DNA of 64,000 bases, taken from positions 2,640,001-2,704,000 of the forward strand of contig NZ_CP127389.1 of assembly GCF_030271835.1 (NCBI RefSeq), written 5' to 3'. This DNA is from Proteus appendicitidis (GTDB lineage Bacteria; Pseudomonadota; Gammaproteobacteria; Enterobacterales; Enterobacteriaceae). The first letter of the stretch is position 1, and each line of letters begins with the position of its first letter. The position numbers and the translations under genes are program-made. Under the pieces are notes generated by a model. The model had not been told where the DNA came from and made no database searches. It worked only from the letters and a program-made list of their open reading frames with translations. Below, piece by piece: positions 1 through 64,000 of this stretch.

Positions 1-347
1 AAAGCACCTTGTGATGGCTGATTTTCATTCCACGATGAAAGTACCGCTAAGATACCTAAAATCGCAGTTAGTACAGTCATCAGCAATGACATACCATCAA
101 GTGCAAATTGGATATTAATCCCTAAAGCAGGGATCCACGGCACAAAGTAATACTCTGTCCAACGTGGTGCTCCATCAGCACTAAGTAGTTGATAATCGCC
201 TTGCAACCAAAGTTGCACAGAAATAACGAGTGTTAATCCCATCGTCAGCAACGCAACCCAGCGAGGGACTTGCGAGCCGATTCGTTCAGCCTGCCAACTT
301 AGCAGGCCACCGATGAAGGGAATAAGTATTAGCCAGGGTAATAACAT
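1..347 (-). CDS. nuoM: NADH-quinone oxidoreductase subunit M, N-terminal part (cut by window edge)
   Basis: Reading the minus strand from the ATG at 347 gives a hydrophobic N-terminus beginning MLLPWLILIPFIGGLLSWQ, followed by WIPALGINIQFALDGMS, which is typical of the proton-pumping antiporter-like subunit NuoM of complex I. Only about 115 codons are present; the gene continues beyond base 1. NuoM is one of three Mrp-antiporter-like membrane subunits (L, M, N) that move protons in the membrane arm. It lies 19 bases downstream of nuoL in the same operon. The gene is too short for the ORF list but its position and sequence leave little doubt. Confidence 0.93.
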   Translation of the reverse strand, partial: MLLPWLILIPFIGGLLSWQAERIGSQVPRWVALLTMGLTLVISVQLWLQGDYQLLSADGAPRWTEYYFVPWIPALGINIQFALDGMSLLMTVLTAILGILAVLSSWNENQPSQGA

Positions 348-366
348 GGCGCAATGTGTCCCTTAA

Positions 367-2202
367 TTAAACCAGAAGCAGCAGAGCGATGACCAGCACT
401 GCACCTAAACCGAGAGAAGCCGCATACCAACGTGCTAATCCATTCTCACTGAAACTTAATCCTTTATTGGTTCCTTTAAGCAGGCTACCGAATAGATTAA
501 AGAATTGGTTAACAGGATCATTTTGGATAAGCCACGCCGCCCCTTTATAAGGTTTGACAAACAGCACTTCATACAGTGCATCGAATCCCCAAGCATGGAA
601 CCACCATGTTGAGAAGAAACGACCTGTACGAGTATTAGCAACCTTAGAAACACATTGACGCTGTTTCAGGTATAACCATGCTGCAATGGCAACGCCTACT
701 ATCGCTACCACACCAGAAAGCGCTTCTAATACATATTTACCCTCATGCGATGCGTTTCCTTCAGGGAAAACAGCACCTAACGGCTGAGTAATTAATGCAC
801 CGATAAATGTTGATAACAGTGCTAATACCGCTAATGGGAAAGTATGAGTAAACCCTTTAACTTGGTGTGCTTCGGTTTTGGTTTCACCATGGAATACGAT
901 GAAAATCAAACGGAAGGTATAAAGTGACGTAAATAACGCGCCAACTAAACCTGCAAGCATTAAATTGAAATGCCCGTTTGAATACGCACCCCATAAGATT
1001 TCATCTTTACTGAAGAACCCTGCTGTTAACAGTGGTAATGCCGCTAATGCGCCACCACCAATGAGGAAACAAGCATAAACAAATGGGATCTTCTTACGTA
1101 ACCCGCCCATCTTAAAGATATTCTGTTCGTGGTGGCAGGCAATAATCACAGAGCCTGCAGATAAGAACAGTAATGCTTTAAAGAAAGCGTGGGTCATTAA
1201 GTGGAAAATTGCCGCATCCCATGCTTGAGCGCCTAAAGCCAAGAACATATAACCAATTTGGCTCATGGTTGAATAAGCAAGAATACGTTTGATATCGGTT
1301 TGTACTAAAGCCGCAAAGCCCGCTAACACTAATGTGACTGCACCAATAATACCGACTAACTCAAGTACTTCAGGTGCCATTAAGAATAGCGCGTTACTAC
1401 GTGCAACCAAGTATACACCTGCCGTAACCATCGTTGCGGCGTGGATTAATGCAGATACTGGTGTAGGACCTGCCATCGCATCCGCTAACCAAGTTTGTAA
1501 TGGAAGCTGTGCTGATTTACCTACTGCACCGCCTAATACCATCAACATTGCCCAGTTAATGACACTTGAACCTACTGCTAATTGCTCAGGCGCAAGTACG
1601 GCCATTTCACGGAAACTCAATGTGCCTAATTGGTCAAACAGGATAAACATACCGATAGCTAAGAACACATCACCGATACGCGTTACGATAAACGCTTTCA
1701 TCGCAGCTGCGCCATTAGCAGGATTGCTATAATAGAAACCAATTAACAGGTAACTACATAGACCAACCCCTTCCCATCCCATGTACATCAGCATCATATT
1801 ATCAGCCAGTACTAAGACAACCATACTTGCGATAAATAAGTTGGTATAAGCAAAGAAGCGAGAATACCCTTCTTCTCCACGCATATACCAAGATGCATAC
1901 ATATGAATAAGGAAGCCAACACCGGTAATCACACCCAGCATTGTTAATGAAAGACCATCAAGAACCAGTGTAAACGGAATATTAAAATTCCCTGCTGACA
2001 TCCAGTTCCATAAAGTCAGAACTTGAGTTTCTTGCCCGTTAGCAAAGAAATCCATACCAGCCCAAAGTGCAACGAGGGCAGATAAACCAACAGAACCTGT
2101 ACCAATCCATGCTGATACGTTTTCAGACCAACGACCATGCGAGAAAGCGAGCAGTAAGAATCCCAGGAGTGGTAGCAGAATGGTTAAATAGAGTATATTC
2201 AT
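367..2202 (-). CDS. nuoL: NADH-quinone oxidoreductase subunit L
   Basis: This 611-residue, almost entirely hydrophobic protein is the largest antiporter-like subunit of respiratory complex I, at the distal end of the membrane arm, where it translocates protons and carries the long lateral helix. Recognisable segments are [20 protein letters not shown] near residues 140-160, [21 protein letters not shown] near 240-260 and [14 protein letters not shown] near 345. The length matches the E. coli protein (about 613). Its ATG overlaps the end of nuoK by four bases, so the two are probably translationally coupled. Nothing unusual is visible. Confidence 0.98.
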
Positions 2203-2501
2203 CCGCGCATCTCACTGACTGTATCAATATTGATGTTTTGGCGATGTCTATGAAGCTGTAACAACAATGCCAGACCAATACTTGCCTCTGCCGCCGCCAA
2301 ACTGATTGCCATGATATACATTATCTGACCATCTGTTTGACCCCAAAAGCTACCACCGACAACAAATGCCAGTGCAGCTGCATTAATCATAATTTCTAGT
2401 CCGATCAACATAAACAACAGGTTGCGGCGAAGTACTAAGCAGGTAAAACCTAACACAAACAGTACCGCAGCCAAGATCAAACCATGTTGAAGAGGTATCA
2501 T
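2199..2501 (-). CDS. nuoK: NADH-quinone oxidoreductase subunit K
   Basis: A 100-residue protein with three membrane helices, starting [19 protein letters not shown]. It is the NuoK (ND4L-like) subunit of complex I, which packs between NuoJ and NuoN and carries conserved buried glutamates used in proton transfer; a glutamate in [15 protein letters not shown] and another in [11 protein letters not shown] are present as expected. It overlaps nuoJ by four bases upstream and nuoL by four bases downstream (ATGA junctions), which suggests tight stoichiometric coupling. Length equals that of E. coli NuoK. Confidence 0.98.
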
Positions 2502-3031
2502 TTTTGCTCCCCTGCGTTTTCGTTTTCGACGAGATCGTCATGGCTCTTATCACGACCAATGTGGTAAGCAACAATCAATCCAGACAATAAGAGAACAGAT
2601 GCTAACTCAACAGCCAGAATATAAGGCCCAAATAAGCTAATACCGACCTCTTTCGCGCCAATCACTTCTCCAGCAATTTCACCGTGAGTGACACTACTAA
2701 TAGCGTAAATTAACACGACTAATAGCATCAGAGATAAAAGCGCAGGCCCTATCCAAAACTTCGGTTGTAGCCACTTTTTCTCTTGATCAACGACGGATTT
2801 ACCTAAGTTGAGCATCATCACCACGAAAACGAATAACACCATAATAGCGCCAGCGTAAACGATGATTTCTAATGCACCCGCAAAATAGGCACCTAACGAG
2901 AAGAAAACCACAGAGAGCGCAATCAATGAAATCACTAAGTACAACAAGGCGTGTACAGGATTGGTATGAGTGATCACTCTCAATGTTGCAAGGATGGCAA
3001 TCAGCCCCGCGATGTAAAATGCAAATTCCAT
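2498..3031 (-). CDS. nuoJ: NADH-quinone oxidoreductase subunit J
   Basis: A 177-residue membrane protein with five predicted helices, [20 protein letters not shown] at the start and a polar tail of about 15 residues. NuoJ (ND6-like) is a small membrane-arm subunit of complex I; the segment [19 protein letters not shown] near residue 60 is the family hallmark and contains the pi-bulge helix. It follows nuoI by 12 bases and overlaps nuoK by four. Length is close to that of E. coli NuoJ (184). Confidence 0.97.
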
Positions 3032-3043
3032 GAATATCGCTCC

Positions 3044-3586
3044 TTACGGTAACAGGCTTTTGACATCGATAGGTTTAGCTTCATCATCCGCATCACCTTT
3101 ATCTTTGCCGTTAATCGCCATACCTGTTTTACGGTAAAAGTTATATTCAGGATATTTGCCTGGCCCTGAAATCAACAGATCGTCTTTTTCATAAACCAAA
3201 TCCTGACGCTTAAACTCACCCATTTCAAAATCAGGCGTTAATTGCAACGCCGTTGTTGGGCAAGCTTCTTCACATAAACCGCAGAAGATACAACGAGAAA
3301 AGTTGATACGGAAAAACTCCGGATACCAACGACCATCTTCATGTTCTGCTTTCTGTAATGAAATACAGCCAACTGGACAGACTGCTGCACACAAGTTACA
3401 AGCAACACAGCGTTCTTCACCATCAGGATCACGCGTCAACACAATTCGTCCACGATAGCGTGGTGCAACATTGACAGGTTCTTCCGGGTACATCTGTGTT
3501 TCGCGTTTGGCGAAGGCATGTAAGCCAATCATCCAAATGCTTCGTACCTGGGTGCCGAAACCAGTCAATAACTCTTTTAAAGTCAT
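3044..3586 (-). CDS. nuoI: NADH-quinone oxidoreductase subunit I (2x 4Fe-4S ferredoxin-like)
   Basis: A 180-residue peripheral-arm subunit of complex I that carries clusters N6a and N6b and passes electrons to NuoB. Two ferredoxin-type motifs are visible: [15 protein letters not shown] near residues 60-74 and [16 protein letters not shown] near 99-114, each a CxxCxxCxxxCP pattern. The C-terminal extension after residue 140 is acidic and lysine-rich. Length equals E. coli NuoI (180). It lies between nuoH and nuoJ with gaps of 14 and 12 bases. Confidence 0.98.
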
Positions 3587-3600
3587 GGTTCAATCACCCC

Positions 3601-4578
3601 TTATTGAGCGTTGTAAAGTATCACTGCAGCAGTAACCAGCAGATTAATAAGCGTTAACGGTAAGCAAATTTTCCAACCAAAAGACATCACTTGGTCGTAG
3701 CGCGGACGCGGCAACGATGCACGGATAAGGATAAACATCATCATGAAGAATCCTGTTTTCAGTGCGAACCAAATAAATGACGGTAAGAAAGGTCCTTGCC
3801 AACCACCGAAGAATAACGTCACGATAAGACCTGATACCGCAACAATACCGATATATTCACCCACAAAGAACAAACCGAATTTCATACCGGAATATTCAAT
3901 ATGATAACCATCAGCCAATTCTTGCTCTGCTTCTGGTTGGTCAAATGGATGACGGTGACAAACAGCAACCCCAGCAATCGCAAACGTAATAAAGCCAAAG
4001 AATTGTGGGATGACATTCCACATATTTGCTTGTGAGTTTACGATGTCAGTCAGGTTAAAAGAGCCAGCTTGTGCAACAACACCTAAGATTGAAAGCCCTA
4101 AGAACACTTCATAACTTACGGTTTGTGCTGATGCACGCATTGCACCTAACAGGGAATATTTGTTATTACTTGACCATCCTGCAAATAACACGGCATACAC
4201 CGCAATACCTGCAACCATCAAGAAGAACAAAATACCGATGTTTAAGTCAGCAACAACCCATGTTGAGCTAACAGGTACAATCGCAAATGACAGCAGTAAA
4301 GATGAAAACGCAATCACTGGTGCAATGGTGAAGATAAAGCGGTCAGCAAATTTCGGGATCCAGTCCTCTTTAAAGAACATTTTGATCATATCCGCAATTA
4401 GCTGTGCTGAACCTGCATAACCTACACGGTTAGGCCCATAACGGTTTTGGAATAAACCCAGTAAACGACGTTCCCCCATACTCATAAAAGCACCACAAGT
4501 GACCACGACAAGCAAGATCACGACGGCTTTTAATACGGTGAGTAAAATCTCTGTAACTTCAGGAGATAACCAGCTCAT
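3601..4578 (-). CDS. nuoH: NADH-quinone oxidoreductase subunit H
   Basis: A 325-residue membrane protein with about eight helices; NuoH (ND1-like) anchors the peripheral arm to the membrane and forms much of the quinone channel. The loop [20 protein letters not shown] near residues 210-229, rich in conserved acidic residues, is the family signature, as is [19 protein letters not shown] near residues 36-54. The ATG shares one base with the stop codon of nuoG (TAATG), a sign of translational coupling. Length equals E. coli NuoH (325). Confidence 0.98.
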
Positions 4579-7310
4579 TATGCAATACCCCGCAGTTGAC
4601 GAACCGATACACCCACCAGCGATGGAGAAATACCTGCCATACCTAACGGCAAGCCAATTTGACCTTGAGTCAGGTGAGCACTGATTTTCACAGGTAAGGT
4701 GAATTCACGGCCTTCGTAAATAAACATCGCTTGCTGACCTTGAGTTAACGCTAATGCTTGGGCATCAGATTCACTCAATGTTAAATAAGCGGTTTCCATA
4801 CGAGATTGAATAACTTCAGCGCGTTGTGATAACTCTTCACTACCAAATAAACGGTAGCAAGGCGCGACAGTCCATTGATTTTTCTGTGCATTAAATGGCG
4901 CAGGAATATCAGTGAAGTAGCCAAGTGTATTATCACCACATTCGATTAAACGCACACCCGGATCGCCAAAGCGTAAGCTGCCACCCACTTCTGCTTGGAA
5001 TTTATTCCATGCTTGAGGGGAGTTCCAACCCGGCGCCCATGCAAATGGAATTTGCTGACGAGGTGCTGTTGGGCTGTTATTACCTTCCATTGAGAACGCA
5101 AATGGGGTGTCGATATCTTTCGGTTGACGCTGTTCATGAACAGACACATTCGCCAACATAGAAGTACGACCACTATAACGATGAGGTTCACGGGCCAGTT
5201 TCTGTCCACGAATACGGAATGAGGCATTCGGTGCCGCATCAACAATGCCAGCAAACTGAGGAAGACGAGTTGCACAATGCTCAATAACATTGTCTAACTG
5301 TGTCCAATCCAGCGTTCTTTCATGCCATTGTGAATCAACAGCACTCAACCAACGCCAGCTTTCATGCATCACTACGTCTTTGTTATAGAAAGAAGGTTCG
5401 AAAACTTGGAAGTAACGTTGCGCTCTGCCTTCTTGGCTCACCATTGTTCCATCACTTTCAGCGAATGAAGACGCTGGGAGAACAAGATGTGCTTTCGCCA
5501 TAATGTCTGTTTGCTGGTGGTCGATAACAATTAAGTTATCTACTTTCGCAATCGCATCATCAATCACATCGGCATCATAATGACGATATAAATCGTTTTC
5601 CATGACAACAACGGTGTTAGCTTGACCACTGCGCATCATTTTTAATGCATCATCAAGTGGCTGAGCATTCATCATGGCAAGACCCATGCTGTTTGCATCA
5701 TCAGCAACAAAAGAAAGCCCTACGTCATTACCTTTTGCTTTTAATGCAAAAGCAATGTTTGCGGCGGCTTTGATAACGTCTTCGCTACCCGCATGGCTAC
5801 CACTGATAATTAATGGTTTTTTCGCTTGAGAAAGTGCTTGAACAACCATTTCAATATGTTTATTCAGCGCTTCATCAATACCATCAACAGCGGGTGCATC
5901 ACCGTTAATGTTATTTGCAATCGCAAAGCCTAAACGAGCTTGATCAACAACCGGTGCGCGATAGCTCCATGCAGCAACATCATCAAGGCGAGTTTCATCA
6001 ACATGAGTAACAAACAGCGGATATTTTGCACGTTGCCCGATATTCATAATCGCAGCAATTTGCCAGTCAGCTACTTTTTGAGCGGCTGCCATTTCACGCG
6101 CTTTACCTTTCACAGCCTGACGTACAGACAATGCCATACGAGCGCCTGTTTGTGTTAAATCTTCACCTAACACTAAAACCGCATCGTAATTTTCAATTTC
6201 ACGCAGAGATGGAGTATGAACGCCACCTTTTTGTAAAATATCTAACATTAACGTCAGTCGTTTTTGCTCTGATGCAGAGATACCGCTATAGAAGTTTTCA
6301 GCGCCAACAACTTCACGTAATGCGAAGTTACTTTCAATGCTTGCACGCGGGGAACCAATACCCACGATACGCTGGCTTTTCTTCAGCATATCCGCAGCAG
6401 CTTGAGTCGCTTGAACAGCGTTAATTTCTAACCAGTTACTGCCTAAACGTTTTTTAGGCTGACGAGGTCTGCTTGCTAAATTCACATAGCCATAGCCAAA
6501 ACGACCACGGTCACAAAGGAAATAGCGGTTTACAGTTCCGTTATAACGGTTTTCAATACGACGTAATTCGCCATAGCGCTCACCCGGGCTTGTGTTACAA
6601 CCCATGCTACAACCTTGGCAAATACTTGGTGCAAACTGCATATCCCACTTACGGTTATAACGTGATGAGTGAGTTTTATCAGTAAATACACCGGTCGGAC
6701 AAATTTCGACCAAGTTACCCGAGAATTCGCTCTCTAATGTGCCATCTTCAACACGTCCAAAGAACACGTTGTTATGCGCACCAAAGACGCCGAGATCAGT
6801 ACCATCAGCATAATCTTTGTAGTAACGAACACAGCGGTAACAAGCAATACAACGGTTCATTTCGTGAGAAATAAACGGTCCCAGATCTTGGTTTCTATGT
6901 GTACGCTTAGTAAAGCGATAGCGACGCATAGTGTGACCTGTCATTACCGTCATATCTTGAAGGTGGCAGTTCCCCCCTTCTTCACAAACTGGACAGTCAT
7001 GAGGATGGTTTGTCATATACCATTCAACAACGCTTTCACGGAATTTCTTCGCTTCTTCGTCATCGATAGAGATAAACGTGCCATCAGTCGCTGGTGTCAT
7101 ACAAGACATCACTAAACGACCGCGGGTATCCTCAGCATTTTGATATTGCTTAACCGCACACTGGCGGCAAGCGCCAACGCTTCCTAGCGCTGGATGCCAG
7201 CAAAAATAAGGAATATCTAAGCCTAAATTAAGACAGGCTTCTAACAGGTTATCAGCCCCGTTAACTTCATATTCTTTGCCGTCTACATGAATCGTAGCCA
7301 TAGTCAGCAT
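4578..7310 (-). CDS. nuoG: NADH-quinone oxidoreductase subunit G
   Basis: The large 910-residue iron-sulfur subunit of complex I. The N-terminus has a 2Fe-2S ferredoxin domain ([20 protein letters not shown] near residues 30-50), then [38 protein letters not shown], and CQGCSMGC, which ligate further 4Fe-4S clusters, followed by a long molybdopterin-oxidoreductase-like domain without catalytic cofactor. Three starts are possible: ATG at 7319, 7310 and 7301. I chose 7310 because the resulting [11 protein letters not shown] start resembles E. coli NuoG ([10 protein letters not shown], from memory); 7301 is equally plausible. The gene ends on the nuoH start codon. Confidence 0.96.
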
Positions 7311-7363
7311 GCTTCCCAAAGGCCTGCACAGCAGGCGTTAAACCTAGAATGTGTCGTGAAAAA

Positions 7364-8728
7364 TTACCAGCGGCTTTTCAGCAAGTTAGGCTGAATACCT
7401 CTGATCAAGTTGGCATTGGTATAATCTTCTTGAATAATGCCAGCCTCAAATTCTTCACGGAAATATTTAATGGCGCTTTGTAAAGGTTCTACTGCACCCG
7501 GTGCATGCGCACAGAATGTGTGTCCCGGACTTAAAGAACGACATAAATGTTCAAGGGTTTCGATATCACCAGGACGACCTTTACCGTTTTCTATCGCACG
7601 TAAGATTTCGACACTCCATGGCAAGCCATCACGACAAGGTGTACACCAGCCACAAGATTCACGAGCAAAGAACTCTTCTAAGTTGCGGGTTAATGAAACC
7701 ATATTAATTTCATTATCTACCGCCATCGCAAGTGCGGTACCTAAACGGCTACCTGCTTTTGCAATCGTGCCAAAATCCATTGGGAGATCGAGGTGATCTT
7801 CTGTTAAGAAGTCAGTACCTGCACCACCCGGTTGCCATGCTTTCAGCTTAAGACCATCACGCATACCACCTGCGTAATCTTCAAGGATCTCGCGCGCTGT
7901 TGTACCAAATGGTAATTCCCATAAGCCCGGATATTTCACGCGACCTGAGAATCCCATTAATTTAGTACCCGCATCTGGGCTTTTGCCTTCACTTAAGCCG
8001 ATATACCAATCTTTACCGTGTTCAATAATCGCTGGCACGTTACACAGTGTTTCAACGTTATTGACACAAGTTGGTTTACCCCATGCACCTGATGTTGCAG
8101 GGAATGGAGGTTTAGAGCGCGGGTTAGCACGACGACCTTCTAAGGAGTTGATTAATGCTGTCTCTTCACCACAGATGTAACGACCTGCACCTGTGTGAAC
8201 AAACAGTTCAAAATCAATGCCTGAACCGAAGATATTTTTACCCAGAAAGCCTGCTGCCTTTGCTTCTTCAATAGCATGGCGCAGATTCTTAGCCGCTTCG
8301 ATATATTCGCCACGAAGGAAAATATAGCCACGGTAAGCTTTCAGTGCGTGAGCGCCGATAATCATCCCTTCAATTAACAGATGTGGAAGCTCTTCCATTA
8401 AGAGACGGTCTTTATAAGTACCCGGCTCCATTTCATCTGCGTTACAAAGGATGTAACGGATATTCATGCTTTCATCTTTTGGCATCAGGCTCCATTTCAA
8501 GCCTGTTGAGAATCCAGCACCACCACGACCTTTTAGGCCAGCATCTTTAACTTGGGTTGTTACCTCTTCTGGTGCCATCCCTTTCAATGCTTTTTCTGCC
8601 GCTTTATAACCGTTTTTAGCACGGTATTCATCCAGCCATACAGGCTGACGATCATCACGTAAGCGCCACGTTAGCGGGTGCGTTTCTGCGCTACGAATAA
8701 TCGGTTTTGCTCCTGAAATTGCTGTCAT
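7364..8728 (-). CDS. nuoF: NADH-quinone oxidoreductase subunit F (NADH-binding)
   Basis: A 454-residue flavoprotein that oxidises NADH with FMN and passes electrons into the complex I cluster chain. The glycine-rich NADH site [17 protein letters not shown] is near residues 64-80, the FMN-site segment [19 protein letters not shown] near 181-199, and the 4Fe-4S ligands are in [12 protein letters not shown] near 354-365 with a further cysteine in [10 protein letters not shown]. The start overlaps the nuoE stop by four bases. It is about nine residues longer at the N-terminus than E. coli NuoF (445). Confidence 0.98.
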
Positions 8729-9270
8729 GGATACTGCTCCAGTAACGTTTCAATCTCTTCAGGTTTAACAAAGCTGTGAGTATCGTCATCTACCATCATA
8801 GTAGGACCTTTATCACAATTACCTAAACAGCAGGTTGGCAGTAACGTAAAGCGACCATCTGGTGTTGTTTGACCAGGAATGATATTAAGGTGCTTTTCAA
8901 TCGCTGCCTGAATGCCTTGATAACCTGTAATATGACAAACCACGCTGTCACAAAAACGAATGATGTGACGGCCAACGGGTTGACGGAAAATTTGGCTATA
9001 GAACGTAGCAACGCCTTCAACATCGCTTGCTGGGATCCCAAGAACATCCGCAATCGCATAGATTGCGCCATCTTCAACCCAACCACGGTTCTTTTGCACA
9101 ATTTTCAGTGCTTCAATAGAGGCTGCACGAGGATCTTCGTAATGATGTTTTTCTTGTTCAATTTCAGCACGTTCTTCTTCAGTTAAAACAAACGTTGCTT
9201 TCTTTGAATGTGTTACATCGACGATTTCGATCTGCACAGCATCATCTTTTTGGTTTAATTCATTTTGCAT
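8725..9270 (-). CDS. nuoE: NADH-quinone oxidoreductase subunit E (2Fe-2S)
   Basis: A 181-residue thioredoxin-fold subunit of the NADH dehydrogenase module of complex I, holding cluster N1a. The four cysteine ligands are visible in [10 protein letters not shown] (near residues 107-116) and [11 protein letters not shown] (near 146-156). It sits directly downstream of nuoCD with a two-base gap and overlaps nuoF by four bases. The first 25 residues are charged and variable. Length is slightly above that of E. coli NuoE (166), the difference being at the N-terminus. Confidence 0.97.
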
Positions 9271-9272
9271 GA

Positions 9273-11069
9273 TTAACGATCCACATCCGACATTACAAAA
9301 TCAATACTTCCCAGATACACAATCAAGTCAGAAACCAGACTACCGCGGATAACCGCTGGGATTTGTTGCAAGTGAGCAAAGCTTGGCGTACGAATACGCG
9401 TACGGTAGCTCATTGTGCTGCCATCACTGGTTAAGTAATAGCTGTTGATCCCTTTCGTGGCTTCAACCATCTGGAATGATTCATTAGCAGGCATAACAGG
9501 ACCCCATGAAACCTGTAAGAAGTGGTTAATCATGGTTTCGATATGCTGTAATGTGCGCTCTTTTGGTGGCGGTGTTGTCAGTGGATGGTCTGCTTTAAAT
9601 GGCCCTTCTGGCATATTTTTATAGCATTGTTCCAGAATACGTAAGCTTTGGCGTAGTTCTTCTACTTTCAGCATTACGCGGTCATAACAGTCACCATTAC
9701 TTGCAACCGGGATTTCAAATTCAAAGTTTTCATAACCTGAATATGGACGCCATTTACGGACGTCAAACTCAACACCTGTTGCACGAAGACCAGCACCTGT
9801 TACACCCCACTCTAATGCTTCTTTTGAGTTATAAGAGGCAACACCAATAGTACGACCTTTCAAGATACTGTTTTGCAGAGCCGCTTTTACGTAAGAATCA
9901 AGACGTTTTGGCATCCAATCTAAGAATTCACGTAATAAGCGCTCCCAACCGCGTGGTAAGTCATGAGCAACACCACCGATACGGAACCATGCCGGGTGCA
10001 TACGGAATCCAGTAATCGCTTCAACGATGTTGTAAACTTTCTGACGGTCAGTAAAGGCAAAGAACACCGGTGTCATTGCACCAACGTCTTGGATAAAGGT
10101 ACTGATATACAGTAAGTGGCTATTAATACGGAATAGCTCTGACAGCATGACACGAATGACTTTAACGCGTTCAGGCACTTCAATACCGGCAAGTTTTTCC
10201 ACTGCAAGTACATAAGGCATTTCGTTAACGCATCCGCCGAGGTATTCGATTCGGTCTGTGTATGGGATATAGCTGTGCCAAGATTGGCGCTCACCCATTT
10301 TTTCAGCACCACGGTGGTGATAACCCACGTCAGGCACACAGTCAACGATTTCCTCGCCATCAAGCTGAAGAATAATACGGAATGCACCGTGAGATGATGG
10401 ATGGTTAGGACCAAGGTTTAAGAACATAAAGTCCTCATTCTCAGTACCGCGTTTCATCCCCCACTCTTCAGGTTTGAATGTCAGCGATTCCATTTCCAGA
10501 TCCTGTTTCTGCTTGGTCAGCACATAAGGATCGAACTCTGTCGCACGAGCAGGATAGTCTTTACGCAGTGGATGACCTTCCCAATCAGGAAGCATCATAA
10601 TACGGCGTAAATTTGGATGCCCATTAAAGACAATCCCAAACATATCCCAGACTTCACGCTCATACCAATTCGAGTTAGGAAAGAGAGATGTGATAGTCGG
10701 AACATTAAGATCATTTTCACTTAATGCGACTTTCAACATAATATCTTTATTACGATCGATTGATATCAGATGATAGAAAACGGAAAAGTCTGCTGCTGGC
10801 AAGCCTTGACGATGCGTACGAAGACGCTCATCAAAACCATGCATATCAAACAGCATGACATAAGGTTTTGGTAAAGATTTGAGGTATAGCATTACCTCAA
10901 TGAGTTGTTCCCGTTTAACCCAAACAACTGGCATGCCAGTACGAGTAGGCTGGAACGTAAACGCATCGGGTCCAAATTTCTGACGTAGTTCATTAACCAC
11001 CTGATCATCAATATGATCGGTCGTTTCCCACGCTGGCCGAGCGCCTTTTTGCGCTATCTGATCGGTCAT
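9273..11069 (-). CDS. nuoC: NADH-quinone oxidoreductase fused subunit C/D
   Basis: A 598-residue fusion of the 30-kDa (NuoC) and 49-kDa (NuoD) subunits of complex I, as is usual in enteric bacteria (nuoCD). The NuoC part covers roughly residues 1-180 ([36 protein letters not shown] segments), and NuoD starts near residue 200 with [16 protein letters not shown], whose histidines line the quinone pocket. [20 protein letters not shown] and the C-terminal [14 protein letters not shown] are also typical of NuoD. Length matches E. coli NuoCD (about 596-600). Confidence 0.98.
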
Positions 11070-11145
11070 TTCTATTCACCACAACTTTGATCAGGGTTAC
11101 TATGATCGCAACACATTGCTCTGGTTACGTCTTAGGCAAAAGCCT

Positions 11146-11820
11146 TTAAATTTCGTCAGGAGTACGCAGGTTTTTCACTGCGATACGTTCACCGTGTTTT
11201 CTTTCTCGTTCTGATTGCATATTAGCACGGTAAACGCCTTGGTCGCCGACAACCCATGATAATGGGCGACGTTCTTTACCAATGGACTCTTGTAATAACA
11301 TGAGTGCTTGCATATAAGCTTCAGGGCGTGGCGGACATCCAGGAATATACACATCAACTGGAATGAACTTATCCACACCTTGCACTACTGAATAAATATC
11401 GTACATACCACCAGAGTTTGCACATGCCCCCATAGAGATAACCCATTTAGGCTCTAACATCTGATCATATAAACGTTGAATAACAGGTGCCATCTTAGTA
11501 AAGCAAGTACCCGCAACCACCATAAAGTCAGCTTGACGAGGTGATGCACGTAATACTTCTGAACCAAAACGAGCCACGTCATGCACAGCCGTAAATGACG
11601 TCACCATTTCAACGTAACAACAGGAAAGACCAAAGTTATATGGCCATAAAGAGTTTTTCCGTCCCCAGTTCACAACATCATGCAATGCATGTTCCAGTTT
11701 TCCCATATACACGCTGCGATGAACGTGAGCATCTAATGGGTCGCTGACAATTTCCTGTGATTGAAGGGGATAACGGTCATTCTCACCATTCGGATCTATG
11801 CGGGTGAGTGTATAATCCAT
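11146..11820 (-). CDS. nuoB: NADH-quinone oxidoreductase subunit B
   Basis: A 224-residue subunit that holds cluster N2, the last electron carrier before quinone. The cluster ligands are recognisable as the tandem cysteines in GLSCCYVEM near residues 66-68, a cysteine in [11 protein letters not shown] near 132, and one in [12 protein letters not shown] near 161. It lies 76 bases upstream of nuoCD and 17 bases downstream of nuoA. Length is close to E. coli NuoB (220). Confidence 0.98.
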
Positions 11821-11837
11821 TTCTAATGCCTCGCTTA

Positions 11838-12290
11838 TTACTGCTGCGGATGTTTGCCGCTGGTTAATCGAACATGGCTTTTACTCGCGGTTTCACGACG
11901 AGAACGAACAGGCGTCCAATCTAATGCGCCTATACGAACCAAATAGAATAATCCAGCTAATAAAATAGCGATGAAGACTGATGCTTCAATAAAGCCTAAC
12001 CAGCCAACTTCACGAACGGAAACAGCCCAGGCATAAAGAAACAGTGCTTCAACATCGAAAATAACGAAAAACATGGCAACTAAATAGAATTTAGCTGACA
12101 TGCGCAGACGAGCGCTGCCAACAGAATCAAGACCAGATTCATAAGGAACATGCTTTGCCCTTGCCTGTGCGCGTCCGCCTAAATAGCGGGCGCCCAACAA
12201 CATGAGCGAACATAACCCCAATGCGCCTATGAGGAAGACAGCAAATGCCCAATGATGGGCGATAACTTCGGTGGTTGTAGACATACTCAT
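11838..12290 (-). CDS. nuoA: NADH-quinone oxidoreductase subunit A
   Basis: First gene of the nuo operon: 150 residues, three membrane helices. The N-terminus [17 protein letters not shown] is nearly the same as that of E. coli NuoA, and the conserved loop [20 protein letters not shown] (near residues 44-63) is the quinone-channel segment that follows the first helix. The helix [16 protein letters not shown] carries conserved acidic residues. The upstream region to lrhA is about 800 bases long and presumably holds the operon promoters. Confidence 0.97.
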
Positions 12291-12951
12291 TGCTTACTCA
12301 TCAAAGGTGGTGTCAATTAACCAACTCTTATCCGGCGGTTTACACCACATTTCTAATTACGAAAAAAAAGGCGAATTAAAAAGACTTGCTAATTAAATAA
12401 ATAATAACAGTCTATTTATACCTTTCTTATTTTTTGGAAAACTTTGCGACAAATCACTCAGTTTTCCATCGCGATTTAACAAATTTAACACTCATTTTTA
12501 ACACTCAATTACTGGCTAATGCTAAAACGTGTCAGTTAACCGACAAACTTTATGCTAACACGCTTAGTCTAACCGATAATTCGATTTTACTACACCAGTA
12601 TCTCAGGAAAAACCTGATTCAACACAGGCAAATGTGCCTTATTTTCTTGATCAAACTCACAAAATAGTCGAAAAAATACTTAATCAGTTTAAAATTTATC
12701 CAAATTTTAACAAATTAACTTTCTAATATTGTGGAGGAGGTCAAATATCCGCTTAGATTTACTTTTTTATTCTCTTAAAACCTAGACAATCTTTTTATTT
12801 GTTAACAAATCCTACAAGTGATTAACCAAGGGGGAAGGTAAACATTTTTTTAACAAGCAGTTAAGAGAGTGATGGAATGAAATGTCACAATGATAAATAC
12901 ATAAAACAGCATAATTATTAACATAGTGTTACTATTTCAAAAGATGGTAAT
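12291..12951 (-). promoter_or_regulatory. nuo operon upstream region (promoters not resolved)
   Basis: About 660 very AT-rich bases before nuoA with no convincing gene; a 77-codon plus-strand open frame at 12434-12667 has no recognisable protein. Two elements stand out. The 11-mer TTTAACACTCA occurs twice at 12484-12494 and 12497-12507 with a 13-base period, and an imperfect 16-base palindrome TGTCAGTTAACCGACA lies at 12530-12545. In E. coli this region is the target of ArcA, Fnr and NarL, so these may be regulator sites, but I cannot assign them. No consensus -10/-35 pair is certain. Confidence 0.4.
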
Positions 12952-12993
12952 AAAAAAACGGGAACAAATGCGCTTCATTGCATCTATTCCCGT
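12952..12993 (-). terminator. Rho-independent terminator of lrhA
   Basis: Stem arms 12958-12971 and 12980-12993 pair over 14 positions with two mismatches around an eight-base loop. On the minus strand the stem is followed by a run of seven T residues (12952-12958), placing it correctly about 100 bases downstream of the lrhA stop codon. Confidence 0.85.
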
Positions 12994-13090
12994 TTATCAT
13001 TATTCATCACTATCTAGCTTTATTTGACGTTTTTTTAATCTTTAATTTTTGTGTTTTAACGCTAAAAAATCCACACAATAATTAATGTGA

Positions 13091-14008
13091 TTATTCAAGT
13101 TCAGTAGAGCTAATATCTTCAGATGCAGTGACGGTATAAGGTGTTTTCTTGTTTTCAATCGCATTGAATACCGTTAACACCGCTTCATTTTGTTCATCAG
13201 TATTACGATACAGCCAGTATTGTGTTTCAGGTAAACGAGGTAACCCTTCGCTTTCGCCTAAAATACGTAAATCGGCATTTTGCATTTCAAGTGGGCGCGC
13301 AGTAATACCCACTTCTGCATTAACTGCGGCACGAACAGCAGATAAAGAAGCGGCTTCATAAGCAATACGCCATTGAATTCCAGCGTCATCTAACGTGTTT
13401 GTCGCTAATTGACGGAAGGGGTTCGTTTCATCCATTACAACTAAAGGAATAGGTTCATTCATTTGTAATTGGAAATCTGGCGCACAATGCCATAGCACTG
13501 GTGCAGTACGTAATGCTGTACGTGGGTGATGACCAATACGTGCTGTTGTTAATGCTAAATCAATTTCATGATTATCTAGCATTGTTTCAATATATTGAGA
13601 ACGCTTAATGCGAACATCAACAGCTAAACGTGGATACACTGATGCGATACGATTTAATAAAAACGGTAATAAAGTATCAACAGAGTCATCAGAAGCACCA
13701 ATACGTAGCTCCCCTTCTGCATCGCTATACGTTAATGATGCCGTTGCATCATCATTAGCACGCAGAATTTGACGAGCATAACCTAACAGTTGTAGACCAT
13801 GCTCTGTTAAAAGTTTATTACGACCATGGCGGGCAAAAAGCTCTCTACCAACCAATTGCTCTAAACGTTGCATCTGCTGACTCACAGCAGATTGGGTTCG
13901 ACATACAGCAGCAGCGGCTGCTGCAAAAGTGTTCAAATCTGCTACAGCTACAAACGTTCTAAGCAGATCGAGGTCGAGATTCATTATCGGACGATTTGCA
14001 TTAATCAT
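13091..14008 (-). CDS. lrhA: LysR-family transcriptional regulator LrhA (HexA/PecT type)
   Basis: A 305-residue LysR-type regulator. The N-terminus, [19 protein letters not shown], and the winged helix-turn-helix segment [20 protein letters not shown] (near residues 28-47) are close to E. coli LrhA, a repressor of flagellar master regulators and other surface functions; HexA and PecT in plant pathogens are relatives. The rest is a periplasmic-binding-protein-like effector domain. Synteny with nuo supports the call. The conserved N-terminus decides the start at 14008 although the ribosome-binding site is weak. By homology it should control motility; in Proteus this would bear on swarming, which is inference. 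Confidence 0.95.
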
Positions 14009-14868
14009 TGTTTATTCTTCACTTATTTTTGATTTTTAAATTACATATACCTGGTGTTTTTTATCAAAAGTCTAAAAAAGACTTCCGATTCAGACAGTAC
14101 TCTACTCTGAAAAGGAGAGCAAAGACATACCGAATACTTTACATTTGTTTCTTATCGTTTACACCTCCTAGATAGAAAGGAATTGCATCTTTTTGTAACA
14201 AATTAAATTTTATTATCATTTCAAGCATTCACAAGAAAGAACTGTATACTGTCATCACAAGTTAGACTTAGATCATACTATATTGCTTTCTCATTCATAA
14301 ATTTTAACATTTTGAAAATAATTCAAATTATCTTAACTATGCATTCAAGTTTAAGTATCTTCCCCTATAAATTAAATTTAAGATTTAAATTTAATTTATA
14401 CTTAAACTAGTTGATTGCTATAGAATAAAGTAGATTTAACCATATTATTTGAAAATTTAATATATTAAGTCAGATAATACAAATCCGATAAAATTATTCA
14501 ATAATTGATTATGCAACATTTCATCTACCTCTCTATCACACCAACTTATTTCTAATCACCACACTAAAAAGCACCTTTTCAATAGAACAATAGTCCAGAT
14601 TATTTATTGAAACTGAAACATAATACCACCATAAGTAATATAATCAGTCATCAAAATAACATTCTAAGAATAAACTGACCTTTTACACCAAAAATTACCT
14701 AGCATCTTCAAAAGTTTGTAACGTAAGAGTAGAGTGATAGAACAGTTATTTGCTGGGACAGCCTTTTCATTTGTATCTTTCTATATGAATAGCAATCGGT
14801 GATAAATATCGCTAAGTCGCCATAATCACAATAAAGATACGAGTCAGACCCTATTAGGTAAACGCGCT
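14009..14868. other. Long AT-rich intergenic region between lrhA and alaA with a 61-base palindrome
   Basis: Some 860 bases without a convincing gene separate the divergent lrhA and alaA. The most structured element is a nested palindrome at 14348-14408: outer arms AGTTTAAGTAT (14348-14358) and ATACTTAAACT (14398-14408), and inner perfect 15-base arms at 14367-14381 and 14385-14399 around a three-base loop. The remainder is AT-rich and suggests H-NS-type silencing or several lrhA promoters, but no specific site can be named. Confidence 0.5.
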
Positions 14869-16083
14869 ATGAATCAGATTAAAAAATCAAACAAACTCGA
14901 ACATGTCTGTTACGACATTAGAGGTCCGGTTTTGCAAGAAGCAAAACGTCTGGAAGAAGAAGGTAACAAAGTTTTAAAACTCAATATTGGTAACCCGGCA
15001 CCTTTTGGCTTTGAAGCACCTGATGAAATTTTAGTGGATGTGATCCGCAATCTACCAAGCTCTCAGGGTTATAGTGACTCCAAAGGTCTGTTTTCTGCGC
15101 GTAAAGCTATCATGCAGCATTATCAAGCCCGTGATATGCGAGATATCACGGTTGAAGACATTTATATTGGTAACGGTGTTTCCGAGTTAATCGTACAAGC
15201 AATGCAAGCCTTATTGAATAATGGCGATGAAATGCTAGTACCTGCGCCTGATTATCCTTTATGGACTGCCGCAGTTTCTCTTTCGGGAGGAAATGCCGTT
15301 CACTATATGTGTGATGAGCAACAAGGTTGGTTCCCTGATTTAGATGATATCCGCAGTAAAATTACAAAAAACACCCGCGGCATTGTTATTATCAACCCAA
15401 ACAATCCAACGGGCGCGGTATATAGCAAAGATATTCTGATGGAAATCGTTGAAATAGCTCGTCAGCATGACCTGATTATCTTTGCAGATGAGATCTACGA
15501 TAAAATTCTCTATGATGATGCAGAGCATCACTCTATTGCTGCAATGGCACCGGATTTATTAACCGTCACTTTTAATGGTTTATCAAAAACCTATCGTGTT
15601 GCTGGTTTTCGTCAAGGTTGGATGGTACTAAACGGCCCTAAAAAACATGCTAAAAGCTATATTGAAGGCTTGAATATGTTAGCGTCAATGCGTTTATGCG
15701 CTAACGTTCCGATGCAACATGCCATTCAAACAGCATTAGGTGGCTATCAAAGTATTAGTGAATTTATCCTACCGGGTGGTCGTTTATACGAGCAACGTAA
15801 TCGAGCTTGGGAACTGATCAATCAAATTCCAGGTGTTTCTTGCGTTAAGCCAATGGGCGCACTTTATATGTTCCCTAAAATTGACTTAAATCGCTACAGT
15901 ATTAAAGACGATCAGAAAATGATCCTTGATTTATTACTGCAAGAAAAAGTGCTATTAGTACAAGGTACTGCCTTTAACTGGCCATACCCAGACCATTTCC
16001 GTATCGTTACCCTTCCTCGTGAAGATGATTTAGATATGGCAATTCAAAAATTTGGTCGTTTTATCGTGGGTTATCACCAATAA
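14869..16083 (+). CDS. alaA: Glutamate-pyruvate aminotransferase AlaA
   Basis: A 404-residue class I aminotransferase dependent on pyridoxal phosphate, matching E. coli AlaA (YfbQ, 405 residues), which makes most of the cell's alanine from pyruvate and glutamate. The PLP lysine is in NGLSKTYRVAGFRQGW near residues 240-255, the cofactor-binding aspartate/tyrosine in IIFADEIYDKILYDD, the NPNNPTGAVY segment near 176, and the substrate-carboxylate arginine in DHFRIVTLPR near the C-terminus. The start follows an AGG-containing leader, and synteny with lrhA and yfbR is preserved. It is transcribed away from lrhA. Confidence 0.96.
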   Translation: MNQIKKSNKLEHVCYDIRGPVLQEAKRLEEEGNKVLKLNIGNPAPFGFEAPDEILVDVIRNLPSSQGYSDSKGLFSARKAIMQHYQARDMRDITVEDIYIGNGVSELIVQAMQALLNNGDEMLVPAPDYPLWTAAVSLSGGNAVHYMCDEQQGWFPDLDDIRSKITKNTRGIVIINPNNPTGAVYSKDILMEIVEIARQHDLIIFADEIYDKILYDDAEHHSIAAMAPDLLTVTFNGLSKTYRVAGFRQGWMVLNGPKKHAKSYIEGLNMLASMRLCANVPMQHAIQTALGGYQSISEFILPGGRLYEQRNRAWELINQIPGVSCVKPMGALYMFPKIDLNRYSIKDDQKMILDLLLQEKVLLVQGTAFNWPYPDHFRIVTLPREDDLDMAIQKFGRFIVGYHQ

Positions 16084-16101
16084 GACTTATCAAATCAAAA
16101 T

Positions 16102-16142
16102 AAAACGCAGTATAACAATCAGTTATATTGCGTTTTTTATTT
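16102..16142 (+). terminator. Terminator downstream of alaA
   Basis: A strong hairpin, AACGCAGTATAAC pairing with GTTATATTGCGTT around a short loop, followed directly by a T-rich tract (TTTTTATTTTC). It lies about 20 bases after the alaA stop, so yfbR is likely expressed mostly from its own promoter. Confidence 0.85.
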
Positions 16143-16217
16143 TCTTTTTTATTGACGTTTACATCTGTTAATTATCCACTCACAATAATCACTTCAATCA
16201 CGCAATTGGGAGATATT

Positions 16218-16799
16218 ATGAGTTACTTTTTTGCCCACCTTTCTCGCTTAAAACTCATTACTCGTTGGCCTTTAATGCGTAACATTCGCCAAGAAAATGT
16301 GTCTGAACACAGTTTACAAGTGGCTTTTGTTGCCCATGCCTTAGCGGTGATTAAAAATCGTAAATTTGATGGCAATGTCAATGCCGAACGAATTGCATTA
16401 CAAGCGATGTATCATGATGCCAGCGAAGTGATCACCGGTGATATGCCAACCCCCATTAAATATCACAATCCGCAGATTGCCCATGAATATAAAAAAATAG
16501 AAAAATATGCACAGCAAAAATTAATTGAAATGCTACCTGAAGAGTTACAAGATGATTTTCGTCCGCTGATCGATGAACAATTACATAGTGAAGAAGAAAC
16601 CTTTATTGTTAAGCAAGCAGATAGTCTGTGCGCTTATTTAAAATGTCTTGAAGAGTTAGCCGCAGGCAATAGCGAATTTAATCTGGCTAAAAATCGGTTA
16701 GAAAAGACACTAGCAGAAAGACATAGCCCAGAAATGGACTATTTTATAAAGGTGTTTGTACCAGGATTTAGTTTATCGCTTGATGAGATTAGTGAATAA
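16218..16799 (+). CDS. yfbR: 5'-deoxynucleotidase YfbR (HD domain)
   Basis: A 193-residue HD-domain phosphohydrolase that removes the 5'-phosphate from deoxynucleoside monophosphates; E. coli YfbR supports an alternative dUMP/thymidine route. Metal and catalytic residues are in place: Arg16, His31 ([11 protein letters not shown]), His66-Asp67 (MYHDASE) and Asp135 (VKQADSL). I start at ATG 16218 because it has GGGAG five bases upstream and gives the family N-terminus [10 protein letters not shown]; the longer frame from 16128 overlaps the alaA terminator. Slightly shorter than the E. coli protein (199). Confidence 0.95.
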
Positions 16800-16805
16800 A
16801 AAATA

Positions 16806-16829
16806 AGTGGGTTATTTAAATAACCCACT
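16806..16829. terminator. Perfect 24-base palindrome between converging genes (bidirectional terminator)
   Basis: A perfect inverted repeat AGTGGGTTATTTAAATAACCCACT. On the minus strand it is followed by TATTTTTTATT, so it best serves the orphan gene at 16850-17350; on the plus strand the following bases are only moderately T-rich, so it may also stop yfbR transcripts. Confidence 0.75.
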
Positions 16830-16849
16830 CTGTTATTTATTATAAAAGT

Positions 16850-17350
16850 TTAATATGAATTATTAATGCTTGCGATTTTTTGAAAAGAGGCAAAGGTTAT
16901 TGAATTACTATTTCTTTCACCTGTATCCATATTACTCTTCAATTTCAGTAATTCATCAATATTATAAATAGGTTCATCTTTCAAAAAATAACTGGTATCT
17001 TCTCGAATGCTACTATTATTATTTACGTCTGATTTTTGATTAATAATTTCTTGGCTATCTTTAATAGTTTTAGTTAATACCTTACGTCTTTTTCTATTAC
17101 TTAAATTTCTTAACTCTTCTCTCTCTTTTAATCTTTCATCAATATCTTTTTTTTCATTTTTTATCATTTCTAGATCGACATTATAAATGTCTTCACTTTT
17201 AGTTTCTTTAGTTTTAAAAAGATTAGTAATACTATTTTTAATACTACTAATACTAGATGCTAATTTTGAAAAAATTGATTTACTTTTTTCATTAGAACCT
17301 ATACCAACAACGTTTCCACTATTGTTAACGACTTGAAATGTAATAGCCAT
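16850..17350 (-). CDS. Unrecognised 166-residue protein, lysine- and serine-rich
   Basis: I do not recognise this protein. It is AT-rich, polar and lacks a signal peptide or membrane helix. The first 17 residues (MAITFQVVNNSGNVVGI) look like a short beta segment; residues about 22-50 are rich in Ser, Ile and Lys and could form an amphipathic helix (SKLASSISSIKNSITNLF); residues about 60-105 are strongly charged and probably helical (KDIDERLKEREELRNLSNRK). The start at 17350 is chosen for the AGAGA-type ribosome-binding site; a longer frame to 17446 lacks one. It lies between yfbR and yfbS, neighbours in E. coli, so it is an insertion into conserved synteny. Secreted effector or chromosomal orphan are both possible. 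Confidence 0.6.
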   Translation of the reverse strand: MAITFQVVNNSGNVVGIGSNEKSKSIFSKLASSISSIKNSITNLFKTKETKSEDIYNVDLEMIKNEKKDIDERLKEREELRNLSNRKRRKVLTKTIKDSQEIINQKSDVNNNSSIREDTSYFLKDEPIYNIDELLKLKSNMDTGERNSNSITFASFQKIASINNSY

Positions 17351-17474
17351 AATTATCTCTTTATCTATAAATAAATGTATAGATAAAGAATACACTTTTA
17401 ATTGAAAGTAATTTTCAAAAAACACACACCCATAGATATGTCGCATACATCAAATAAAAAACATCGCCCAATAA

Positions 17475-17512
17475 ATAAAAAACGCTGTTTATTAATTAAC
17501 AAACAGCGTTTC
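17475..17512 (-). terminator. Terminator of yfbS (possibly bidirectional)
   Basis: The arms AACGCTGTTT (17481-17490) and AAACAGCGTT (17501-17510) form a ten-base stem around ATTAATTAAC. The minus-strand product ends in TTTTTTATTTAT, so it terminates yfbS, which stops at 17535. Confidence 0.85.
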
Positions 17513-17534
17513 AGCAAAACAAAAGTATTAATAT

Positions 17535-19364
17535 TTAGAATGGGAATAATAGCGGGATCAGGAAGACACTAATCAACATCACAATAACCGTAAATGGCAC
17601 ACCAATCTTCATAAAGTCGGCAAACTTATAGCCACCCGGCTCCAGGATCAGCGTATTAACAGGCGATGAAACTGGCGTCATAAATGCTGCGGATGCTGCA
17701 ACACCTATCACCATTGCAAATGGTAGTGGAGAAACATTCATTTGGTTAGCCGCAGCTATAGCAATTGGTGCCATTAATACCGCCGTTGCCGTATTGGAAA
17801 TAAATAACCCAATTGATGCACAAAGTATAAATAAACACACCAACATCACTTGAGGACCAGCACTACCCGCAACATCCATTAAACCATTAACAATAAGCTC
17901 TATACCGCCTGTTTTTTGTAATGCGGCTGCAAAAGGCATCATACCGACAATTAAAATAATACTTGGCCAATGAATAGAGCGATAAGCACTTTCCATATCA
18001 ATACAACGGAATTTACCCATTAATAAACAGGCAATAAGTGCCGCAATAAAGTTAGGTACTTCATTTGTCACCATTAACGCCACCATTAATGCTAACGAAA
18101 ACAATGCATGAGGAGCTTGGGATGAAGCAGGGGCAACAGTTTCAATTTCTGCGGCTAAATTTAGCACAATAAAATTACGTGGTTTCGTCGAAAGAATACG
18201 GATTAATTTCCAATCACCAATCACCAATAACACATCACCAAGACGTAATGGCTCATCGACAATTTTACCCGGCAAGGCGCTTCCTTCACGACGAATAGCA
18301 ACCACGTTTAGTCCATAACGGGTACGAAATTTAATTTCTCTTAATGATTTGCCTAATAATTCGGAATCAGGATTCATGGATACTTCAGCAAGCCCTACAT
18401 CACGAGATTGTTCAGAAAAATATTCACCTCGCAATACCATTGGCTCTAATAGCTGTTCACGGCAAAACTCACGTAAATCGACATCACTGGCTGACATATC
18501 AACTAATAAAACATCACGCTCTCTTAATTCAGTGCCACCGGTTGCACTAACCATAACACGCCGAAACCGCCTCCAGCGTTCAATACCGACAACGTTTGCA
18601 CCATAACGAGAACGTAAGTGTAATTCATCAAGTGAATGACCAACTAGCGGAGAACCTTTACGAATGGCTAAACGACGAGCGCGCCCCGCTAACTGATAAT
18701 CACGAATAAGATCACGGAAAGTACGACGATAAGCTTCTTTTTGTTTACCATTATCGTTATTTCCTAGCCACCGACGTACCACCAGCATATAAAGGATACC
18801 TGCAAATAATACAGCAATACCTATAGGCGTAATGGAGAAAAACTGAAAACTCGGTAAGCCTTCTCTGACTAATTCACTATTAACAACCATATTAGGTGGT
18901 GTTGCCACTAAGGTCATTAATCCACTAATCAGCCCCGCAAAACCTAACGGCATCATTAAACGACCCGGCGATGTTTTCATTCGAGCAGCAACACTCAATA
19001 CAACAGGAATAAAGATAGCGACAACGCCTGTCGAACTCATGAAAGCACCTAAACTTGCAACGCATATCATTAATAGCACAAGCATTTTAACTTCACTGCT
19101 ACCCGCGACACGAACTAGCCAGTCACCCATTTGATAAGCCACACCGGTTCTCACTAACCCTTCGCCAATAACAAAAAGGGCAGCAATCAGTAATACGTTA
19201 GGATCGCTAAACCCTACCGTGGCTTCATTTAATGAGAGAGTACCGCTAAGAACGAATGCGATGATGACAAGTAAAGCGACCACATCCATGCGGATTTTGT
19301 TGGTCGTAAAAAGGACAATAGCTATCAATAGCAGGCTTAAAACCCATAATAATTCGCTATTCAA
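17535..19364 (-). CDS. yfbS: SLC13-type (DASS) transporter with two RCK_C/TrkA_C domains
   Basis: A 609-residue inner-membrane permease of the divalent-anion:sodium symporter family. Membrane helices fill residues 1-190 and 400-609; between them lie two soluble TrkA-C-type domains ([20 protein letters not shown] near 235 and [20 protein letters not shown] near 325). The repeated [17 protein letters not shown] segment and [12 protein letters not shown] near the C-terminus are typical substrate/sodium-site motifs. I choose a TTG start at 19364 because it has GAGG five bases upstream and yields [12 protein letters not shown], aligned with the E. coli start; an upstream TTG at 19382 is possible. 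Substrate is unknown. Confidence 0.92.
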
Positions 19365-19473
19365 AATGGCCTCGATCAGCAATAAGTGAAAACAGTTTAA
19401 GACATCAATTCACTACATTGATAAGTAGACCATTTTTACAACAATAAGTCTTCTAATATGATCAAAGAAAAGA

Positions 19474-20136
19474 CTATCTTTTGTGCGTAATTATCACTTT
19501 TTCAGCTTGCTTCTCGATTTGAATATCATTTAAAGAATCAATAATTAAATGAATCTCATTACGACGAGGAAGGGAAAGAGGAGCATGAACGGCAACGACT
19601 TGGCATCCCGCATCTAAACCAGAGTAAATACCCGCTGCTGCATCTTCAAAAACCACACAATCTTGTGGTAATAAACCCAATTTTTTGGCACCTAAAAGAT
19701 AAGGCTCTGGATCCGGTTTACCTTTGCTAATACATTCCGCGGTAACCCAATGCTTAGGTTCAGGAATGCCCGTAACAGATTGACGCGTCGAGGCAATAGG
19801 AACCGTACCTGATGTGACAATCGCCCAAGGAATATTTAAGTCATTAAGGTGATTAATCAACTCAATAGCACCCGGAAGCGGCGCTAAACCTTCTGTTTGT
19901 GTTGACTCTAATTTTTCTAACCAACGAAACGTTTCTGTTATCTCTTGTTCGGTTGCATTAGGCATAAAATGGCGAATCGACTCAATGGCAGGCTTTCCGT
20001 GGATGTAGTCGTTAATCTCTTGTGTTGATACACCGACACGCTCACCAAATAGCGCCCAACAATGTTCAACAACGGGTAATGAATCAACTAATGTTCCATC
20101 TAAATCAAACAGAAAACCTTTACATGTGATTGCCAT
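19474..20136 (-). CDS. hxpA: HAD-family hexitol/sugar phosphatase
   Basis: A 220-residue haloacid dehalogenase-like phosphatase, orthologous to E. coli HxpA (YfbT, 216). The catalytic DxD motif is FLFDLDGTLVDSLPVVEH near residues 8-25, motif II is WAIVTSGTVP near 103, the lysine of motif III lies in ISKGKPDPEPYLLGAKKLG, and the acidic motif IV is CVVFEDAAAGIYSG near 158-171. The helical cap domain follows motif I, as in beta-phosphoglucomutase relatives. It removes phosphate from small sugar phosphates in the cytoplasm. Synteny with yfbS and yfbU supports the assignment. Confidence 0.92.
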   Translation of the reverse strand: MAITCKGFLFDLDGTLVDSLPVVEHCWALFGERVGVSTQEINDYIHGKPAIESIRHFMPNATEQEITETFRWLEKLESTQTEGLAPLPGAIELINHLNDLNIPWAIVTSGTVPIASTRQSVTGIPEPKHWVTAECISKGKPDPEPYLLGAKKLGLLPQDCVVFEDAAAGIYSGLDAGCQVVAVHAPLSLPRRNEIHLIIDSLNDIQIEKQAEKVIITHKR

Positions 20137-20189
20137 ATTTTATGCCTACCTTTACCTTACAGTGATGCGTTAACTATTATGTACTGCGA

Positions 20190-20684
20190 TTACGCATTAA
20201 GTATTTGTTGGATTTCAACGGTGCTAAGGTGATACTGGCGAGGGCATGCTAACCAAACAGCAAGCATTCTTTGGTATTTTTCCCACATTGGTGTTTGAGA
20301 GTTAAAACCATGACTGCCACTATCAAAATGTGTATAACGCCCTTCTGTATTCACCATAAAACGCACATAGCTAAGATAGCGAGATTCTGTCGCTGCATCA
20401 AAGCCTATAAATGCGACACGGCGAGCATCTGGCATTTCTTGTTCTTTTAAGTTATCACGAGAAACTTGCAGTGCATGGTACATTTCCATGACGTTAATAA
20501 TGGTACGGCAAGTCTCTTCTGACATTTCATCGAAATCACGGTCAAGTTCACGTAATTGTAATCCATAACCGCGTTCAATAATTGTCTGATAGCGACGATA
20601 ACGTTCAGCGTTATCAGGATCCATCATAGTCATCATTTTATACTGATTAGAGAGGATCAAGCGTTGTGCGTGTGTCATTTCCAT
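20190..20684 (-). CDS. yfbU: YfbU family protein
   Basis: A 164-residue cytoplasmic protein almost colinear with E. coli YfbU (164 residues), for example [20 protein letters not shown] at the start, [20 protein letters not shown] near 120-140 and [15 protein letters not shown] near the end. Its molecular role is not established; E. coli YfbU has been linked to cell death on overproduction, from memory. The start at 20684 (MEMTH) matches the E. coli protein; an extra methionine codon precedes it at 20687. Confidence 0.93.
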
Positions 20685-20823
20685 CATTAATTCTCCAAAG
20701 AAATTATTGGAAGGATCATGTCATTAATCAAAAGTATTGAGTAGTGCTAACTACGCGTTTTTTGATCTCAACGGGGTAATTCAGATGACAATCATGACAA
20801 ACGAAGAAGGTAGAACAAATGTT

Positions 20824-21279
20824 CTACACATCATCAAGAAAAGAACGATCCAGTTGCTTAAAAGCACGTTTTAATAAATGGGCTAAAGAAAGGTAAGTCG
20901 GTGTTTGTTCAACAGGCGCTAAAGCGATACCTGCTTCTTCAAATTTCTCCCGAATTTCATAAAACCAGCGTAATAATGTTGCAGGAAGTGGCGTTGCTGC
21001 ACGCTTACCTAACCACCATAATCCTTGCATTGGCAAGCTACAAGCAAAGAGCGCGGTTGTAATTGCTGGCCCCAAATTACCACCCAATGCGATTTGCCAT
21101 GTCATTGTAAAAATGGCGATAGGTGGCATATAACGAATACCAAAGCGAGTTGCTTTGACAATACGATTTTCAGGGAAAACAGGCGCTAACTGCTTTTCAA
21201 CCGGCCAGGTTTTTAAATACTCGTTACCCAAACGAAGCTTCTTAAAAAAGCCGGGGGGAGTCACTGTCGGTTCGCTCAT
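20824..21279 (-). CDS. yfbV: YfbV family (UPF0208) membrane protein
   Basis: A 151-residue inner-membrane protein with two central hydrophobic segments (residues about 43-95: [36 protein letters not shown]) and a charged C-terminal tail ([16 protein letters not shown]). Equal in length to E. coli YfbV, which has been implicated in chromosome macrodomain insulation near Ter (known from the literature for E. coli, not visible here). The start at 21279 has GAGG five bases upstream; an in-frame ATG at 21294 is less likely. It is divergent from ackA. Confidence 0.92.
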
Positions 21280-21601
21280 AATGACCTCAATCAATTTCTT
21301 CTGTAACTTTTAAAAAATATCTATAAAGAATAAAAATCTTTTAGTAGAATTAAGTATATTTTGTCTTTGTTGCCTTTACTCTGTATCCTGTGCCCATTCT
21401 AAAGGTTTGTGGCAATAAAGCGCTATATTTTGTTTGCCGGCGTGATTTTCAACCCTTTTCGACGATTTTAACGCGAAAAGTTAATGGGTGAATAAAAATC
21501 GTCCAATTAATGATTGGCAACTATAATTAGCATCAAGTTTTTTACTTTAAGCATGATGCGCGTCATTAATGTCATCATAGGAATGCGATAGGCTTTTATG
21601 A

Positions 21602-21632
21602 TTGACGTTTTATTAACCACCGTCTTTATAAT
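21602..21632 (+). promoter_or_regulatory. Probable ackA promoter
   Basis: TTGACG at 21602-21607 and TTTATA/TATAAT at 21625-21632 give a -35/-10 pair with 17 to 19 bases between, about 40 bases before the ackA start. The 390-base yfbV-ackA gap contains several further inverted repeats but no site I can name. Confidence 0.5.
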
Positions 21633-21671
21633 ATAAAAGACACTACGACAACAAGATAAATAGGTAATTCC

Positions 21672-22874
21672 ATGTCAAGTAAGCTGGTGCTGGTACTGAA
21701 CTGCGGTAGTTCTTCTCTTAAATTTGCAATTATCAACCCAGAAAATGGTGAAGAATTCCTGTCAGGTTTGGCTGAATGCTTCAACCTTCCTGAAGCCCGC
21801 CTGAAGTGGAAAATGGATGGCCAGAAACACGAAGCTGCGTTAGGCGCAGGTGCTGCTCATAGCGAAGCATTAAACTTTATCGTAAATACTATTCTGGCTC
21901 AAAAACCAGAACTTTCTGCACAAATCGCGTCTATTGGTCACCGTATTGTTCATGGTGGCGAGAAATTCACTAAATCTGTCGTGATCACTGACGAAGTTAT
22001 CAAAGGTATTGAAGCAGCTATCCCATTTGCACCATTGCATAACCCAGCTCACCTTATTGGTATTGAAGAAGCGCGTAAAGCATTCCCTCACTTAATTGAA
22101 AAAATGGTTGCTGTTTTTGACACGGCTTTCCATCAAACAATGCCAGAAGAAGCTTATTTGTATGCTCTGCCATACAGCTTATATAAAGATCACAGCATCC
22201 GTCGTTATGGTGCTCACGGAACTAGCCATTTCTACGTTTCTCGTGAAGCCGCTAAAATGTTAAACAAACCTGTTGATGAACTGAACGTAATCACTTGCCA
22301 CTTAGGTAATGGTGGTTCTGTTTCTGCTGTCGTTAACGGTAAATGTGTTGATACTTCTATGGGTCTGACTCCATTAGAAGGTTTAGTAATGGGTACTCGT
22401 AGTGGTGATATCGATCCTGCTATCGTGTTCCATTTACACGACACTTTAGGTATGAGCGTTGAAGACATCAACAAACTGCTGACTAAAGAATCAGGTCTGT
22501 TAGGTTTAACCGAAGTCACTAGTGACTGCCGTTATGTTGAAGATAACTACGACACTAAAGCAGACGCTAAACGTGCAATGGACGTTTACTGCCATCGCTT
22601 AGCGAAATACATCGGTTCTTACTGCGCACTGATGGAAGGTCGTTTAGACGCTATTATCTTCACTGGTGGTATCGGTGAAAATGCAGCAATGGTACGTGAA
22701 TTATCTCTGAAAAAACTGGCTCTGTTAGGTTTTGAAGTTGATCATCAACGTAACTTAGATGCACGTTTCGGTAAATCAGGCACTATCACTACCGATAACA
22801 GCCGTCTTGCTGTTGTTATCCCAACTAACGAAGAGTTAGTTATCGCTCAGGACGCAAGTCGCCTGACCGCTTAA
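21672..22874 (+). CDS. ackA: Acetate kinase
   Basis: A 400-residue cytoplasmic kinase that interconverts acetyl phosphate plus ADP with acetate plus ATP, the last step of overflow acetate production. The family motifs are clear: [13 protein letters not shown] at residues 6-18, the catalytic region [16 protein letters not shown] near 177-192, [16 protein letters not shown] near 205-220, and [16 protein letters not shown] near 329-344. Length equals E. coli AckA (400). The gene is followed 77 bases later by pta, and the two are co-transcribed in enterics. Confidence 0.98.
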
Positions 22875-22951
22875 GTTCTTTGATGTACTGCCAGTGTAAT
22901 GCTGGCAGTACTGTTTTACATAACGAGCAACCGATATTTAAAGAGGTTTCC

Positions 22952-25096
22952 GTGTCCCGTACAATTATGTTAGTCCCAACTGATACACGCGTAGGTTTAA
23001 CCAGCGTCAGCTTGGGTGTTATCCGTTCTATGGAACAAAAAGGCGTTAGCCTTAGCGTGTTCAAACCAATTGCACAACCTCGTGTAAAAGGTGCTTTAGA
23101 CCAGACAACTGCGATTATCCGCTCTCACTCCACTATTCAATCATCAGAACCTTTAAACATGGATTATGTTGAGTCTCTACTCAGCTCAAACCAAAAAGAT
23201 GTTTTGATGGAAGAAATTGTTGCTAGATACCATGAAAATACCGCTGATGCAGAAGTTATTCTCATCGAAGGTCTGGTACCTATGCGTAAGCACCCTTTTG
23301 CACAATCATTAAACTATGAAATTGCAAAAACATTAGGCGCTGAAATTGTTTTCGTTACTGCATTAGGTAACAACACTGTTGAACAGCTAAAAGAGCGTAT
23401 CGAATTTGCGCGTGCTGAATTCGGCGGTGTAAAAAACCAAAATATCACAGGCGTTATTGTTAACAAACTAAATGCGCCAGTTGATGATCAAGGCCGTACT
23501 CGCCCTGACTTATCTGAAATCTTTGATGATTCAAGTAAAGCGATTATCTCTAATGTCGATTTAAAAACCATCGAAAAAAATAGCCCACTGCCTTTACTGG
23601 GTTGTATTCCATGGAACTTCGATTTAATCGCTACTCGTGCAACAGATATGGCAAAACACTTAAATGCGACTATCGTCAATAAAGGCGATATTGAAACCCG
23701 TCGTATTAAATCTGTCACTTTCTGCGCCCGTAGTATTCCACACATGTTAGAGCATTTCCGTCCTGGTTCACTTTTAGTGACATCAGCGGATCGCCCTGAT
23801 GTATTAGTTTCAGCATGCCTTGCAGCAATGAATGGTGTTGAAATTGGTGCGATCTTACTGACAGGTGGTTACCAAATCGATGCACCAATCAAACAACTTT
23901 GTGAACGTGCATTCGAAACTGGCTTACCAATCTTTATGGTTAATGCGAACACTTGGCAGACTTCTTTAAATCTGCAAAGCTTTAGCTTAGAAGTTCCTGC
24001 TGATGACCATGAACGTATTGAAAAAATTCAGAACTATGTTGCTCAACATATCAATACACAATGGATTGATTCACTGACAGCTAACTCTGAACGCCCTAAC
24101 CGTTTATCACCACCAGCATTCCGTTATCAATTAACAGAATTAGCGCGTAAAGCGAAAAAACGTATCGTTTTACCAGAAGGTGATGAGCCACGTACTGTTA
24201 AAGCAGCAGCAATTTGTGCTGAACGTGGTATCGCAACTTGCGTGCTGTTAGGTGACCCAGAAGAAATTCGTCGCGTAGCAACTGCTCAAGGTGTTGAATT
24301 AGGTACAGGTATTGAGTTAGTCAATCCTAAAGAAGTCCGTGAAATCTATGTGCCTCGCCTAGTTGAACTGCGTAAAAACAAAGGTATGACAGAGGTTGTT
24401 GCTCGCGAACAGTTAGAAGATAACGTTGTTCTCGGCACATTAATGCTGGAAAAAAGCGAAGTAGATGGCCTAGTTTCTGGTGCTGTTCATACAACCGCAA
24501 ACACTATTCGCCCACCACTACAGTTAATCAAAACTGCTCCAGGTAGCTCATTAGTGTCTTCTGTGTTCTTTATGCTGTTACCTGAGCAAGTTTATGTTTA
24601 TGGTGACTGTGCAATTAACCCAGATCCAACAGCAGAACAACTGGCTGAAATCGCAATTCAATCTGCAGATTCTGCAATTGCATTCGGTATCGACCCTCGC
24701 GTTGCGATGATCTCTTACTCTACGGGTAACTCTGGTGCAGGTAGTGACGTAGAAAAAGTCCGTGAAGCGACTCGTTTAGCACAAGAAAAACGCCCTGATC
24801 TGATGATTGATGGTCCTTTACAATACGACGCGGCTGTTATGGCTGACGTTGCTAAATCTAAAGCACCAAATTCACCAGTTGCAGGTAAAGCGACTGTGTT
24901 TATCTTCCCTGATCTGAACACAGGTAACACCACTTATAAAGCGGTACAACGTTCAGCTGACTTGGTTTCAATCGGACCAATGTTACAAGGTATGCGTAAA
25001 CCAGTAAATGACCTTTCTCGTGGTGCATTAGTGGACGATATCGTCTACACCGTTGCGTTGACTGCAATCCAAGCAAGCCAACAAGAAAACGCATAA
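22952..25096 (+). CDS. pta: Phosphate acetyltransferase
   Basis: A 714-residue enzyme that exchanges acetyl-CoA and phosphate for acetyl phosphate and CoA, partner of AckA. The N-terminal third is a P-loop-like regulatory domain ([19 protein letters not shown]), followed by a DRTGG domain ([20 protein letters not shown]) and the catalytic PTA_PTB domain from about residue 385 ([40 protein letters not shown]). I start at GTG 22952, preceded by AAGAGG with a five-base gap; this gives exactly the E. coli length (714). A frame open to 22880 includes unrelated codons. Confidence 0.97.
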
Positions 25097-25122
25097 TTAC
25101 TGAAGTTTACTTCAAGTAAAGC

Positions 25123-25156
25123 AACGCCAGATGATTGATTTCATCTGGCGTTTTTT
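25123..25156 (+). terminator. Rho-independent terminator of ackA-pta
   Basis: Perfect 12-base stem (25123-25134 with 25141-25152) around a six-base loop, followed by a T run to 25156. It closes the acetate operon 25 bases after the pta stop. Confidence 0.93.
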
Positions 25157-25177
25157 ATTCTACAGATTTCTTATTTG

Positions 25178-25249
25178 ACTAAAATTCGAGGCAGTCTCAA
25201 AGCAGACAACTTGATTCTGTCTCCTTTATAAAGGAGTGTCAAGAGACAT
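25178..25249 (+). repeat. Toxin-less copy of the Hok-locus leader (copy 1)
   Basis: These 72 bases match 25435-25506 at all but four positions (two substitutions in AAAGCAGACAA against AAACCACACAA, one near the start, one just before the start-codon position). The copy includes the CTCCTTTATAAAGGAG palindrome that covers the ribosome-binding site, but at the place where the toxin start codon should be it reads ATT, and the following bases encode no Hok-like protein. It lacks the upstream antisense-RNA body present in copy 2. It looks like a remnant of a tandem toxin locus. Confidence 0.85.
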
Positions 25250-25357
25250 TCCGCATATAAACACCAGATACAAAAACAATTAACATATTGATTTTACTTG
25301 TTTATTTATATTATTTTTATGCGAAAAAAGATAGGAATGAGGTGAATTTCTGTTAGT

Positions 25358-25471
25358 ATGCAGGTGGGTGCTTGGATCATTTTGGTTCAAGCATTTGCGA
25401 GCGCCAAAAAGACGAAAGCCCCGAATTTTACTTTACTAAAATCCGAGGCAGTCTCAAACCACACAACTTGA
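25358..25471 (+). CDS. Possible 37-residue leader peptide of the Hok-like mRNA
   Basis: An ATG at 25358 opens a 37-codon frame (MQVGAWIILVQAFASAKK...) that ends at TGA 25469-25471, in the same frame as the downstream toxin and 11 codons before it. In the R1 hok/sok system an upstream frame, mok, overlaps hok and its translation is needed for hok translation; here the frame stops before the toxin instead of overlapping. No good ribosome-binding site is seen close to the ATG, so translation is uncertain. The frame runs through the region complementary to the proposed antisense RNA. Confidence 0.3.
   Translation: MQVGAWIILVQAFASAKKTKAPNFTLLKSEAVSNHTT
25423..25457 (-). promoter_or_regulatory. 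Candidate promoter of a Sok-like antisense RNA
   Basis: On the minus strand TTGAGA (25457-25452) and TAAAGT (25435-25430) are 16 bases apart and would start a transcript near 25423 running through CGGGGCTTTCGTC towards 25340. The minus strand reads TGCCTCG, then an AAAATT-rich stretch and CGGGGCT, an arrangement like that around the Sok promoter of plasmid R1 (from memory). No transcript has been shown. Confidence 0.45.
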
Positions 25472-25506
25472 TTCTGTCTCCTTTATAAAGGAGTGTCAAG
25501 AGAAAT
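25435..25506 (+). repeat. Hok-locus leader (copy 2, intact)
   Basis: Second copy of the 72-base unit described at 25178-25249, here directly joined to the toxin start codon. It holds the candidate -35 of the antisense promoter and the palindrome CTCCTTTATAAAGGAG (25479-25494), which can fold the AAGGAG ribosome-binding site into a hairpin. Confidence 0.85.
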
Positions 25507-25648
25507 GGCTAAATTTGCCCTGATGGGGCTGATTGCTGTCTGTATGACAGCACTGTGTTTATCATTACTTAAACATGAAAGATTATGCTCTTTCAATATT
25601 CGTAGTGGTCATACAGTAGTTCAAGCGACTTTATCTTGCGATAAATAG
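25505..25648 (+). CDS. Hok/Gef-family type I toxin
   Basis: A 47-residue membrane peptide too short for routine ORF listing. One hydrophobic segment spans residues about 4-22 (FALMGLIAVCMTALCLSLL), followed by KHERLCSFNIRSGHTVVQAT and a C-terminal SCDK. The Hok/Gef hallmark LC....R.G...V.A is present with both conserved cysteines (Cys28 and Cys45). Such peptides insert in the inner membrane and depolarise it. The ribosome-binding site AAGGAG lies inside a palindrome, and the mRNA 5' segment GGGTGCTTGG (25366-25375) is perfectly complementary to CCAAGCACCC (25707-25716) after the gene, the fold-back arrangement of hok mRNAs. The gene lies between pta and the racemase gene. Confidence 0.85.
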   Translation: MAKFALMGLIAVCMTALCLSLLKHERLCSFNIRSGHTVVQATLSCDK

Positions 25649-25651
25649 CTT

Positions 25652-25673
25652 TGTGGGGGAACTCTCCCCCACA
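25652..25673 (+). terminator. Stable stem-loop after the Hok-like gene
   Basis: A perfect nine-base stem TGTGGGGGA/TCCCCCACA with an ACTC loop, only three bases after the toxin stop. It is not followed by a T run, so it may be an mRNA-stability or 3'-end processing element within the toxin transcript more than a terminator. Confidence 0.6.
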
Positions 25674-25720
25674 ATTTCTCAAACAGGTTGTTGTGTTTTG
25701 TGGTTACCAAGCACCCTACT

Positions 25721-26944
25721 TTAATCCACTAATATCCGTTGATTGGTTGCACCCCATAAAATCGACATTTCTGTAAACAGTGCACCACTAATATCTTCAA
25801 CTTCTTCTGCCGTAATTTCGCTATTGCCTTGCTTACCAAAGAATACGACTTCATCCCCTGATTTGATATTTTTAAGATCTGTAATATCAACAATCACCGT
25901 ATTCATTGACGTTTTACCTAAAACAGGCACACGTTGACCACCGATTAAGGCATGTCCAGCATTACTAAAAACTCGACGATAGCCATCTGCATAACCAACA
26001 GGAATATTAGCTAATACCGAGTCACGTTTTAGTGTGTAAGTTCGATCATAACCAACAGTATTACCTTTAGGATAATAATTAATTGAAGCAATGGTCGATT
26101 TAAACGTCATAACACGTTTGTAATCTGTACTTGCGATGGTATCGCCATAGAAAATTCCGCCTACACGCACCATATCTAACCATGATCCAGGCACGGTAAT
26201 TGTGGCAAACGTATTTGCCATATGCAGAGTAATGTCTTTACGATTTAACCCTGTAACATCCAATACTTTTTGTGATTGCTGTTTAAAACGAGCAAGATCT
26301 TCTTTTACTTTATCAGCATCTTCTTCAGGATAATGAGACATAATGCCAACCACTTTAAGGTTAGTTAATTGAGCAATTTGCTTCGCCTCTTCAAGCCCTA
26401 CTGCGTTACTAACTTCTAATCCATTACGAGACATTCCACCTGAATTTAAGGCAAGATGAATAGGGATCACTTTATTTTGTTGTTTAGCAATGGCATCTAA
26501 TTTTTTAGCCATATCTAAGTTACCAATCAATTCTTCCACGTTATAGCTTGTTGCCTGAGCCATTTCTTGCTCGGTGGCATTACGTACACGCATTAAACGG
26601 CCTTGGAATCCTAGATCACGAACTTCTTTTAGCTCTTGGTTATTCGTTACACCAATACATTGCACATTATTTTCAATCATAATAGGTGCAACTAATGATA
26701 AATCATGACCATACGCATCACCTTTTAAAATGGCGCAAAGAGAGGATTTATCACCTAAAAGTGATTGTACTTTCTTCACATTAAAGTCAAGCGCACTACG
26801 TGAAATTTCAATCCATGAGTTATTCACAATGGCAGGTTGAACCTGAGCTGTTTGAACCGCAGATGGATTGTGATTAACCGGTTGTTGGCAAGCAGTGATA
26901 ACAAAAAGTGGTAACAACGCAAGATATCGAATACCAAAAGACAT
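25721..26944 (-). CDS. Secreted broad-specificity amino acid racemase (alanine racemase family)
   Basis: A 407-residue fold-type III PLP racemase with an export signal. Residues 1-19 are hydrophobic and end in the lipobox-like VITAC, so the protein is probably a periplasmic lipoprotein or a cleaved periplasmic enzyme. The PLP lysine is in [12 protein letters not shown] near residue 74 and the opposing catalytic tyrosine in [11 protein letters not shown] near residue 300. The divergence from cytosolic Alr and the signal peptide place it with the periplasmic broad-specificity racemases (Bsr/ArgR type) of Vibrio, Pseudomonas and Proteus that make non-canonical D-amino acids such as D-Lys and D-Arg. 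The start has AAGGAAAAAAGAAG in front. Substrate range cannot be read from sequence. Confidence 0.85.
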
Positions 26945-27084
26945 CTTCTTTTTTCCTTAGTGATTGTGATGTAAACCTATTTTTATAATTAATTAGGTAC
27001 GAAAATATACACACAGTGAATATTCAATCAGGATAATAGCATTATTATTCACAAAATAAACATATAAATTCATATAAAAATTTT

Positions 27085-27126
27085 TGTAAAAAAACGCCCC
27101 AATGAATTAGTTTCAATGGGGCGTTT
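27085..27126 (-). terminator. Terminator of the PTS operon
   Basis: Arms 27092-27105 and 27113-27126 pair over 14 positions with one mismatch, followed on the minus strand by a T-rich tract. It lies 24 bases downstream of the EIIC stop codon. Confidence 0.88.
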
Positions 27127-27149
27127 ATGTATCTTAATTTTTAAAACAA

Positions 27150-28406
27150 TCAGCGAACAATAATACCTAACAATATACCGATAACACCAAAGTCTGCATC
27201 ACTAAATGTGGTATTAGCAATACCGATATCGCCCAGTACTGGTAATAGGAATACAGGTAAGAAGGTAATTAATAAACCTTGAACGAATGCGCCTAAAATC
27301 GCACCACGGCGTCCACCCGTTGCATTACCAAACACCCCTGCGGTTGCCCCCACAAAGAAGTGAGGAACAACACCCGGAATGATCACAGTCCAATCTAAGG
27401 CATACAGAATAAACATGCCAATAACACCTGCGGCAAAGCTACTTAAAAAGCCCACTAATACCGCATTGGGTGCATAAGGGAATACAACTGGGCAATCTAA
27501 AGCGGGTTTGGCATTAGGCACTAATTTATCTGAAATACCTTTAAATGCAGGAACGATTTCAGCAATAACCATACGCACACCTTGCAGAATAATATAAACA
27601 CCAGCTGCAAAGGTTATAGATTGCATCAATGAGAACATAAACCAGTTTTTACCACCACTGACTTCACGAACAAAAGCATCGCCCGCGAATAAACAGGTAA
27701 TGATAAAAATAATTCCCATCGTAAAGGCGATGGCAACAGGCGTATCACGTAAAAATAGTAAACTTTTAGGTACATTCATCTCTTCTGTTGAATGTTCTTT
27801 ATTACCAAATTTACTGCCAATAAAGCCAGCAACGACATAAGAAATCGTGGAGAAGTGCCCTAATGCAACATCATCAGAACCAGTAATTTTTTTCATATAA
27901 GGATGGGCAATGGCAGGGAAAAACACCATTGAAATCCCAACAACTAACGAACCTACCGCAACTAATACTGTGCCTTCTAAGCCTGCTGTTGCCAAAATAA
28001 CCGCCACCATCATCGACATAAATAATGTATGGTGACCAGTTAAGAAAATAAATTTCCATGGCGTTAAGCGTGCAATTAAGATATTGATCAACATGGCAAA
28101 AAACATAATTAATGCCATCTCTTTACCAAAGCTTTTTTGTGCAATAGAGACAATCGCCTCATTATTAGGCACAACGCCTTGAATACCGAATGCATGTTGG
28201 AAAATCGTTGAGAAATCACCCAGTGAGTTAATAACAAGACCTGCACCAGCACCTAAAATCACAAAACCCATAATGGTTTTTACGGTGCCTTTAATACATT
28301 CTGTAACTGGTTTTTTTTGGGCAATTAAACCAATCAATGCGATCAAACCGACTAAAATAGCAGGCTCTGAAAGCACATCACTCATTAGAAAGCGGAAAAA
28401 GTCCAT
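27150..28406 (-). CDS. PTS ascorbate-family transporter, EIIC component (UlaA-like)
   Basis: A 418-residue permease with about ten or more membrane helices, of the UlaA/SgaT (ascorbate-galactitol superfamily) type: LTGHHTLFMSMMVAVILAT near residue 120, GHFSTISYVVAGFIGSKFG near 185 and CPVVFPYAPNAVLVGFLSSF near 325 are typical. It forms the sugar channel of a phosphotransferase system; the substrate is imported and phosphorylated at the membrane. AAGGAG precedes the start. It is the last gene of an operon EIIA-EIIB-EIIC. The family suggests ascorbate or another acidic sugar, but no catabolic ula genes are nearby, so the substrate is open. Confidence 0.9.
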   Translation of the reverse strand: MDFFRFLMSDVLSEPAILVGLIALIGLIAQKKPVTECIKGTVKTIMGFVILGAGAGLVINSLGDFSTIFQHAFGIQGVVPNNEAIVSIAQKSFGKEMALIMFFAMLINILIARLTPWKFIFLTGHHTLFMSMMVAVILATAGLEGTVLVAVGSLVVGISMVFFPAIAHPYMKKITGSDDVALGHFSTISYVVAGFIGSKFGNKEHSTEEMNVPKSLLFLRDTPVAIAFTMGIIFIITCLFAGDAFVREVSGGKNWFMFSLMQSITFAAGVYIILQGVRMVIAEIVPAFKGISDKLVPNAKPALDCPVVFPYAPNAVLVGFLSSFAAGVIGMFILYALDWTVIIPGVVPHFFVGATAGVFGNATGGRRGAILGAFVQGLLITFLPVFLLPVLGDIGIANTTFSDADFGVIGILLGIIVR

Positions 28407-28416
28407 GATAGGCTCC

Positions 28417-28704
28417 TTATAACGCGCCTAATTCACGTAATGCGACCGAAAGCTTCTCTTTCATCGCCACTTTATCAATCATGTTATCCAGTGAAACAAC
28501 CTTTCCATTTACCGCTTGTGAATTGAGTTGCTCTGCAATATCACGAGTACCAACATAGATATCACTTGGAGTACCTTTTGCTGATCCCAGATCAACATGA
28601 TCGACTTCTGCATTCACAGAAAGATCTTTTAGGATACTTTTGATGCTCATTTCCATCATTAAGCTACTACCTAAACCATTTCCACACACAACAGTAATTT
28701 TCAT
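28417..28704 (-). CDS. PTS ascorbate-family EIIB component
   Basis: A 95-residue cytoplasmic phosphocarrier of the lactate-lyxose-type EIIB fold. The phosphorylated cysteine is Cys7 in VVCGNGLGSSLMMEM, the classic C-x-G-x-G-x-S-S loop. It takes the phosphate from the EIIA protein upstream and gives it to the imported sugar. The gene lies 10 bases before EIIC and 29 after EIIA on the minus strand, clearly one operon. Confidence 0.92.
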   Translation of the reverse strand: MKITVVCGNGLGSSLMMEMSIKSILKDLSVNAEVDHVDLGSAKGTPSDIYVGTRDIAEQLNSQAVNGKVVSLDNMIDKVAMKEKLSVALRELGAL

Positions 28705-28733
28705 GATATTCCCCTTGGTAATTTAAATTGTCT

Positions 28734-29177
28734 TTAATAGTTGTTGATAACGGCTAATACATCCGCTTTGCTTTTTGCATTAAATAGCTTTTGAATATCT
28801 GTATCGTTATCAAAAAGTTCAGCTAATTTTACAATGGCATTAATATGGCTATCGTTATCTGTTGCAGCCAAAACAATCAATAATTTCACCGGATCGTTTT
28901 CATCTGCACCAAACTCAACACCTTGCTCAACAATAGTTAAAGCAAGTGAAAGTTGATTAACACCATCTTCGGGACGCGCATGAGGCATCGCAATTCCAGG
29001 ACCTAATACATAATATGGCCCTATTTTCTCGTGTGATTTGTAAATAGCGTCGATATAACGAGGTTCAATACAACCTTTATCAATTAATGGCTGACACGCC
29101 ACTTTAACGGCTTCTCGCCAATCGCTAACGTTTGGAACCACTTGTACCACATCTGGTGTTAATAACGTTTTAAGCAT
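28734..29177 (-). CDS. PTS EIIA component (mannitol/fructose/ascorbate type)
   Basis: A 147-residue EIIA of the PTS_EIIA_2 family. The phosphorylated histidine is His66 in GIAMPHARPEDG, within the typical GIAxPH motif. First gene of the three-gene PTS operon; the start lies just behind two palindromic operators (29237-29248 and 29270-29283), and the LacI-family regulator is divergent. It accepts phosphate from HPr and passes it to EIIB. Confidence 0.92.
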   Translation of the reverse strand: MLKTLLTPDVVQVVPNVSDWREAVKVACQPLIDKGCIEPRYIDAIYKSHEKIGPYYVLGPGIAMPHARPEDGVNQLSLALTIVEQGVEFGADENDPVKLLIVLAATDNDSHINAIVKLAELFDNDTDIQKLFNAKSKADVLAVINNY

Positions 29178-29236
29178 ACTTGTAACCTCAATAAGACTCT
29201 CTTTGAGCTTCGTTATTAAGGATAGTAATCATTAAT

Positions 29237-29283
29237 GGTAGCGCTATCTAGATAGATCATTCGTAATTGTGATAGCGCTATCA
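29237..29283. promoter_or_regulatory. Pair of LacI-type palindromic operators
   Basis: GGTAGCGCTATC at 29237-29248 and the perfect 14-base palindrome TGATAGCGCTATCA at 29270-29283 share the core GATAGCGCTATC with the central CG typical of LacI-family operators. Their centres are 34 bases apart, in the gap between the divergent PTS operon and the LacI-type regulator gene at 29405, so this is very likely its binding site. Confidence 0.85.
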
Positions 29284-29404
29284 TTTTAATGAAATGTTAA
29301 TTGCAGAAAATGCCAACAATTGACACTGTATTGTTTCAGCATAATAAGAAGATTTCAGGTAGGATCTGCGGTTAATAAAATAGGCTAAGCAAGCATAATC
29401 ACAC

Positions 29405-30451
29405 ATGATCAAAACACGTAAGCGCCGAAATACAGGTCGCGTCACATTACAAGATGTCGCTAAACATGCAGGAGTCGGATCAATGACCGTTTCTCGTGCA
29501 TTGCGAACCCCTGAATTAGTTTCTGATAAATTACGAGAAAAAGTTAATCAAGCCGTAGAGGAACTTGGCTATATTCCTAATGCCTCGGCAGGTGCTTTAG
29601 CTTCAGCACAAAGCCATATTATTGCGGTACTGTTGCCCTCTTTTACAGATAGAGCCAGTGCAGATTTTATGCAGTCTTTACAACAAATCCTCAATCGCCA
29701 TCAGTATCAAATTTTGGTGGGTTGCTATGAGCATCAACCTCATAAAGCCAGTGATGTGATTAATATGCTATTACAAAGTAATCCTGCTGCATTAGTCATC
29801 TTTGGTTCACAACTTAGCCCAACGCATTTTTTACATATCAGTAATGCCAATGTGCCTGTTGTCAGTGTTGCCAGTCAATCCGATGAACAAGCAGCTATTA
29901 GTATTGATTGTTCTTATGAGCAAGCTGCATATGATTTAACAAACCATTTAGTCACCCAAGGAAAGCGTTGTATTGGCTATATTGGTGCGTTACAAGGGCA
30001 ACGCCTACACCACCAGCAAATAACAGGTTGGTCTCGTGCATTACTCAAAAATTATTTAAATGCTGAGCAAAGTGTCACTACGCCTGATCCCGCATCTATG
30101 GCATACGGTCGGCAGGCATTAACAGAGATTTTATTACGCCAACCCGAACTAGATGCGGTTATTTGTAGCCATGAGAGTATTGCACTAGGTATGATTTTTG
30201 AGTGTCAACGTCGATTAATTAAGATCCCACAAGATCTGGCTATCGCTTGTTTAGAAGGCTCTGAAAATAGTGATCAGATATCCCCTTCTCTTACATCAAT
30301 TCGTTTTGATTATCATAAAATGGGAAAAGAGGCAGGAAAACATCTGATTGCACTTTTACAGCGTTTAAGAGACGAAGATGATAACGCTATATTCGAAGAT
30401 ACCGTTATCAACTATGCTTATCAATTTGAGTTGGGGCAAAGCACCCCTTAA
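29405..30451 (+). CDS. LacI-family transcriptional regulator of the adjacent PTS operon
   Basis: A 348-residue repressor. The helix-turn-helix [20 protein letters not shown] occupies residues about 13-32 with the hinge helix near [10 protein letters not shown] (60-69), followed by a periplasmic-binding-protein-like effector domain. The overall look is that of the GntR (gluconate) branch of LacI regulators. The gene is divergent from the PTS genes and the intergenic region carries two matching palindromes. E. coli controls its ula PTS with a DeoR-type repressor instead, so this arrangement differs and argues for another substrate. Effector unknown. Confidence 0.9.
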
Positions 30452-30990
30452 TCTACGGTTTCTCTACTTTCTAGGCGTGTACTGTTGTTACGCGTTAACC
30501 AAAGAGAGAGGGCTTTTAATGAATCAGGCGTGAATTCATCACAACGCTCAGTAATTTCAGAGGGAGTTAGCCAACACACTTCCTCAATTTCTTCTGCTTG
30601 CAGTGCGAAAGGTCCATGAGAAACACAGCTAAACAAGCTTCCCCATACACGACAACTGTCATCATCATAATAAAATTGACCATGCTCCGCAAAAGGGACG
30701 CCCGCAATACCTAACTCTTCTTCTGCTTCACGACGCGCACTTTCAAGTAAATTTTCACCTTGTTGAACCACCCCGCCCGCAGTAGCATCTAACCAACCGG
30801 GATAAAAATCTTTTATTTCAGTGCGACGCTGCGCCAAGATTTTCCCCATTCCATCATGAACAACGATATAAGTTGCTCTATGTCTTAGATTTTCAGCTCG
30901 CATTTGTTGACGTGTTGCTTGTGCAACGACTTCATTTTTATCATCAACAATATCAACCCATTCAACCAATGCCGTCTTTTCTTGTTCCAT
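30448..30990 (-). CDS. yfcD: Nudix hydrolase YfcD
   Basis: A 180-residue Nudix hydrolase. The Nudix box [20 protein letters not shown] continues into LGI (residues about 71-93) with all catalytic glutamates, and the N-terminus [18 protein letters not shown] is typical of isopentenyl-diphosphate isomerase-like Nudix proteins. Length and sequence match E. coli YfcD (180); its physiological substrate is not established. I use ATG 30990; the frame is open to a TTG at 30999. The stop overlaps the end of the convergent LacI gene by four bases. It sits next to yfcG and yfcH as in E. coli, after pta. Confidence 0.93.
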
Positions 30991-31188
30991 CCTCAACAAA
31001 CCTTTTTTAACCGATACTAAACGATCGTAATTTTTATCCTGAATATACCAAAATCACTATTTTTCACCACTACAATAATCATACGTAACTTGTTTTATCC
31101 ATCTTGCGCTTTTTTGCTTTTTATGATGTTAGAAGGCAGACTGTGATTATATTGTGTATTTAGTGCCTACTTTATTTTGGAGCCTTTA

Positions 31189-31803
31189 ATGATTGACTTA
31201 TATTATGCAGATACCCCAAACGGCCAAAAAATAACGCTTTTTCTCGAAGAAACTGGCATACCTTATCAGTTACATCACATAGATATTAGTAAAGGTGATC
31301 AATTTAAACCTGAATTTTTAGCCATTTCACCCAATAATAAAATTCCTGCAATTGTAGATAACTCACCTATTGATGGCGGTGAACCTATCACTATTTTTGA
31401 ATCAGGTGCTATTCTTATCTATCTAGCTGAAAAAAGTGGCAAATTGCTCAGTCAAAATTTACGGGAAAAAACAACACAACTACAATGGCTGTTTTGGCAA
31501 GTCGGTGGATTTGGTCCAATGTTGGGACAAAATCATCACTTCACCCGTTATGCCACAGAAAAAGTTCCTTATGCGATTAAACGTTATACTGAAGAAACAC
31601 TGCGTTTATATAGCGTATTAGAGAAAAGGTTAGCGCACTCACCTTACCTTGGAGGCAAAGAGTACAGCATTGCGGATATCGCCACATATACATGGGCTAG
31701 ATTACACGCTCACCACAATATTGATTTGGCAAATTATCCCGCAATTGATAAATGGCTAAACAACATAAGCCTGCGCCCAGCAACGAAAAAACTCTTTGGC
31801 TAA
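31189..31803 (+). CDS. yfcG: Glutathione S-transferase-like disulfide reductase YfcG
   Basis: A 204-residue protein of the Nu-class glutathione transferases, which reduce disulfides with glutathione. The N-terminal thioredoxin-like domain starts MIDLYYADTPNGQKITLFLE, with Thr9 and Asn11 in the active-site position, SPNNKIPAIVD near 49-59 and FESGAILIYLAEK near 73-85; an all-helical C-terminal domain follows (WQVGGFGPMLGQNHHF, YSIADIATYTWARL). The start has GGAG six bases upstream. It is about ten residues shorter than E. coli YfcG (215) at the C-terminus. Divergent from yfcD. Confidence 0.93.
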   Translation: MIDLYYADTPNGQKITLFLEETGIPYQLHHIDISKGDQFKPEFLAISPNNKIPAIVDNSPIDGGEPITIFESGAILIYLAEKSGKLLSQNLREKTTQLQWLFWQVGGFGPMLGQNHHFTRYATEKVPYAIKRYTEETLRLYSVLEKRLAHSPYLGGKEYSIADIATYTWARLHAHHNIDLANYPAIDKWLNNISLRPATKKLFG

Positions 31804-31869
31804 TATAGGTAATTCATATATCTGGATGATATTTATTCTTTATCAAGCAAGCAGATCAGGAGGATTGTG

Positions 31870-32775
31870 ATGAAAATACTTATCACAGGTGGTACAGGAT
31901 TAATTGGCAAAGCATTAGTTTGTGAGCTTGCACTCGCCAATAATGATATTACGGTGCTTTCTCGTTCGCCTCAAAAAGTTTATTCGCATTTTTGTAATGA
32001 AATCACCTGCTGGACTCAACTCAACGATAAACAAAATCTTAATGAGTTTGATGCCGTTATTAATCTTGCTGGAGAACCTATTGCAGATAATCGTTGGACA
32101 CCTTCTCAAAAGCAAAAACTGATTAATAGCCGTTGTCATTTAACCCAGAAATTGGTTGATTTGATTAAAGCTAGCGATTCTCCCCCTGCTGTTTTTATTT
32201 CTGGCTCCGCAGTAGGCTTCTATGGTGATCAACGTGATACACGAGTTACAGAAGAGACGCCAGCAAATCCTGAATTTACACATGAGCTTTGTGCAAAATG
32301 GGAGCGTATCGCGCTTGAAGCACAAACACCATTAACTCGAGTTTGCTTGTTACGTACAGGGATTGTACTTTCAACTCTCGGTGGCGCACTGCCTAAAATG
32401 AGCAAACCTTTTAAGTTAGGTTTAGGCGGCAAATTGGGAAGCGGAAAACAGTATATGCCGTGGATACATATTGATGATATGGTCAGTGCGATTGTTTTCT
32501 TGCTTAAGACCCAAAACGCTAAAGGTGCTTTTAACTTAACAGCCCCTAACCCTGTACAAAATAAAGAGTTCACTCGCCTTTTAGGAAAGACCTTTAATCG
32601 CCCAGCCTTAATGACTGTTCCCGAAAGCCTATTACGTTTGATAATGGGTGAAAGCGCGGCATTAGTATTGGGTGGGCAACAAGCCATTCCTGAAAAATTA
32701 CTCAATGCCGGCTTTGAGTTCCGTTATCCACAACTAGAAGAGGCATTAAAAGATATTATTACCACAGGAAAATGA
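31870..32775 (+). CDS. yfcH: TIGR01777-family NAD(P)-dependent epimerase YfcH
   Basis: A 301-residue extended short-chain-dehydrogenase-fold protein. The Rossmann nucleotide site is MKILITGGTGLIGKALV at the N-terminus, NLAGEPIADNRWT lies near residues 67-79 and the GSAVGFYGD segment near 110 holds the catalytic tyrosine region. A C-terminal DUF1731-like region ends the protein (QQAIPEKLLNAGFEFRYP). Orthologous to E. coli YfcH (297), of unknown substrate. ATG 31870 is preceded by AGGAGGA with a five-base gap; GTG at 31867 is in frame but too close. Confidence 0.93.
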   Translation: MKILITGGTGLIGKALVCELALANNDITVLSRSPQKVYSHFCNEITCWTQLNDKQNLNEFDAVINLAGEPIADNRWTPSQKQKLINSRCHLTQKLVDLIKASDSPPAVFISGSAVGFYGDQRDTRVTEETPANPEFTHELCAKWERIALEAQTPLTRVCLLRTGIVLSTLGGALPKMSKPFKLGLGGKLGSGKQYMPWIHIDDMVSAIVFLLKTQNAKGAFNLTAPNPVQNKEFTRLLGKTFNRPALMTVPESLLRLIMGESAALVLGGQQAIPEKLLNAGFEFRYPQLEEALKDIITTGK

Positions 32776-32820
32776 TCTCTTTTAATTCGAAATAGGCATT
32801 CTACCAATAGGATACTCTAA

Positions 32821-32950
32821 ATAATTCAAGATGTAGCTAGGCGACAAGTGAATGAGTCGCTAGTCACATACAATAGTATGTGACTAGCGCGAGTAAACGC
32901 GGTCAACAACGCTACAACTTGAAGTATGACGAGTAACGCTGCAACTTGAA
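32821..32950. repeat. Structured intergenic repeat with long hairpin
   Basis: Between yfcH and ubiX lies a nested set of inverted repeats: outer arms TTCAAGATGTAGC (32825-32837) and GCTACAACTTGAA (32911-32923, one mismatch), a short stem GCGAC/GTCGC (32841-32845, 32856-32860), and a perfect 14-base hairpin CGCTAGTCACATAC/GTATGTGACTAGCG (32858-32871, 32876-32889). A further copy of the outer arm, GCTGCAACTTGAA, follows at 32938-32950. The CAAGTTGCAGC-like ends resemble intergenic palindromes common in Proteus, Providencia and Photorhabdus genomes. It may be a dispersed MITE-like repeat and could also terminate transcription. Confidence 0.75.
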
Positions 32951-32965
32951 GAATGAGGAATATAC

Positions 32966-33547
32966 TTAGCGACTTGGCTTATCGCCCTCCCACCTTTGAA
33001 ATAAATCATCAGGTAAATCAATCTCAAACTGATCAAGTACACGATTTACTGTTTGATTAACAATATCATCAATTGTTTTAGGCTGAAAATAGAATGCAGG
33101 TACTGGTGGCATAATCACTGCGCCTAACTCTGAAGCTTGTGTCATTAATCGCAAATGACCTAAATGCAGTGGCGTTTCACGCACACATAACACTAACTTA
33201 CGCCCTTCTTTTAATACCACATCTGCAGCACGAGTGACTAAAGTATCTGTATAGCTATGAACAATACCTGACAGGCTTTTGATTGAGCATGGTAATATGA
33301 CCATTCCATTAACACGAAACGATCCTGAAGAGATAGATGCGCCAATATCGCGATCGTCATAAATCACATCTGCTAAAGCATGAATATCTTTTAGCGAATA
33401 ATCAGTTTCTAATGAAATCGTACGGCGTGCAGCTTGGCTAATCACTAAATGTGTTTCAACTGACGGCACAGATTTTAGTATTTCTAATAAACGTATACCG
33501 TAAATTGCACCACTGGCACCTGTTAGCCCAACTATCAGCTTTTTCAT
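32966..33547 (-). CDS. ubiX: Flavin prenyltransferase UbiX
   Basis: A 193-residue enzyme that attaches a dimethylallyl group to FMN to make prenylated FMN, the cofactor of the UbiD decarboxylase in ubiquinone synthesis. Typical segments are VGLTGASGAIYGIRLLE at residues 6-22 (FMN site), ISSGSFRVNGMVILPCSIKS near 73-92, and VVLKEGRKLVLCVRETPLHL near 109-128, plus MMPPVPAFYF-type (VIMPPVPAFYFQP) near 145. Length agrees with E. coli UbiX (189). The start has GAGGATTATA in front. It lies downstream of the purF terminator, on the same strand. Confidence 0.96.
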   Translation of the reverse strand: MKKLIVGLTGASGAIYGIRLLEILKSVPSVETHLVISQAARRTISLETDYSLKDIHALADVIYDDRDIGASISSGSFRVNGMVILPCSIKSLSGIVHSYTDTLVTRAADVVLKEGRKLVLCVRETPLHLGHLRLMTQASELGAVIMPPVPAFYFQPKTIDDIVNQTVNRVLDQFEIDLPDDLFQRWEGDKPSR

Positions 33548-33596
33548 TATAATCCTCAGAATATATACCTTTGTTAATCATTATGATGATTAACCC

Positions 33597-33640
33597 TCAA
33601 AAAACAAGCGTCGATGCAGAACACACTGGCATCGACGCTT
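33597..33640 (-). terminator. Terminator of purF
   Basis: A perfect 12-base stem (33606-33617 with 33629-33640; AAGCGTCGATGC) with an 11-base loop, followed on the minus strand by a T-rich tract. It lies 27 bases after the purF stop. Confidence 0.9.
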
Positions 33641-33666
33641 TATAAGGATGGTATCTTACCGAAAAA

Positions 33667-35184
33667 TCAGCCTTCGTTATAGATTTCTAAATTTTCTATT
33701 TCATTCTGATCACGAATTTTATGTTCATCATCACGACGTAGATTTTCTAAATAATCCAAGTAATCTTGGTCGATATCTTTCGTAATATAAACACCGTCAA
33801 ATACAGAACATTCAAACTGATTAATATCTGGATTCTCTTCTTGTACTGCAGCGATTAAATCAGTGAGATCTTGGAAAATAAGCCCATCAGCACCAATTAA
33901 TTTACGAATTTCATCCACTTCACGTCCATGAGCAATAAGCTCATTGGCATTTGGCATATCAATACCATACACATTAGGAAAGCGAACTTCTGGTGCTGCT
34001 GAGGCAAAATAAACTTTTTTTGCACCCGCTTCTCTTGCAAGTTCGACAATTTGCTCTGACGTTGTGCCACGTACAATAGAGTCATCAATCAACAGAACAT
34101 TTTTATCACGAAACTCTGCGCGATTTGCATTCAGTTTACGTCTTACTGATTTACGGCGCTCTTGCTGACCCGGCATAATAAAGGTACGACCAACATAGCG
34201 GTTTTTGACAAAGCCTTGGCGATAAGGTTTATTGAGAATATGCGCAATTTCTAAGGCAATATCACAAGATGTTTCAGGGATTGGGATCACGACATCAATA
34301 TGTAAATCATCCCACTCTTTGGCAATTTTAGCGCCTAATTTCTGCCCCATGCGTAAACGCGCATTATAAACCGAAATTTTATCGATAAAAGAATCAGGGC
34401 GAGCAAAGTAAACATACTCAAACAAACAAGGCATCAACTGCGGATTTTCAGCACATTGGCGAGTAAAGAGTTGTCCTTGCTCTGTGATATAAACCGCTTC
34501 ACCCGGTGCAACATCACGTAAAAATTCAAAACCTAACGTATCAAGTGCAACACTTTCAGATGCAACCATATATTCATGGCGACCATCTTCTAAGGTACGT
34601 TTACCCAATACTAAAGGACGAATACCAAAGGGATCACGAAAAGCCAGTAAACCATGACCGATTATCAAAGCAACACAAGCATAAGCCCCACGGAGTTTTT
34701 TATGCATTGCTGCAACGGCTGCAAAAATATTATCAGGCTCCAGCGGAAAATGGTCAAAACGGTCTAATTCATATGCCAATACATTGAGTAATATTTCAGA
34801 ATCAGAGGTGGTATTGATATGGCGACGCGCTGTTTCAAATAATTGGCGACGTAATAAATGCGCATTGGTTAAATTACCATTGTGCGCCAACGTAATACCA
34901 AAAGGTGAATTCACATAAAAAGGCTGCGCTTCTGATGCACTAGAACTACCCGCTGTTGGATAACGGACATGCCCTATCCCGATAGTACCTTTTAAACGCA
35001 ACATATGACGAGTTTCGAACACATCTTTAACCAGTCCGTTCGCTTTGCGAAGACGGAAACCGTTGTTACCGTCTATTGTTGCAATGCCTGCTGCATCTTG
35101 ACCTCGGTGTTGTAACACCGTTAACGCATCATAAATTGATTGGTTTACTGGATTAGCTCCAGCGATACCGACAATACCGCACAT
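33667..35184 (-). CDS. purF: Amidophosphoribosyltransferase
   Basis: A 505-residue enzyme that starts purine synthesis by making phosphoribosylamine from PRPP and glutamine. Cys2 in [10 protein letters not shown] is the N-terminal glutamine-amidotransferase nucleophile after Met removal; RPLVLGKR and HVRYPTAG are typical of the glutaminase half. The PRPP-binding loop [18 protein letters not shown] lies near residues 363-380, and PAGKR-like [14 protein letters not shown] precedes it. Length equals E. coli PurF (505). It is 30 bases downstream of cvpA, whose promoter region carries a PurR box. Confidence 0.98.
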
Positions 35185-35214
35185 GAATAGATCCTCATCA
35201 GCCAGACGGAGAGG

Positions 35215-35706
35215 TTATATTCTCTCCGACACGAAACTTGACGCATTTTGCAGGTAGTCAAAGAACCACCTAATAATATGGTTGAATTGAGGAATAAGCT
35301 CCGAACGTTGCCAATCAGCGCTATCTGCCATAGGCGTAAATGCGCCTAAAACAAAAAGTAATGCTGAGACTATCAGCACGCCTCTTAAAGCCCCGAAACA
35401 GACCCCCAATACACGATCTGTACCTGATAACCCTGTGCGTTGAACAAGAGAGCTAATCACATAATTCACAACAGCACCAACAATCAGTGTTGCAATAAAT
35501 AACGTGACTATTGCAATCCCGTTACGAACCAGCTCATCTTCAAACCGGGTAAAATAGACGGCAAGATAAGGATAAAACTGACTAGCAACAAAGAAACCAC
35601 AACCCCAGGTGATGAGTGACAATGCTTCACGAACAAAGCCACGGATCAGGCTGACTAATGCGGAAAAACCAATAATGGCAATGATGGCGTAATCTATCCA
35701 GACCAT
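35215..35706 (-). CDS. cvpA: CvpA family inner-membrane protein
   Basis: A 163-residue protein with four predicted membrane helices (MVWIDYAIIAIIGFSALVSL at the start, IVTLFIATLIVGAVVNYVI near 75), followed by GLSGTDRVLGVCFGALRGV. It matches E. coli CvpA (162), required for colicin V production and envelope stress resistance. I use ATG 35706, which gives the E. coli start MVWIDYA; the frame is open to a TTG at 35721. It is co-transcribed with purF, under the PurR box at 35763-35778. Confidence 0.95.
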   Translation of the reverse strand: MVWIDYAIIAIIGFSALVSLIRGFVREALSLITWGCGFFVASQFYPYLAVYFTRFEDELVRNGIAIVTLFIATLIVGAVVNYVISSLVQRTGLSGTDRVLGVCFGALRGVLIVSALLFVLGAFTPMADSADWQRSELIPQFNHIIRWFFDYLQNASSFVSERI

Positions 35707-35762
35707 AAATTCTTTATCCAATAATGATGCTCCGCATTAATACGGAAGCATTCTAACAGAAA

Positions 35763-35778
35763 ACGAAAACGTTTGCGT
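35763..35778 (-). promoter_or_regulatory. PurR operator upstream of cvpA-purF
   Basis: On the minus strand the site reads ACGCAAACGTTTTCGT, which fits the PurR consensus ACGCAAACGTTTTCNT at every defined position. It lies about 57 bases before the cvpA start, where E. coli has its purF operon operator. Confidence 0.93.
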
Positions 35779-35890
35779 AATGCTAATTTTCGCTAATTTC
35801 AAAATAATTTACGGCGATATGAAAAATCATAATCGCCGCAATAAGTTAACGCTTTGTTACATCACTCATCTGATGACTCGTTTAGAAAAA

Positions 35891-36553
35891 TTAAGGCTTA
35901 TATGCCCTTACCTCACCTTGTAAACCCGTAAGTTCTTTTAAATGAGGCAAAATAGCCTGTAATTCTGACTTAGATGCACTAGGACCAATGTAAATTCGAG
36001 TCACTTGCCCAGCAACAGGGCGTGCGGGTACGGTATATACCGGATAACCTGAGAAATGCATTTTTGCAATAATTTCTTCTACCTTCGCCGCATTTTTCAA
36101 CGCACCTAATTGAACAACCCAAGCCTCGCCTTTTGGTGGCTTAGTTTCTTGCACTGGTGGTGCTGGTGGTTGCACGGGTGGCGTAACTACAGCAGGAGGC
36201 GCTGGCTGTGGTTGTGGTTGCTGTGGTGGTTGTTGTGGTTGTACCGGTGGTGTAACAGGTACCACCGCAGGCGGTTCAGGCGTTGTAACAGCAGGTTGTT
36301 CAACGCCTGTCACTGCTTCAGAAAGCATACCTTCAGATGCGCCTTCTGATGGAGTAGAAGGCACTGCGGTTTGCTCTATCGGGGCGATAGATTCTATTTC
36401 TTGCTCATCACCGGGTTTGGGTACTAAAGGAATAGAGGCGAACTGGTCTTCGTTATATTTCTTATCGCCGTCGAGCAGTGCAGGTAAAAAAATGACCCCT
36501 ACTGCCACCAATACAACGGCACCGACTAAGCGATTTTGAAATTTACTTGCCAC
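35891..36553 (-). CDS. dedD: SPOR-domain cell-division protein DedD
   Basis: A 220-residue bitopic inner-membrane protein: cytoplasmic stub, one helix at residues about 10-28 (LVGAVVLVAVGVIFLPALL), a long Pro/Gln-rich periplasmic linker (residues 70-140, with runs such as PPVQPQQPPQQPQPQPAPP), and a C-terminal SPOR domain beginning AWVVQLGALKNAAKVEEI that binds denuded septal peptidoglycan. The start is GTG 36553, with GGAG seven bases upstream, giving [11 protein letters not shown] aligned with E. coli [11 protein letters not shown]. It overlaps the end of folC by 11 bases. Confidence 0.94.
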   Translation of the reverse strand: MASKFQNRLVGAVVLVAVGVIFLPALLDGDKKYNEDQFASIPLVPKPGDEQEIESIAPIEQTAVPSTPSEGASEGMLSEAVTGVEQPAVTTPEPPAVVPVTPPVQPQQPPQQPQPQPAPPAVVTPPVQPPAPPVQETKPPKGEAWVVQLGALKNAAKVEEIIAKMHFSGYPVYTVPARPVAGQVTRIYIGPSASKSELQAILPHLKELTGLQGEVRAYKP

Positions 36554-37841
36554 CCACACTCTCCTTTTCCAAAAGTTCCATCACATGCGCGACAGTATGA
36601 AATGAGCCACAAACCACAACGATATCGTTAGGAGCAGCATCAGACATTGCTTGTTGCCATGCCTTTTCAACACTATCGAATACCATTGGTTTCTCAAGAT
36701 GCTGAGCTAACACATCCGCAGAAGCACCACGAAACTCATTAAGTGGAGCGACATACCAATGATCAGTCAATGGCGTTAAGCACGCTAATGTTCCTGCTAT
36801 ATCTTTATCACCCAGCATACCAACAACAATACGCACTTGAGTATCAGATTTTTGTGGTAATTGTGATAATTTTTCCGCTAAATATCCTGCTGCATGAGGA
36901 TTATGTGCCACATCAAAGATAACCAAAGGATGTTGAGAAATTACCTGAAAACGACCCGGTAATTGAGCACGAGACATACCTTCAACAATGCTTTGCTGTG
37001 TGATTGCTTGACTGACTTTATCATCAGATTTAAGCAAGCAACGAATAACACCCATCGCTGTCGCCGCATTGGCTAGCGGAATATTAGGGATTGGCAACGC
37101 ATCAAATTCACAGTCAGCACAACGCCACTGCCAGTGATCGCCTTCAATAACAAAAGACCAATCTGTTCCACGACGAAAAAGCTTGGCGTGTTTTTCATTG
37201 GCTACTTGTGCAATGGAATGAGGCATATCCGGCTCGCCCACAACAGCATAGTGATTGGCTCGGAAAATACCGGCTTTCTCGTGACCAATATGCTCTCTAT
37301 CTGCACCTAACCAATCAGTATGATCGAGGGCAATACTTGTGATAGCAGCAATATCTGCATCAACGATATTCGTCGCATCTAACCGACCGCCTAATCCTAC
37401 TTCAAGAATAACAACATCAAGTTGTGCTTGTTGAAATAACTTCAGCGCAGCCAAAGTGCCGTATTCAAAAAAGGTTAGCGAGATATCGCCTCTAGCTTGT
37501 TCAATTTCAGCAAAAACGTCACAAAAAGCATCTTCAGCGAGTTCTTTGCCTTGGATACGAACGCGTTCTGTATAACGAACAAGATGAGGAGAGCTATAAA
37601 CGCCGACTTTCAATCCTGATGCCATCAAGATTGACTCTAGCATATGACAGGTTGTGCCTTTTCCATTCGTGCCTGAGACAGTGATTACCTTCGGCGCAGG
37701 ACGTAACACGTTTAATATTTTTCCTACCTTGCCGACTCGCTCTAACCCCATATCAATGGCACTAGAGTGTAAATGTTCAAGATAAGAAAGCCACACCGAC
37801 AAAGGCGATGTGGCTTTAGGAGCAGTTATGATATTAGACAT
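36543..37841 (-). CDS. folC: Bifunctional folylpolyglutamate synthase/dihydrofolate synthase
   Basis: A 432-residue Mur-ligase-like enzyme that joins glutamate to dihydropteroate and extends polyglutamate tails on folates. The ATP loop [17 protein letters not shown] is near residues 57-73, [17 protein letters not shown] near 142-158, and [20 protein letters not shown] near 166-185 provides magnesium ligands and the carbamylated-lysine region. The ATG at 37841 overlaps the accD stop (TAA at 37834-37836) by eight bases; the open frame to 37907 runs inside accD and is unlikely to be used. Ten residues longer than E. coli FolC (422). Confidence 0.95.
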
Positions 37842-38796
37842 CTTCTTTTTTATTCGTTTCGATGTTAATTTCTGGCTCGTTGTCTGTAGATTCAATTTCA
37901 TCAGCAATCATTTCTTCACCGATGATTTCATTTTCATCTTCGACTAAATCATACTGAGTCAGCTTAGCCAGTAATTCAGCCAGCTCATCACGCATTTCAG
38001 GGCGGCGAATAATCATATCAATCGCCCCTTTTTCTAGCAGGAACTCACTGCGTTGGAAACCTGCAGGTAGTTTTTCACGTACTGTTTGCTCAATAACGCG
38101 AGGACCTGCAAAACCAATCAATGCTTTAGGTTCAGCAACGTTGATATCCCCTAACATCGCTAAACTGGCAGAAACACCACCCATTGTAGGGTCAGTCATA
38201 ACTGAAATATAAGGTAAACCACGCTCTTGCATTTTTGCTAATGCTGCACTGGTTTTTGCCATTTGCATTAATGACATCAGCGCTTCTTGCATACGAGCGC
38301 CACCACTTGCAGAGAAACAAACTAATGGGCAGTTATCTTCTAATGCTTGTTCAACAGCACGAACAAAACGAGCGCCAACAACAGAAGCCATTGAACCGCC
38401 CATAAACGCAAATTCAAAGGATGCAGCAACAACTGGCATCTTTTTCAGCGTTCCTTTCATCACGATTAATGCGTCTTTTTCTTGCGTTTGTTTTTGAGCA
38501 GCGCTGATTCTGTCTTTGTATTTTTTAGAGTCGCGGAATTTCAGAATATCTTTAGGCTCTAATTCGCTACCTAATTCTGTTGTACTTCCTGAATCAAGGA
38601 AAGTCTCAAGGCGACGGCGCGCTGAAATGCGCATATGGTGATCACATTTAGGACAAACCTCTAAATTACGCTCTAATTCTGCGCGATAGAGTACCTGCCC
38701 ACAGCTGTCACATTTAGTCCAAACCCCTTCTGGGATATTGGCTTTACGTGAACTTGTGATAGTGCTTTTGTTTAGAATTTTTTCAATCCAGCTCAT
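37834..38796 (-). CDS. accD: Acetyl-CoA carboxylase carboxyltransferase subunit beta
   Basis: A 320-residue subunit of the carboxyltransferase that makes malonyl-CoA for fatty-acid synthesis. The N-terminal zinc ribbon is [19 protein letters not shown] with a second CxxC in VCPKCDHH (residues about 26-54); the crotonase-fold body contains [20 protein letters not shown] near 160 and [19 protein letters not shown] near 195. The C-terminal 35 residues are very acidic, longer than in E. coli AccD (304). ATG 38796 gives the family start MSWIEKIL; upstream frame to 38859 is discarded. Confidence 0.97.
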
Positions 38797-38965
38797 TAAT
38801 GGACCTTTTCGTCTGAATCTGACCTTCGCCAGTAAAATTATTGTTAGCGTATCAACCACAATGCACTGGCTGTGTGGTTAGCAAAGTTTATGATGATACC
38901 GCTTACTGAATTTCAGCGCATCTCTTTATTATGGCTATTCTACGGCAAAAACTGATGATAACTGC

Positions 38966-39667
38966 TCAAACCTCTTTGTTATCACTTTCTTTCTTTGCTT
39001 TTGCACTCGCTCTGCGATGGCGTAAGATCTCAATAACGCCCGGTAAAATAGAAATAACAATAATGGCAACAATTAGCAATTTTAAGTTCTTTTGAACTAT
39101 ATCTAAGTCACCAAAAAAGTATCCTGCATAAGTAAATAGTAGTACCCATGCAATTGCCCCAGTAACATTATAAAAGGCAAAGTGACGATATGACATTTTC
39201 CCCATTCCTGCAACGAATGGTGCAAAAGTTCGGATAATCGGCACGAATCTTGCCAAAATTATTGCTTTACCACCATGCTTTTCATAAAAAGCATGGGTTT
39301 TATCTAGATATTCACGACGGAAAATCTTTGAATTAGGCTTACTAAATAGTTTTTCACCAAAAAGCCGCCCAATAGAATAGTTAACCGCATCACCTAAAAT
39401 GGCTGCACAAAGTAGCAGTAAAACAATAATATGGACATTCACATCATTAGTTTCTAATGAGGCTAAAGCACCAGCAACGAATAATAAGGAGTCTCCGGGT
39501 AAGAAAGGCGTTACCACCAACCCTGTTTCACAAAAAACAATAAGAAACAAAATGGCATAGACCCATGTACCATATTGTGCGACAAGCTCTGCTAAATGTG
39601 CATCAATATGTAAAATAAAATCAATTAGAAATTTAATTAAATCAATAAATTGCGTTAATATTTCCAT
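38966..39667 (-). CDS. dedA: DedA family inner-membrane protein
   Basis: A 233-residue membrane protein of the DedA/SNARE-associated family, thought to be lipid-flipping undecaprenyl-phosphate or phospholipid transporters needed for envelope function. Family motifs are visible: [19 protein letters not shown] near residues 45-63 and [20 protein letters not shown] near 136-155, whose arginines are essential in homologues. The C-terminal 20 residues are lysine-rich and cytoplasmic. Located between truA and accD as in E. coli (219 residues there). Confidence 0.93.
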
Positions 39668-39691
39668 AAATCCTCAGAAAACTGGGTGTCT

Positions 39692-40576
39692 TTATGATTG
39701 AGATATCTCAATAGGGTTATCCGCTAAAAATAGTGGACCCATTGCAGGTTTTGGTAATTCAAAATGATCAGGATAATCCACCGAAACTAAATACAATCCA
39801 TTCGCTTTCGCTGTTGCTGCAGCTTTAGTTCTGTCTTTTAAGGCTAATAATTCAGCCATCCAAGTAATATCCTGATTGCCACACCCTATTTCTAGAAGGC
39901 TGCCAACAATATTTCTCACCATATGGTGAACAAACGCGTTCGCTTTGATATCCACCACAACATAGTCACCATATCGGGAAACATTGACATGCATAACGTT
40001 ACGCCATGGCGTTCGCGATTGGCATTGGACAGCTCTAAAAGAAGTAAAATCGTTTTCACCAAGTAAACATTGCGCTGCTTGATGCATACGTTCAGCATCT
40101 AAAGGATAATGAAAATGCGTCACTCCAGATGACAAGATAGCAGGACGATAACGGTGATTAAAAATTACATAGCGATAACGTCTTGCTGTTGCACTAAAAC
40201 GAGCATGAAAATCATCAGAAACTGTTTTTACCCAACGTATTGCAATATCCGCAGGTAAATGGGTATTCACCCCCATAGTCCAAGCGGGATCTTTACGATG
40301 TGCCGTTGTTTCAAAATGAACAACTTGCCCTGTTGCATGTACGCCAGCATCAGTTCTCCCCGCACAAAACACAGATATAGGCTCATTAGCCACTTGTGAA
40401 AGTGCTTTTTCTAACCGTTCTTGTACACTGCGCACTTCATTTTGGCGTTGCCAGCCATAATAGCGACTACCATCATATTCAACGCCTAAAGCAATTTTGA
40501 TTGTTGTGCTTTCAGAAGTAACCGCTGACTCAGTCAAAGGTTGTTCTGCCACTTCAGCACTCACTTGCACATTCAT
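39692..40576 (-). CDS. truA: tRNA pseudouridine(38-40) synthase
   Basis: A 294-residue enzyme that converts uridines 38, 39 and 40 in the anticodon arm of many tRNAs to pseudouridine. The catalytic aspartate lies in [20 protein letters not shown] near residue 80; [20 protein letters not shown] opens the conserved domain at residue 31. The N-terminal 28 residues are variable and longer than in E. coli TruA (270). The ATG shares one base with the usg stop codon (TAATG), suggesting coupled translation, as in the E. coli usg-truA-dedA order. Confidence 0.96.
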
Positions 40577-41586
40577 TAGTAAAACTGCTCCTGCATTAAT
40601 TGCTCTGCAACTTCAACTGCCATTAATGCCCCACCAAAGCGCACGTTATCTGCTACTGACCAAAATTGTAATGCTTCTGGCATACCATAATCATTACGGA
40701 AGCAACCTAAATTCAAGCTCACATTGCCTGAAGCATCAGTGACTTGAGTTGGAAAATCATTTTCATCACTAATATTAAGATCTTCATTTTCTTGTAATGT
40801 TTCACGCGCTTCATCACTTCCCATTGGGCGTGAGGTTTCTAATTGCACTGACTGTGCATTACCATAGAAAACAGGCGCTTGCAGCGTAGTAACGGAGATT
40901 GGTAAGCCTTCGTCTTGCAAAATTTTACGAATTTGGTCAACCATACGACGCTCTTCTTGTATAGAGCCTTCGTCATCAACCATTAAAGGTAAGATGTTAA
41001 ATGCTAGTTGCTTATTAAAGCGACCTAATTCAGGAGGGATACCGTTAAGTAAACGGGCGCTTTGCCCTGCCAGTTCATCTACAGCTTGTTTTCCAAAACG
41101 AGAAACCGACATTAAGTTTGTCACGCTAAGACGCGTTAAACCCGCAGATTCTGTTAATGGATTAATGGCACGTAATAATTGGCTCACCATGCTATCAGCA
41201 ATTGAAACAATATTACGAGTACGATATTCCGCTAGCATTGCACTGTTCACGCCTGGAACCACCAGCGGTACATCCCAATCCATTGCAAAAATGCCACTGC
41301 AATCAATAACAATACAGCCAGCATCAGCCGCTTGTTGTGCATATTGCGCACTGATTTCTGTTGGTGCGGCAAAAAAAGCTAATTGAATATCAGCCCACTC
41401 GATATTGTGAATACCTTGAACCGCAACACTTTTGCTATTTACACGCACTGATTTCCCAATGCTATCTTCACTTGCGATTGCAGTTAATTCACCAATGGGA
41501 AATTCACGCTCTTGTAGCAGTTCTAAAATCGCTTCACCAACAGCGCCTGTTGCACCAACAACTGCAATATTCCAACCTTCTCCCAT
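40576..41586 (-). CDS. usg: Usg, aspartate-semialdehyde dehydrogenase homologue lacking the catalytic cysteine
   Basis: A 336-residue paralogue of aspartate-semialdehyde dehydrogenase. The NAD(P) loop [19 protein letters not shown] is at residues 5-23 and [20 protein letters not shown] near 90, but where true enzymes have the catalytic cysteine in an NCST-like motif this protein has [11 protein letters not shown] (near residue 127), as E. coli Usg does. It is therefore unlikely to be an active semialdehyde dehydrogenase; its role is unknown. A strong GGAGG lies eight bases before the ATG. Located upstream of truA as in E. coli (337 residues). Confidence 0.94.
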
Positions 41587-41631
41587 AAGATATCCTCCAA
41601 TACCAGAAATTTTTAAAAATAATATTTTGCT

Positions 41632-42774
41632 TTATTTGTGTGTGGCACTTTTATATGTAGCACTAAAGCCAATTGTATTTAATGTATCAACCGTAGCTTG
41701 ATTGTCACAAATGACATGGAGTGAAGACCACTCACGACGTACAGGATAAAATTTGCGTAATTTATCAAACTCCCCTTTTATTCCTGCCACTTTCCGTAAT
41801 GGGGCATCATCACGACGCACATCATAAACAAGATGAATAAGTTGTTTTAAAAGTGTTTGTGTTAACTCACCTTGTACTGAAATGGTGGAAATAGTCGGTG
41901 CAGGCAACAGAGTTGATAATTCAACTTGTTGAGGCTGCCCAATAAAATCACAATAAGCTTCAAAAACTTGAGTTGTACCACGCGCCTTACCTTCTAAGGT
42001 ATAACCCGCAATATGTGGTGTTGCGATATCAACTTTATTTAATAGCTCAATAGAGAGATCTGGCTCTGGCTCCCAAACATCCAATACAACACGTAAGGAT
42101 TTACCTTTCTCAAGTACAGACAATAATGCTTGATTATCAACAACCTCGCCACGGCTCGCATTAATTAAAATGCGTCCTTCAGGTAATTTTTCGAGGTTGC
42201 TCTCATTAATTAAATGATAACTTTTGTATGGGCCTGATTTATTGAGAGGTGTATGGAAACTTAGAATATCTGCTTTTTCTAACAATGTTTCCAATGGATG
42301 AAACTCTTCATCATCACCATTATCTGCTCTTGGTGGATCGCAAAGTAAAACATTGACACCCAATGCGCGAAGGCGTGTTGCTAATCGCCCCCCCACATTT
42401 CCCACACCAACAATACCAACGACTTTATCGGTTAATTGAAAGCTATCTTGCTCAGCTAATATCATCAAAGCAGAAAATACATATTCAACAACCGCGATAG
42501 CATTACAACCTGGGGCTGATGAAAAACCAATTTGTTGCTGTTTTAACCATGCAATATCGACATGATCGAAACCCGCAGTCGCAGTTCCAACAAATTTTAC
42601 TGGCTTGCCTGATAATAAGGATTCATTGACTTTAGTAATTGATCTCACCATTAAGGCATCAGAATCATTCAGCTCATCAGTAGGTAATGGGCGACCAGAA
42701 ACAGCTTTTACCTCACCTAATTGGCGGAAAAGTTGTTCCGCATAAGGCATATTTTCATCAACCAGAATTTTCAC
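41632..42774 (-). CDS. pdxB: Erythronate-4-phosphate dehydrogenase
   Basis: A 380-residue D-2-hydroxyacid dehydrogenase of the pyridoxal-phosphate pathway, oxidising 4-phosphoerythronate. The NAD site is [20 protein letters not shown] near residues 119-138; the catalytic arginine, glutamate and histidine lie in [11 protein letters not shown] near 206, [11 protein letters not shown] near 233 and [15 protein letters not shown] near 251. The C-terminal PdxB dimerisation domain is present ([20 protein letters not shown]). The start is GTG at 42774, aligning with E. coli [11 protein letters not shown]. Length is like E. coli (378). Confidence 0.96.
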
Positions 42775-42923
42775 GGTGTTATCTCACTGATTTGGTATTT
42801 ATGTGTGTCAACAATCAATCGAAAAATAAAATTAAGCGGTCTATTTTGCCACTTATTCACAGCAAAGCCTATTATTGACAGTAAAATCCGCCTAGATTTT
42901 AAGTAAATATATGAAAAGAAGGC

Positions 42924-43706
42924 TTAACAATTGGGTAATCGACGAAAACGTTCCGGTGTTGTACCAGCATATTGTTGAAACATCGCAATAAATGAAGATG
43001 AAGAGCTATATCCCACATCAAATGCGATTTCATTCACGCTTTTCCCTTGCTCTAATAAAGAAATTGCATGTAAAAAGCGTAGGCGCTTACGCCATTCACT
43101 AAATGACATACCTAATTCTTGTTGGCAACGACGAGAAAGTGTTCTTTCTGAGGTATAACGCTTTTTAGCCCATTCTTCTAACGAGGTATTATCTGCCGGG
43201 TCCTGCTCTAATACAGAAAGTATGGGAGCCAGTAATTTATCTTTAGAAGATGGTAAATATGTATGATGTATTGGCGAAGCTTTAAGTTGATCAATTAGTA
43301 CTTGAGCTAAGCGAAAATCTTCTTCTGTTTGTGGTTTACACACACCACGATGAAAAAAATCGGAAAATATAGTTGAAAAAATAGCACTTAATTGAATCAA
43401 ACAAGGTTTGTCTAATAATCCTTCACACCAACTTGGTGCGATATCTAGTACCTTAAAAGAGAGTGTTTTTTTATTGTAGCTGGCATGCCCTACGTTTTTG
43501 GGTATCCATACACTAAATTCTGGTGGCGCTAAAAACCGCTGTCCTCCGGCTTCTAAATCCATCACACCAGAAATCACATAAAGTAACTGACCAAAATCAT
43601 GTTGATGATAAACAAACTCTGTTTCAGCTAATAGTTGCTCATCACGAAATCGAACCGTATCGGGATCAGACAATAACCATTGCATTTTTTGTTGTTCAAT
43701 TGTCAT
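42924..43706 (-). CDS. AraC-family transcriptional regulator
   Basis: A 260-residue regulator. The N-terminal half is a cupin-like sensor domain (HQHDFGQLLYVISGVMDLEA near residues 34-53, PPEFSVWIPKNVGHA near 62), the C-terminal half has two helix-turn-helix units (SLEEWAKKRYTSERTLSRRC near 174, and GKSVNEIAFDVGYSSSSSFI near 219). The architecture is that of regulators such as NimR that control a divergent efflux gene. It is divergent from an EamA transporter with direct repeats between, so it probably controls that gene and itself. E. coli has flk in this position. Confidence 0.85.
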   Translation of the reverse strand: MTIEQQKMQWLLSDPDTVRFRDEQLLAETEFVYHQHDFGQLLYVISGVMDLEAGGQRFLAPPEFSVWIPKNVGHASYNKKTLSFKVLDIAPSWCEGLLDKPCLIQLSAIFSTIFSDFFHRGVCKPQTEEDFRLAQVLIDQLKASPIHHTYLPSSKDKLLAPILSVLEQDPADNTSLEEWAKKRYTSERTLSRRCQQELGMSFSEWRKRLRFLHAISLLEQGKSVNEIAFDVGYSSSSSFIAMFQQYAGTTPERFRRLPNC

Positions 43707-43709
43707 CTT

Positions 43710-43756
43710 TATGTTGTTCTCTTGTCATGTTGTCTTTATTGGTCTACATGTTGTCT
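43710..43756. promoter_or_regulatory. Direct repeats in the AraC/EamA intergenic region (candidate operator)
   Basis: CATGTTGTCT occurs at 43726-43735 and 43747-43756, exactly 21 bases apart, with a related TATGTTGTTCT at 43710-43720. Direct repeats two helical turns apart are the usual form of AraC-family sites. They lie between the divergent regulator and transporter genes. Confidence 0.6.
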
Positions 43757-43827
43757 GGTTTTCATTATATATATCTAATCAGACAGACTTACAATAGCGA
43801 CCTGGTTTAAAAATAGATGTGAGAACA

Positions 43828-44748
43828 ATGAAAAACGCAATTTTTCCGCTTTTAGCGGTGCTAATCTGGTCCATTAATGCAGTCGTCAATAAAGCAGCCG
43901 CGTCTGTTATCGATCCTGCTGCAATCTCTTTTTATCGTTGGTTCCTCGCCTTTTTAATTATGACACCTTTTTTGATTATGCCAGTTTGGCATCATCGTAA
44001 AACCGTCAAACAATATTGGTGGAAATTATTTATTCTTGGTGCATTAGGGATGGTGATGTACCAAAGTTTAGCTTATTATGCAGCACATTATGTTAGTGCA
44101 ACATTTATGGGGATCTTGAACTCTCTCATCCCATTATTAACCGTTATTATTAGTATTTTTGTTTTACGTGTTGTACCTACGGTCGGTATTGTTTTAGGCA
44201 CAGTACTTTCAATTAGTGGCTTAGTTTGGCTAATTAGCCGTGGCGAACCCTCTCAGCTACTTTCCCAAGGTTTGGGTTATGGTGAGCTGATGATGTTTAT
44301 TGCTTCGGCGTCATACGCCCTTTATGGTGTATTAACAAAACGATGGTCAATTGCACTACCTAACTGGCAATCACTTTATGTGCAAATTGGATTTGGTGTT
44401 CTGTTATTATTGCCAAACTTCTTTCTTGCCGAAAGTGTTGCGTTAACAAAAGATAATATTGGATTAGTTATCTTTGCAGGTATCGGAGCTTCTATTCTTG
44501 CACCTTATCTGTGGATTTTAGGTGTGATGAAATTAGGTGCAAATACGACCTCTATATTTATGAACCTAATGCCATTATTTACTGCAATGATTGCTATCGC
44601 ACTTCTCGGTGAAGAAATGCATAGTTATCACTTAGTGGGCGGTGGTATTGTGTTACTAGGTGTGCTCTTAGTGCAACAACTTAGAACACCACTGAATTTC
44701 CGACGTCAGTCTGCTCAGAAAAAAGCAGATTGTCATCAGGAGATGTGA
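43828..44748 (+). CDS. EamA/DMT-superfamily transporter
   Basis: A 306-residue inner-membrane protein with ten predicted helices in two EamA repeats (AVLIWSINAVVNKAAASVI near residues 9-27; LIPLLTVIISIFVLRVVP near 98; ASASYALYGVLTKRW near 155; NLMPLFTAMIAIALLGEEM near 248). Such carriers export metabolites, amino acids or drugs. It is divergent from an AraC-type regulator, the arrangement of the E. coli nimR-nimT pair, though that pair uses another transporter family. Substrate unknown. ATG 43828 is used; a GTG at 43819 is in frame. Confidence 0.87.
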   Translation: MKNAIFPLLAVLIWSINAVVNKAAASVIDPAAISFYRWFLAFLIMTPFLIMPVWHHRKTVKQYWWKLFILGALGMVMYQSLAYYAAHYVSATFMGILNSLIPLLTVIISIFVLRVVPTVGIVLGTVLSISGLVWLISRGEPSQLLSQGLGYGELMMFIASASYALYGVLTKRWSIALPNWQSLYVQIGFGVLLLLPNFFLAESVALTKDNIGLVIFAGIGASILAPYLWILGVMKLGANTTSIFMNLMPLFTAMIAIALLGEEMHSYHLVGGGIVLLGVLLVQQLRTPLNFRRQSAQKKADCHQEM

Positions 44749-45310
44749 GTCAATGTCAAAAAGACAACAATAAAAAAATGCCGGCTAAATTCTTAGCCGG
44801 TCACATTCATATGTTAGGTTTAATAAATAAAACTGACACAAGAAATCAAAGTATAAAATATAAAGTAATACAAGTATCCGTGGCAAACATTACCAACTTT
44901 TATATTAAATAGCTTCTACTTATTTGTAATAAAATAACCCAGATCAATTTTTTTGCGCTCTTTTTGTCTTATTCAACCTTTCCATTCTCCTAACCCCATA
45001 TAAAACAAAATATTTAATAATTTCGGGTCAAATTAAATTAAACGATTGAAATAAAATGAAGCTAATTTATTTTTCTCAACATAAACAATATATTAACAAA
45101 ATTTGTCTATTTTATTAGAGTAATAAAATGAGCAACTATTAGGAAAGGTATTTTTAAGCGTTGTTTATATAATCTTTTTTTAATGATTTTTATTCGAAAG
45201 ATATCTTTATTAGAATAATAAATTATTATGTATAATGAATTTCAAATAAAAAAGCAGACCTCATTAAAATGAAGCCTGCTTTTTTTATAAGTAAATATAA
45301 GTATATCTAA
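44749..45310. other. AT-rich gap between EamA gene and fabB, with a hairpin and the fabB terminator
   Basis: About 560 bases with no supported gene. CCGGCTAA (44781-44788) and TTAGCCGG (44793-44800) form a tight hairpin whose T run is on the minus-strand side. Near the other end, 45250-45287 forms an imperfect AAAGCAG/CTGCTTT hairpin flanked by A and T runs on both sides, suited to terminate fabB (stop at 45311). The rest is very AT-rich and shows nothing I can name. Confidence 0.5.
45250..45287 (-). terminator. Terminator of fabB
   Basis: An imperfect hairpin, AAAAAGCAG...CTGCTTTTTT with partly paired CTCATT/ATGAAG inside, flanked by A and T runs. It lies 24 bases beyond the fabB stop on the minus strand. 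Confidence 0.75.
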
Positions 45311-46522
45311 CTATTTTTTATATTTGCTCATGACTAATGAAGCATTCGTACCACCAAAACCAAAGCTATTTGACATTACAGTCTCCAGCTTCTGTTCGGT
45401 TGGTTGAGTAATGATATTCATTCCCTTTGCTTTATCGTCTAATTCTTCGATATTGATGCTTGGTGCAATAAATCCATGCTCTAACATCAGTAAGCTATAA
45501 ATTGCTTCATGCACACCAGCAGCACCTAATGAGTGACCTGTCATGGCTTTTGTTGCTGAGATAGCTGGAGTATGCGAACCAAACACTTCAGTGATAGCTT
45601 CAAGCTCTTTTAGATCACCAACTGGCGTTGAAGTACCGTGTGTATTGATATAGTCAACTTTATCAATACCTTGCATTGCCATTTGCATACAACGTACAGC
45701 ACCTTCACCTGAAGGAGCAACCATATCTGCACCATCAGATGTTGCACCATAACCTACGACTTCACCATAGATATGAGCACCACGCGCTAATGCGTGTTCT
45801 AACTCTTCAACCACCACAATACCGCCACCGCCTGCGATAACAAAACCATCACGGTTTTTATCGTAAGTACGAGAAGCTTTGGTTGGTGTTTCGTTATATT
45901 TAGTTGAAAGTGCGCCCATTGCGTCAAATTCGCAGGTCATTTCCCAACTTAACTCTTCACCACCACCAGCAAAGACAACATCTTGTTTGCCTAACTGGAT
46001 AAGTTCAACGGCGTGACCAATACAGTGTGCTGATGTTGAACAAGCAGAGCTGATTGAATAGTTAACGCCTTTAATTTTGAAAGGTGTTGCTAAACAAGCT
46101 GAAACACCTGATGCCATTGCACGAGTTACCATATAAGGACCTACGCCACGTAGACCTTTCGCTCTCATGCCATCAGAACCTTGCACTTGGTTACGTGGAG
46201 AACCACCACCAGAGCCAACGACTAAGCCAGAACGGATATTTGAGACTTGGTCTTCTGTTAGACCTGAATCGGCAATTGCCTCTTGCATAGATAAATAGGC
46301 ATAAACCGATGCGTCGCTCATAAAACGGCGGATTTTACGGTCAATAAGACCTTCAGTATCAAGCTTAACATTGCCCCAAATGTGGCTACGAAGCCCCATC
46401 TCTTTAAATTCTTCTGAGAAAGTTATCCCGGAACGACCTTCTTTTAAAGAATCCAGCACTTCTTTCTGGTTATTACCAATGCTCGAAACAATACCCAGAC
46501 CCGTGATCACTGCGCGCTTCAT
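45311..46522 (-). CDS. fabB: 3-oxoacyl-ACP synthase I
   Basis: A 403-residue condensing enzyme needed for unsaturated fatty-acid elongation. The catalytic cysteine is in [20 protein letters not shown] (near residue 163), and the two catalytic histidines are in [12 protein letters not shown] near 297 and [18 protein letters not shown] near 331; [13 protein letters not shown] lies near the C-terminus. Length close to E. coli FabB (406). AGAGG precedes the ATG. The promoter contains a FabR-type operator, so expression should follow the unsaturated/saturated balance. Confidence 0.97.
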
Positions 46523-46570
46523 TCATACCTCTTTACAATAATAGTTGTAGCTGCGGGATTTCTGACTAGC

Positions 46571-46599
46571 ACTTTAGCGTACAGTTGTACGCTGAACAA
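46571..46599 (-). promoter_or_regulatory. fabB promoter with FabR operator in the spacer
   Basis: On the minus strand TTGTTC (46599-46594) and TAAAGT (46576-46571) are separated by 17 bases that contain most of the palindrome AGCGTACA-N2-TGTACGCT (46576-46593). This is the FabR site layout of E. coli fabA and fabB. The bases just upstream (TGATCGGACTTGTT on the minus strand) resemble the half-site region bound by FadR as activator. Confidence 0.85.
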
Positions 46600-46727
46600 G
46601 TCCGATCAGGATCTTTTTTACAAAAATAAAGATAAGCTGATAAAACACTTTCCCCTTTAAGGCTGGCACAAGCCATCTAACAGCGCTAAGATATTGGATA
46701 AATTTTTCGAGAAATACAGGCAGTTCC

Positions 46728-48776
46728 GTGAATAATAGCCCGATAAATACTGCGTCTTTAAGTTGGAATGAACTTGGTACACCTATCTCTGAACAATTTG
46801 GCGATATTTACTTTTCAAACCAAGACGGTCTAGAAGAAACTCGACATGTGTTCTTGCATGGAAATCATTTTCCATCACGTTTTGGTACACATGTACGCTC
46901 TGAATGTGTTATCGCAGAAACAGGATTTGGTACTGGGCTTAATTTTCTAACACTATGGCAAGCTTTCGAGCAATTTAGGCAAACATCTCCTGACTCTCGT
47001 GTAAAACGCCTTCATTATGTAAGTTTCGAAAAATTCCCTCTAACTAAAAGTGATTTACGAGCCGCACATCGCCATTGGCCTGAACTCGAAAAATATTCAC
47101 AAGCGCTTTGTTCTCAATGGCCATTAGCCATTGCGGGTTGCCACCGCATTATTCTTGCTGATGGAACAATTACATTGGATTTATGGTTTGGTGATATCAA
47201 CACATTGTTACCCCAAACTCGCCAAGCGCTACATAACAAAGTGGATGCATGGTTTTTAGATGGTTTTGCGCCTTCTAAAAATCCACAAATGTGGAGTGAA
47301 ACTCTCTTCCAATCGATGGCTGATTCAATGAGAGAAAACGGCACATTTGCAACATTTACTGCCGCAGGGATCGTCAAACGAGGTTTGCAGAGTGTCGGTT
47401 TTGAGATAAATAAAATCAAAGGATTTGGCCAAAAAAGAGAGATGCTGACAGGTGTTTTTCCACATACTCCATCTCCTGAGTTTCTCCCTTACTATGCAAG
47501 ACCAAGTGCAACCAAAGCACAGAATATTGCAATTATAGGTGGCGGTATCGCCAGCACATTTATGGCACTTTCCTGCCTAAGACGGGGTGCCAATGTCACT
47601 TTATATTGTGAAGATAAACAGCCTGCAACTAATGCCTCAGGCAATCGACAAGGTGTGTTATATCCTTTGCTCCATGGCAAATCCGATGAACTAGAACAAT
47701 TTTTTACAACCGCATTTCTATTTGCTCACCGCACTTATGACAATCTGAGTAAAATAGGTATTCCTTTTTCACATCAATGGTCTGGCGTTGCACAGGTTAT
47801 TTATAACGATAAAGTGCGTAAAAAAGTACAGAGGATCATCGATAATTCCATACCTTTTGCTCAAATTGCGTGTTATCTCGATAAAAATGAAATCAATAAA
47901 CTCAGCGGAATAGACATTAATTATGATGCTTTGTTTTATCCACAAGCGGGCTGGCTTTCACCGACTGAGCTAACAATCAATACATTAAAGTACGCAGAAC
48001 AATTAGGATTAGTGTTGCGATTTAATCATCAAGTAACTCAAATAAGTACACAAGAAACATCTTGGTGCTTAAATATTGTTCATCATGATGGAGAGCGTAC
48101 GACACAATATCAATCACAACATGATTGCGTCATTTTGGCAAATGGGCATCGAATTGTAGACTTTACTCAAAGTGAAAAATTACCCATTAGCGCAGTCAGA
48201 GGTCAAGTTAGCCATATTCAAACAACAAAGACATTATCAAAACTAAAAACAGTACTTTGTTATGATGGCTATTTTACCCCTGTCGATAATCAAGATAATT
48301 TGCATTGTGTAGGTGCAAGTTTTAGCCGTGATCGATTAGATTTAGCGGTCTCGACTCAAGAGCAAGAAAACAACCAAGCACATCTTATGCAGTGTTTAGC
48401 CAAAGCCCCTTGGATTAAAGAAGTTGATTTTAGCCAAAATGAAGCGCGAGTTGGTATTCGTTGCACTATTCGCGATCACTTACCGTTATTAGGCGAAGTA
48501 CCTGATTTTGATAAATTGCGAGTGGAATACACGCATTTAGATAGATTTAAGCGTAGAAGACAAATTCCCGCTTTAGCACCCGCTTATCATCAGCTTTATA
48601 TTATCAGTGCGCTTGGCTCTCGTGGATTATGTTCAGCACCGTTATCGGCTGAAATTCTGGCAAGCCAAATTTTTGATGAACCCTTTCCCGTTGAAGATAG
48701 CGTGTTAAATGCCTTACACCCAAATCGTTTTTGGGTAAGACCATTACTACGTGGAAAACCGATTGAAGTGAAATAG
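46728..48776 (+). CDS. mnmC: Bifunctional tRNA mnm5s2U biosynthesis protein MnmC
   Basis: A 682-residue bifunctional enzyme of tRNA wobble-uridine modification. The N-terminal methyltransferase (residues about 1-245; CVIAETGFGTGLNFLTLWQA is the SAM site, WFLDGFAPSKNPQMW near 178) methylates nm5s2U; the C-terminal FAD oxidase (from about 265; NIAIIGGGIASTFMALSCLR is the Rossmann loop) removes the carboxymethyl part of cmnm5s2U. The gene begins with GTG at 46728 and is divergent from fabB, as in E. coli (668 residues). Both active halves look intact. Confidence 0.95.
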   Translation: MNNSPINTASLSWNELGTPISEQFGDIYFSNQDGLEETRHVFLHGNHFPSRFGTHVRSECVIAETGFGTGLNFLTLWQAFEQFRQTSPDSRVKRLHYVSFEKFPLTKSDLRAAHRHWPELEKYSQALCSQWPLAIAGCHRIILADGTITLDLWFGDINTLLPQTRQALHNKVDAWFLDGFAPSKNPQMWSETLFQSMADSMRENGTFATFTAAGIVKRGLQSVGFEINKIKGFGQKREMLTGVFPHTPSPEFLPYYARPSATKAQNIAIIGGGIASTFMALSCLRRGANVTLYCEDKQPATNASGNRQGVLYPLLHGKSDELEQFFTTAFLFAHRTYDNLSKIGIPFSHQWSGVAQVIYNDKVRKKVQRIIDNSIPFAQIACYLDKNEINKLSGIDINYDALFYPQAGWLSPTELTINTLKYAEQLGLVLRFNHQVTQISTQETSWCLNIVHHDGERTTQYQSQHDCVILANGHRIVDFTQSEKLPISAVRGQVSHIQTTKTLSKLKTVLCYDGYFTPVDNQDNLHCVGASFSRDRLDLAVSTQEQENNQAHLMQCLAKAPWIKEVDFSQNEARVGIRCTIRDHLPLLGEVPDFDKLRVEYTHLDRFKRRRQIPALAPAYHQLYIISALGSRGLCSAPLSAEILASQIFDEPFPVEDSVLNALHPNRFWVRPLLRGKPIEVK

Positions 48777-48840
48777 CCAAGGTGACAAGTAGCATTGAAG
48801 CACTTAATTGAATTGATTATTAATAATAAAAGAAAATATT

Positions 48841-49158
48841 TTAGCCAAATAATTCGCTATGAGACCCAATATCAACAAAAGTGATCAAATTTTCATTATC
48901 TGAGATGCGGTAAACCAAAAGAAAATCACCACCAATGTGTAATTCTCTTGCACCTGCCCATTCATTACCTTCAAGTTCATGATCTAGATATTCAGGAGGG
49001 ATCATTTTCTGGGTAAATAATATCTCCATAATGCTAATCGCCTCATTCATATCCCGACGACCCGCTCTGTTATATCTTTCCCATGATTTTTTAAAAGTAG
49101 ATGTATAAGCAACCGACCTTGGTTGCTTAGCTCGCTTATTTTTTGCTTTTTGATTCAC
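48841..49158 (-). CDS. YafQ/RelE-family mRNA interferase toxin
   Basis: A 105-residue RelE/ParE-fold toxin close to E. coli YafQ, which cleaves mRNA on the ribosome. Candidate catalytic residues are His60 (YLDHELEG), His74 and Asp78 (RELHIGGDFLLVYRI) and His100 (GSHSELFG), matching the spacing of the four YafQ active-site residues. The first 12 residues are very basic and may be an extension. The start overlaps the antitoxin gene by 23 bases, normal for such operons. It lies between mnmC and a GNAT gene, an accessory insertion. Confidence 0.9.
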   Translation of the reverse strand: MNQKAKNKRAKQPRSVAYTSTFKKSWERYNRAGRRDMNEAISIMEILFTQKMIPPEYLDHELEGNEWAGARELHIGGDFLLVYRISDNENLITFVDIGSHSELFG

Positions 49159-49426
49159 TCGTTGTTAACTCCGACATCATCTCATCCAAAGAAGAGAATT
49201 TTTGTTCAATGAGCATCGCTTCTTTGAGTGCCTGAGCTGTCTTTAGCGAAGGTGTTTTATGCTTAATTTCAAAAGGAATTTTTTGCTCTTGCACAACTTG
49301 TTCTAAAAATAAACGAATAGCACTACTAATTGTTAATCCACAACCTTGTAAAACATTCGTCGCTTCAATCTTTAAATGCTCATCTATGCGACTACGAACA
49401 TCTGTCGTTTTTAATAAAGCACTCAT
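49136..49426 (-). CDS. RelB/DinJ-family antitoxin
   Basis: A 96-residue antitoxin. The N-terminal part, TDVRSRIDEHLKIEATNVL through GLTISSAIRLFLEQVV (residues about 7-46), forms the ribbon-helix-helix DNA-binding and dimer domain typical of DinJ/RelB; the polar C-terminus wraps the toxin. First gene of the pair; its promoter region carries two copies of a TGTAGCTAC palindrome that is probably autoregulatory. Confidence 0.9.
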   Translation of the reverse strand: MSALLKTTDVRSRIDEHLKIEATNVLQGCGLTISSAIRLFLEQVVQEQKIPFEIKHKTPSLKTAQALKEAMLIEQKFSSLDEMMSELTTSESKSKK

Positions 49427-49449
49427 ATCATACCTCCAAACACCAAAAA

Positions 49450-49470
49450 TGTAGCTACAATGTAGCTACT
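49450..49470 (-). promoter_or_regulatory. Tandem palindromic operator of the toxin-antitoxin operon
   Basis: TGTAGCTACA (49450-49459) and TGTAGCTACT (49461-49470) repeat with an 11-base period, about 24 bases before the antitoxin start. Repeated short palindromes one helical turn apart are typical for ribbon-helix-helix repressors such as DinJ. Confidence 0.8.
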
Positions 49471-49541
49471 TTTAATGATAAATATATCACCTTTCTATCT
49501 TATATACCATTAGCTAAAAAACGTTTCTTTGTATAAAAAAA

Positions 49542-50090
49542 CTAAACCTCAAATTTCATTGCACAGCGCGTTTCTTTTACAAATCCCCCACTTTCAACTT
49601 CATCATCTAAGATTTCTTGCAAAGAATGAGGAATTTCGCTTTCTGGTAAAATAGAAAAGCCTAAGCGTTGATAGTACGGTGCATTCCAAGGAACATGGCG
49701 AAACGTCGTTAACGTAACGGCACTAAATTGATGTGCCTTTGCTTCGTCTTTTACTTTTTGAATAAGCAATTTACCAATACCTCTATTTTGCCAAGCTTCA
49801 CTTACTGACAGTTCATGAATAAATAAACTTTCAGGTAATGGCGTCGTCATAATAAAACCGACGGGTTCATTTTCACTATTAACAGCCACCCAATGCCCTT
49901 TATGATTAATAAAAGCTAAATGTTTTTCAACGCTTTGTACGCCACTTTCACTTATCCAGCTTAAATCTTCTAAGGTGCTAAATAATTGCCCCGCTGATTG
50001 CTCGATAGCAGGTAATTTAATTGCATCATCAATTTGTGTGAGGCGAAGAGTAATATCGTTATTTTTTATTTTAGTTTGTGTTGTTGACAT
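49542..50090 (-). CDS. GNAT-family N-acetyltransferase
   Basis: A 182-residue acetyltransferase of the GCN5-related fold. The acetyl-CoA loop is AWQNRGIGKLLIQKVKDEA (residues about 97-115), with LFIHELSVS before it and WNAPYYQRLGFSIL after it. The first 15 residues are polar. The substrate is unknown. It sits alone between a toxin-antitoxin pair and a lipoprotein gene. No operon partners are visible. The ATG is preceded by GGAGATC. Confidence 0.85.
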   Translation of the reverse strand: MSTTQTKIKNNDITLRLTQIDDAIKLPAIEQSAGQLFSTLEDLSWISESGVQSVEKHLAFINHKGHWVAVNSENEPVGFIMTTPLPESLFIHELSVSEAWQNRGIGKLLIQKVKDEAKAHQFSAVTLTTFRHVPWNAPYYQRLGFSILPESEIPHSLQEILDDEVESGGFVKETRCAMKFEV

Positions 50091-50140
50091 AGAGATCTCC
50101 AGTTATGTTCTTCTCTTTTTGTGACTTAAATACGTTAAAA

Positions 50141-50162
50141 AAGCCACCCGATTGGATGGCTT
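50141..50162 (-). terminator. Terminator of the lipoprotein gene
   Basis: A nine-base stem AAGCCACCC/GGATGGCTT (one G:T wobble) with a GATT loop, followed on the minus strand by TTTTTAACG. It lies 37 bases after the stop of the gene at 50199. Confidence 0.85.
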
Positions 50163-50198
50163 ATAATTGAATTAAATAGCTTTTTACTCTTTGAATAC

Positions 50199-51095
50199 CT
50201 ACTCTTTAGGTAATATACCGTAAGATTGGAATTGACCACTCTCTTCCATAAAATGGTTGTAATACTTGTTGTCTTCTACCGTGTCTTTCACGGCTCTATT
50301 AGCATACGCGCTAGAGACAGCAAGTGTCGCCTTATAAAGTTTATCTTTTAATGTGTTATGGATCTTCGGATCTTCACTTGCTTGAATTTGATTTAATAAT
50401 GAAACTAGCTCTTCAGCTTCAGCTTGAATATCAGGATCGGTAAATTCTGCTGTTGGTAACATATAGTCTAAATCAAGATTAACAGAGTCGTTATATTCAT
50501 CTTCTTGAGTAAACGGCTCTAAATCTTTACTGTATTCCGCTGAAATATATTTAATAAATTCAGGTTTATCAAAGCATTTATTTTTTATGCTGCCGTCATT
50601 ATTTTTATTGCGAGTGCGAATTTCATTAGGAAATGGCTCGCCTAAGGCATAAGTACACTGAAAAACATTACCATCAATTAATGTGGCATTAGTACTACGC
50701 ACAGGAAGCTCAAATTCATAGCCATTAATAATAACGGGGTAATCGACAGGCTTAAATTGATCTGTTTTTCCCTTTACAGCATAAACTTCAGAAAGGGTGT
50801 AATACATAAAATTATCCGGATTTAATATGCCACCATTATTATTATCATAAACCATAAATCGAGCATCATTACCGGCACTATCTTTTAAATTATGCTCACC
50901 AGGTGATAGTGTTATGTAGCCATTTTTACCTGGCTCTACCTGATATTCTTTACCATCGACGCTAAAACTAATGACTTTTTCACTTGGATTACTGTAATAA
51001 AACTTATTTTTTTTATTATCTAAATCAAGTTGATCACAAGCAGATAAAAATAAAACAGCGCTAGTCAGTAGTCCTATTTTAAAGAAATTTTTCAT
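50199..51095 (-). CDS. Lipoprotein of unknown function
   Basis: A 298-residue protein with a clear lipoprotein signal peptide: hydrophobic residues 6-18 end in the lipobox LSAC (Cys20), and Asp at the following position (CDQ) may favour inner-membrane retention if the +2 rule holds. The body is polar with many Asn, Asp and Tyr (YYSNPSEKVISFSVDGKEYQ near 33, PVIINGYEFELPV near 120) and a helical C-terminal region (SLLNQIQASEDPKIHNTLKD). I do not recognise the family. Codon use is like the neighbours. It is not between any E. coli-type partners, so it is accessory. Confidence 0.8.
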   Translation of the reverse strand: MKNFFKIGLLTSAVLFLSACDQLDLDNKKNKFYYSNPSEKVISFSVDGKEYQVEPGKNGYITLSPGEHNLKDSAGNDARFMVYDNNNGGILNPDNFMYYTLSEVYAVKGKTDQFKPVDYPVIINGYEFELPVRSTNATLIDGNVFQCTYALGEPFPNEIRTRNKNNDGSIKNKCFDKPEFIKYISAEYSKDLEPFTQEDEYNDSVNLDLDYMLPTAEFTDPDIQAEAEELVSLLNQIQASEDPKIHNTLKDKLYKATLAVSSAYANRAVKDTVEDNKYYNHFMEESGQFQSYGILPKE

Positions 51096-51378
51096 CGTAT
51101 CGTTATCCTTATCATAAATATTCTATGCAAATCATTTGCATCCCGAGAAACATTCCTAAAAAACATTTAAAAGTAATTTTACAGAAATGGCAAGGAGTTA
51201 CAAAAGATAGCACTATTATGCTTAATCAATGAGAGATACATCGACTTTGAAAAATCAAATAAAAACAATTGATAAATAGTAAGGATCAATTTTTGTATAA
51301 AAACCAATCTAATTCAACAGTAAATATCTTAAATATAACTTAGAGGCAGTGATCTTAATAAAATTTTAAGAAAGAAAA
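51096..51378. other. Gap before yfcL terminator with nothing recognised
   Basis: About 280 AT-rich bases between the lipoprotein promoter region and the yfcL terminator. I see no gene, no clear promoter and no repeat, apart from presumed promoter sequences of the lipoprotein gene near its start. Confidence 0.4.
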
Positions 51379-51402
51379 AACAACCGATTTCTGCCGGTTG
51401 TT
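51379..51402 (-). terminator. Terminator of yfcL
   Basis: AACAACCG and CGGTTGTT (eight-base stem) with an eight-base loop, followed on the minus strand by TTTTTTCTTTCTT. It ends the yfcL transcript about 20 bases after the stop. Confidence 0.87.
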
Positions 51403-51422
51403 CTCTTAGTAGACATAACAAA

Positions 51423-51695
51423 TTAATTAATTGAGTTAACTAAATCATGCCATGTAGATAAAACCAACACTTGATCTGGAGGTGAAAGCTCGCCTGCTTT
51501 TATCGCCTTTTGAATGCTCTCTTCTACACGCGTTCTTAACGCTTCTAACTGTGTGTTATTTTCTTGCTCAAGTTCAGCAATAGCCAGTGTAATATGGCCT
51601 TGTAAATACCCGCCTGCAAATAACTCATCGTCAGAGGCATGTTCAACACGGCTATCAATTTTATCTAATAAGTACGCTTCATACTCAGAAAGCAT
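51423..51695 (-). CDS. yfcL: YfcL family protein
   Basis: A 90-residue acidic, helical protein matching E. coli YfcL (92): VEHASDDELFAGGYLQGHIT near residues 17-36 and KAGELSPPDQVLVLSTWHDL near 66-85 are conserved. Its function is unknown. It lies between mnmC and epmC in E. coli; here the same order holds except for the toxin-antitoxin, GNAT and lipoprotein genes in between. Confidence 0.9.
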   Translation of the reverse strand: MLSEYEAYLLDKIDSRVEHASDDELFAGGYLQGHITLAIAELEQENNTQLEALRTRVEESIQKAIKAGELSPPDQVLVLSTWHDLVNSIN

Positions 51696-51848
51696 TATTT
51701 ATCCTCAATATATAATGTTGCTACCTTCTATATTTACCCTGTATTAGCGCAGCATAAATACGTGAGTTCTAGCAACCTTACTACTTCAGACTCCACCCTA
51801 TTGGGTAAAACCTTCACAGTGGATAGGCGATAGTTATTCTCGCAATCC

Positions 51849-52403
51849 TTAATTAACTAAAGGATTTTCCTGATAAGGAAACATCTCTTCCGTTAGCTCA
51901 GGGGTATTGTAAAACAAATGTAACGCATTAATAAATAGCTGTGCACGAGGTGGCGTGTTTTTGTCTCGTAAATAAGCTAGCACTTGTTCTCTAACTTTAT
52001 TTCTAAATTCATAACGGTCAGGTTCAAAGTTACCTTCTAAATTGTCACAACTAACATTGAAAGGATAGCCAGCAGCTTGGCAGAATAACCAATCTAACGC
52101 TTGAGGTTTTATTTCTACAACTTCGAACTGTCCTTGAGTGGTTTCATCTCTTCCATCTGGACAATACCAGTAACCATAATCAACTTGTTGGCGACGAGCC
52201 TCTCCGGCGATACACCAATGCGATATTTCATGTAATGCACTGGCATAAAAACCATGAGCAAAAATGATTTGGTGATAAGGTGTCTCTTCATTTGCAGGCA
52301 AATAAATCGGCTCATCATCCCCTTTCACTAAACGGGTTTGGAAACTTTCGCTAAAACATTGATTAAAGATATCAATTAACTGTTGATAATGATGTGCTGA
52401 CAT
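51849..52403 (-). CDS. epmC: Elongation factor P hydroxylase
   Basis: A 184-residue protein corresponding to E. coli EpmC (YfcM, 182), which hydroxylates the beta-lysylated lysine of EF-P. The metal-binding region is SALHEISHWCIAGEARR near residues 54-70, and YGYWYCPDGRDETTQGQFE near 76-94 is also conserved, with PFNVSCDNLEGNFEPDRYEF near 115. EF-P modification prevents ribosome stalling at polyproline, relevant to the proline-rich DedD and others. It is 17 bases downstream of yfcA. Confidence 0.94.
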   Translation of the reverse strand: MSAHHYQQLIDIFNQCFSESFQTRLVKGDDEPIYLPANEETPYHQIIFAHGFYASALHEISHWCIAGEARRQQVDYGYWYCPDGRDETTQGQFEVVEIKPQALDWLFCQAAGYPFNVSCDNLEGNFEPDRYEFRNKVREQVLAYLRDKNTPPRAQLFINALHLFYNTPELTEEMFPYQENPLVN

Positions 52404-52420
52404 TTAAAAACCATCTATTC

Positions 52421-53221
52421 CTAATTAAAAAGTGCAGAAAACCAAAGTGCAATAGTATCGCCATGATTGTCATGTATGAGTTTGATGCTCATCAAAAAGG
52501 AGATAATGACCAGCATGGGTCTTATTAATTTTTGTCCTTTTGTTAAGACTAAACCTGCACCTAAGCGAGCGCCAATAAACTGCCCACAAAGCATAACTAA
52601 ACCAATAGTCCAAATAACCTGCCCACCAATAATAAAAAACAGTAAAGAGCCAAAATTAGAGGTGAAGTTAAGTAACTTAGCATGAGCTGTTGCTTTTGAA
52701 AGATTATATCCAAGTAACATGACATAACCTAAAGCGAAAAAAGAACCTGTTCCGGGTCCAAAAATACCATCATAAAAACCGACCCCACCCCCTAATACGG
52801 CACCAAAAGTATAGTAGCCAATACGTTGTTTACTGTCTTGAGCGCCTATTGATGGAGTAAGAAGAAAATAGAGACCGATAGCTATGGTAAGAATAGGTAG
52901 TGCTTGTTTAAGGATTTCTGGATTAATAAATTGCACCAGCATGGCACCAGAAACTGCACCAATAAACGTCATTAAAATTGCAAATCGCTGCGCTTTTAAA
53001 TCAATAACTTTTCGACGTATAAAATAGAGCGTAGCCGAAAAAGAACCACCAACTGATTGCAGTTTATTCGTTGCAAGAGCTTGAACAGGCGGAACCCCTG
53101 CTGATAACAACGCTGGAATAGTGATTAAGCCACCACCACCAGCAATTGAATCAATAAAACCTGCAATTAAAGCAACAAAGAAGAGAAGAAGGTAGATGCC
53201 ATCTGAAAAGAGCCAATCCAT
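52421..53221 (-). CDS. yfcA: TSUP-family permease YfcA
   Basis: A 266-residue membrane protein of the TauE/SafE (TSUP) family with about seven or eight helices and two internal repeats, including the family motif IAGFIDSIAGGGGLITIPAL near residues 20-39 and GFYDGIFGPGTGSFFALGYV near 153-172. The family moves sulfite, sulfoacetate or related organosulfur anions, but the substrate of YfcA is not established. Synteny with epmC and aroC is that of E. coli (269 residues), where mepA lies between yfcA and aroC; here it is absent. Confidence 0.93.
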   Translation of the reverse strand: MDWLFSDGIYLLLFFVALIAGFIDSIAGGGGLITIPALLSAGVPPVQALATNKLQSVGGSFSATLYFIRRKVIDLKAQRFAILMTFIGAVSGAMLVQFINPEILKQALPILTIAIGLYFLLTPSIGAQDSKQRIGYYTFGAVLGGGVGFYDGIFGPGTGSFFALGYVMLLGYNLSKATAHAKLLNFTSNFGSLLFFIIGGQVIWTIGLVMLCGQFIGARLGAGLVLTKGQKLIRPMLVIISFLMSIKLIHDNHGDTIALWFSALFN

Positions 53222-53252
53222 TTATCTATCCGAATTATTAGGAATGAAGGAC

Positions 53253-53298
53253 GTGTTGCTGTGTTTATCTCATTTATTTAAAAAAGCGACAGCAACAC
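53253..53298. repeat. Ten-base inverted repeat between aroC and yfcA
   Basis: GTGTTGCTGT (53253-53262) and ACAGCAACAC (53289-53298) are perfectly complementary with a 26-base loop containing AAAAAAGCG. It could be an mRNA structure or part of the yfcA promoter region; it lacks a following T run on the minus strand. Confidence 0.5.
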
Positions 53299-53389
53299 GA
53301 TCTGAGCATAATAAAATTAGGCGCTCACACCTTTAAAGCTAACATCAAACTTACAACAGTTTATCGACTACGTTATTGACGTAGAATGA

Positions 53390-54475
53390 TTACCATTGCA
53401 TTAACGGAGGTACAACATCACCACATTGACCACGTTGGCGCAATGCATGATCGAGCAACACAATTGCCATCATTGCCTCTGCAATCGGAATAGCGCGTAT
53501 TCCCACACAAGGATCATGACGACCTTTAGTTATCATATCGACTTCTTCACCATCACGATTTATCGTTTTACCAGCAATAGTAATGCTAGATGTTGGTTTT
53601 AAAGCGATATGAGCAACAATTGGCTGACCACTGCTAATTCCACCCAAAATGCCACCTGCATGGTTGCTAGTGAAACCATTTTTAGTGATTTCATCTCTAT
53701 TTTCAGTGCCTTTTAATGTCACAACACCGAAACCATCACCAATTTCAATTCCTTTAACAGCATTGATACTCATTAATGCGTGTGCTAAGTCTGCATCTAG
53801 CCTGTCAAAAACTGGCTCCCCAAATCCTGCTGGCACACCCTCTGCAACCACAGTCACTTTTGCACCAATCGAGTTACCTTCTTTTTTAAGCGCACGCATA
53901 TATTCATCAAGTGCTTCTAAACGAGAAGGATCTGGACAGAAAAACGGGTTAGTTTCAACGATAGACCAATCAACAAGATCACAAGTAATGGGACCTAGTT
54001 GAGAAAGATAGCCTTTGACTTCAATACCCATTTTCTCTTTTAGGTATTTTTTGGCGATTGCACCGGCAGCAACACGCATTGCAGTTTCTCGTGCAGAAGA
54101 GCGTCCACCACCACGATAATCACGCAAACCATATTTTTGCTCGTAGGTGTAATCAGCATGACCAGGACGAAAAACATCCTTGATTTCACTGTAATCTTGA
54201 GAACGTTGATCTGTGTTTTCAATCAGTAAACCAATGCTTGTTCCTGTTGTAACACCATTAAATACACCTGATAAAATGCGAACTTGATCTGGTTCACGGC
54301 GTTGAGTGGTATAACGTGATGTTCCGGGTCTACGTCTATCTAAATCAACTTGCAAGTCGGCTTCTGTTAAAGGTAATCCAGGAGGTACACCATCAACAAT
54401 GCAACCTAATGCAATACCATGAGACTCACCAAAAGTCGTGACTCTGAATAATTGTCCGATACTGTTTCCTGCCAT
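53390..54475 (-). CDS. aroC: Chorismate synthase
   Basis: A 361-residue enzyme that removes the phosphate from EPSP to make chorismate, with reduced FMN. Typical segments are [20 protein letters not shown] at the start, [20 protein letters not shown] near 101-120, [20 protein letters not shown] near 121-140, [20 protein letters not shown] near 264-283 and [19 protein letters not shown] near 318-336. Length equals E. coli AroC (361). It lies 94 bases downstream of prmB on the same strand and may be co-transcribed with it. Confidence 0.98.
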
Positions 54476-54569
54476 CCCTTTATTCCTATCTTTTACTGTG
54501 TGATGTTATCAATATGTTATTTGCAATAAATGACAATTTACCGTCTCATTGCAGTTACATCAACGTTTA

Positions 54570-55493
54570 TCATTGGATAAAACAGTGTGAGTGTTCAACA
54601 AGTTGTTCGCGGGTCAACATGAAAACACCAAGTCCACCATTTTCAAACTCAAGCCATGTAAATGGAACTTCTGGGAATTGCTCAATAAGATGAACCATAC
54701 TATTACCCACTTCACAGACTAAAATACCTTTTTCACTCAGATATTCAGGGGCTTTTAGTAAAATTTGTCTCGTTATATCTAGTCCATCAATACCCGAAGC
54801 TAATGCTAATTCAGGTTCAACTTGGTATTCATCAGGTAAATCACCCATATCTTCGACATCAACATACGGAGGATTTGTCACAATAATATCGTAAGGCGTT
54901 GGAACAATGGCGTTAAATAAATCTGATTGCATTGGATAAACACGATGCACTAAACCATGATTTTCAATATTAAATTCAGCCACTTCCAGCGCATCTTCGG
55001 AGATATCAACCGCATCGACTTCAGCATCTTCAAACTCATGAGCACAAGCAATCGCAATACAGCCGCTTCCCGTACATAAGTCGAGAATACGTGTTGGCTC
55101 TTGCTGAATTAAACCATCAAAGTGGTTATTGATTAATTCACCAATAGGAGAGCGAGGAATAAGCACACGTTCATCAACATAAAATTCGTGACCACAGAAC
55201 CAAGCGCGATGAGTTAAATAAGGAACTGGAATTTTTTGCTCAATGCGGCTTTCGATAAGTGTAATGATTTCCATCTTTTCAGAAGTTGTTAACTTGGTTG
55301 ATAACAGTGCATCTGGAATATCTAAAGGAAGTGCGATGGTCGGTAATACAAGCTGTAATGCTTCATCCCATGCGTTATCTGTGCCATGACCATAATAAAT
55401 ATCAGATGAATTAAACTGACTCATAGCCCAACGTAACATATCTAGGATAGTGCTTAGATCAGCAACCGCTTCCTCTTTTAGTGTTATATCCAA
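54570..55493 (-). CDS. prmB: 50S ribosomal protein L3 N(5)-glutamine methyltransferase
   Basis: A 307-residue SAM-dependent enzyme that methylates Gln150 of ribosomal protein L3. The substrate-glutamine loop NPPYV ([18 protein letters not shown] near residues 195-212) and the SAM motif [19 protein letters not shown] near 135-153 are present; [18 protein letters not shown] lies near 109. The reading frame begins with TTG at 55493, with AGAGGA eight bases upstream; the N-terminus aligns with E. coli PrmB (310), so the unusual start is probably real. Confidence 0.94.
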
Positions 55494-56074
55494 AACTGTT
55501 GTCCTCTGAAGAAATAGAAAGTCTGTAGTTTGCCATGAAGATGGCGATAAATCAGCGGGAAACCATAAAAAAACATCACTACATTATTATTCTCTTTACC
55601 ATAACCATACAATCACTATGGTTTTAAACTTCAATCAGCTAATTAAAAGCGAAATTTACGATCTGCTCACAAATAAAAATTGGTGTTTTATACTTTTAAT
55701 TTAACTTTTATTAGCAAGTTAATGAAATTGAACCATACTTAAAGCATGACGGAATTAACTGTGTACTAAATGCGCCTATAGATTTTTTTTCATTCGATAT
55801 GCAGTCATTTTAAGGCAACTGGCTACTTTTAAAGACGATTTTGATATCTTTTTTTATCGCAATCTGAAGATATAACAACGTGTTATGTTCCACAGATATC
55901 ATGAGTAGAGCCATTTGTTAACCAGCCTATATTTGCTAACTATGTGACTATTTCGGCAGGGTAAATCCCCTGCCTTTTTTTATGCTAAATTTATGGTCTA
56001 TATTTTTTATCTCCAACACTATTTCATGTACTATTGCCTAATAAAGACAGTAACACTATGAAGAATCGTAAAAA
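55494..56074. other. Gap before smrB with an orphan plus-strand terminator (candidate small RNA)
   Basis: About 580 bases without a gene. A strong terminator sits at 55955-55980 although no plus-strand gene precedes it, so a transcript must start in this region. The stretch 55800-55954 contains an ATAACA/TGTTAT hairpin near 55874-55888. I cannot identify a known small RNA from sequence. Confidence 0.5.
55955..55980 (+). terminator. Orphan Rho-independent terminator
   Basis: GGCAGGG (55955-55961) and CCCTGCC (55968-55974) form a seven-base GC-rich stem with a short loop, followed by a long T run (55975-55981). There is no plus-strand protein gene within the preceding 6 kb that it could serve, so it probably ends a small RNA; smrB starts 95 bases later. 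Confidence 0.85.
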
Positions 56075-56617
56075 ATGAATAAAAAATTTTCATTACCGCC
56101 TTCTGAAATTGAGTTATTTCAGGAGATGATAAAAGGCACTAAGAAATTACCTCAAGATAAAATACTTCATTCACCAAAACGTAAAAAAGTGACGCACTAC
56201 GCTGTTGAACGTTTACAACAAGAGCAAGTTGATGCCTCTTATTATTTTTCAGATGAATTTCAGCCTAACTTAGCCACAGAAGGTCCAATGCGCTATTTAA
56301 GAGAAGGCGCTAATGCTTATGAATTAAAAAAGCTACGTCGTGGTGATTATGTACCTGAGTTTTTTCTAGATTTACATGGATTAACACAACTAATTGCAAA
56401 ACAAGAGATTGGCGCATTAATTGCGGCATGTAGACGAGAACATGTTTATTGTGCCTGTATTATGCACGGTCATGGCAAACATATTTTAAAACAGCAAACA
56501 CCACTTTGGTTAGCACAACACCCTGATGTCATTGCTTTTCATCAAGCCCCAAAAGAATGGGGAGGCGATGCTGCATTATTAGTGTTAGTGGAAAACGACG
56601 ATATCGCACGTCGCTAA
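56075..56617 (+). CDS. smrB: Ribosome rescue endonuclease SmrB
   Basis: A 180-residue protein with a C-terminal Smr domain ([20 protein letters not shown] near residues 102-121 and [18 protein letters not shown] near 132-149) that cuts mRNA between collided ribosomes. The N-terminal part is basic and helical and binds the ribosome. It matches E. coli SmrB (YfcN, 183), including the DLHGLT and HGHG motifs with catalytic histidines. It is divergent from prmB. Confidence 0.95.
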
Positions 56618-56705
56618 ACCCAAAAAATTCTATTGCATTAACCCTTAAATCACCTATTAGGTGAAATAAGGTGTTAATTACTTACTTAGTTAATTGATTT
56701 AAATT

Positions 56706-57179
56706 TCATTTTAATATTGAGGGTGACACTTGCCATAGTAACTCCCCTGCGCCTTTTGATAAGTCAAAATCAACACAAGCAATGGTTGATGTTGAAAACA
56801 TAGGAGCGCATACCGCAGGACAAAGTTCAGCGACAACATAGCCAACTAAAGGTAAGTGAGAAATAACCAGAATATTTTTATATCCTGTATCCCCCAAAGC
56901 ACGTAAGTAATGTGCAATATGTGAAGGATTACCGCCTGGGATAAGCCCATCCTCTGTTTCTATTTTACTAGGTAGCGCTAAATCTGTTTTTACTGCATCC
57001 AAAGTCTGTTGAGCGCGTAAATAAGGGCTGACTAAAACATAATCGATTGTATGTCCCTGCTTTGTCATCCATTCAGCCATTTTTATTGATTCACTTTTTC
57101 CACGTTCAGTTAGTGGTCTTAGTGCATCGCTAGCAGCATCAAGAGCCGCTTCTCCGTGGCGCATAATAAAAATTTGCAT
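56706..57179 (-). CDS. sixA: Phosphohistidine phosphatase SixA
   Basis: A 157-residue histidine phosphatase. The RHG catalytic motif is MQIFIMRHGEAALDAASDAL at the N-terminus (His8), with a second histidine in VISHLPLVGYVVAELCP near 108. E. coli SixA (161) removes phosphate from NPr of the nitrogen PTS and from histidine-phosphotransfer domains. It lies between smrB and fadJ, as in E. coli, but 390 bases of AT-rich DNA separate it from the fadJ end. Confidence 0.95.
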   Translation of the reverse strand: MQIFIMRHGEAALDAASDALRPLTERGKSESIKMAEWMTKQGHTIDYVLVSPYLRAQQTLDAVKTDLALPSKIETEDGLIPGGNPSHIAHYLRALGDTGYKNILVISHLPLVGYVVAELCPAVCAPMFSTSTIACVDFDLSKGAGELLWQVSPSILK

Positions 57180-57566
57180 AGTAAATTATTAAACCTATTT
57201 TATTTTTGTAATTACTGGTATTTACACTTGTAAGATACTTAATTTAATTCAGTTTAAATTAATATATTCCCATATCAAATCTTCAATACCTTAATTGCAA
57301 TAGCATTATTAATCTTTTTAAGAAAATGCTGTTGGTTTACAAATTAACATCATTTTCAGAATTTTATTTTAAAAAGCTTGGTTTTTAAATTTATTTTCAA
57401 ATAACTATTTTGCCATATCTGACCATAATTAACACTTTCGACCTCTTTTTCCATTAAAAATTCACCAATTATTAATCTGACGCAAAAAGTACAAGAAAAA
57501 AGGCGCATAAGCGCCTCAATCAAAACAAATGTCACAAAAGGAAAAAGCAATGGTAAAGCGATGATA
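57180..57566. other. AT-rich gap between sixA and fadJ
   Basis: Apart from the fadJ terminator (57501-57516) I see nothing certain. An 82-codon minus-strand frame at 57356-57604 overlaps the fadJ coding end, lacks a ribosome-binding site I can trust and is hydrophobic by chance of AT composition, so I do not call it a gene. Confidence 0.4.
57494..57516 (-). terminator. Terminator of fadIJ
   Basis: AGGCGC/GCGCCT (57501-57506, 57511-57516) with an ATAA loop, followed on the minus strand by TTTTTCTTG. It lies 50 bases after the fadJ stop. Confidence 0.82.
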
Positions 57567-59723
57567 TTAATCGTAAAACCGTTCATTTCGTTTAGCCATT
57601 TCAACTAAACGCTCACAAGGGCGATATTTTTCTCCATATTTATCGGCAAGTTGGTTAAGTTTTTCTGCCACCTTTGTTGTTCCCATACTGTCCATATAAC
57701 GGAATGGGCCACCAAAAAAAGGCGGAAAACCGATACCAAATACAGCACCAATATCACCATCTCGTGGTTGCTTTATAATATTTTCATCTAAACAACGAAC
57801 GGCTTCATTTAACATTAATAATAAACAACGTTCCGTAATTTCAGAGGAAGATAGTTGGCTTTTAGGCTTAATTTGTAATAGTCGATATATAACCGGATCA
57901 GGTTGTTTTTTATTTTTACCGAATGAGAAAGGTAATGCATGTTTTGCATAAAGATAAAAACCTCGTCCATTCTTACGACCTTTTCTATCATCAGCAATAA
58001 TGGCATCCACAGCAGGAGGAGAGGCAAATCTGTCACCAAATGCATTCACTAATATTGGCGTTATTTTTGTGCCAATATCAATACCCACTTCATCCAATAA
58101 CTGAATAGGTCCTACAGGGAAGCCAAACTGAACAAGTGCTTTATCAATGTTCTCAATAGGCTCTCCTTGTACTAAACACGTCAATGCTTCACTGATATAA
58201 GGAGCAAGAATACGGTTAACATAGAATCCTGGTTTATCACCAACAACTATTGCAACTTTGCCCTGTTTTTTAGCAAAAGCTACCGTTGTAGCAATCGTTT
58301 TTTCATCCGTATTTTCATGTGGAATAACTTCAACCAAAGGCATTTTTTCTACGGGACTAAAATAGTGAAGCCCGATCACTTTTTCTGGGTATTTTGCTGT
58401 TTCTGCAATTTTATGAATGGGAAGTGAAGAGGTATTTGAAGCAAAAATAATTTTACCTTTTCCGACACCCTCAATATCTGCGACCATCTTCTGTTTTAAA
58501 GCAAGATCTTCAAAAACCGCTTCAACAATAATATTTGATTGATGAAAACCGCTGTAATCCAAAGAGCCAGAGAGTAGCCCCATTTGACGCTGACGTTCGC
58601 GTGCAGATAATCTTTTTTTACTTACTTTGGCTGAAAGCGCTTTCCAACTATAATTAAGTGCCTGAGCAATGCCTTTATCACTGATATCTTTAATTCTTAC
58701 TGGTAAATTACCTTTTGTCGCCGTGACAAAGGCAATACCACCGCCCATTAATCCACCACCTAAAATACCAATATGGTGCAAATCATCTGGTTTTTCGGAT
58801 GATCCTGTTTCATTTTTAAGTGCCGTAGAAGCAAAAAAGAGATGCCTTAATGCAGATGAAACTGGTGTCATAGCAAGTTCACCAAATGCATTTGCCTCTT
58901 CTTTAAACCCTGTTTGAATATCCTTTTCAAGACCACGTTCTATTACGTGTAGAATACGTTCAACTGCGGGGTAATGCCCTTTTGTCTTGGCTAATGTGCG
59001 TTTTTTCGCCTGCCCAAAAAGAATATTTCTACCTAGCGTTGTATTCGCCCAAAAACGATCCATCACTGAATGTTTTTTCTGTTCTTTTTTACCCGATAAA
59101 ATCCATTTAGCAGCAACTTCTAATAGAATATCTTGTGAGACAACATCATTCACAAGACCTAATTTTAAGGCTCTTTTCGCATTAACTTGTCTCCCCGTTA
59201 AGATCATATCTAACGCAGAGGTCACACCAATAAGACGAGGTAAACGTTGAGTACCACCAGAGCCTGGCAGCAATCCAAGTTGCACTTCAGGAAGCCCTAA
59301 ACGCGTTTTACTATTATCAGAACAAATTCGCCCATGACAGGCTAAGGCTAATTCAAGCCCGCCACCAAGGCATGCGCCATTAATAGCCGCCACAACGGGT
59401 AATGGGTAGTTTTCAAGTTGAGTAAAAAGATCTTGCCCTGCTTTTGCTAATGCACTCGCTTCTTCTTTAGTTTTACAACCCGCAATCATGGAGATATCCG
59501 CACCAGCAATAAAACTATCTGTTTTACCTGAGGTGATAATTAATCCTTTCACTCCAGAATGTTGCTGAGCTTGCTTTAAAACATCTTGAAATTGCTGCAC
59601 AAATTCTGCTTTTAACGTGTTTACTTTTTCACCAACAATATCAATGGTGATAACACCCACTTTGTCATTACGAACTGAGAACTGAAAAACAGATGATTTT
59701 TCTAGTGTTGTTTGTTGTTCCAT
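57567..59723 (-). CDS. fadJ: Fatty acid oxidation complex subunit alpha (anaerobic/alternative)
   Basis: A 718-residue bifunctional enzyme. The N-terminal enoyl-CoA hydratase/isomerase domain (residues about 10-200) contains [19 protein letters not shown] and [20 protein letters not shown] with the oxyanion-hole glycine and the catalytic glutamate in [20 protein letters not shown]; the C-terminal 3-hydroxyacyl-CoA dehydrogenase (from about 315) has the NAD loop [19 protein letters not shown] and the catalytic [16 protein letters not shown] histidine. The ATG at 59723 shares one base with the fadI stop and follows GGAGGTGGAATA. It works with FadI on medium to long acyl-CoAs, chiefly without oxygen in E. 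coli (714 residues). Confidence 0.96.
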
Positions 59724-61027
59724 TATTCCACCTCCAAAATCATCGCTGCACCCAATCCACCCGCTGCACAAGCTGTAGTTAGCCCAAAACCACCACCTCG
59801 ACGTTTAAGTTCTTGTAGTGTTTGTGTGACCATTCTTGCGCCAGTCGCAGCAAAGGGATGCCCATAAGCAATAGAACCACCTAGCACATTAAATTTATCC
59901 ATATCCACTTCTCCAATCGCCTTGGATAACCCTAGTTGCTCTTTAGCAAACCGTTCACTAGCAAACAACGTCAAATTACTGAGTGTTTGTGCGGCAAAAG
60001 CTTCATGCATATCAATTAACGTGAGATCACTCAAAGAAAGACCTGCGCGAGAAAGCGCAAGTGGTGTGGCATATGATGGTCCCAATAGCATATCTTTCCA
60101 GACATCTGTCGCGGTAAAAGCATAACTGCGTAAATAACCTAAAGGTTGATAACCAAGACTTTTTGCAACTGATTCTTTCATCATTAATACTGCGGCTGCG
60201 CCGTCCGTTAATGGCGTACTGTTTGCGGCGGTAACACTGCCATGTTTACGATCAAAAGCTGGTTTTAGTTTGGCGTAAGAATCAAGAACAGAGTTTTTAC
60301 GAATATTATTATCTTGATGGAAGCCTTCTTTGTAAGGTGGAAAAAAAGCCGTCATCACTTCATCATTTAGTTTTCCCATCTCCCATGCTTTGGTTGCTAA
60401 TTGATGGGAACGATGTGCTAATTCATCTTGAGCGGCTCTAGAAATATGATAAGTCTTTGCCATTTGCTCTGCGGTGTCTCCCATGCGTAATCCTGTTGAA
60501 TATTCAGCAACAGCCGGCGCTACAGGGAGCAAATCTCGAAACCGTAATTGACTTAAATAACTTAATCGTTGACCTAATGATTTTGCTTTATTCAGGCTTA
60601 ATAAAACATCAGCTAATTTTTTACTAACACCGATAGGCAAAACTGAAGACGAATCTGCGCCACCCGCAATACCGACAGAGACATGTCCTGCCATCATACT
60701 TTCAGCAACATTAGCAATCGCCTGAAAGCTTGTTGCACATGCTCTTGTGACACTATAAGCATCAGTTTTTACACTTAATCCGGCACCGAGTACAATTTCT
60801 CTGGCGATATTAGGGGCTTCTGGCATTTGAACCACTTGTCCGAAAACAAGTTGGTCAATAATTTCGGGTGGAATTTCATTGCGAGTCACTAATTCTTGAA
60901 CCACTGAACGCCCTAATTCAACCGCAGGTATTCCTCGATACGCAGTCGCTTGTTTGGCAAAAGGTAAGCGTAGTCCGCTGACAATGGCAATGCGATCTTT
61001 CATAGCACTGTTCGTTGATGACTTCAT
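59723..61027 (-). CDS. fadI: 3-ketoacyl-CoA thiolase (fadI type)
   Basis: A 434-residue thiolase that splits 3-ketoacyl-CoA with CoA in beta-oxidation. The nucleophile cysteine is in [20 protein letters not shown] near residue 100; the histidine and second cysteine are in [13 protein letters not shown] near 360, [20 protein letters not shown] near 391 and [16 protein letters not shown] near 421. The ATG at 61027 follows AGGAG by eight bases; the open frame to 61117 is upstream and lacks family similarity. E. coli FadI has 436 residues. A FadR-like site lies 40-50 bases upstream. Confidence 0.95.
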
Positions 61028-61064
61028 AACGGCTCCTGACAAAATGATTTTCCTAACACCAAAG

Positions 61065-61075
61065 AGGTCTGACCT
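61065..61075 (-). promoter_or_regulatory. FadR-like operator upstream of fadIJ
   Basis: AGGTCTGACCT is a palindrome whose central GGTCnGACC matches the FadR core (TGGTCnGACCA) and lies 38 to 48 bases upstream of the fadI start. FadR represses fadIJ in E. coli and is released by long-chain acyl-CoA; here the assignment rests on this one site. Confidence 0.6.
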
Positions 61076-61210
61076 GACAATAGTGTTAACAAAAATTTCA
61101 CTTTTCAGAAACGTCATTTTACGAGAAGTGGGAGTTAGCGCTCAATATTTCGATGAAATGTCTGAAACTTAACAATAATGATAGAAAAGATAATGAAGTG
61201 ATCGAGAGAG

Positions 61211-61241
61211 ATAAAAAAGGCTGTTGAATTTCAACAGCCTT
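61211..61241 (-). terminator. Terminator of yfcZ
   Basis: A perfect stem AAGGCTGTTG/CAACAGCCTT with a five-base loop, followed on the minus strand by TTTTTTATC. It ends the yfcZ transcript 22 bases after the stop. Confidence 0.9.
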
Positions 61242-61262
61242 AAATCTATTAATTTCAGAGGA

Positions 61263-61559
61263 TTAACGTAATCCCAACTGGAAAATTAGGTTTTCTGCTT
61301 CACAAGAGAATGTAAAATCAGCGGTGAGTTGAACACCACCATCAACATCAGCAAATTGTTGATTAATTTTGCAAGGCTCTGAAGCGATAGATTGTGCTTT
61401 TGCACTGAGCTGATCTAACATTGCTTGCGCTTGTACTTTATCAGCGAAGACATGCTGATATGACGCTGTGCAATTCTTATTGTCAATAATAGTACCCACA
61501 TCTACACAACAGCAAGCAGCGGTTTCTTCTGCACTACAACGATTAATTGCGTCTGCCAT
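61263..61559 (-). CDS. yfcZ: YfcZ/YiiS family protein
   Basis: A 98-residue protein with a cysteine cluster, CSAEETAACCCVDVGTIIDN at residues 8-27, further cysteines in NCTASY and PCKI, and a beta-rich C-terminus (LTADFTFSCEAENLIFQLGL). It matches E. coli YfcZ (94), of unknown function. It stands between fadI and fadL as in E. coli, on the strand of fadI; whether it takes part in fatty-acid uptake or oxidation is unknown. The seven cysteines suggest a metal or redox role (inference). Confidence 0.9.
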   Translation of the reverse strand: MADAINRCSAEETAACCCVDVGTIIDNKNCTASYQHVFADKVQAQAMLDQLSAKAQSIASEPCKINQQFADVDGGVQLTADFTFSCEAENLIFQLGLR

Positions 61560-61810
61560 TTTAGTCTCCCAACGAAAGAAATGTTAATTATCTATCATAA
61601 TCGCAAAAAAATAAAATAAACTGCTTTAGCTCAAATTTTATTACAACTTTACAAAAATAATTGATTATTCTGTTTATTTAACAATCAAAAATATCTTTAT
61701 TGGGATGTTTTGTGAAAAATATGTTAAGCAAATCCCAATTATTGAATCAAAACAGAAATATTTGTAAAACATACTTGCAACATTTAGGGTAATCAACTTT
61801 ATACTTAATC

Positions 61811-61827
61811 AACTGGTCTGATTTGTC
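61811..61827. promoter_or_regulatory. FadR-like operator upstream of fadL
   Basis: AACTGGTCTGATTTGTC agrees with the FadR consensus AACTGGTCnGACnTGTT at most positions. It lies about 80-95 bases before the fadL start, near the likely promoter. E. coli fadL has two FadR sites in its promoter region. Confidence 0.75.
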
Positions 61828-61904
61828 ATAACGACAACCGCACCTAAAATCCAGCGCTTCTAATCAGAAGTTACTAACTTAAAAAAATTATGAGGGTTTA
61901 GGTC

Positions 61905-63260
61905 ATGAACCGTAAAAACCTGTTTACTCGCACAGCACTAGCTGCCATTGTAGGAGCAATCTCCTCTCAAGCAGGCGCTGCCGGTTTTCAGTTAAATGAA
62001 TATTCTACATCAGCACTAGGGCGTGCATTTTCAGGGGAAGGCGTTATCGCCGATGACGCAAGCGTAGGTAGCCGAAACCCAGCTGCACTGACTATGTTTG
62101 ATCGCCCCGAATTTTCTGTCGGTGCTATTCTCATTAACCCAGGGGTTGATGTTAAAGGTAAATCACCTCTTACAGGTACTGATACCACTGCAAAAGATAT
62201 CGCACCAAGTGCATTAGTACCTAATATCCACTTTGTCGCACCTATCAATGATAAATGGGCCATTGGCGCATCAGGTACAACAAACTTTGGTTTAGCGACA
62301 GATTTCCCCGACGATTATCCTGCAGGGCTTATCGGTGGGAAAACTGATTTGAAAACCATGAACCTAAACTTAAGTGCAGGTTACCGTGTAAATAACCAAT
62401 TTAGCGTAGGTTTAGGGTTAAATGCTCTTTACGCTGATGCCGAAATTACTCGTCATGTGGGCGAAGCTGGTAAAGTCTTAGGTGGCGCATTATCTCAAAA
62501 ACCGGGCATGGAACAATTAGGTGGTTATTTATCAAGCCTATCTCCTAGCGATCGCTTTGCTCAGTTAAAAGGTGATGCATGGGGCTTTGGCTGGAACGCA
62601 GGTCTATTATACGAATTTGATGAAGGTAACCGTATTAGCTTCACTTATCGCTCTAAAGTAAAAGTGAAATTTAAAGATGGTGAGTATCAAAGCGATTTAC
62701 GCCCTATTCCGCAACTCGAAGGAATGGGAATTGTCGGCACTAACGGCGAAACCATTAAAGGTAAACTTGATCTTAACCTACCTGAAATTTGGGAATTTGC
62801 AGCTTACCACCGCGTCGCACCAAAATGGGCTGTTCACTATAACTTCGCTTACACCAGTTGGAGTGCGTTCGAAGAGTTAAAAGCAACACGTAAGAGCGAC
62901 GGTCAACAGCTGTTTAATAAAGAAGAAGGTTTCCGTGATGCATGGCGTGTGGCTTTAGGAACAACTTATTATCACGATGATAACTGGACATTCCGTACCG
63001 GTATTGCCTTTGATGATAGCCCAGTTCCCGCTGATAAACGTTCTATTTCCATTCCAGACCAAGATCGCTTCTGGTTAAGTGCAGGTACAACTTACGCATT
63101 TAATAAAGATATGTCTGTTGATGTGGGCTTAGCCTATATGCACGGTAAAAAAGTCACAATCAAAGAGAAATTATCTGAAGATTTACCATTACCTGCTTAT
63201 GAATTTGAATCATCAGGTAAAGCATGGTTATACGGTATGAACTTTAACTACCGTTTTTAA
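61905..63260 (+). CDS. fadL: Long-chain fatty acid outer-membrane transporter FadL
   Basis: A 451-residue outer-membrane beta-barrel that takes up long-chain fatty acids. A signal peptide (residues 1-25, [20 protein letters not shown]) is followed by the mature start [19 protein letters not shown], the hallmark plug region of FadL, and the NPAAL motif near residue 58. Repeated amphipathic strands and a C-terminal aromatic residue (FNYRF) fit a 14-strand barrel. E. coli FadL has 446 residues. Divergent from yfcZ and preceded by a FadR-like site. Confidence 0.96.
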
Positions 63261-63287
63261 TCTATACGCTTAATAATATTGATACAA

Positions 63288-63313
63288 AAATGCTCTTTTA
63301 TTTAAGAGCATTT
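63288..63313 (+). terminator. First hairpin after fadL
   Basis: AAATGCTCTT (63288-63297) and AAGAGCATTT (63304-63313) form a perfect ten-base stem 27 bases after fadL, without a long T run; it may work together with the next hairpin. Confidence 0.75.
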
Positions 63314-63321
63314 AAACTAAT

Positions 63322-63354
63322 AAAAAACGCTCTGTTAAAAACAGAGCGTTTTTT
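63322..63354. terminator. Bidirectional terminator between fadL and the partial minus-strand gene
   Basis: AAAAAACGCTCTGT (63322-63335) and ACAGAGCGTTTTTT (63341-63354) form a perfect 14-base stem with a TAAAA loop. Because the stem ends are A and T runs, it can stop transcription from fadL and from the converging gene at 63390. Confidence 0.9.
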
Positions 63355-63389
63355 ATTAGTTCGATTATAGTTAAAATAATTCTCGATAC

Positions 63390-64000
63390 TTAAAAAAGAA
63401 TAAACCAACGTTCATTATGATCGCCAACGAAAAATAGTTCTTCATTTCTAGAAATATTCTTTTTTTGATTAGCAATATGTACCGTTGAATTATATCCAGC
63501 ATTACTGGTTATATAAATTACCGCATTATCAACAGGTGCGGTTTCTGGAATATAAATATTAGGAGACCAATGTCCATCATATAATTCAATATGGATATGT
63601 TTATTTTTTTCTAACGCCTTGTTGAGTTTAGATGATGTTATATCTCTTGAATTGTGAAAATCTAATTTTGCAAAGTCATTATTTTTAATTATCTCTCTTT
63701 TCATTTTCATTGAAAGATAGCCGGGATCTGCTACATCCTCTATTTTATAAAGATAATCAATTCCCCAATCTTCTGCATGTTCTTTCCCTGAAAATGGTTG
63801 TTTAAATTCTATGGACTGATCCATAGTTCTATTCCACAGATTACCTGCAAACCATGTACAATTCGTCACAGGGGTATATACACCTTTTTCGCCATTGCCT
63901 GGGCGCATATTAAAGTTTTTTGCTATCTCCGTGCTTTCTTCATTTAATTGAGGAATAACAACATGTTCTAAGCGATTAAATTGCTCTTGAGAGATTTTTA
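63390..64000 (-). CDS. C-terminal part of an unrecognised protein with a StcE/TagA-like beta domain (cut by window edge)
   Basis: The frame is open from the right edge and gives about 203 residues, of which the first 30 (QEQFNRLEHVVIPQLNEEST) precede an internal Met at 63908. The C-terminal 70 residues, with HIHIELYDGHWSPNIYIPE, VIYITSNAGYNSTVHIANQ and ELFFVGDHNERWFIL, resemble the beta domain found N-terminal to the M66 peptidase domain in StcE/TagA mucinases (IYLP..., SSAGYSSTV..., LLFKYVNGQW in my memory of StcE). No zinc motif HExxH is in the visible part. The start lies outside the window. It is AT-rich and not part of E. coli synteny. Confidence 0.65.
   Translation of the reverse strand, partial: KISQEQFNRLEHVVIPQLNEESTEIAKNFNMRPGNGEKGVYTPVTNCTWFAGNLWNRTMDQSIEFKQPFSGKEHAEDWGIDYLYKIEDVADPGYLSMKMKREIIKNNDFAKLDFHNSRDITSSKLNKALEKNKHIHIELYDGHWSPNIYIPETAPVDNAVIYITSNAGYNSTVHIANQKKNISRNEELFFVGDHNERWFILF

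Follow-up and report, generated by a model that had tools for sequence, protein, structure and literature searches.

The window analysed here is a 64,000-nt stretch of the Proteus appendicitidis genome, which is a single contig of 4.1 Mb. A 47-aa ORF, nested in a listed longer ORF from 25493, is flanked by pta (22880-25096) and by a minus-strand gene of the alanine racemase family (25721-26944); the original prediction had put a Hok/Gef peptide at this site, and the ORF list and profile matches agree with the placement. A profile search of the peptide gave a match to Pfam HOK_GEF above the cut-off (26.5 bits against 22), and NCBIfam HokA (25.4 bits, cut-off 89) and Hok (20.6 bits, cut-off 73) both stayed below threshold. 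The only Rfam match in the window at the gathering threshold was sok (RF01794; 25366-25515, 77.9 bits against a cut-off of 59), a model whose consensus starts at the tac element and extends roughly as far as the start of hok. Judged from its sequence, the locus is a chromosomal hok/sok type I toxin-antitoxin unit of Proteus. By eye, the start of the racemase-family protein resembles a lipoprotein signal sequence, so this enzyme may be exported. The plus-strand features of the unit are as follows.

25366-25375, plus strand: tac-like 5' end of the hok mRNA, GGGTGCTTGG (sequence, predicted fold)
25445-25480, plus strand: Sok-target hairpin GAGGC..GTCTC in the hok mRNA (predicted fold of -11.2 kcal/mol; counterpart hairpin in the Rfam model)
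25457-25464, plus strand: hypervariable recognition segment AACCACAC, predicted apical loop 25458-25467 (divergence counts, predicted hairpin)
25468-25488, plus strand: short mok-like ORF from TTG, a weak candidate, ending 16 nt before the hok start and without a Shine-Dalgarno sequence
25478-25493, plus strand: palindrome CTCCTTTATAAAGGAG masking the hok Shine-Dalgarno sequence AAGGAG at 25488-25493 (sequence, predicted fold)
25505-25648, plus strand: hok, encoding the 47-aa toxin (HOK_GEF match)
25651-25674, plus strand: G+C-rich hairpin 3' of hok, folding in the mRNA prediction and also scored as a minus-strand terminator-like site
25683-25705, plus strand: 3'UTR stretch predicted to pair with 25457-25477 (recognition segment and downstream bases) in the full-length mRNA
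25707-25716, plus strand: fbi-like element CCAAGCACCC, partner of 25366-25375 (sequence, predicted fold, fold-back survey)

The names tac and fbi are those that we take to apply to the two terminal elements. Across the genus, pta and/or alr flanked the unit in at least 16 of 20 Proteus genomes, with one match in G016 left unchecked. Of 21 pta-alr units extracted, 20 had an intact toxin ORF, and the ORF was under purifying constraint (pN/pS 0.26, 20 units), which answers the question of its functionality, raised in the original prediction, with 'probably maintained'.

Folding of 25364-25720 yielded a predicted structure of -130.2 kcal/mol (z = -8.34; equalled by 0 of 100 shuffles), in which 25366-25375 pairs with 25707-25716. 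This fold-back had been proposed beforehand, and both its coordinates and its perfect complementarity were correct. A palindrome hiding AAGGAG had been proposed as well, at 25479-25494; it exists, displaced by one base to 25478-25493. An 8-bp core of the ten-base complementarity, with G-U pairs permitted, was kept in most related units, namely 17 of 20 at pta-alr and 41 of 44 in a second array (58 of 64), against expectations of 2.97 and 6.51, respectively, for shuffled 3' regions; as the 5' element served as the anchor for unit extraction, only the 3' side of these counts tests the fold-back independently. In the full-length fold, 25455-25462 had a pairing of 0.79, and the bases from 25457 on were paired to the 3'UTR. 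Cutting the 3' end at 25690 or 25676 lowered this predicted pairing to 0.21 and 0.15, respectively, and the 5' end made a hairpin of its own (25366-25379 with 25383-25396), while the hok Shine-Dalgarno sequence was still paired (0.94 and 0.95). The predicted behaviour is like that of the R1 hok mRNA in the available portion of its description (PMC4147584).

A search of 65 units found no canonical mok. In 50 of the 65, the ORF from the mok-like TTG, without a Shine-Dalgarno sequence, ended between 16 nt upstream and 8 nt downstream of the toxin start; in 13 it ran through into the toxin. The TTG mini-ORF of the window (25468-25488) might serve as mok; a mok-free standby-site mechanism is also possible.

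Opposite the hok leader, pattern searches delineated a putative antisense RNA.

25405-25464, minus strand: predicted Sok antisense RNA of ~60 nt, both ends deduced from promoter and terminator patterns
25471-25499, minus strand: Sok promoter-like TTGACA-17-CAGAAT (10/12 match, exact TTGACA)
25418-25449, minus strand: Sok terminator-like hairpin of 13 pairs (pattern search)

The terminator-like hairpin at 25449-25418 follows the promoter-like sequence at 25499-25471, and the two together imply a Sok 5' tail covering about 25464-25450. Terminator-like sites in the region were above chance (5 against 0.4 expected), and promoter-like sites not clearly so (3 against 2.2). The promoter pair suggested earlier, at 25457-25430 on the minus strand, is present with a 9/12 match, but it is the weaker of the two and falls inside the predicted Sok, and 25499-25471 is more likely the antisense promoter. 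The Hok toxin, the fold-back mRNA and the antisense RNA of the original prediction have support at the sequence level, and its promoter placement is probably wrong.

Upstream of the live unit, the window contains a second, partial copy.

25180-25257, strand unassigned: orphan sok fragment without tac and toxin, probable remnant of a lost hok/sok unit (identity; counterparts in related pta-alr loci)
25214-25242, minus strand: orphan Sok promoter-like TTGACA-17-CAGAAT (pattern search)
25200-25207, minus strand: orphan Sok recognition segment (AAGCAGAC on the plus strand), shared with the live P. alimentorum unit L040_c2

The fragment is 95.7% identical to 25435-25503 over 69 nt. Alignment of nine short pta-alr intergenic regions revealed the orphan in eight, shortened in two (L041, L051); in the ninth (L046, genome G017), a deletion between the two sok segments fused them, so that promoter and leader are gone while the hok ORF is still open. 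Five of 14 toxin-less sok segments had the loop of a live unit elsewhere: AAGCAGAC of the window matched L040_c2, the orphan of L042 matched L048_c1 and that of L045 matched L047_c1, and two further cases were read by eye because the script pattern missed or cut them (the L048 orphan, identical to L042_c1, and the toxin-less L038 copy, identical to L049_c1). Among the remaining nine, the loop was lost in three (L040, L041, L051) and degenerate in one (L044), and five (the first of L038, and L043, L047, L049 and L050) carried segments not seen in live pta-alr units. For the orphan Sok of the window, predicted pairing was complete with L040_c2 (-26.4 kcal/mol) and poor with the hok of the window itself (-13.3, against -26.2 kcal/mol). 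We infer that the fragment is an antitoxin left behind when a unit lost its toxin. The orphan fragment, the tandem arrays and the variable recognition loop were all absent from the original prediction.

In Proteus, hok/sok-type units are arranged in tandem at two chromosomal places. A leader search gave matches in all 20 Proteus genomes, including that of the window. At pta-alr, where the window has one live unit and the orphan fragment, other loci carried two (L040), three (L039) or four (L038) toxin-bearing units. The second array of the window genome comprises four near-identical 515-bp tandem units at 3.031-3.033 Mb. Leader matches of this second kind, assigned by identity and place, occurred in 19 of 20 genomes, with two or more in 13, copy numbers that draft assemblies may misjudge; the genome lacking them is the draft assembly of ATCC 29906 (G007), in ~50 contigs, where the leader matched once. 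That the second array occupies one place was taken from coordinates in complete genomes, with flanking genes read in L037 only. Absence of the arrays from P. mirabilis was considered and rejected, as two complete records labelled P. mirabilis have both. The complete Proteus records H110 and H63 each contain three units at both places; the loops are distinct among units and identical between the strains. In the third and last unit of their second arrays (L158, L159), the leader and part of sok are kept and the toxin is replaced by other sequence.

Second-array units encode a peptide of 36-37 aa (32 units, pN/pS 0.49) or 50 aa (13 units, one of them with 64 aa; pN/pS 0.18), and the toxin ORF was intact in 45 of 46 extracted units; the non-intact units of both sets were the L038 copy that lacks a toxin and one unit located at the end of a contig. 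One 36-aa and one 50-aa example searched against HOK_GEF gave no match, profile comparison was weak (24.3% and 9.2% probability, respectively), and a protein search with the 50-aa peptide returned three relatives, hypothetical or unnamed. The leaders match Rfam sok with 81.6-98.2 bits in L037, L108 and L111, and these units may work like hok, though not filed as Hok. Because the 36-37-aa ORF is kept in 32 units, a reading of the shorter peptide as a frame-shifted hok was abandoned. The extracted sets exclude a G015 unit and the G016 C34 match, both at or near the pta-alr place, and L046 (which has no leader), L124, L126 and L127 contributed no anchored or used unit; the toxin-less copy L038_c4 was left out of loop comparisons.

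Copies within an array are near-identical save for one short segment that stands out, the variable loop of 8-12 nt. In plasmid R1, according to the part of PMC4485353 available, the Sok 5' tail pairs with the mRNA hairpin loop, and recognition is thus expected at the variable segment. Of 34 within-array tree pairs, 25 were close (<8% divergence outside the loop), and 22 of these remained after exclusion of the discovery array L037. In these 22, the loop differed at 62 of 207 sites against 270 of 8939 elsewhere, a contrast reached by 0 of 100000 random placements. Per site, the loop is ~10 times as divergent as the rest; by absolute number most differences lie elsewhere, and of the 20 close Proteus pairs with a loop difference, only nine had more differences in the segment than in every non-overlapping window. 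The divergence rate was 0.268 for the segment, compared with 0.044 for synonymous sites, 0.0097 for nonsynonymous sites, 0.038 for spacer and 0.052 for the 3'UTR.

The composition and predicted structure of the segment are also distinctive. A and C make up 86% of its letters (276 of 320, 36 distinct segments), compared with 50% in the units. Folding of 44 distinct hairpins left the segment more unpaired than its flanks in all 44 (means 0.91 and 0.15), mostly as the apical loop, with part of it drawn into predicted pairs in L043_c1, L114_c1 and L117_c2. Within their genome, 60 of 65 units had a distinct segment, and five co-resident unit pairs share one. Predicted pairing of the Sok tail with non-cognate co-resident targets was weaker in all 266 ordered pairs with unlike segments, pooled over both loci, by at least 4.2 and on average 14.9 kcal/mol. 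At the array loci, co-resident and non-co-resident loops showed no clear difference at matched divergence; loops there also differ between species, so co-residence is not isolated by this comparison. The pta-alr units (n = 20) revealed no covariation between loop and 3'UTR, own pairing being no better than swapped. A second-array signal of this kind (own pairing better, 1 of 5000 permutations) was not relied on, since the pattern admitted only 30 of 45 units, with two toxin subtypes mixed.

An Rfam sok survey of 119 genomes of the family matched 40, with closely spaced matches in nine other genera. From these, 12 stretches in nine genera were picked by eye, leaving out at least one further pair (~1.15 kb apart, G126); three of the 12 lacked a hairpin under the first pattern, and all were redone with a looser one. 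In the 12 close pairs, from seven genera, the loop differed at 21 of 103 sites against 165 of 4343 elsewhere (3 of 100000 placements), and in all 16 pairs from nine genera at 32 of 138 against 420 of 5796 (20 of 100000 placements), an excess weaker than in the Proteus arrays.

The control was a hok locus of Proteus present in single copy at 0.69 Mb, which in G000 adjoins a gene that we take from its sequence to be carB; 11 of 13 control units were extracted (L053 and L054 are missing). In its seven close pairs the loop differed at 2 of 63 sites against 46 of 2878 elsewhere, a result matched or exceeded by 23267 of 100000 placements, and the close single-copy pairs differed from the arrays (Fisher 1.3e-6). 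With outside divergence limited to 3.5% or less, the loop differed at 36 of 135 sites in arrays and 1 of 54 in single-copy pairs (Fisher 2.6e-5; per-pair test 0.0019), array and control pairs being few and not fully independent. All ten single-copy tree pairs, distant ones included, gave 15 of 90 against 186 of 4118 (63 of 100000 placements), an excess that makes the contrast between array and single-copy loci one of degree.

A plasmid collection held 141 records with a relative, 134 of them below 80% identity to the window unit; two are chromosome-sized. These two PLSDB 'plasmids' of Proteus mirabilis (L128, NZ_OL790812.1, and L129, NZ_OL790811.1; 4.08 Mb) look like chromosomes, with no listed features around hok. 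Twelve fetched plasmid records (L130, L145-L155), mostly of conjugative plasmids, from Proteus, Providencia, Morganella, Moellerella and E. coli, carried hok/sok units of 69-77% identity, all annotated Hok/Gef. Loops were readable in ten, the pattern missing L145 and L155, and comprised four types with small differences in the same loop. A phage collection contained no match.

These observations are consistent with a hok/sok unit in a locus that would grow and shrink by tandem duplication. The full-length hok mRNA would close its 5' to its 3' end, masking the hok Shine-Dalgarno sequence and the Sok target; 3' trimming would expose the target loop; and Sok, presumably transcribed from the promoter at 25499-25471, would bind this loop by its 5' tail and silence the message. 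This classical RNA switch is well supported as a prediction. Divergence of the loop would be selected in that it prevents the Sok of one unit from silencing its neighbours. The explanation as a whole, a tandem-duplicating hok/sok locus whose loops diverged under selection against cross-silencing, is one that we consider probable. Selection on tandem copies to differ in the recognition loop appears the best account of the divergence because the loop evolves faster than synonymous and spacer sites, is largely restricted to A and C, shows the same pattern in other genera and is quieter at the single-copy locus. The data do not separate neighbours, incoming relatives or both as the selector.

Loops could also have been diversified by a contest with incoming relatives, such as plasmid hok/sok or DNA of other species, instead of array neighbours, the orphan Soks then being anti-addiction antitoxins. 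The 141 plasmid-collection records with a relative, the four loop types in ten readable plasmid records and the five of 14 toxin-less segments whose loop matches a live unit of a different species all fit this reading, but the identity below 80% of 134 records makes cross-silencing doubtful, and the single-copy locus would be equally exposed, yet is quieter in close pairs; we regard such a contest as the principal selector as rather doubtful. That the loop drifts neutrally under relaxed constraint, its differences not being selected, is unlikely. With Sok and its target on opposite strands of one sequence, a change in the loop alters both partners and is matched automatically, loops vary between species as they do within arrays, and distant single-copy pairs are also in excess; against this stand a within-array rate ~6 times the synonymous and spacer rates, a composition strongly limited to A and C, and the lack of a loop excess in close single-copy pairs.

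If the Sok transcription start or the hairpin loop were a mutational hotspot, this would explain why changes in the arrays of several genera are confined to a single site and why distant single-copy pairs show some excess, but close single-copy pairs, with the equivalent hairpin and start site, change little there. Transversions moreover made up 33 of 59 loop changes, compared with 108 of 268 changes outside (Fisher p = 0.03), a bias that the A/C composition may explain in part, and a hotspot is in our judgement very unlikely. Hardly credible is a decaying plasmid relic without function: the orphan fragment, the deleted leader of L046 and the existence of plasmid relatives would suit it, but toxins are intact in 20 of 21 pta-alr units with a pN/pS of 0.26, the fold-back is kept in 17 of 20, and the unit occupies an equivalent site in at least 16 of 20 genomes.

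A tentative extension of selection against cross-silencing, which we hold possible but would not expect, is that tandem hok/sok arrays are self-addicting, a private loop punishing deletion of its own unit via post-segregational killing. Unequal crossing-over could then not simply collapse an array, and selection would part the loops right after duplication. Survivable loss of a unit would keep Sok, leaving orphan antitoxins such as 25180-25257.

If neighbours have selected against cross-silencing, the copies act as separate addictive units and the loop is a readable record of that selection. The arrays constitute natural sets of close RNA pairs that diverge most in the recognition loop, and such pairs suit measurement of how many mismatches are needed to make two antisense systems independent.

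Compared with known systems, Ibs/Sib of E. coli is reportedly, going by the title of a 2010 paper by Han et al., a family of related units with target discrimination. Unlike the predicted Proteus Sok, Sib covers the ibs coding region, according to the available part of PMC3919570. The same source describes zorO-orzO and zorP-orzP of E. coli O157:H7 as tandem type I units told apart by few variable single-stranded antitoxin bases, a 3-nt variable region setting specificity between them (PMC3919570). They resemble the Proteus arrays in this respect and differ, as far as the source text available goes, in their toxin, divergently encoded antitoxin, 18-19 nt pairing and two copies; the predicted Sok lies opposite the hok leader, not divergent and outside the toxin gene as in Zor-Orz. 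The Ldr/Rdl repeats of E. coli are likewise tandem type I units with a ~60-nt antisense RNA over the leader, in the portion of PMC4147584 available, and belong to another toxin family.

A literature search, which covered few subscription papers and is therefore weak evidence of novelty, found no account of tandem hok arrays with diversified loops among the titles and abstract openings listed. With hok/sok of plasmid R1 and its chromosomal relatives, the window unit has in common the toxin profile, the Rfam leader model, the predicted 5'-3' fold-back, the Sok promoter-like and terminator-like patterns opposite the leader, and a target hairpin loop expected to meet the Sok 5' tail (available parts of PMC4147584 and PMC4485353). 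What sets the Proteus units apart from R1 is their tandem arrangement, in which the loops have diversified, and the lack of a canonical mok in the units searched. The role of chromosomal hok/sok copies is described as open in the accessible text of PMC4147584. In R1 hok mRNA, a YUNR motif is reported as decisive, in the part of PMC6562991 available; this motif was present in 6 of 37 distinct Proteus loops and absent from that of the window, and the YUNR U-turn is not counted as family-defining for Hok/Gef.

RF01794 is named 'sok antitoxin', yet its matches lie on the hok-sense strand (25366-25515, plus strand, in the window, and in L037, L039, L040, L108, L111 and L156), so that strands annotated 'sok' from it are hok-leader strands.
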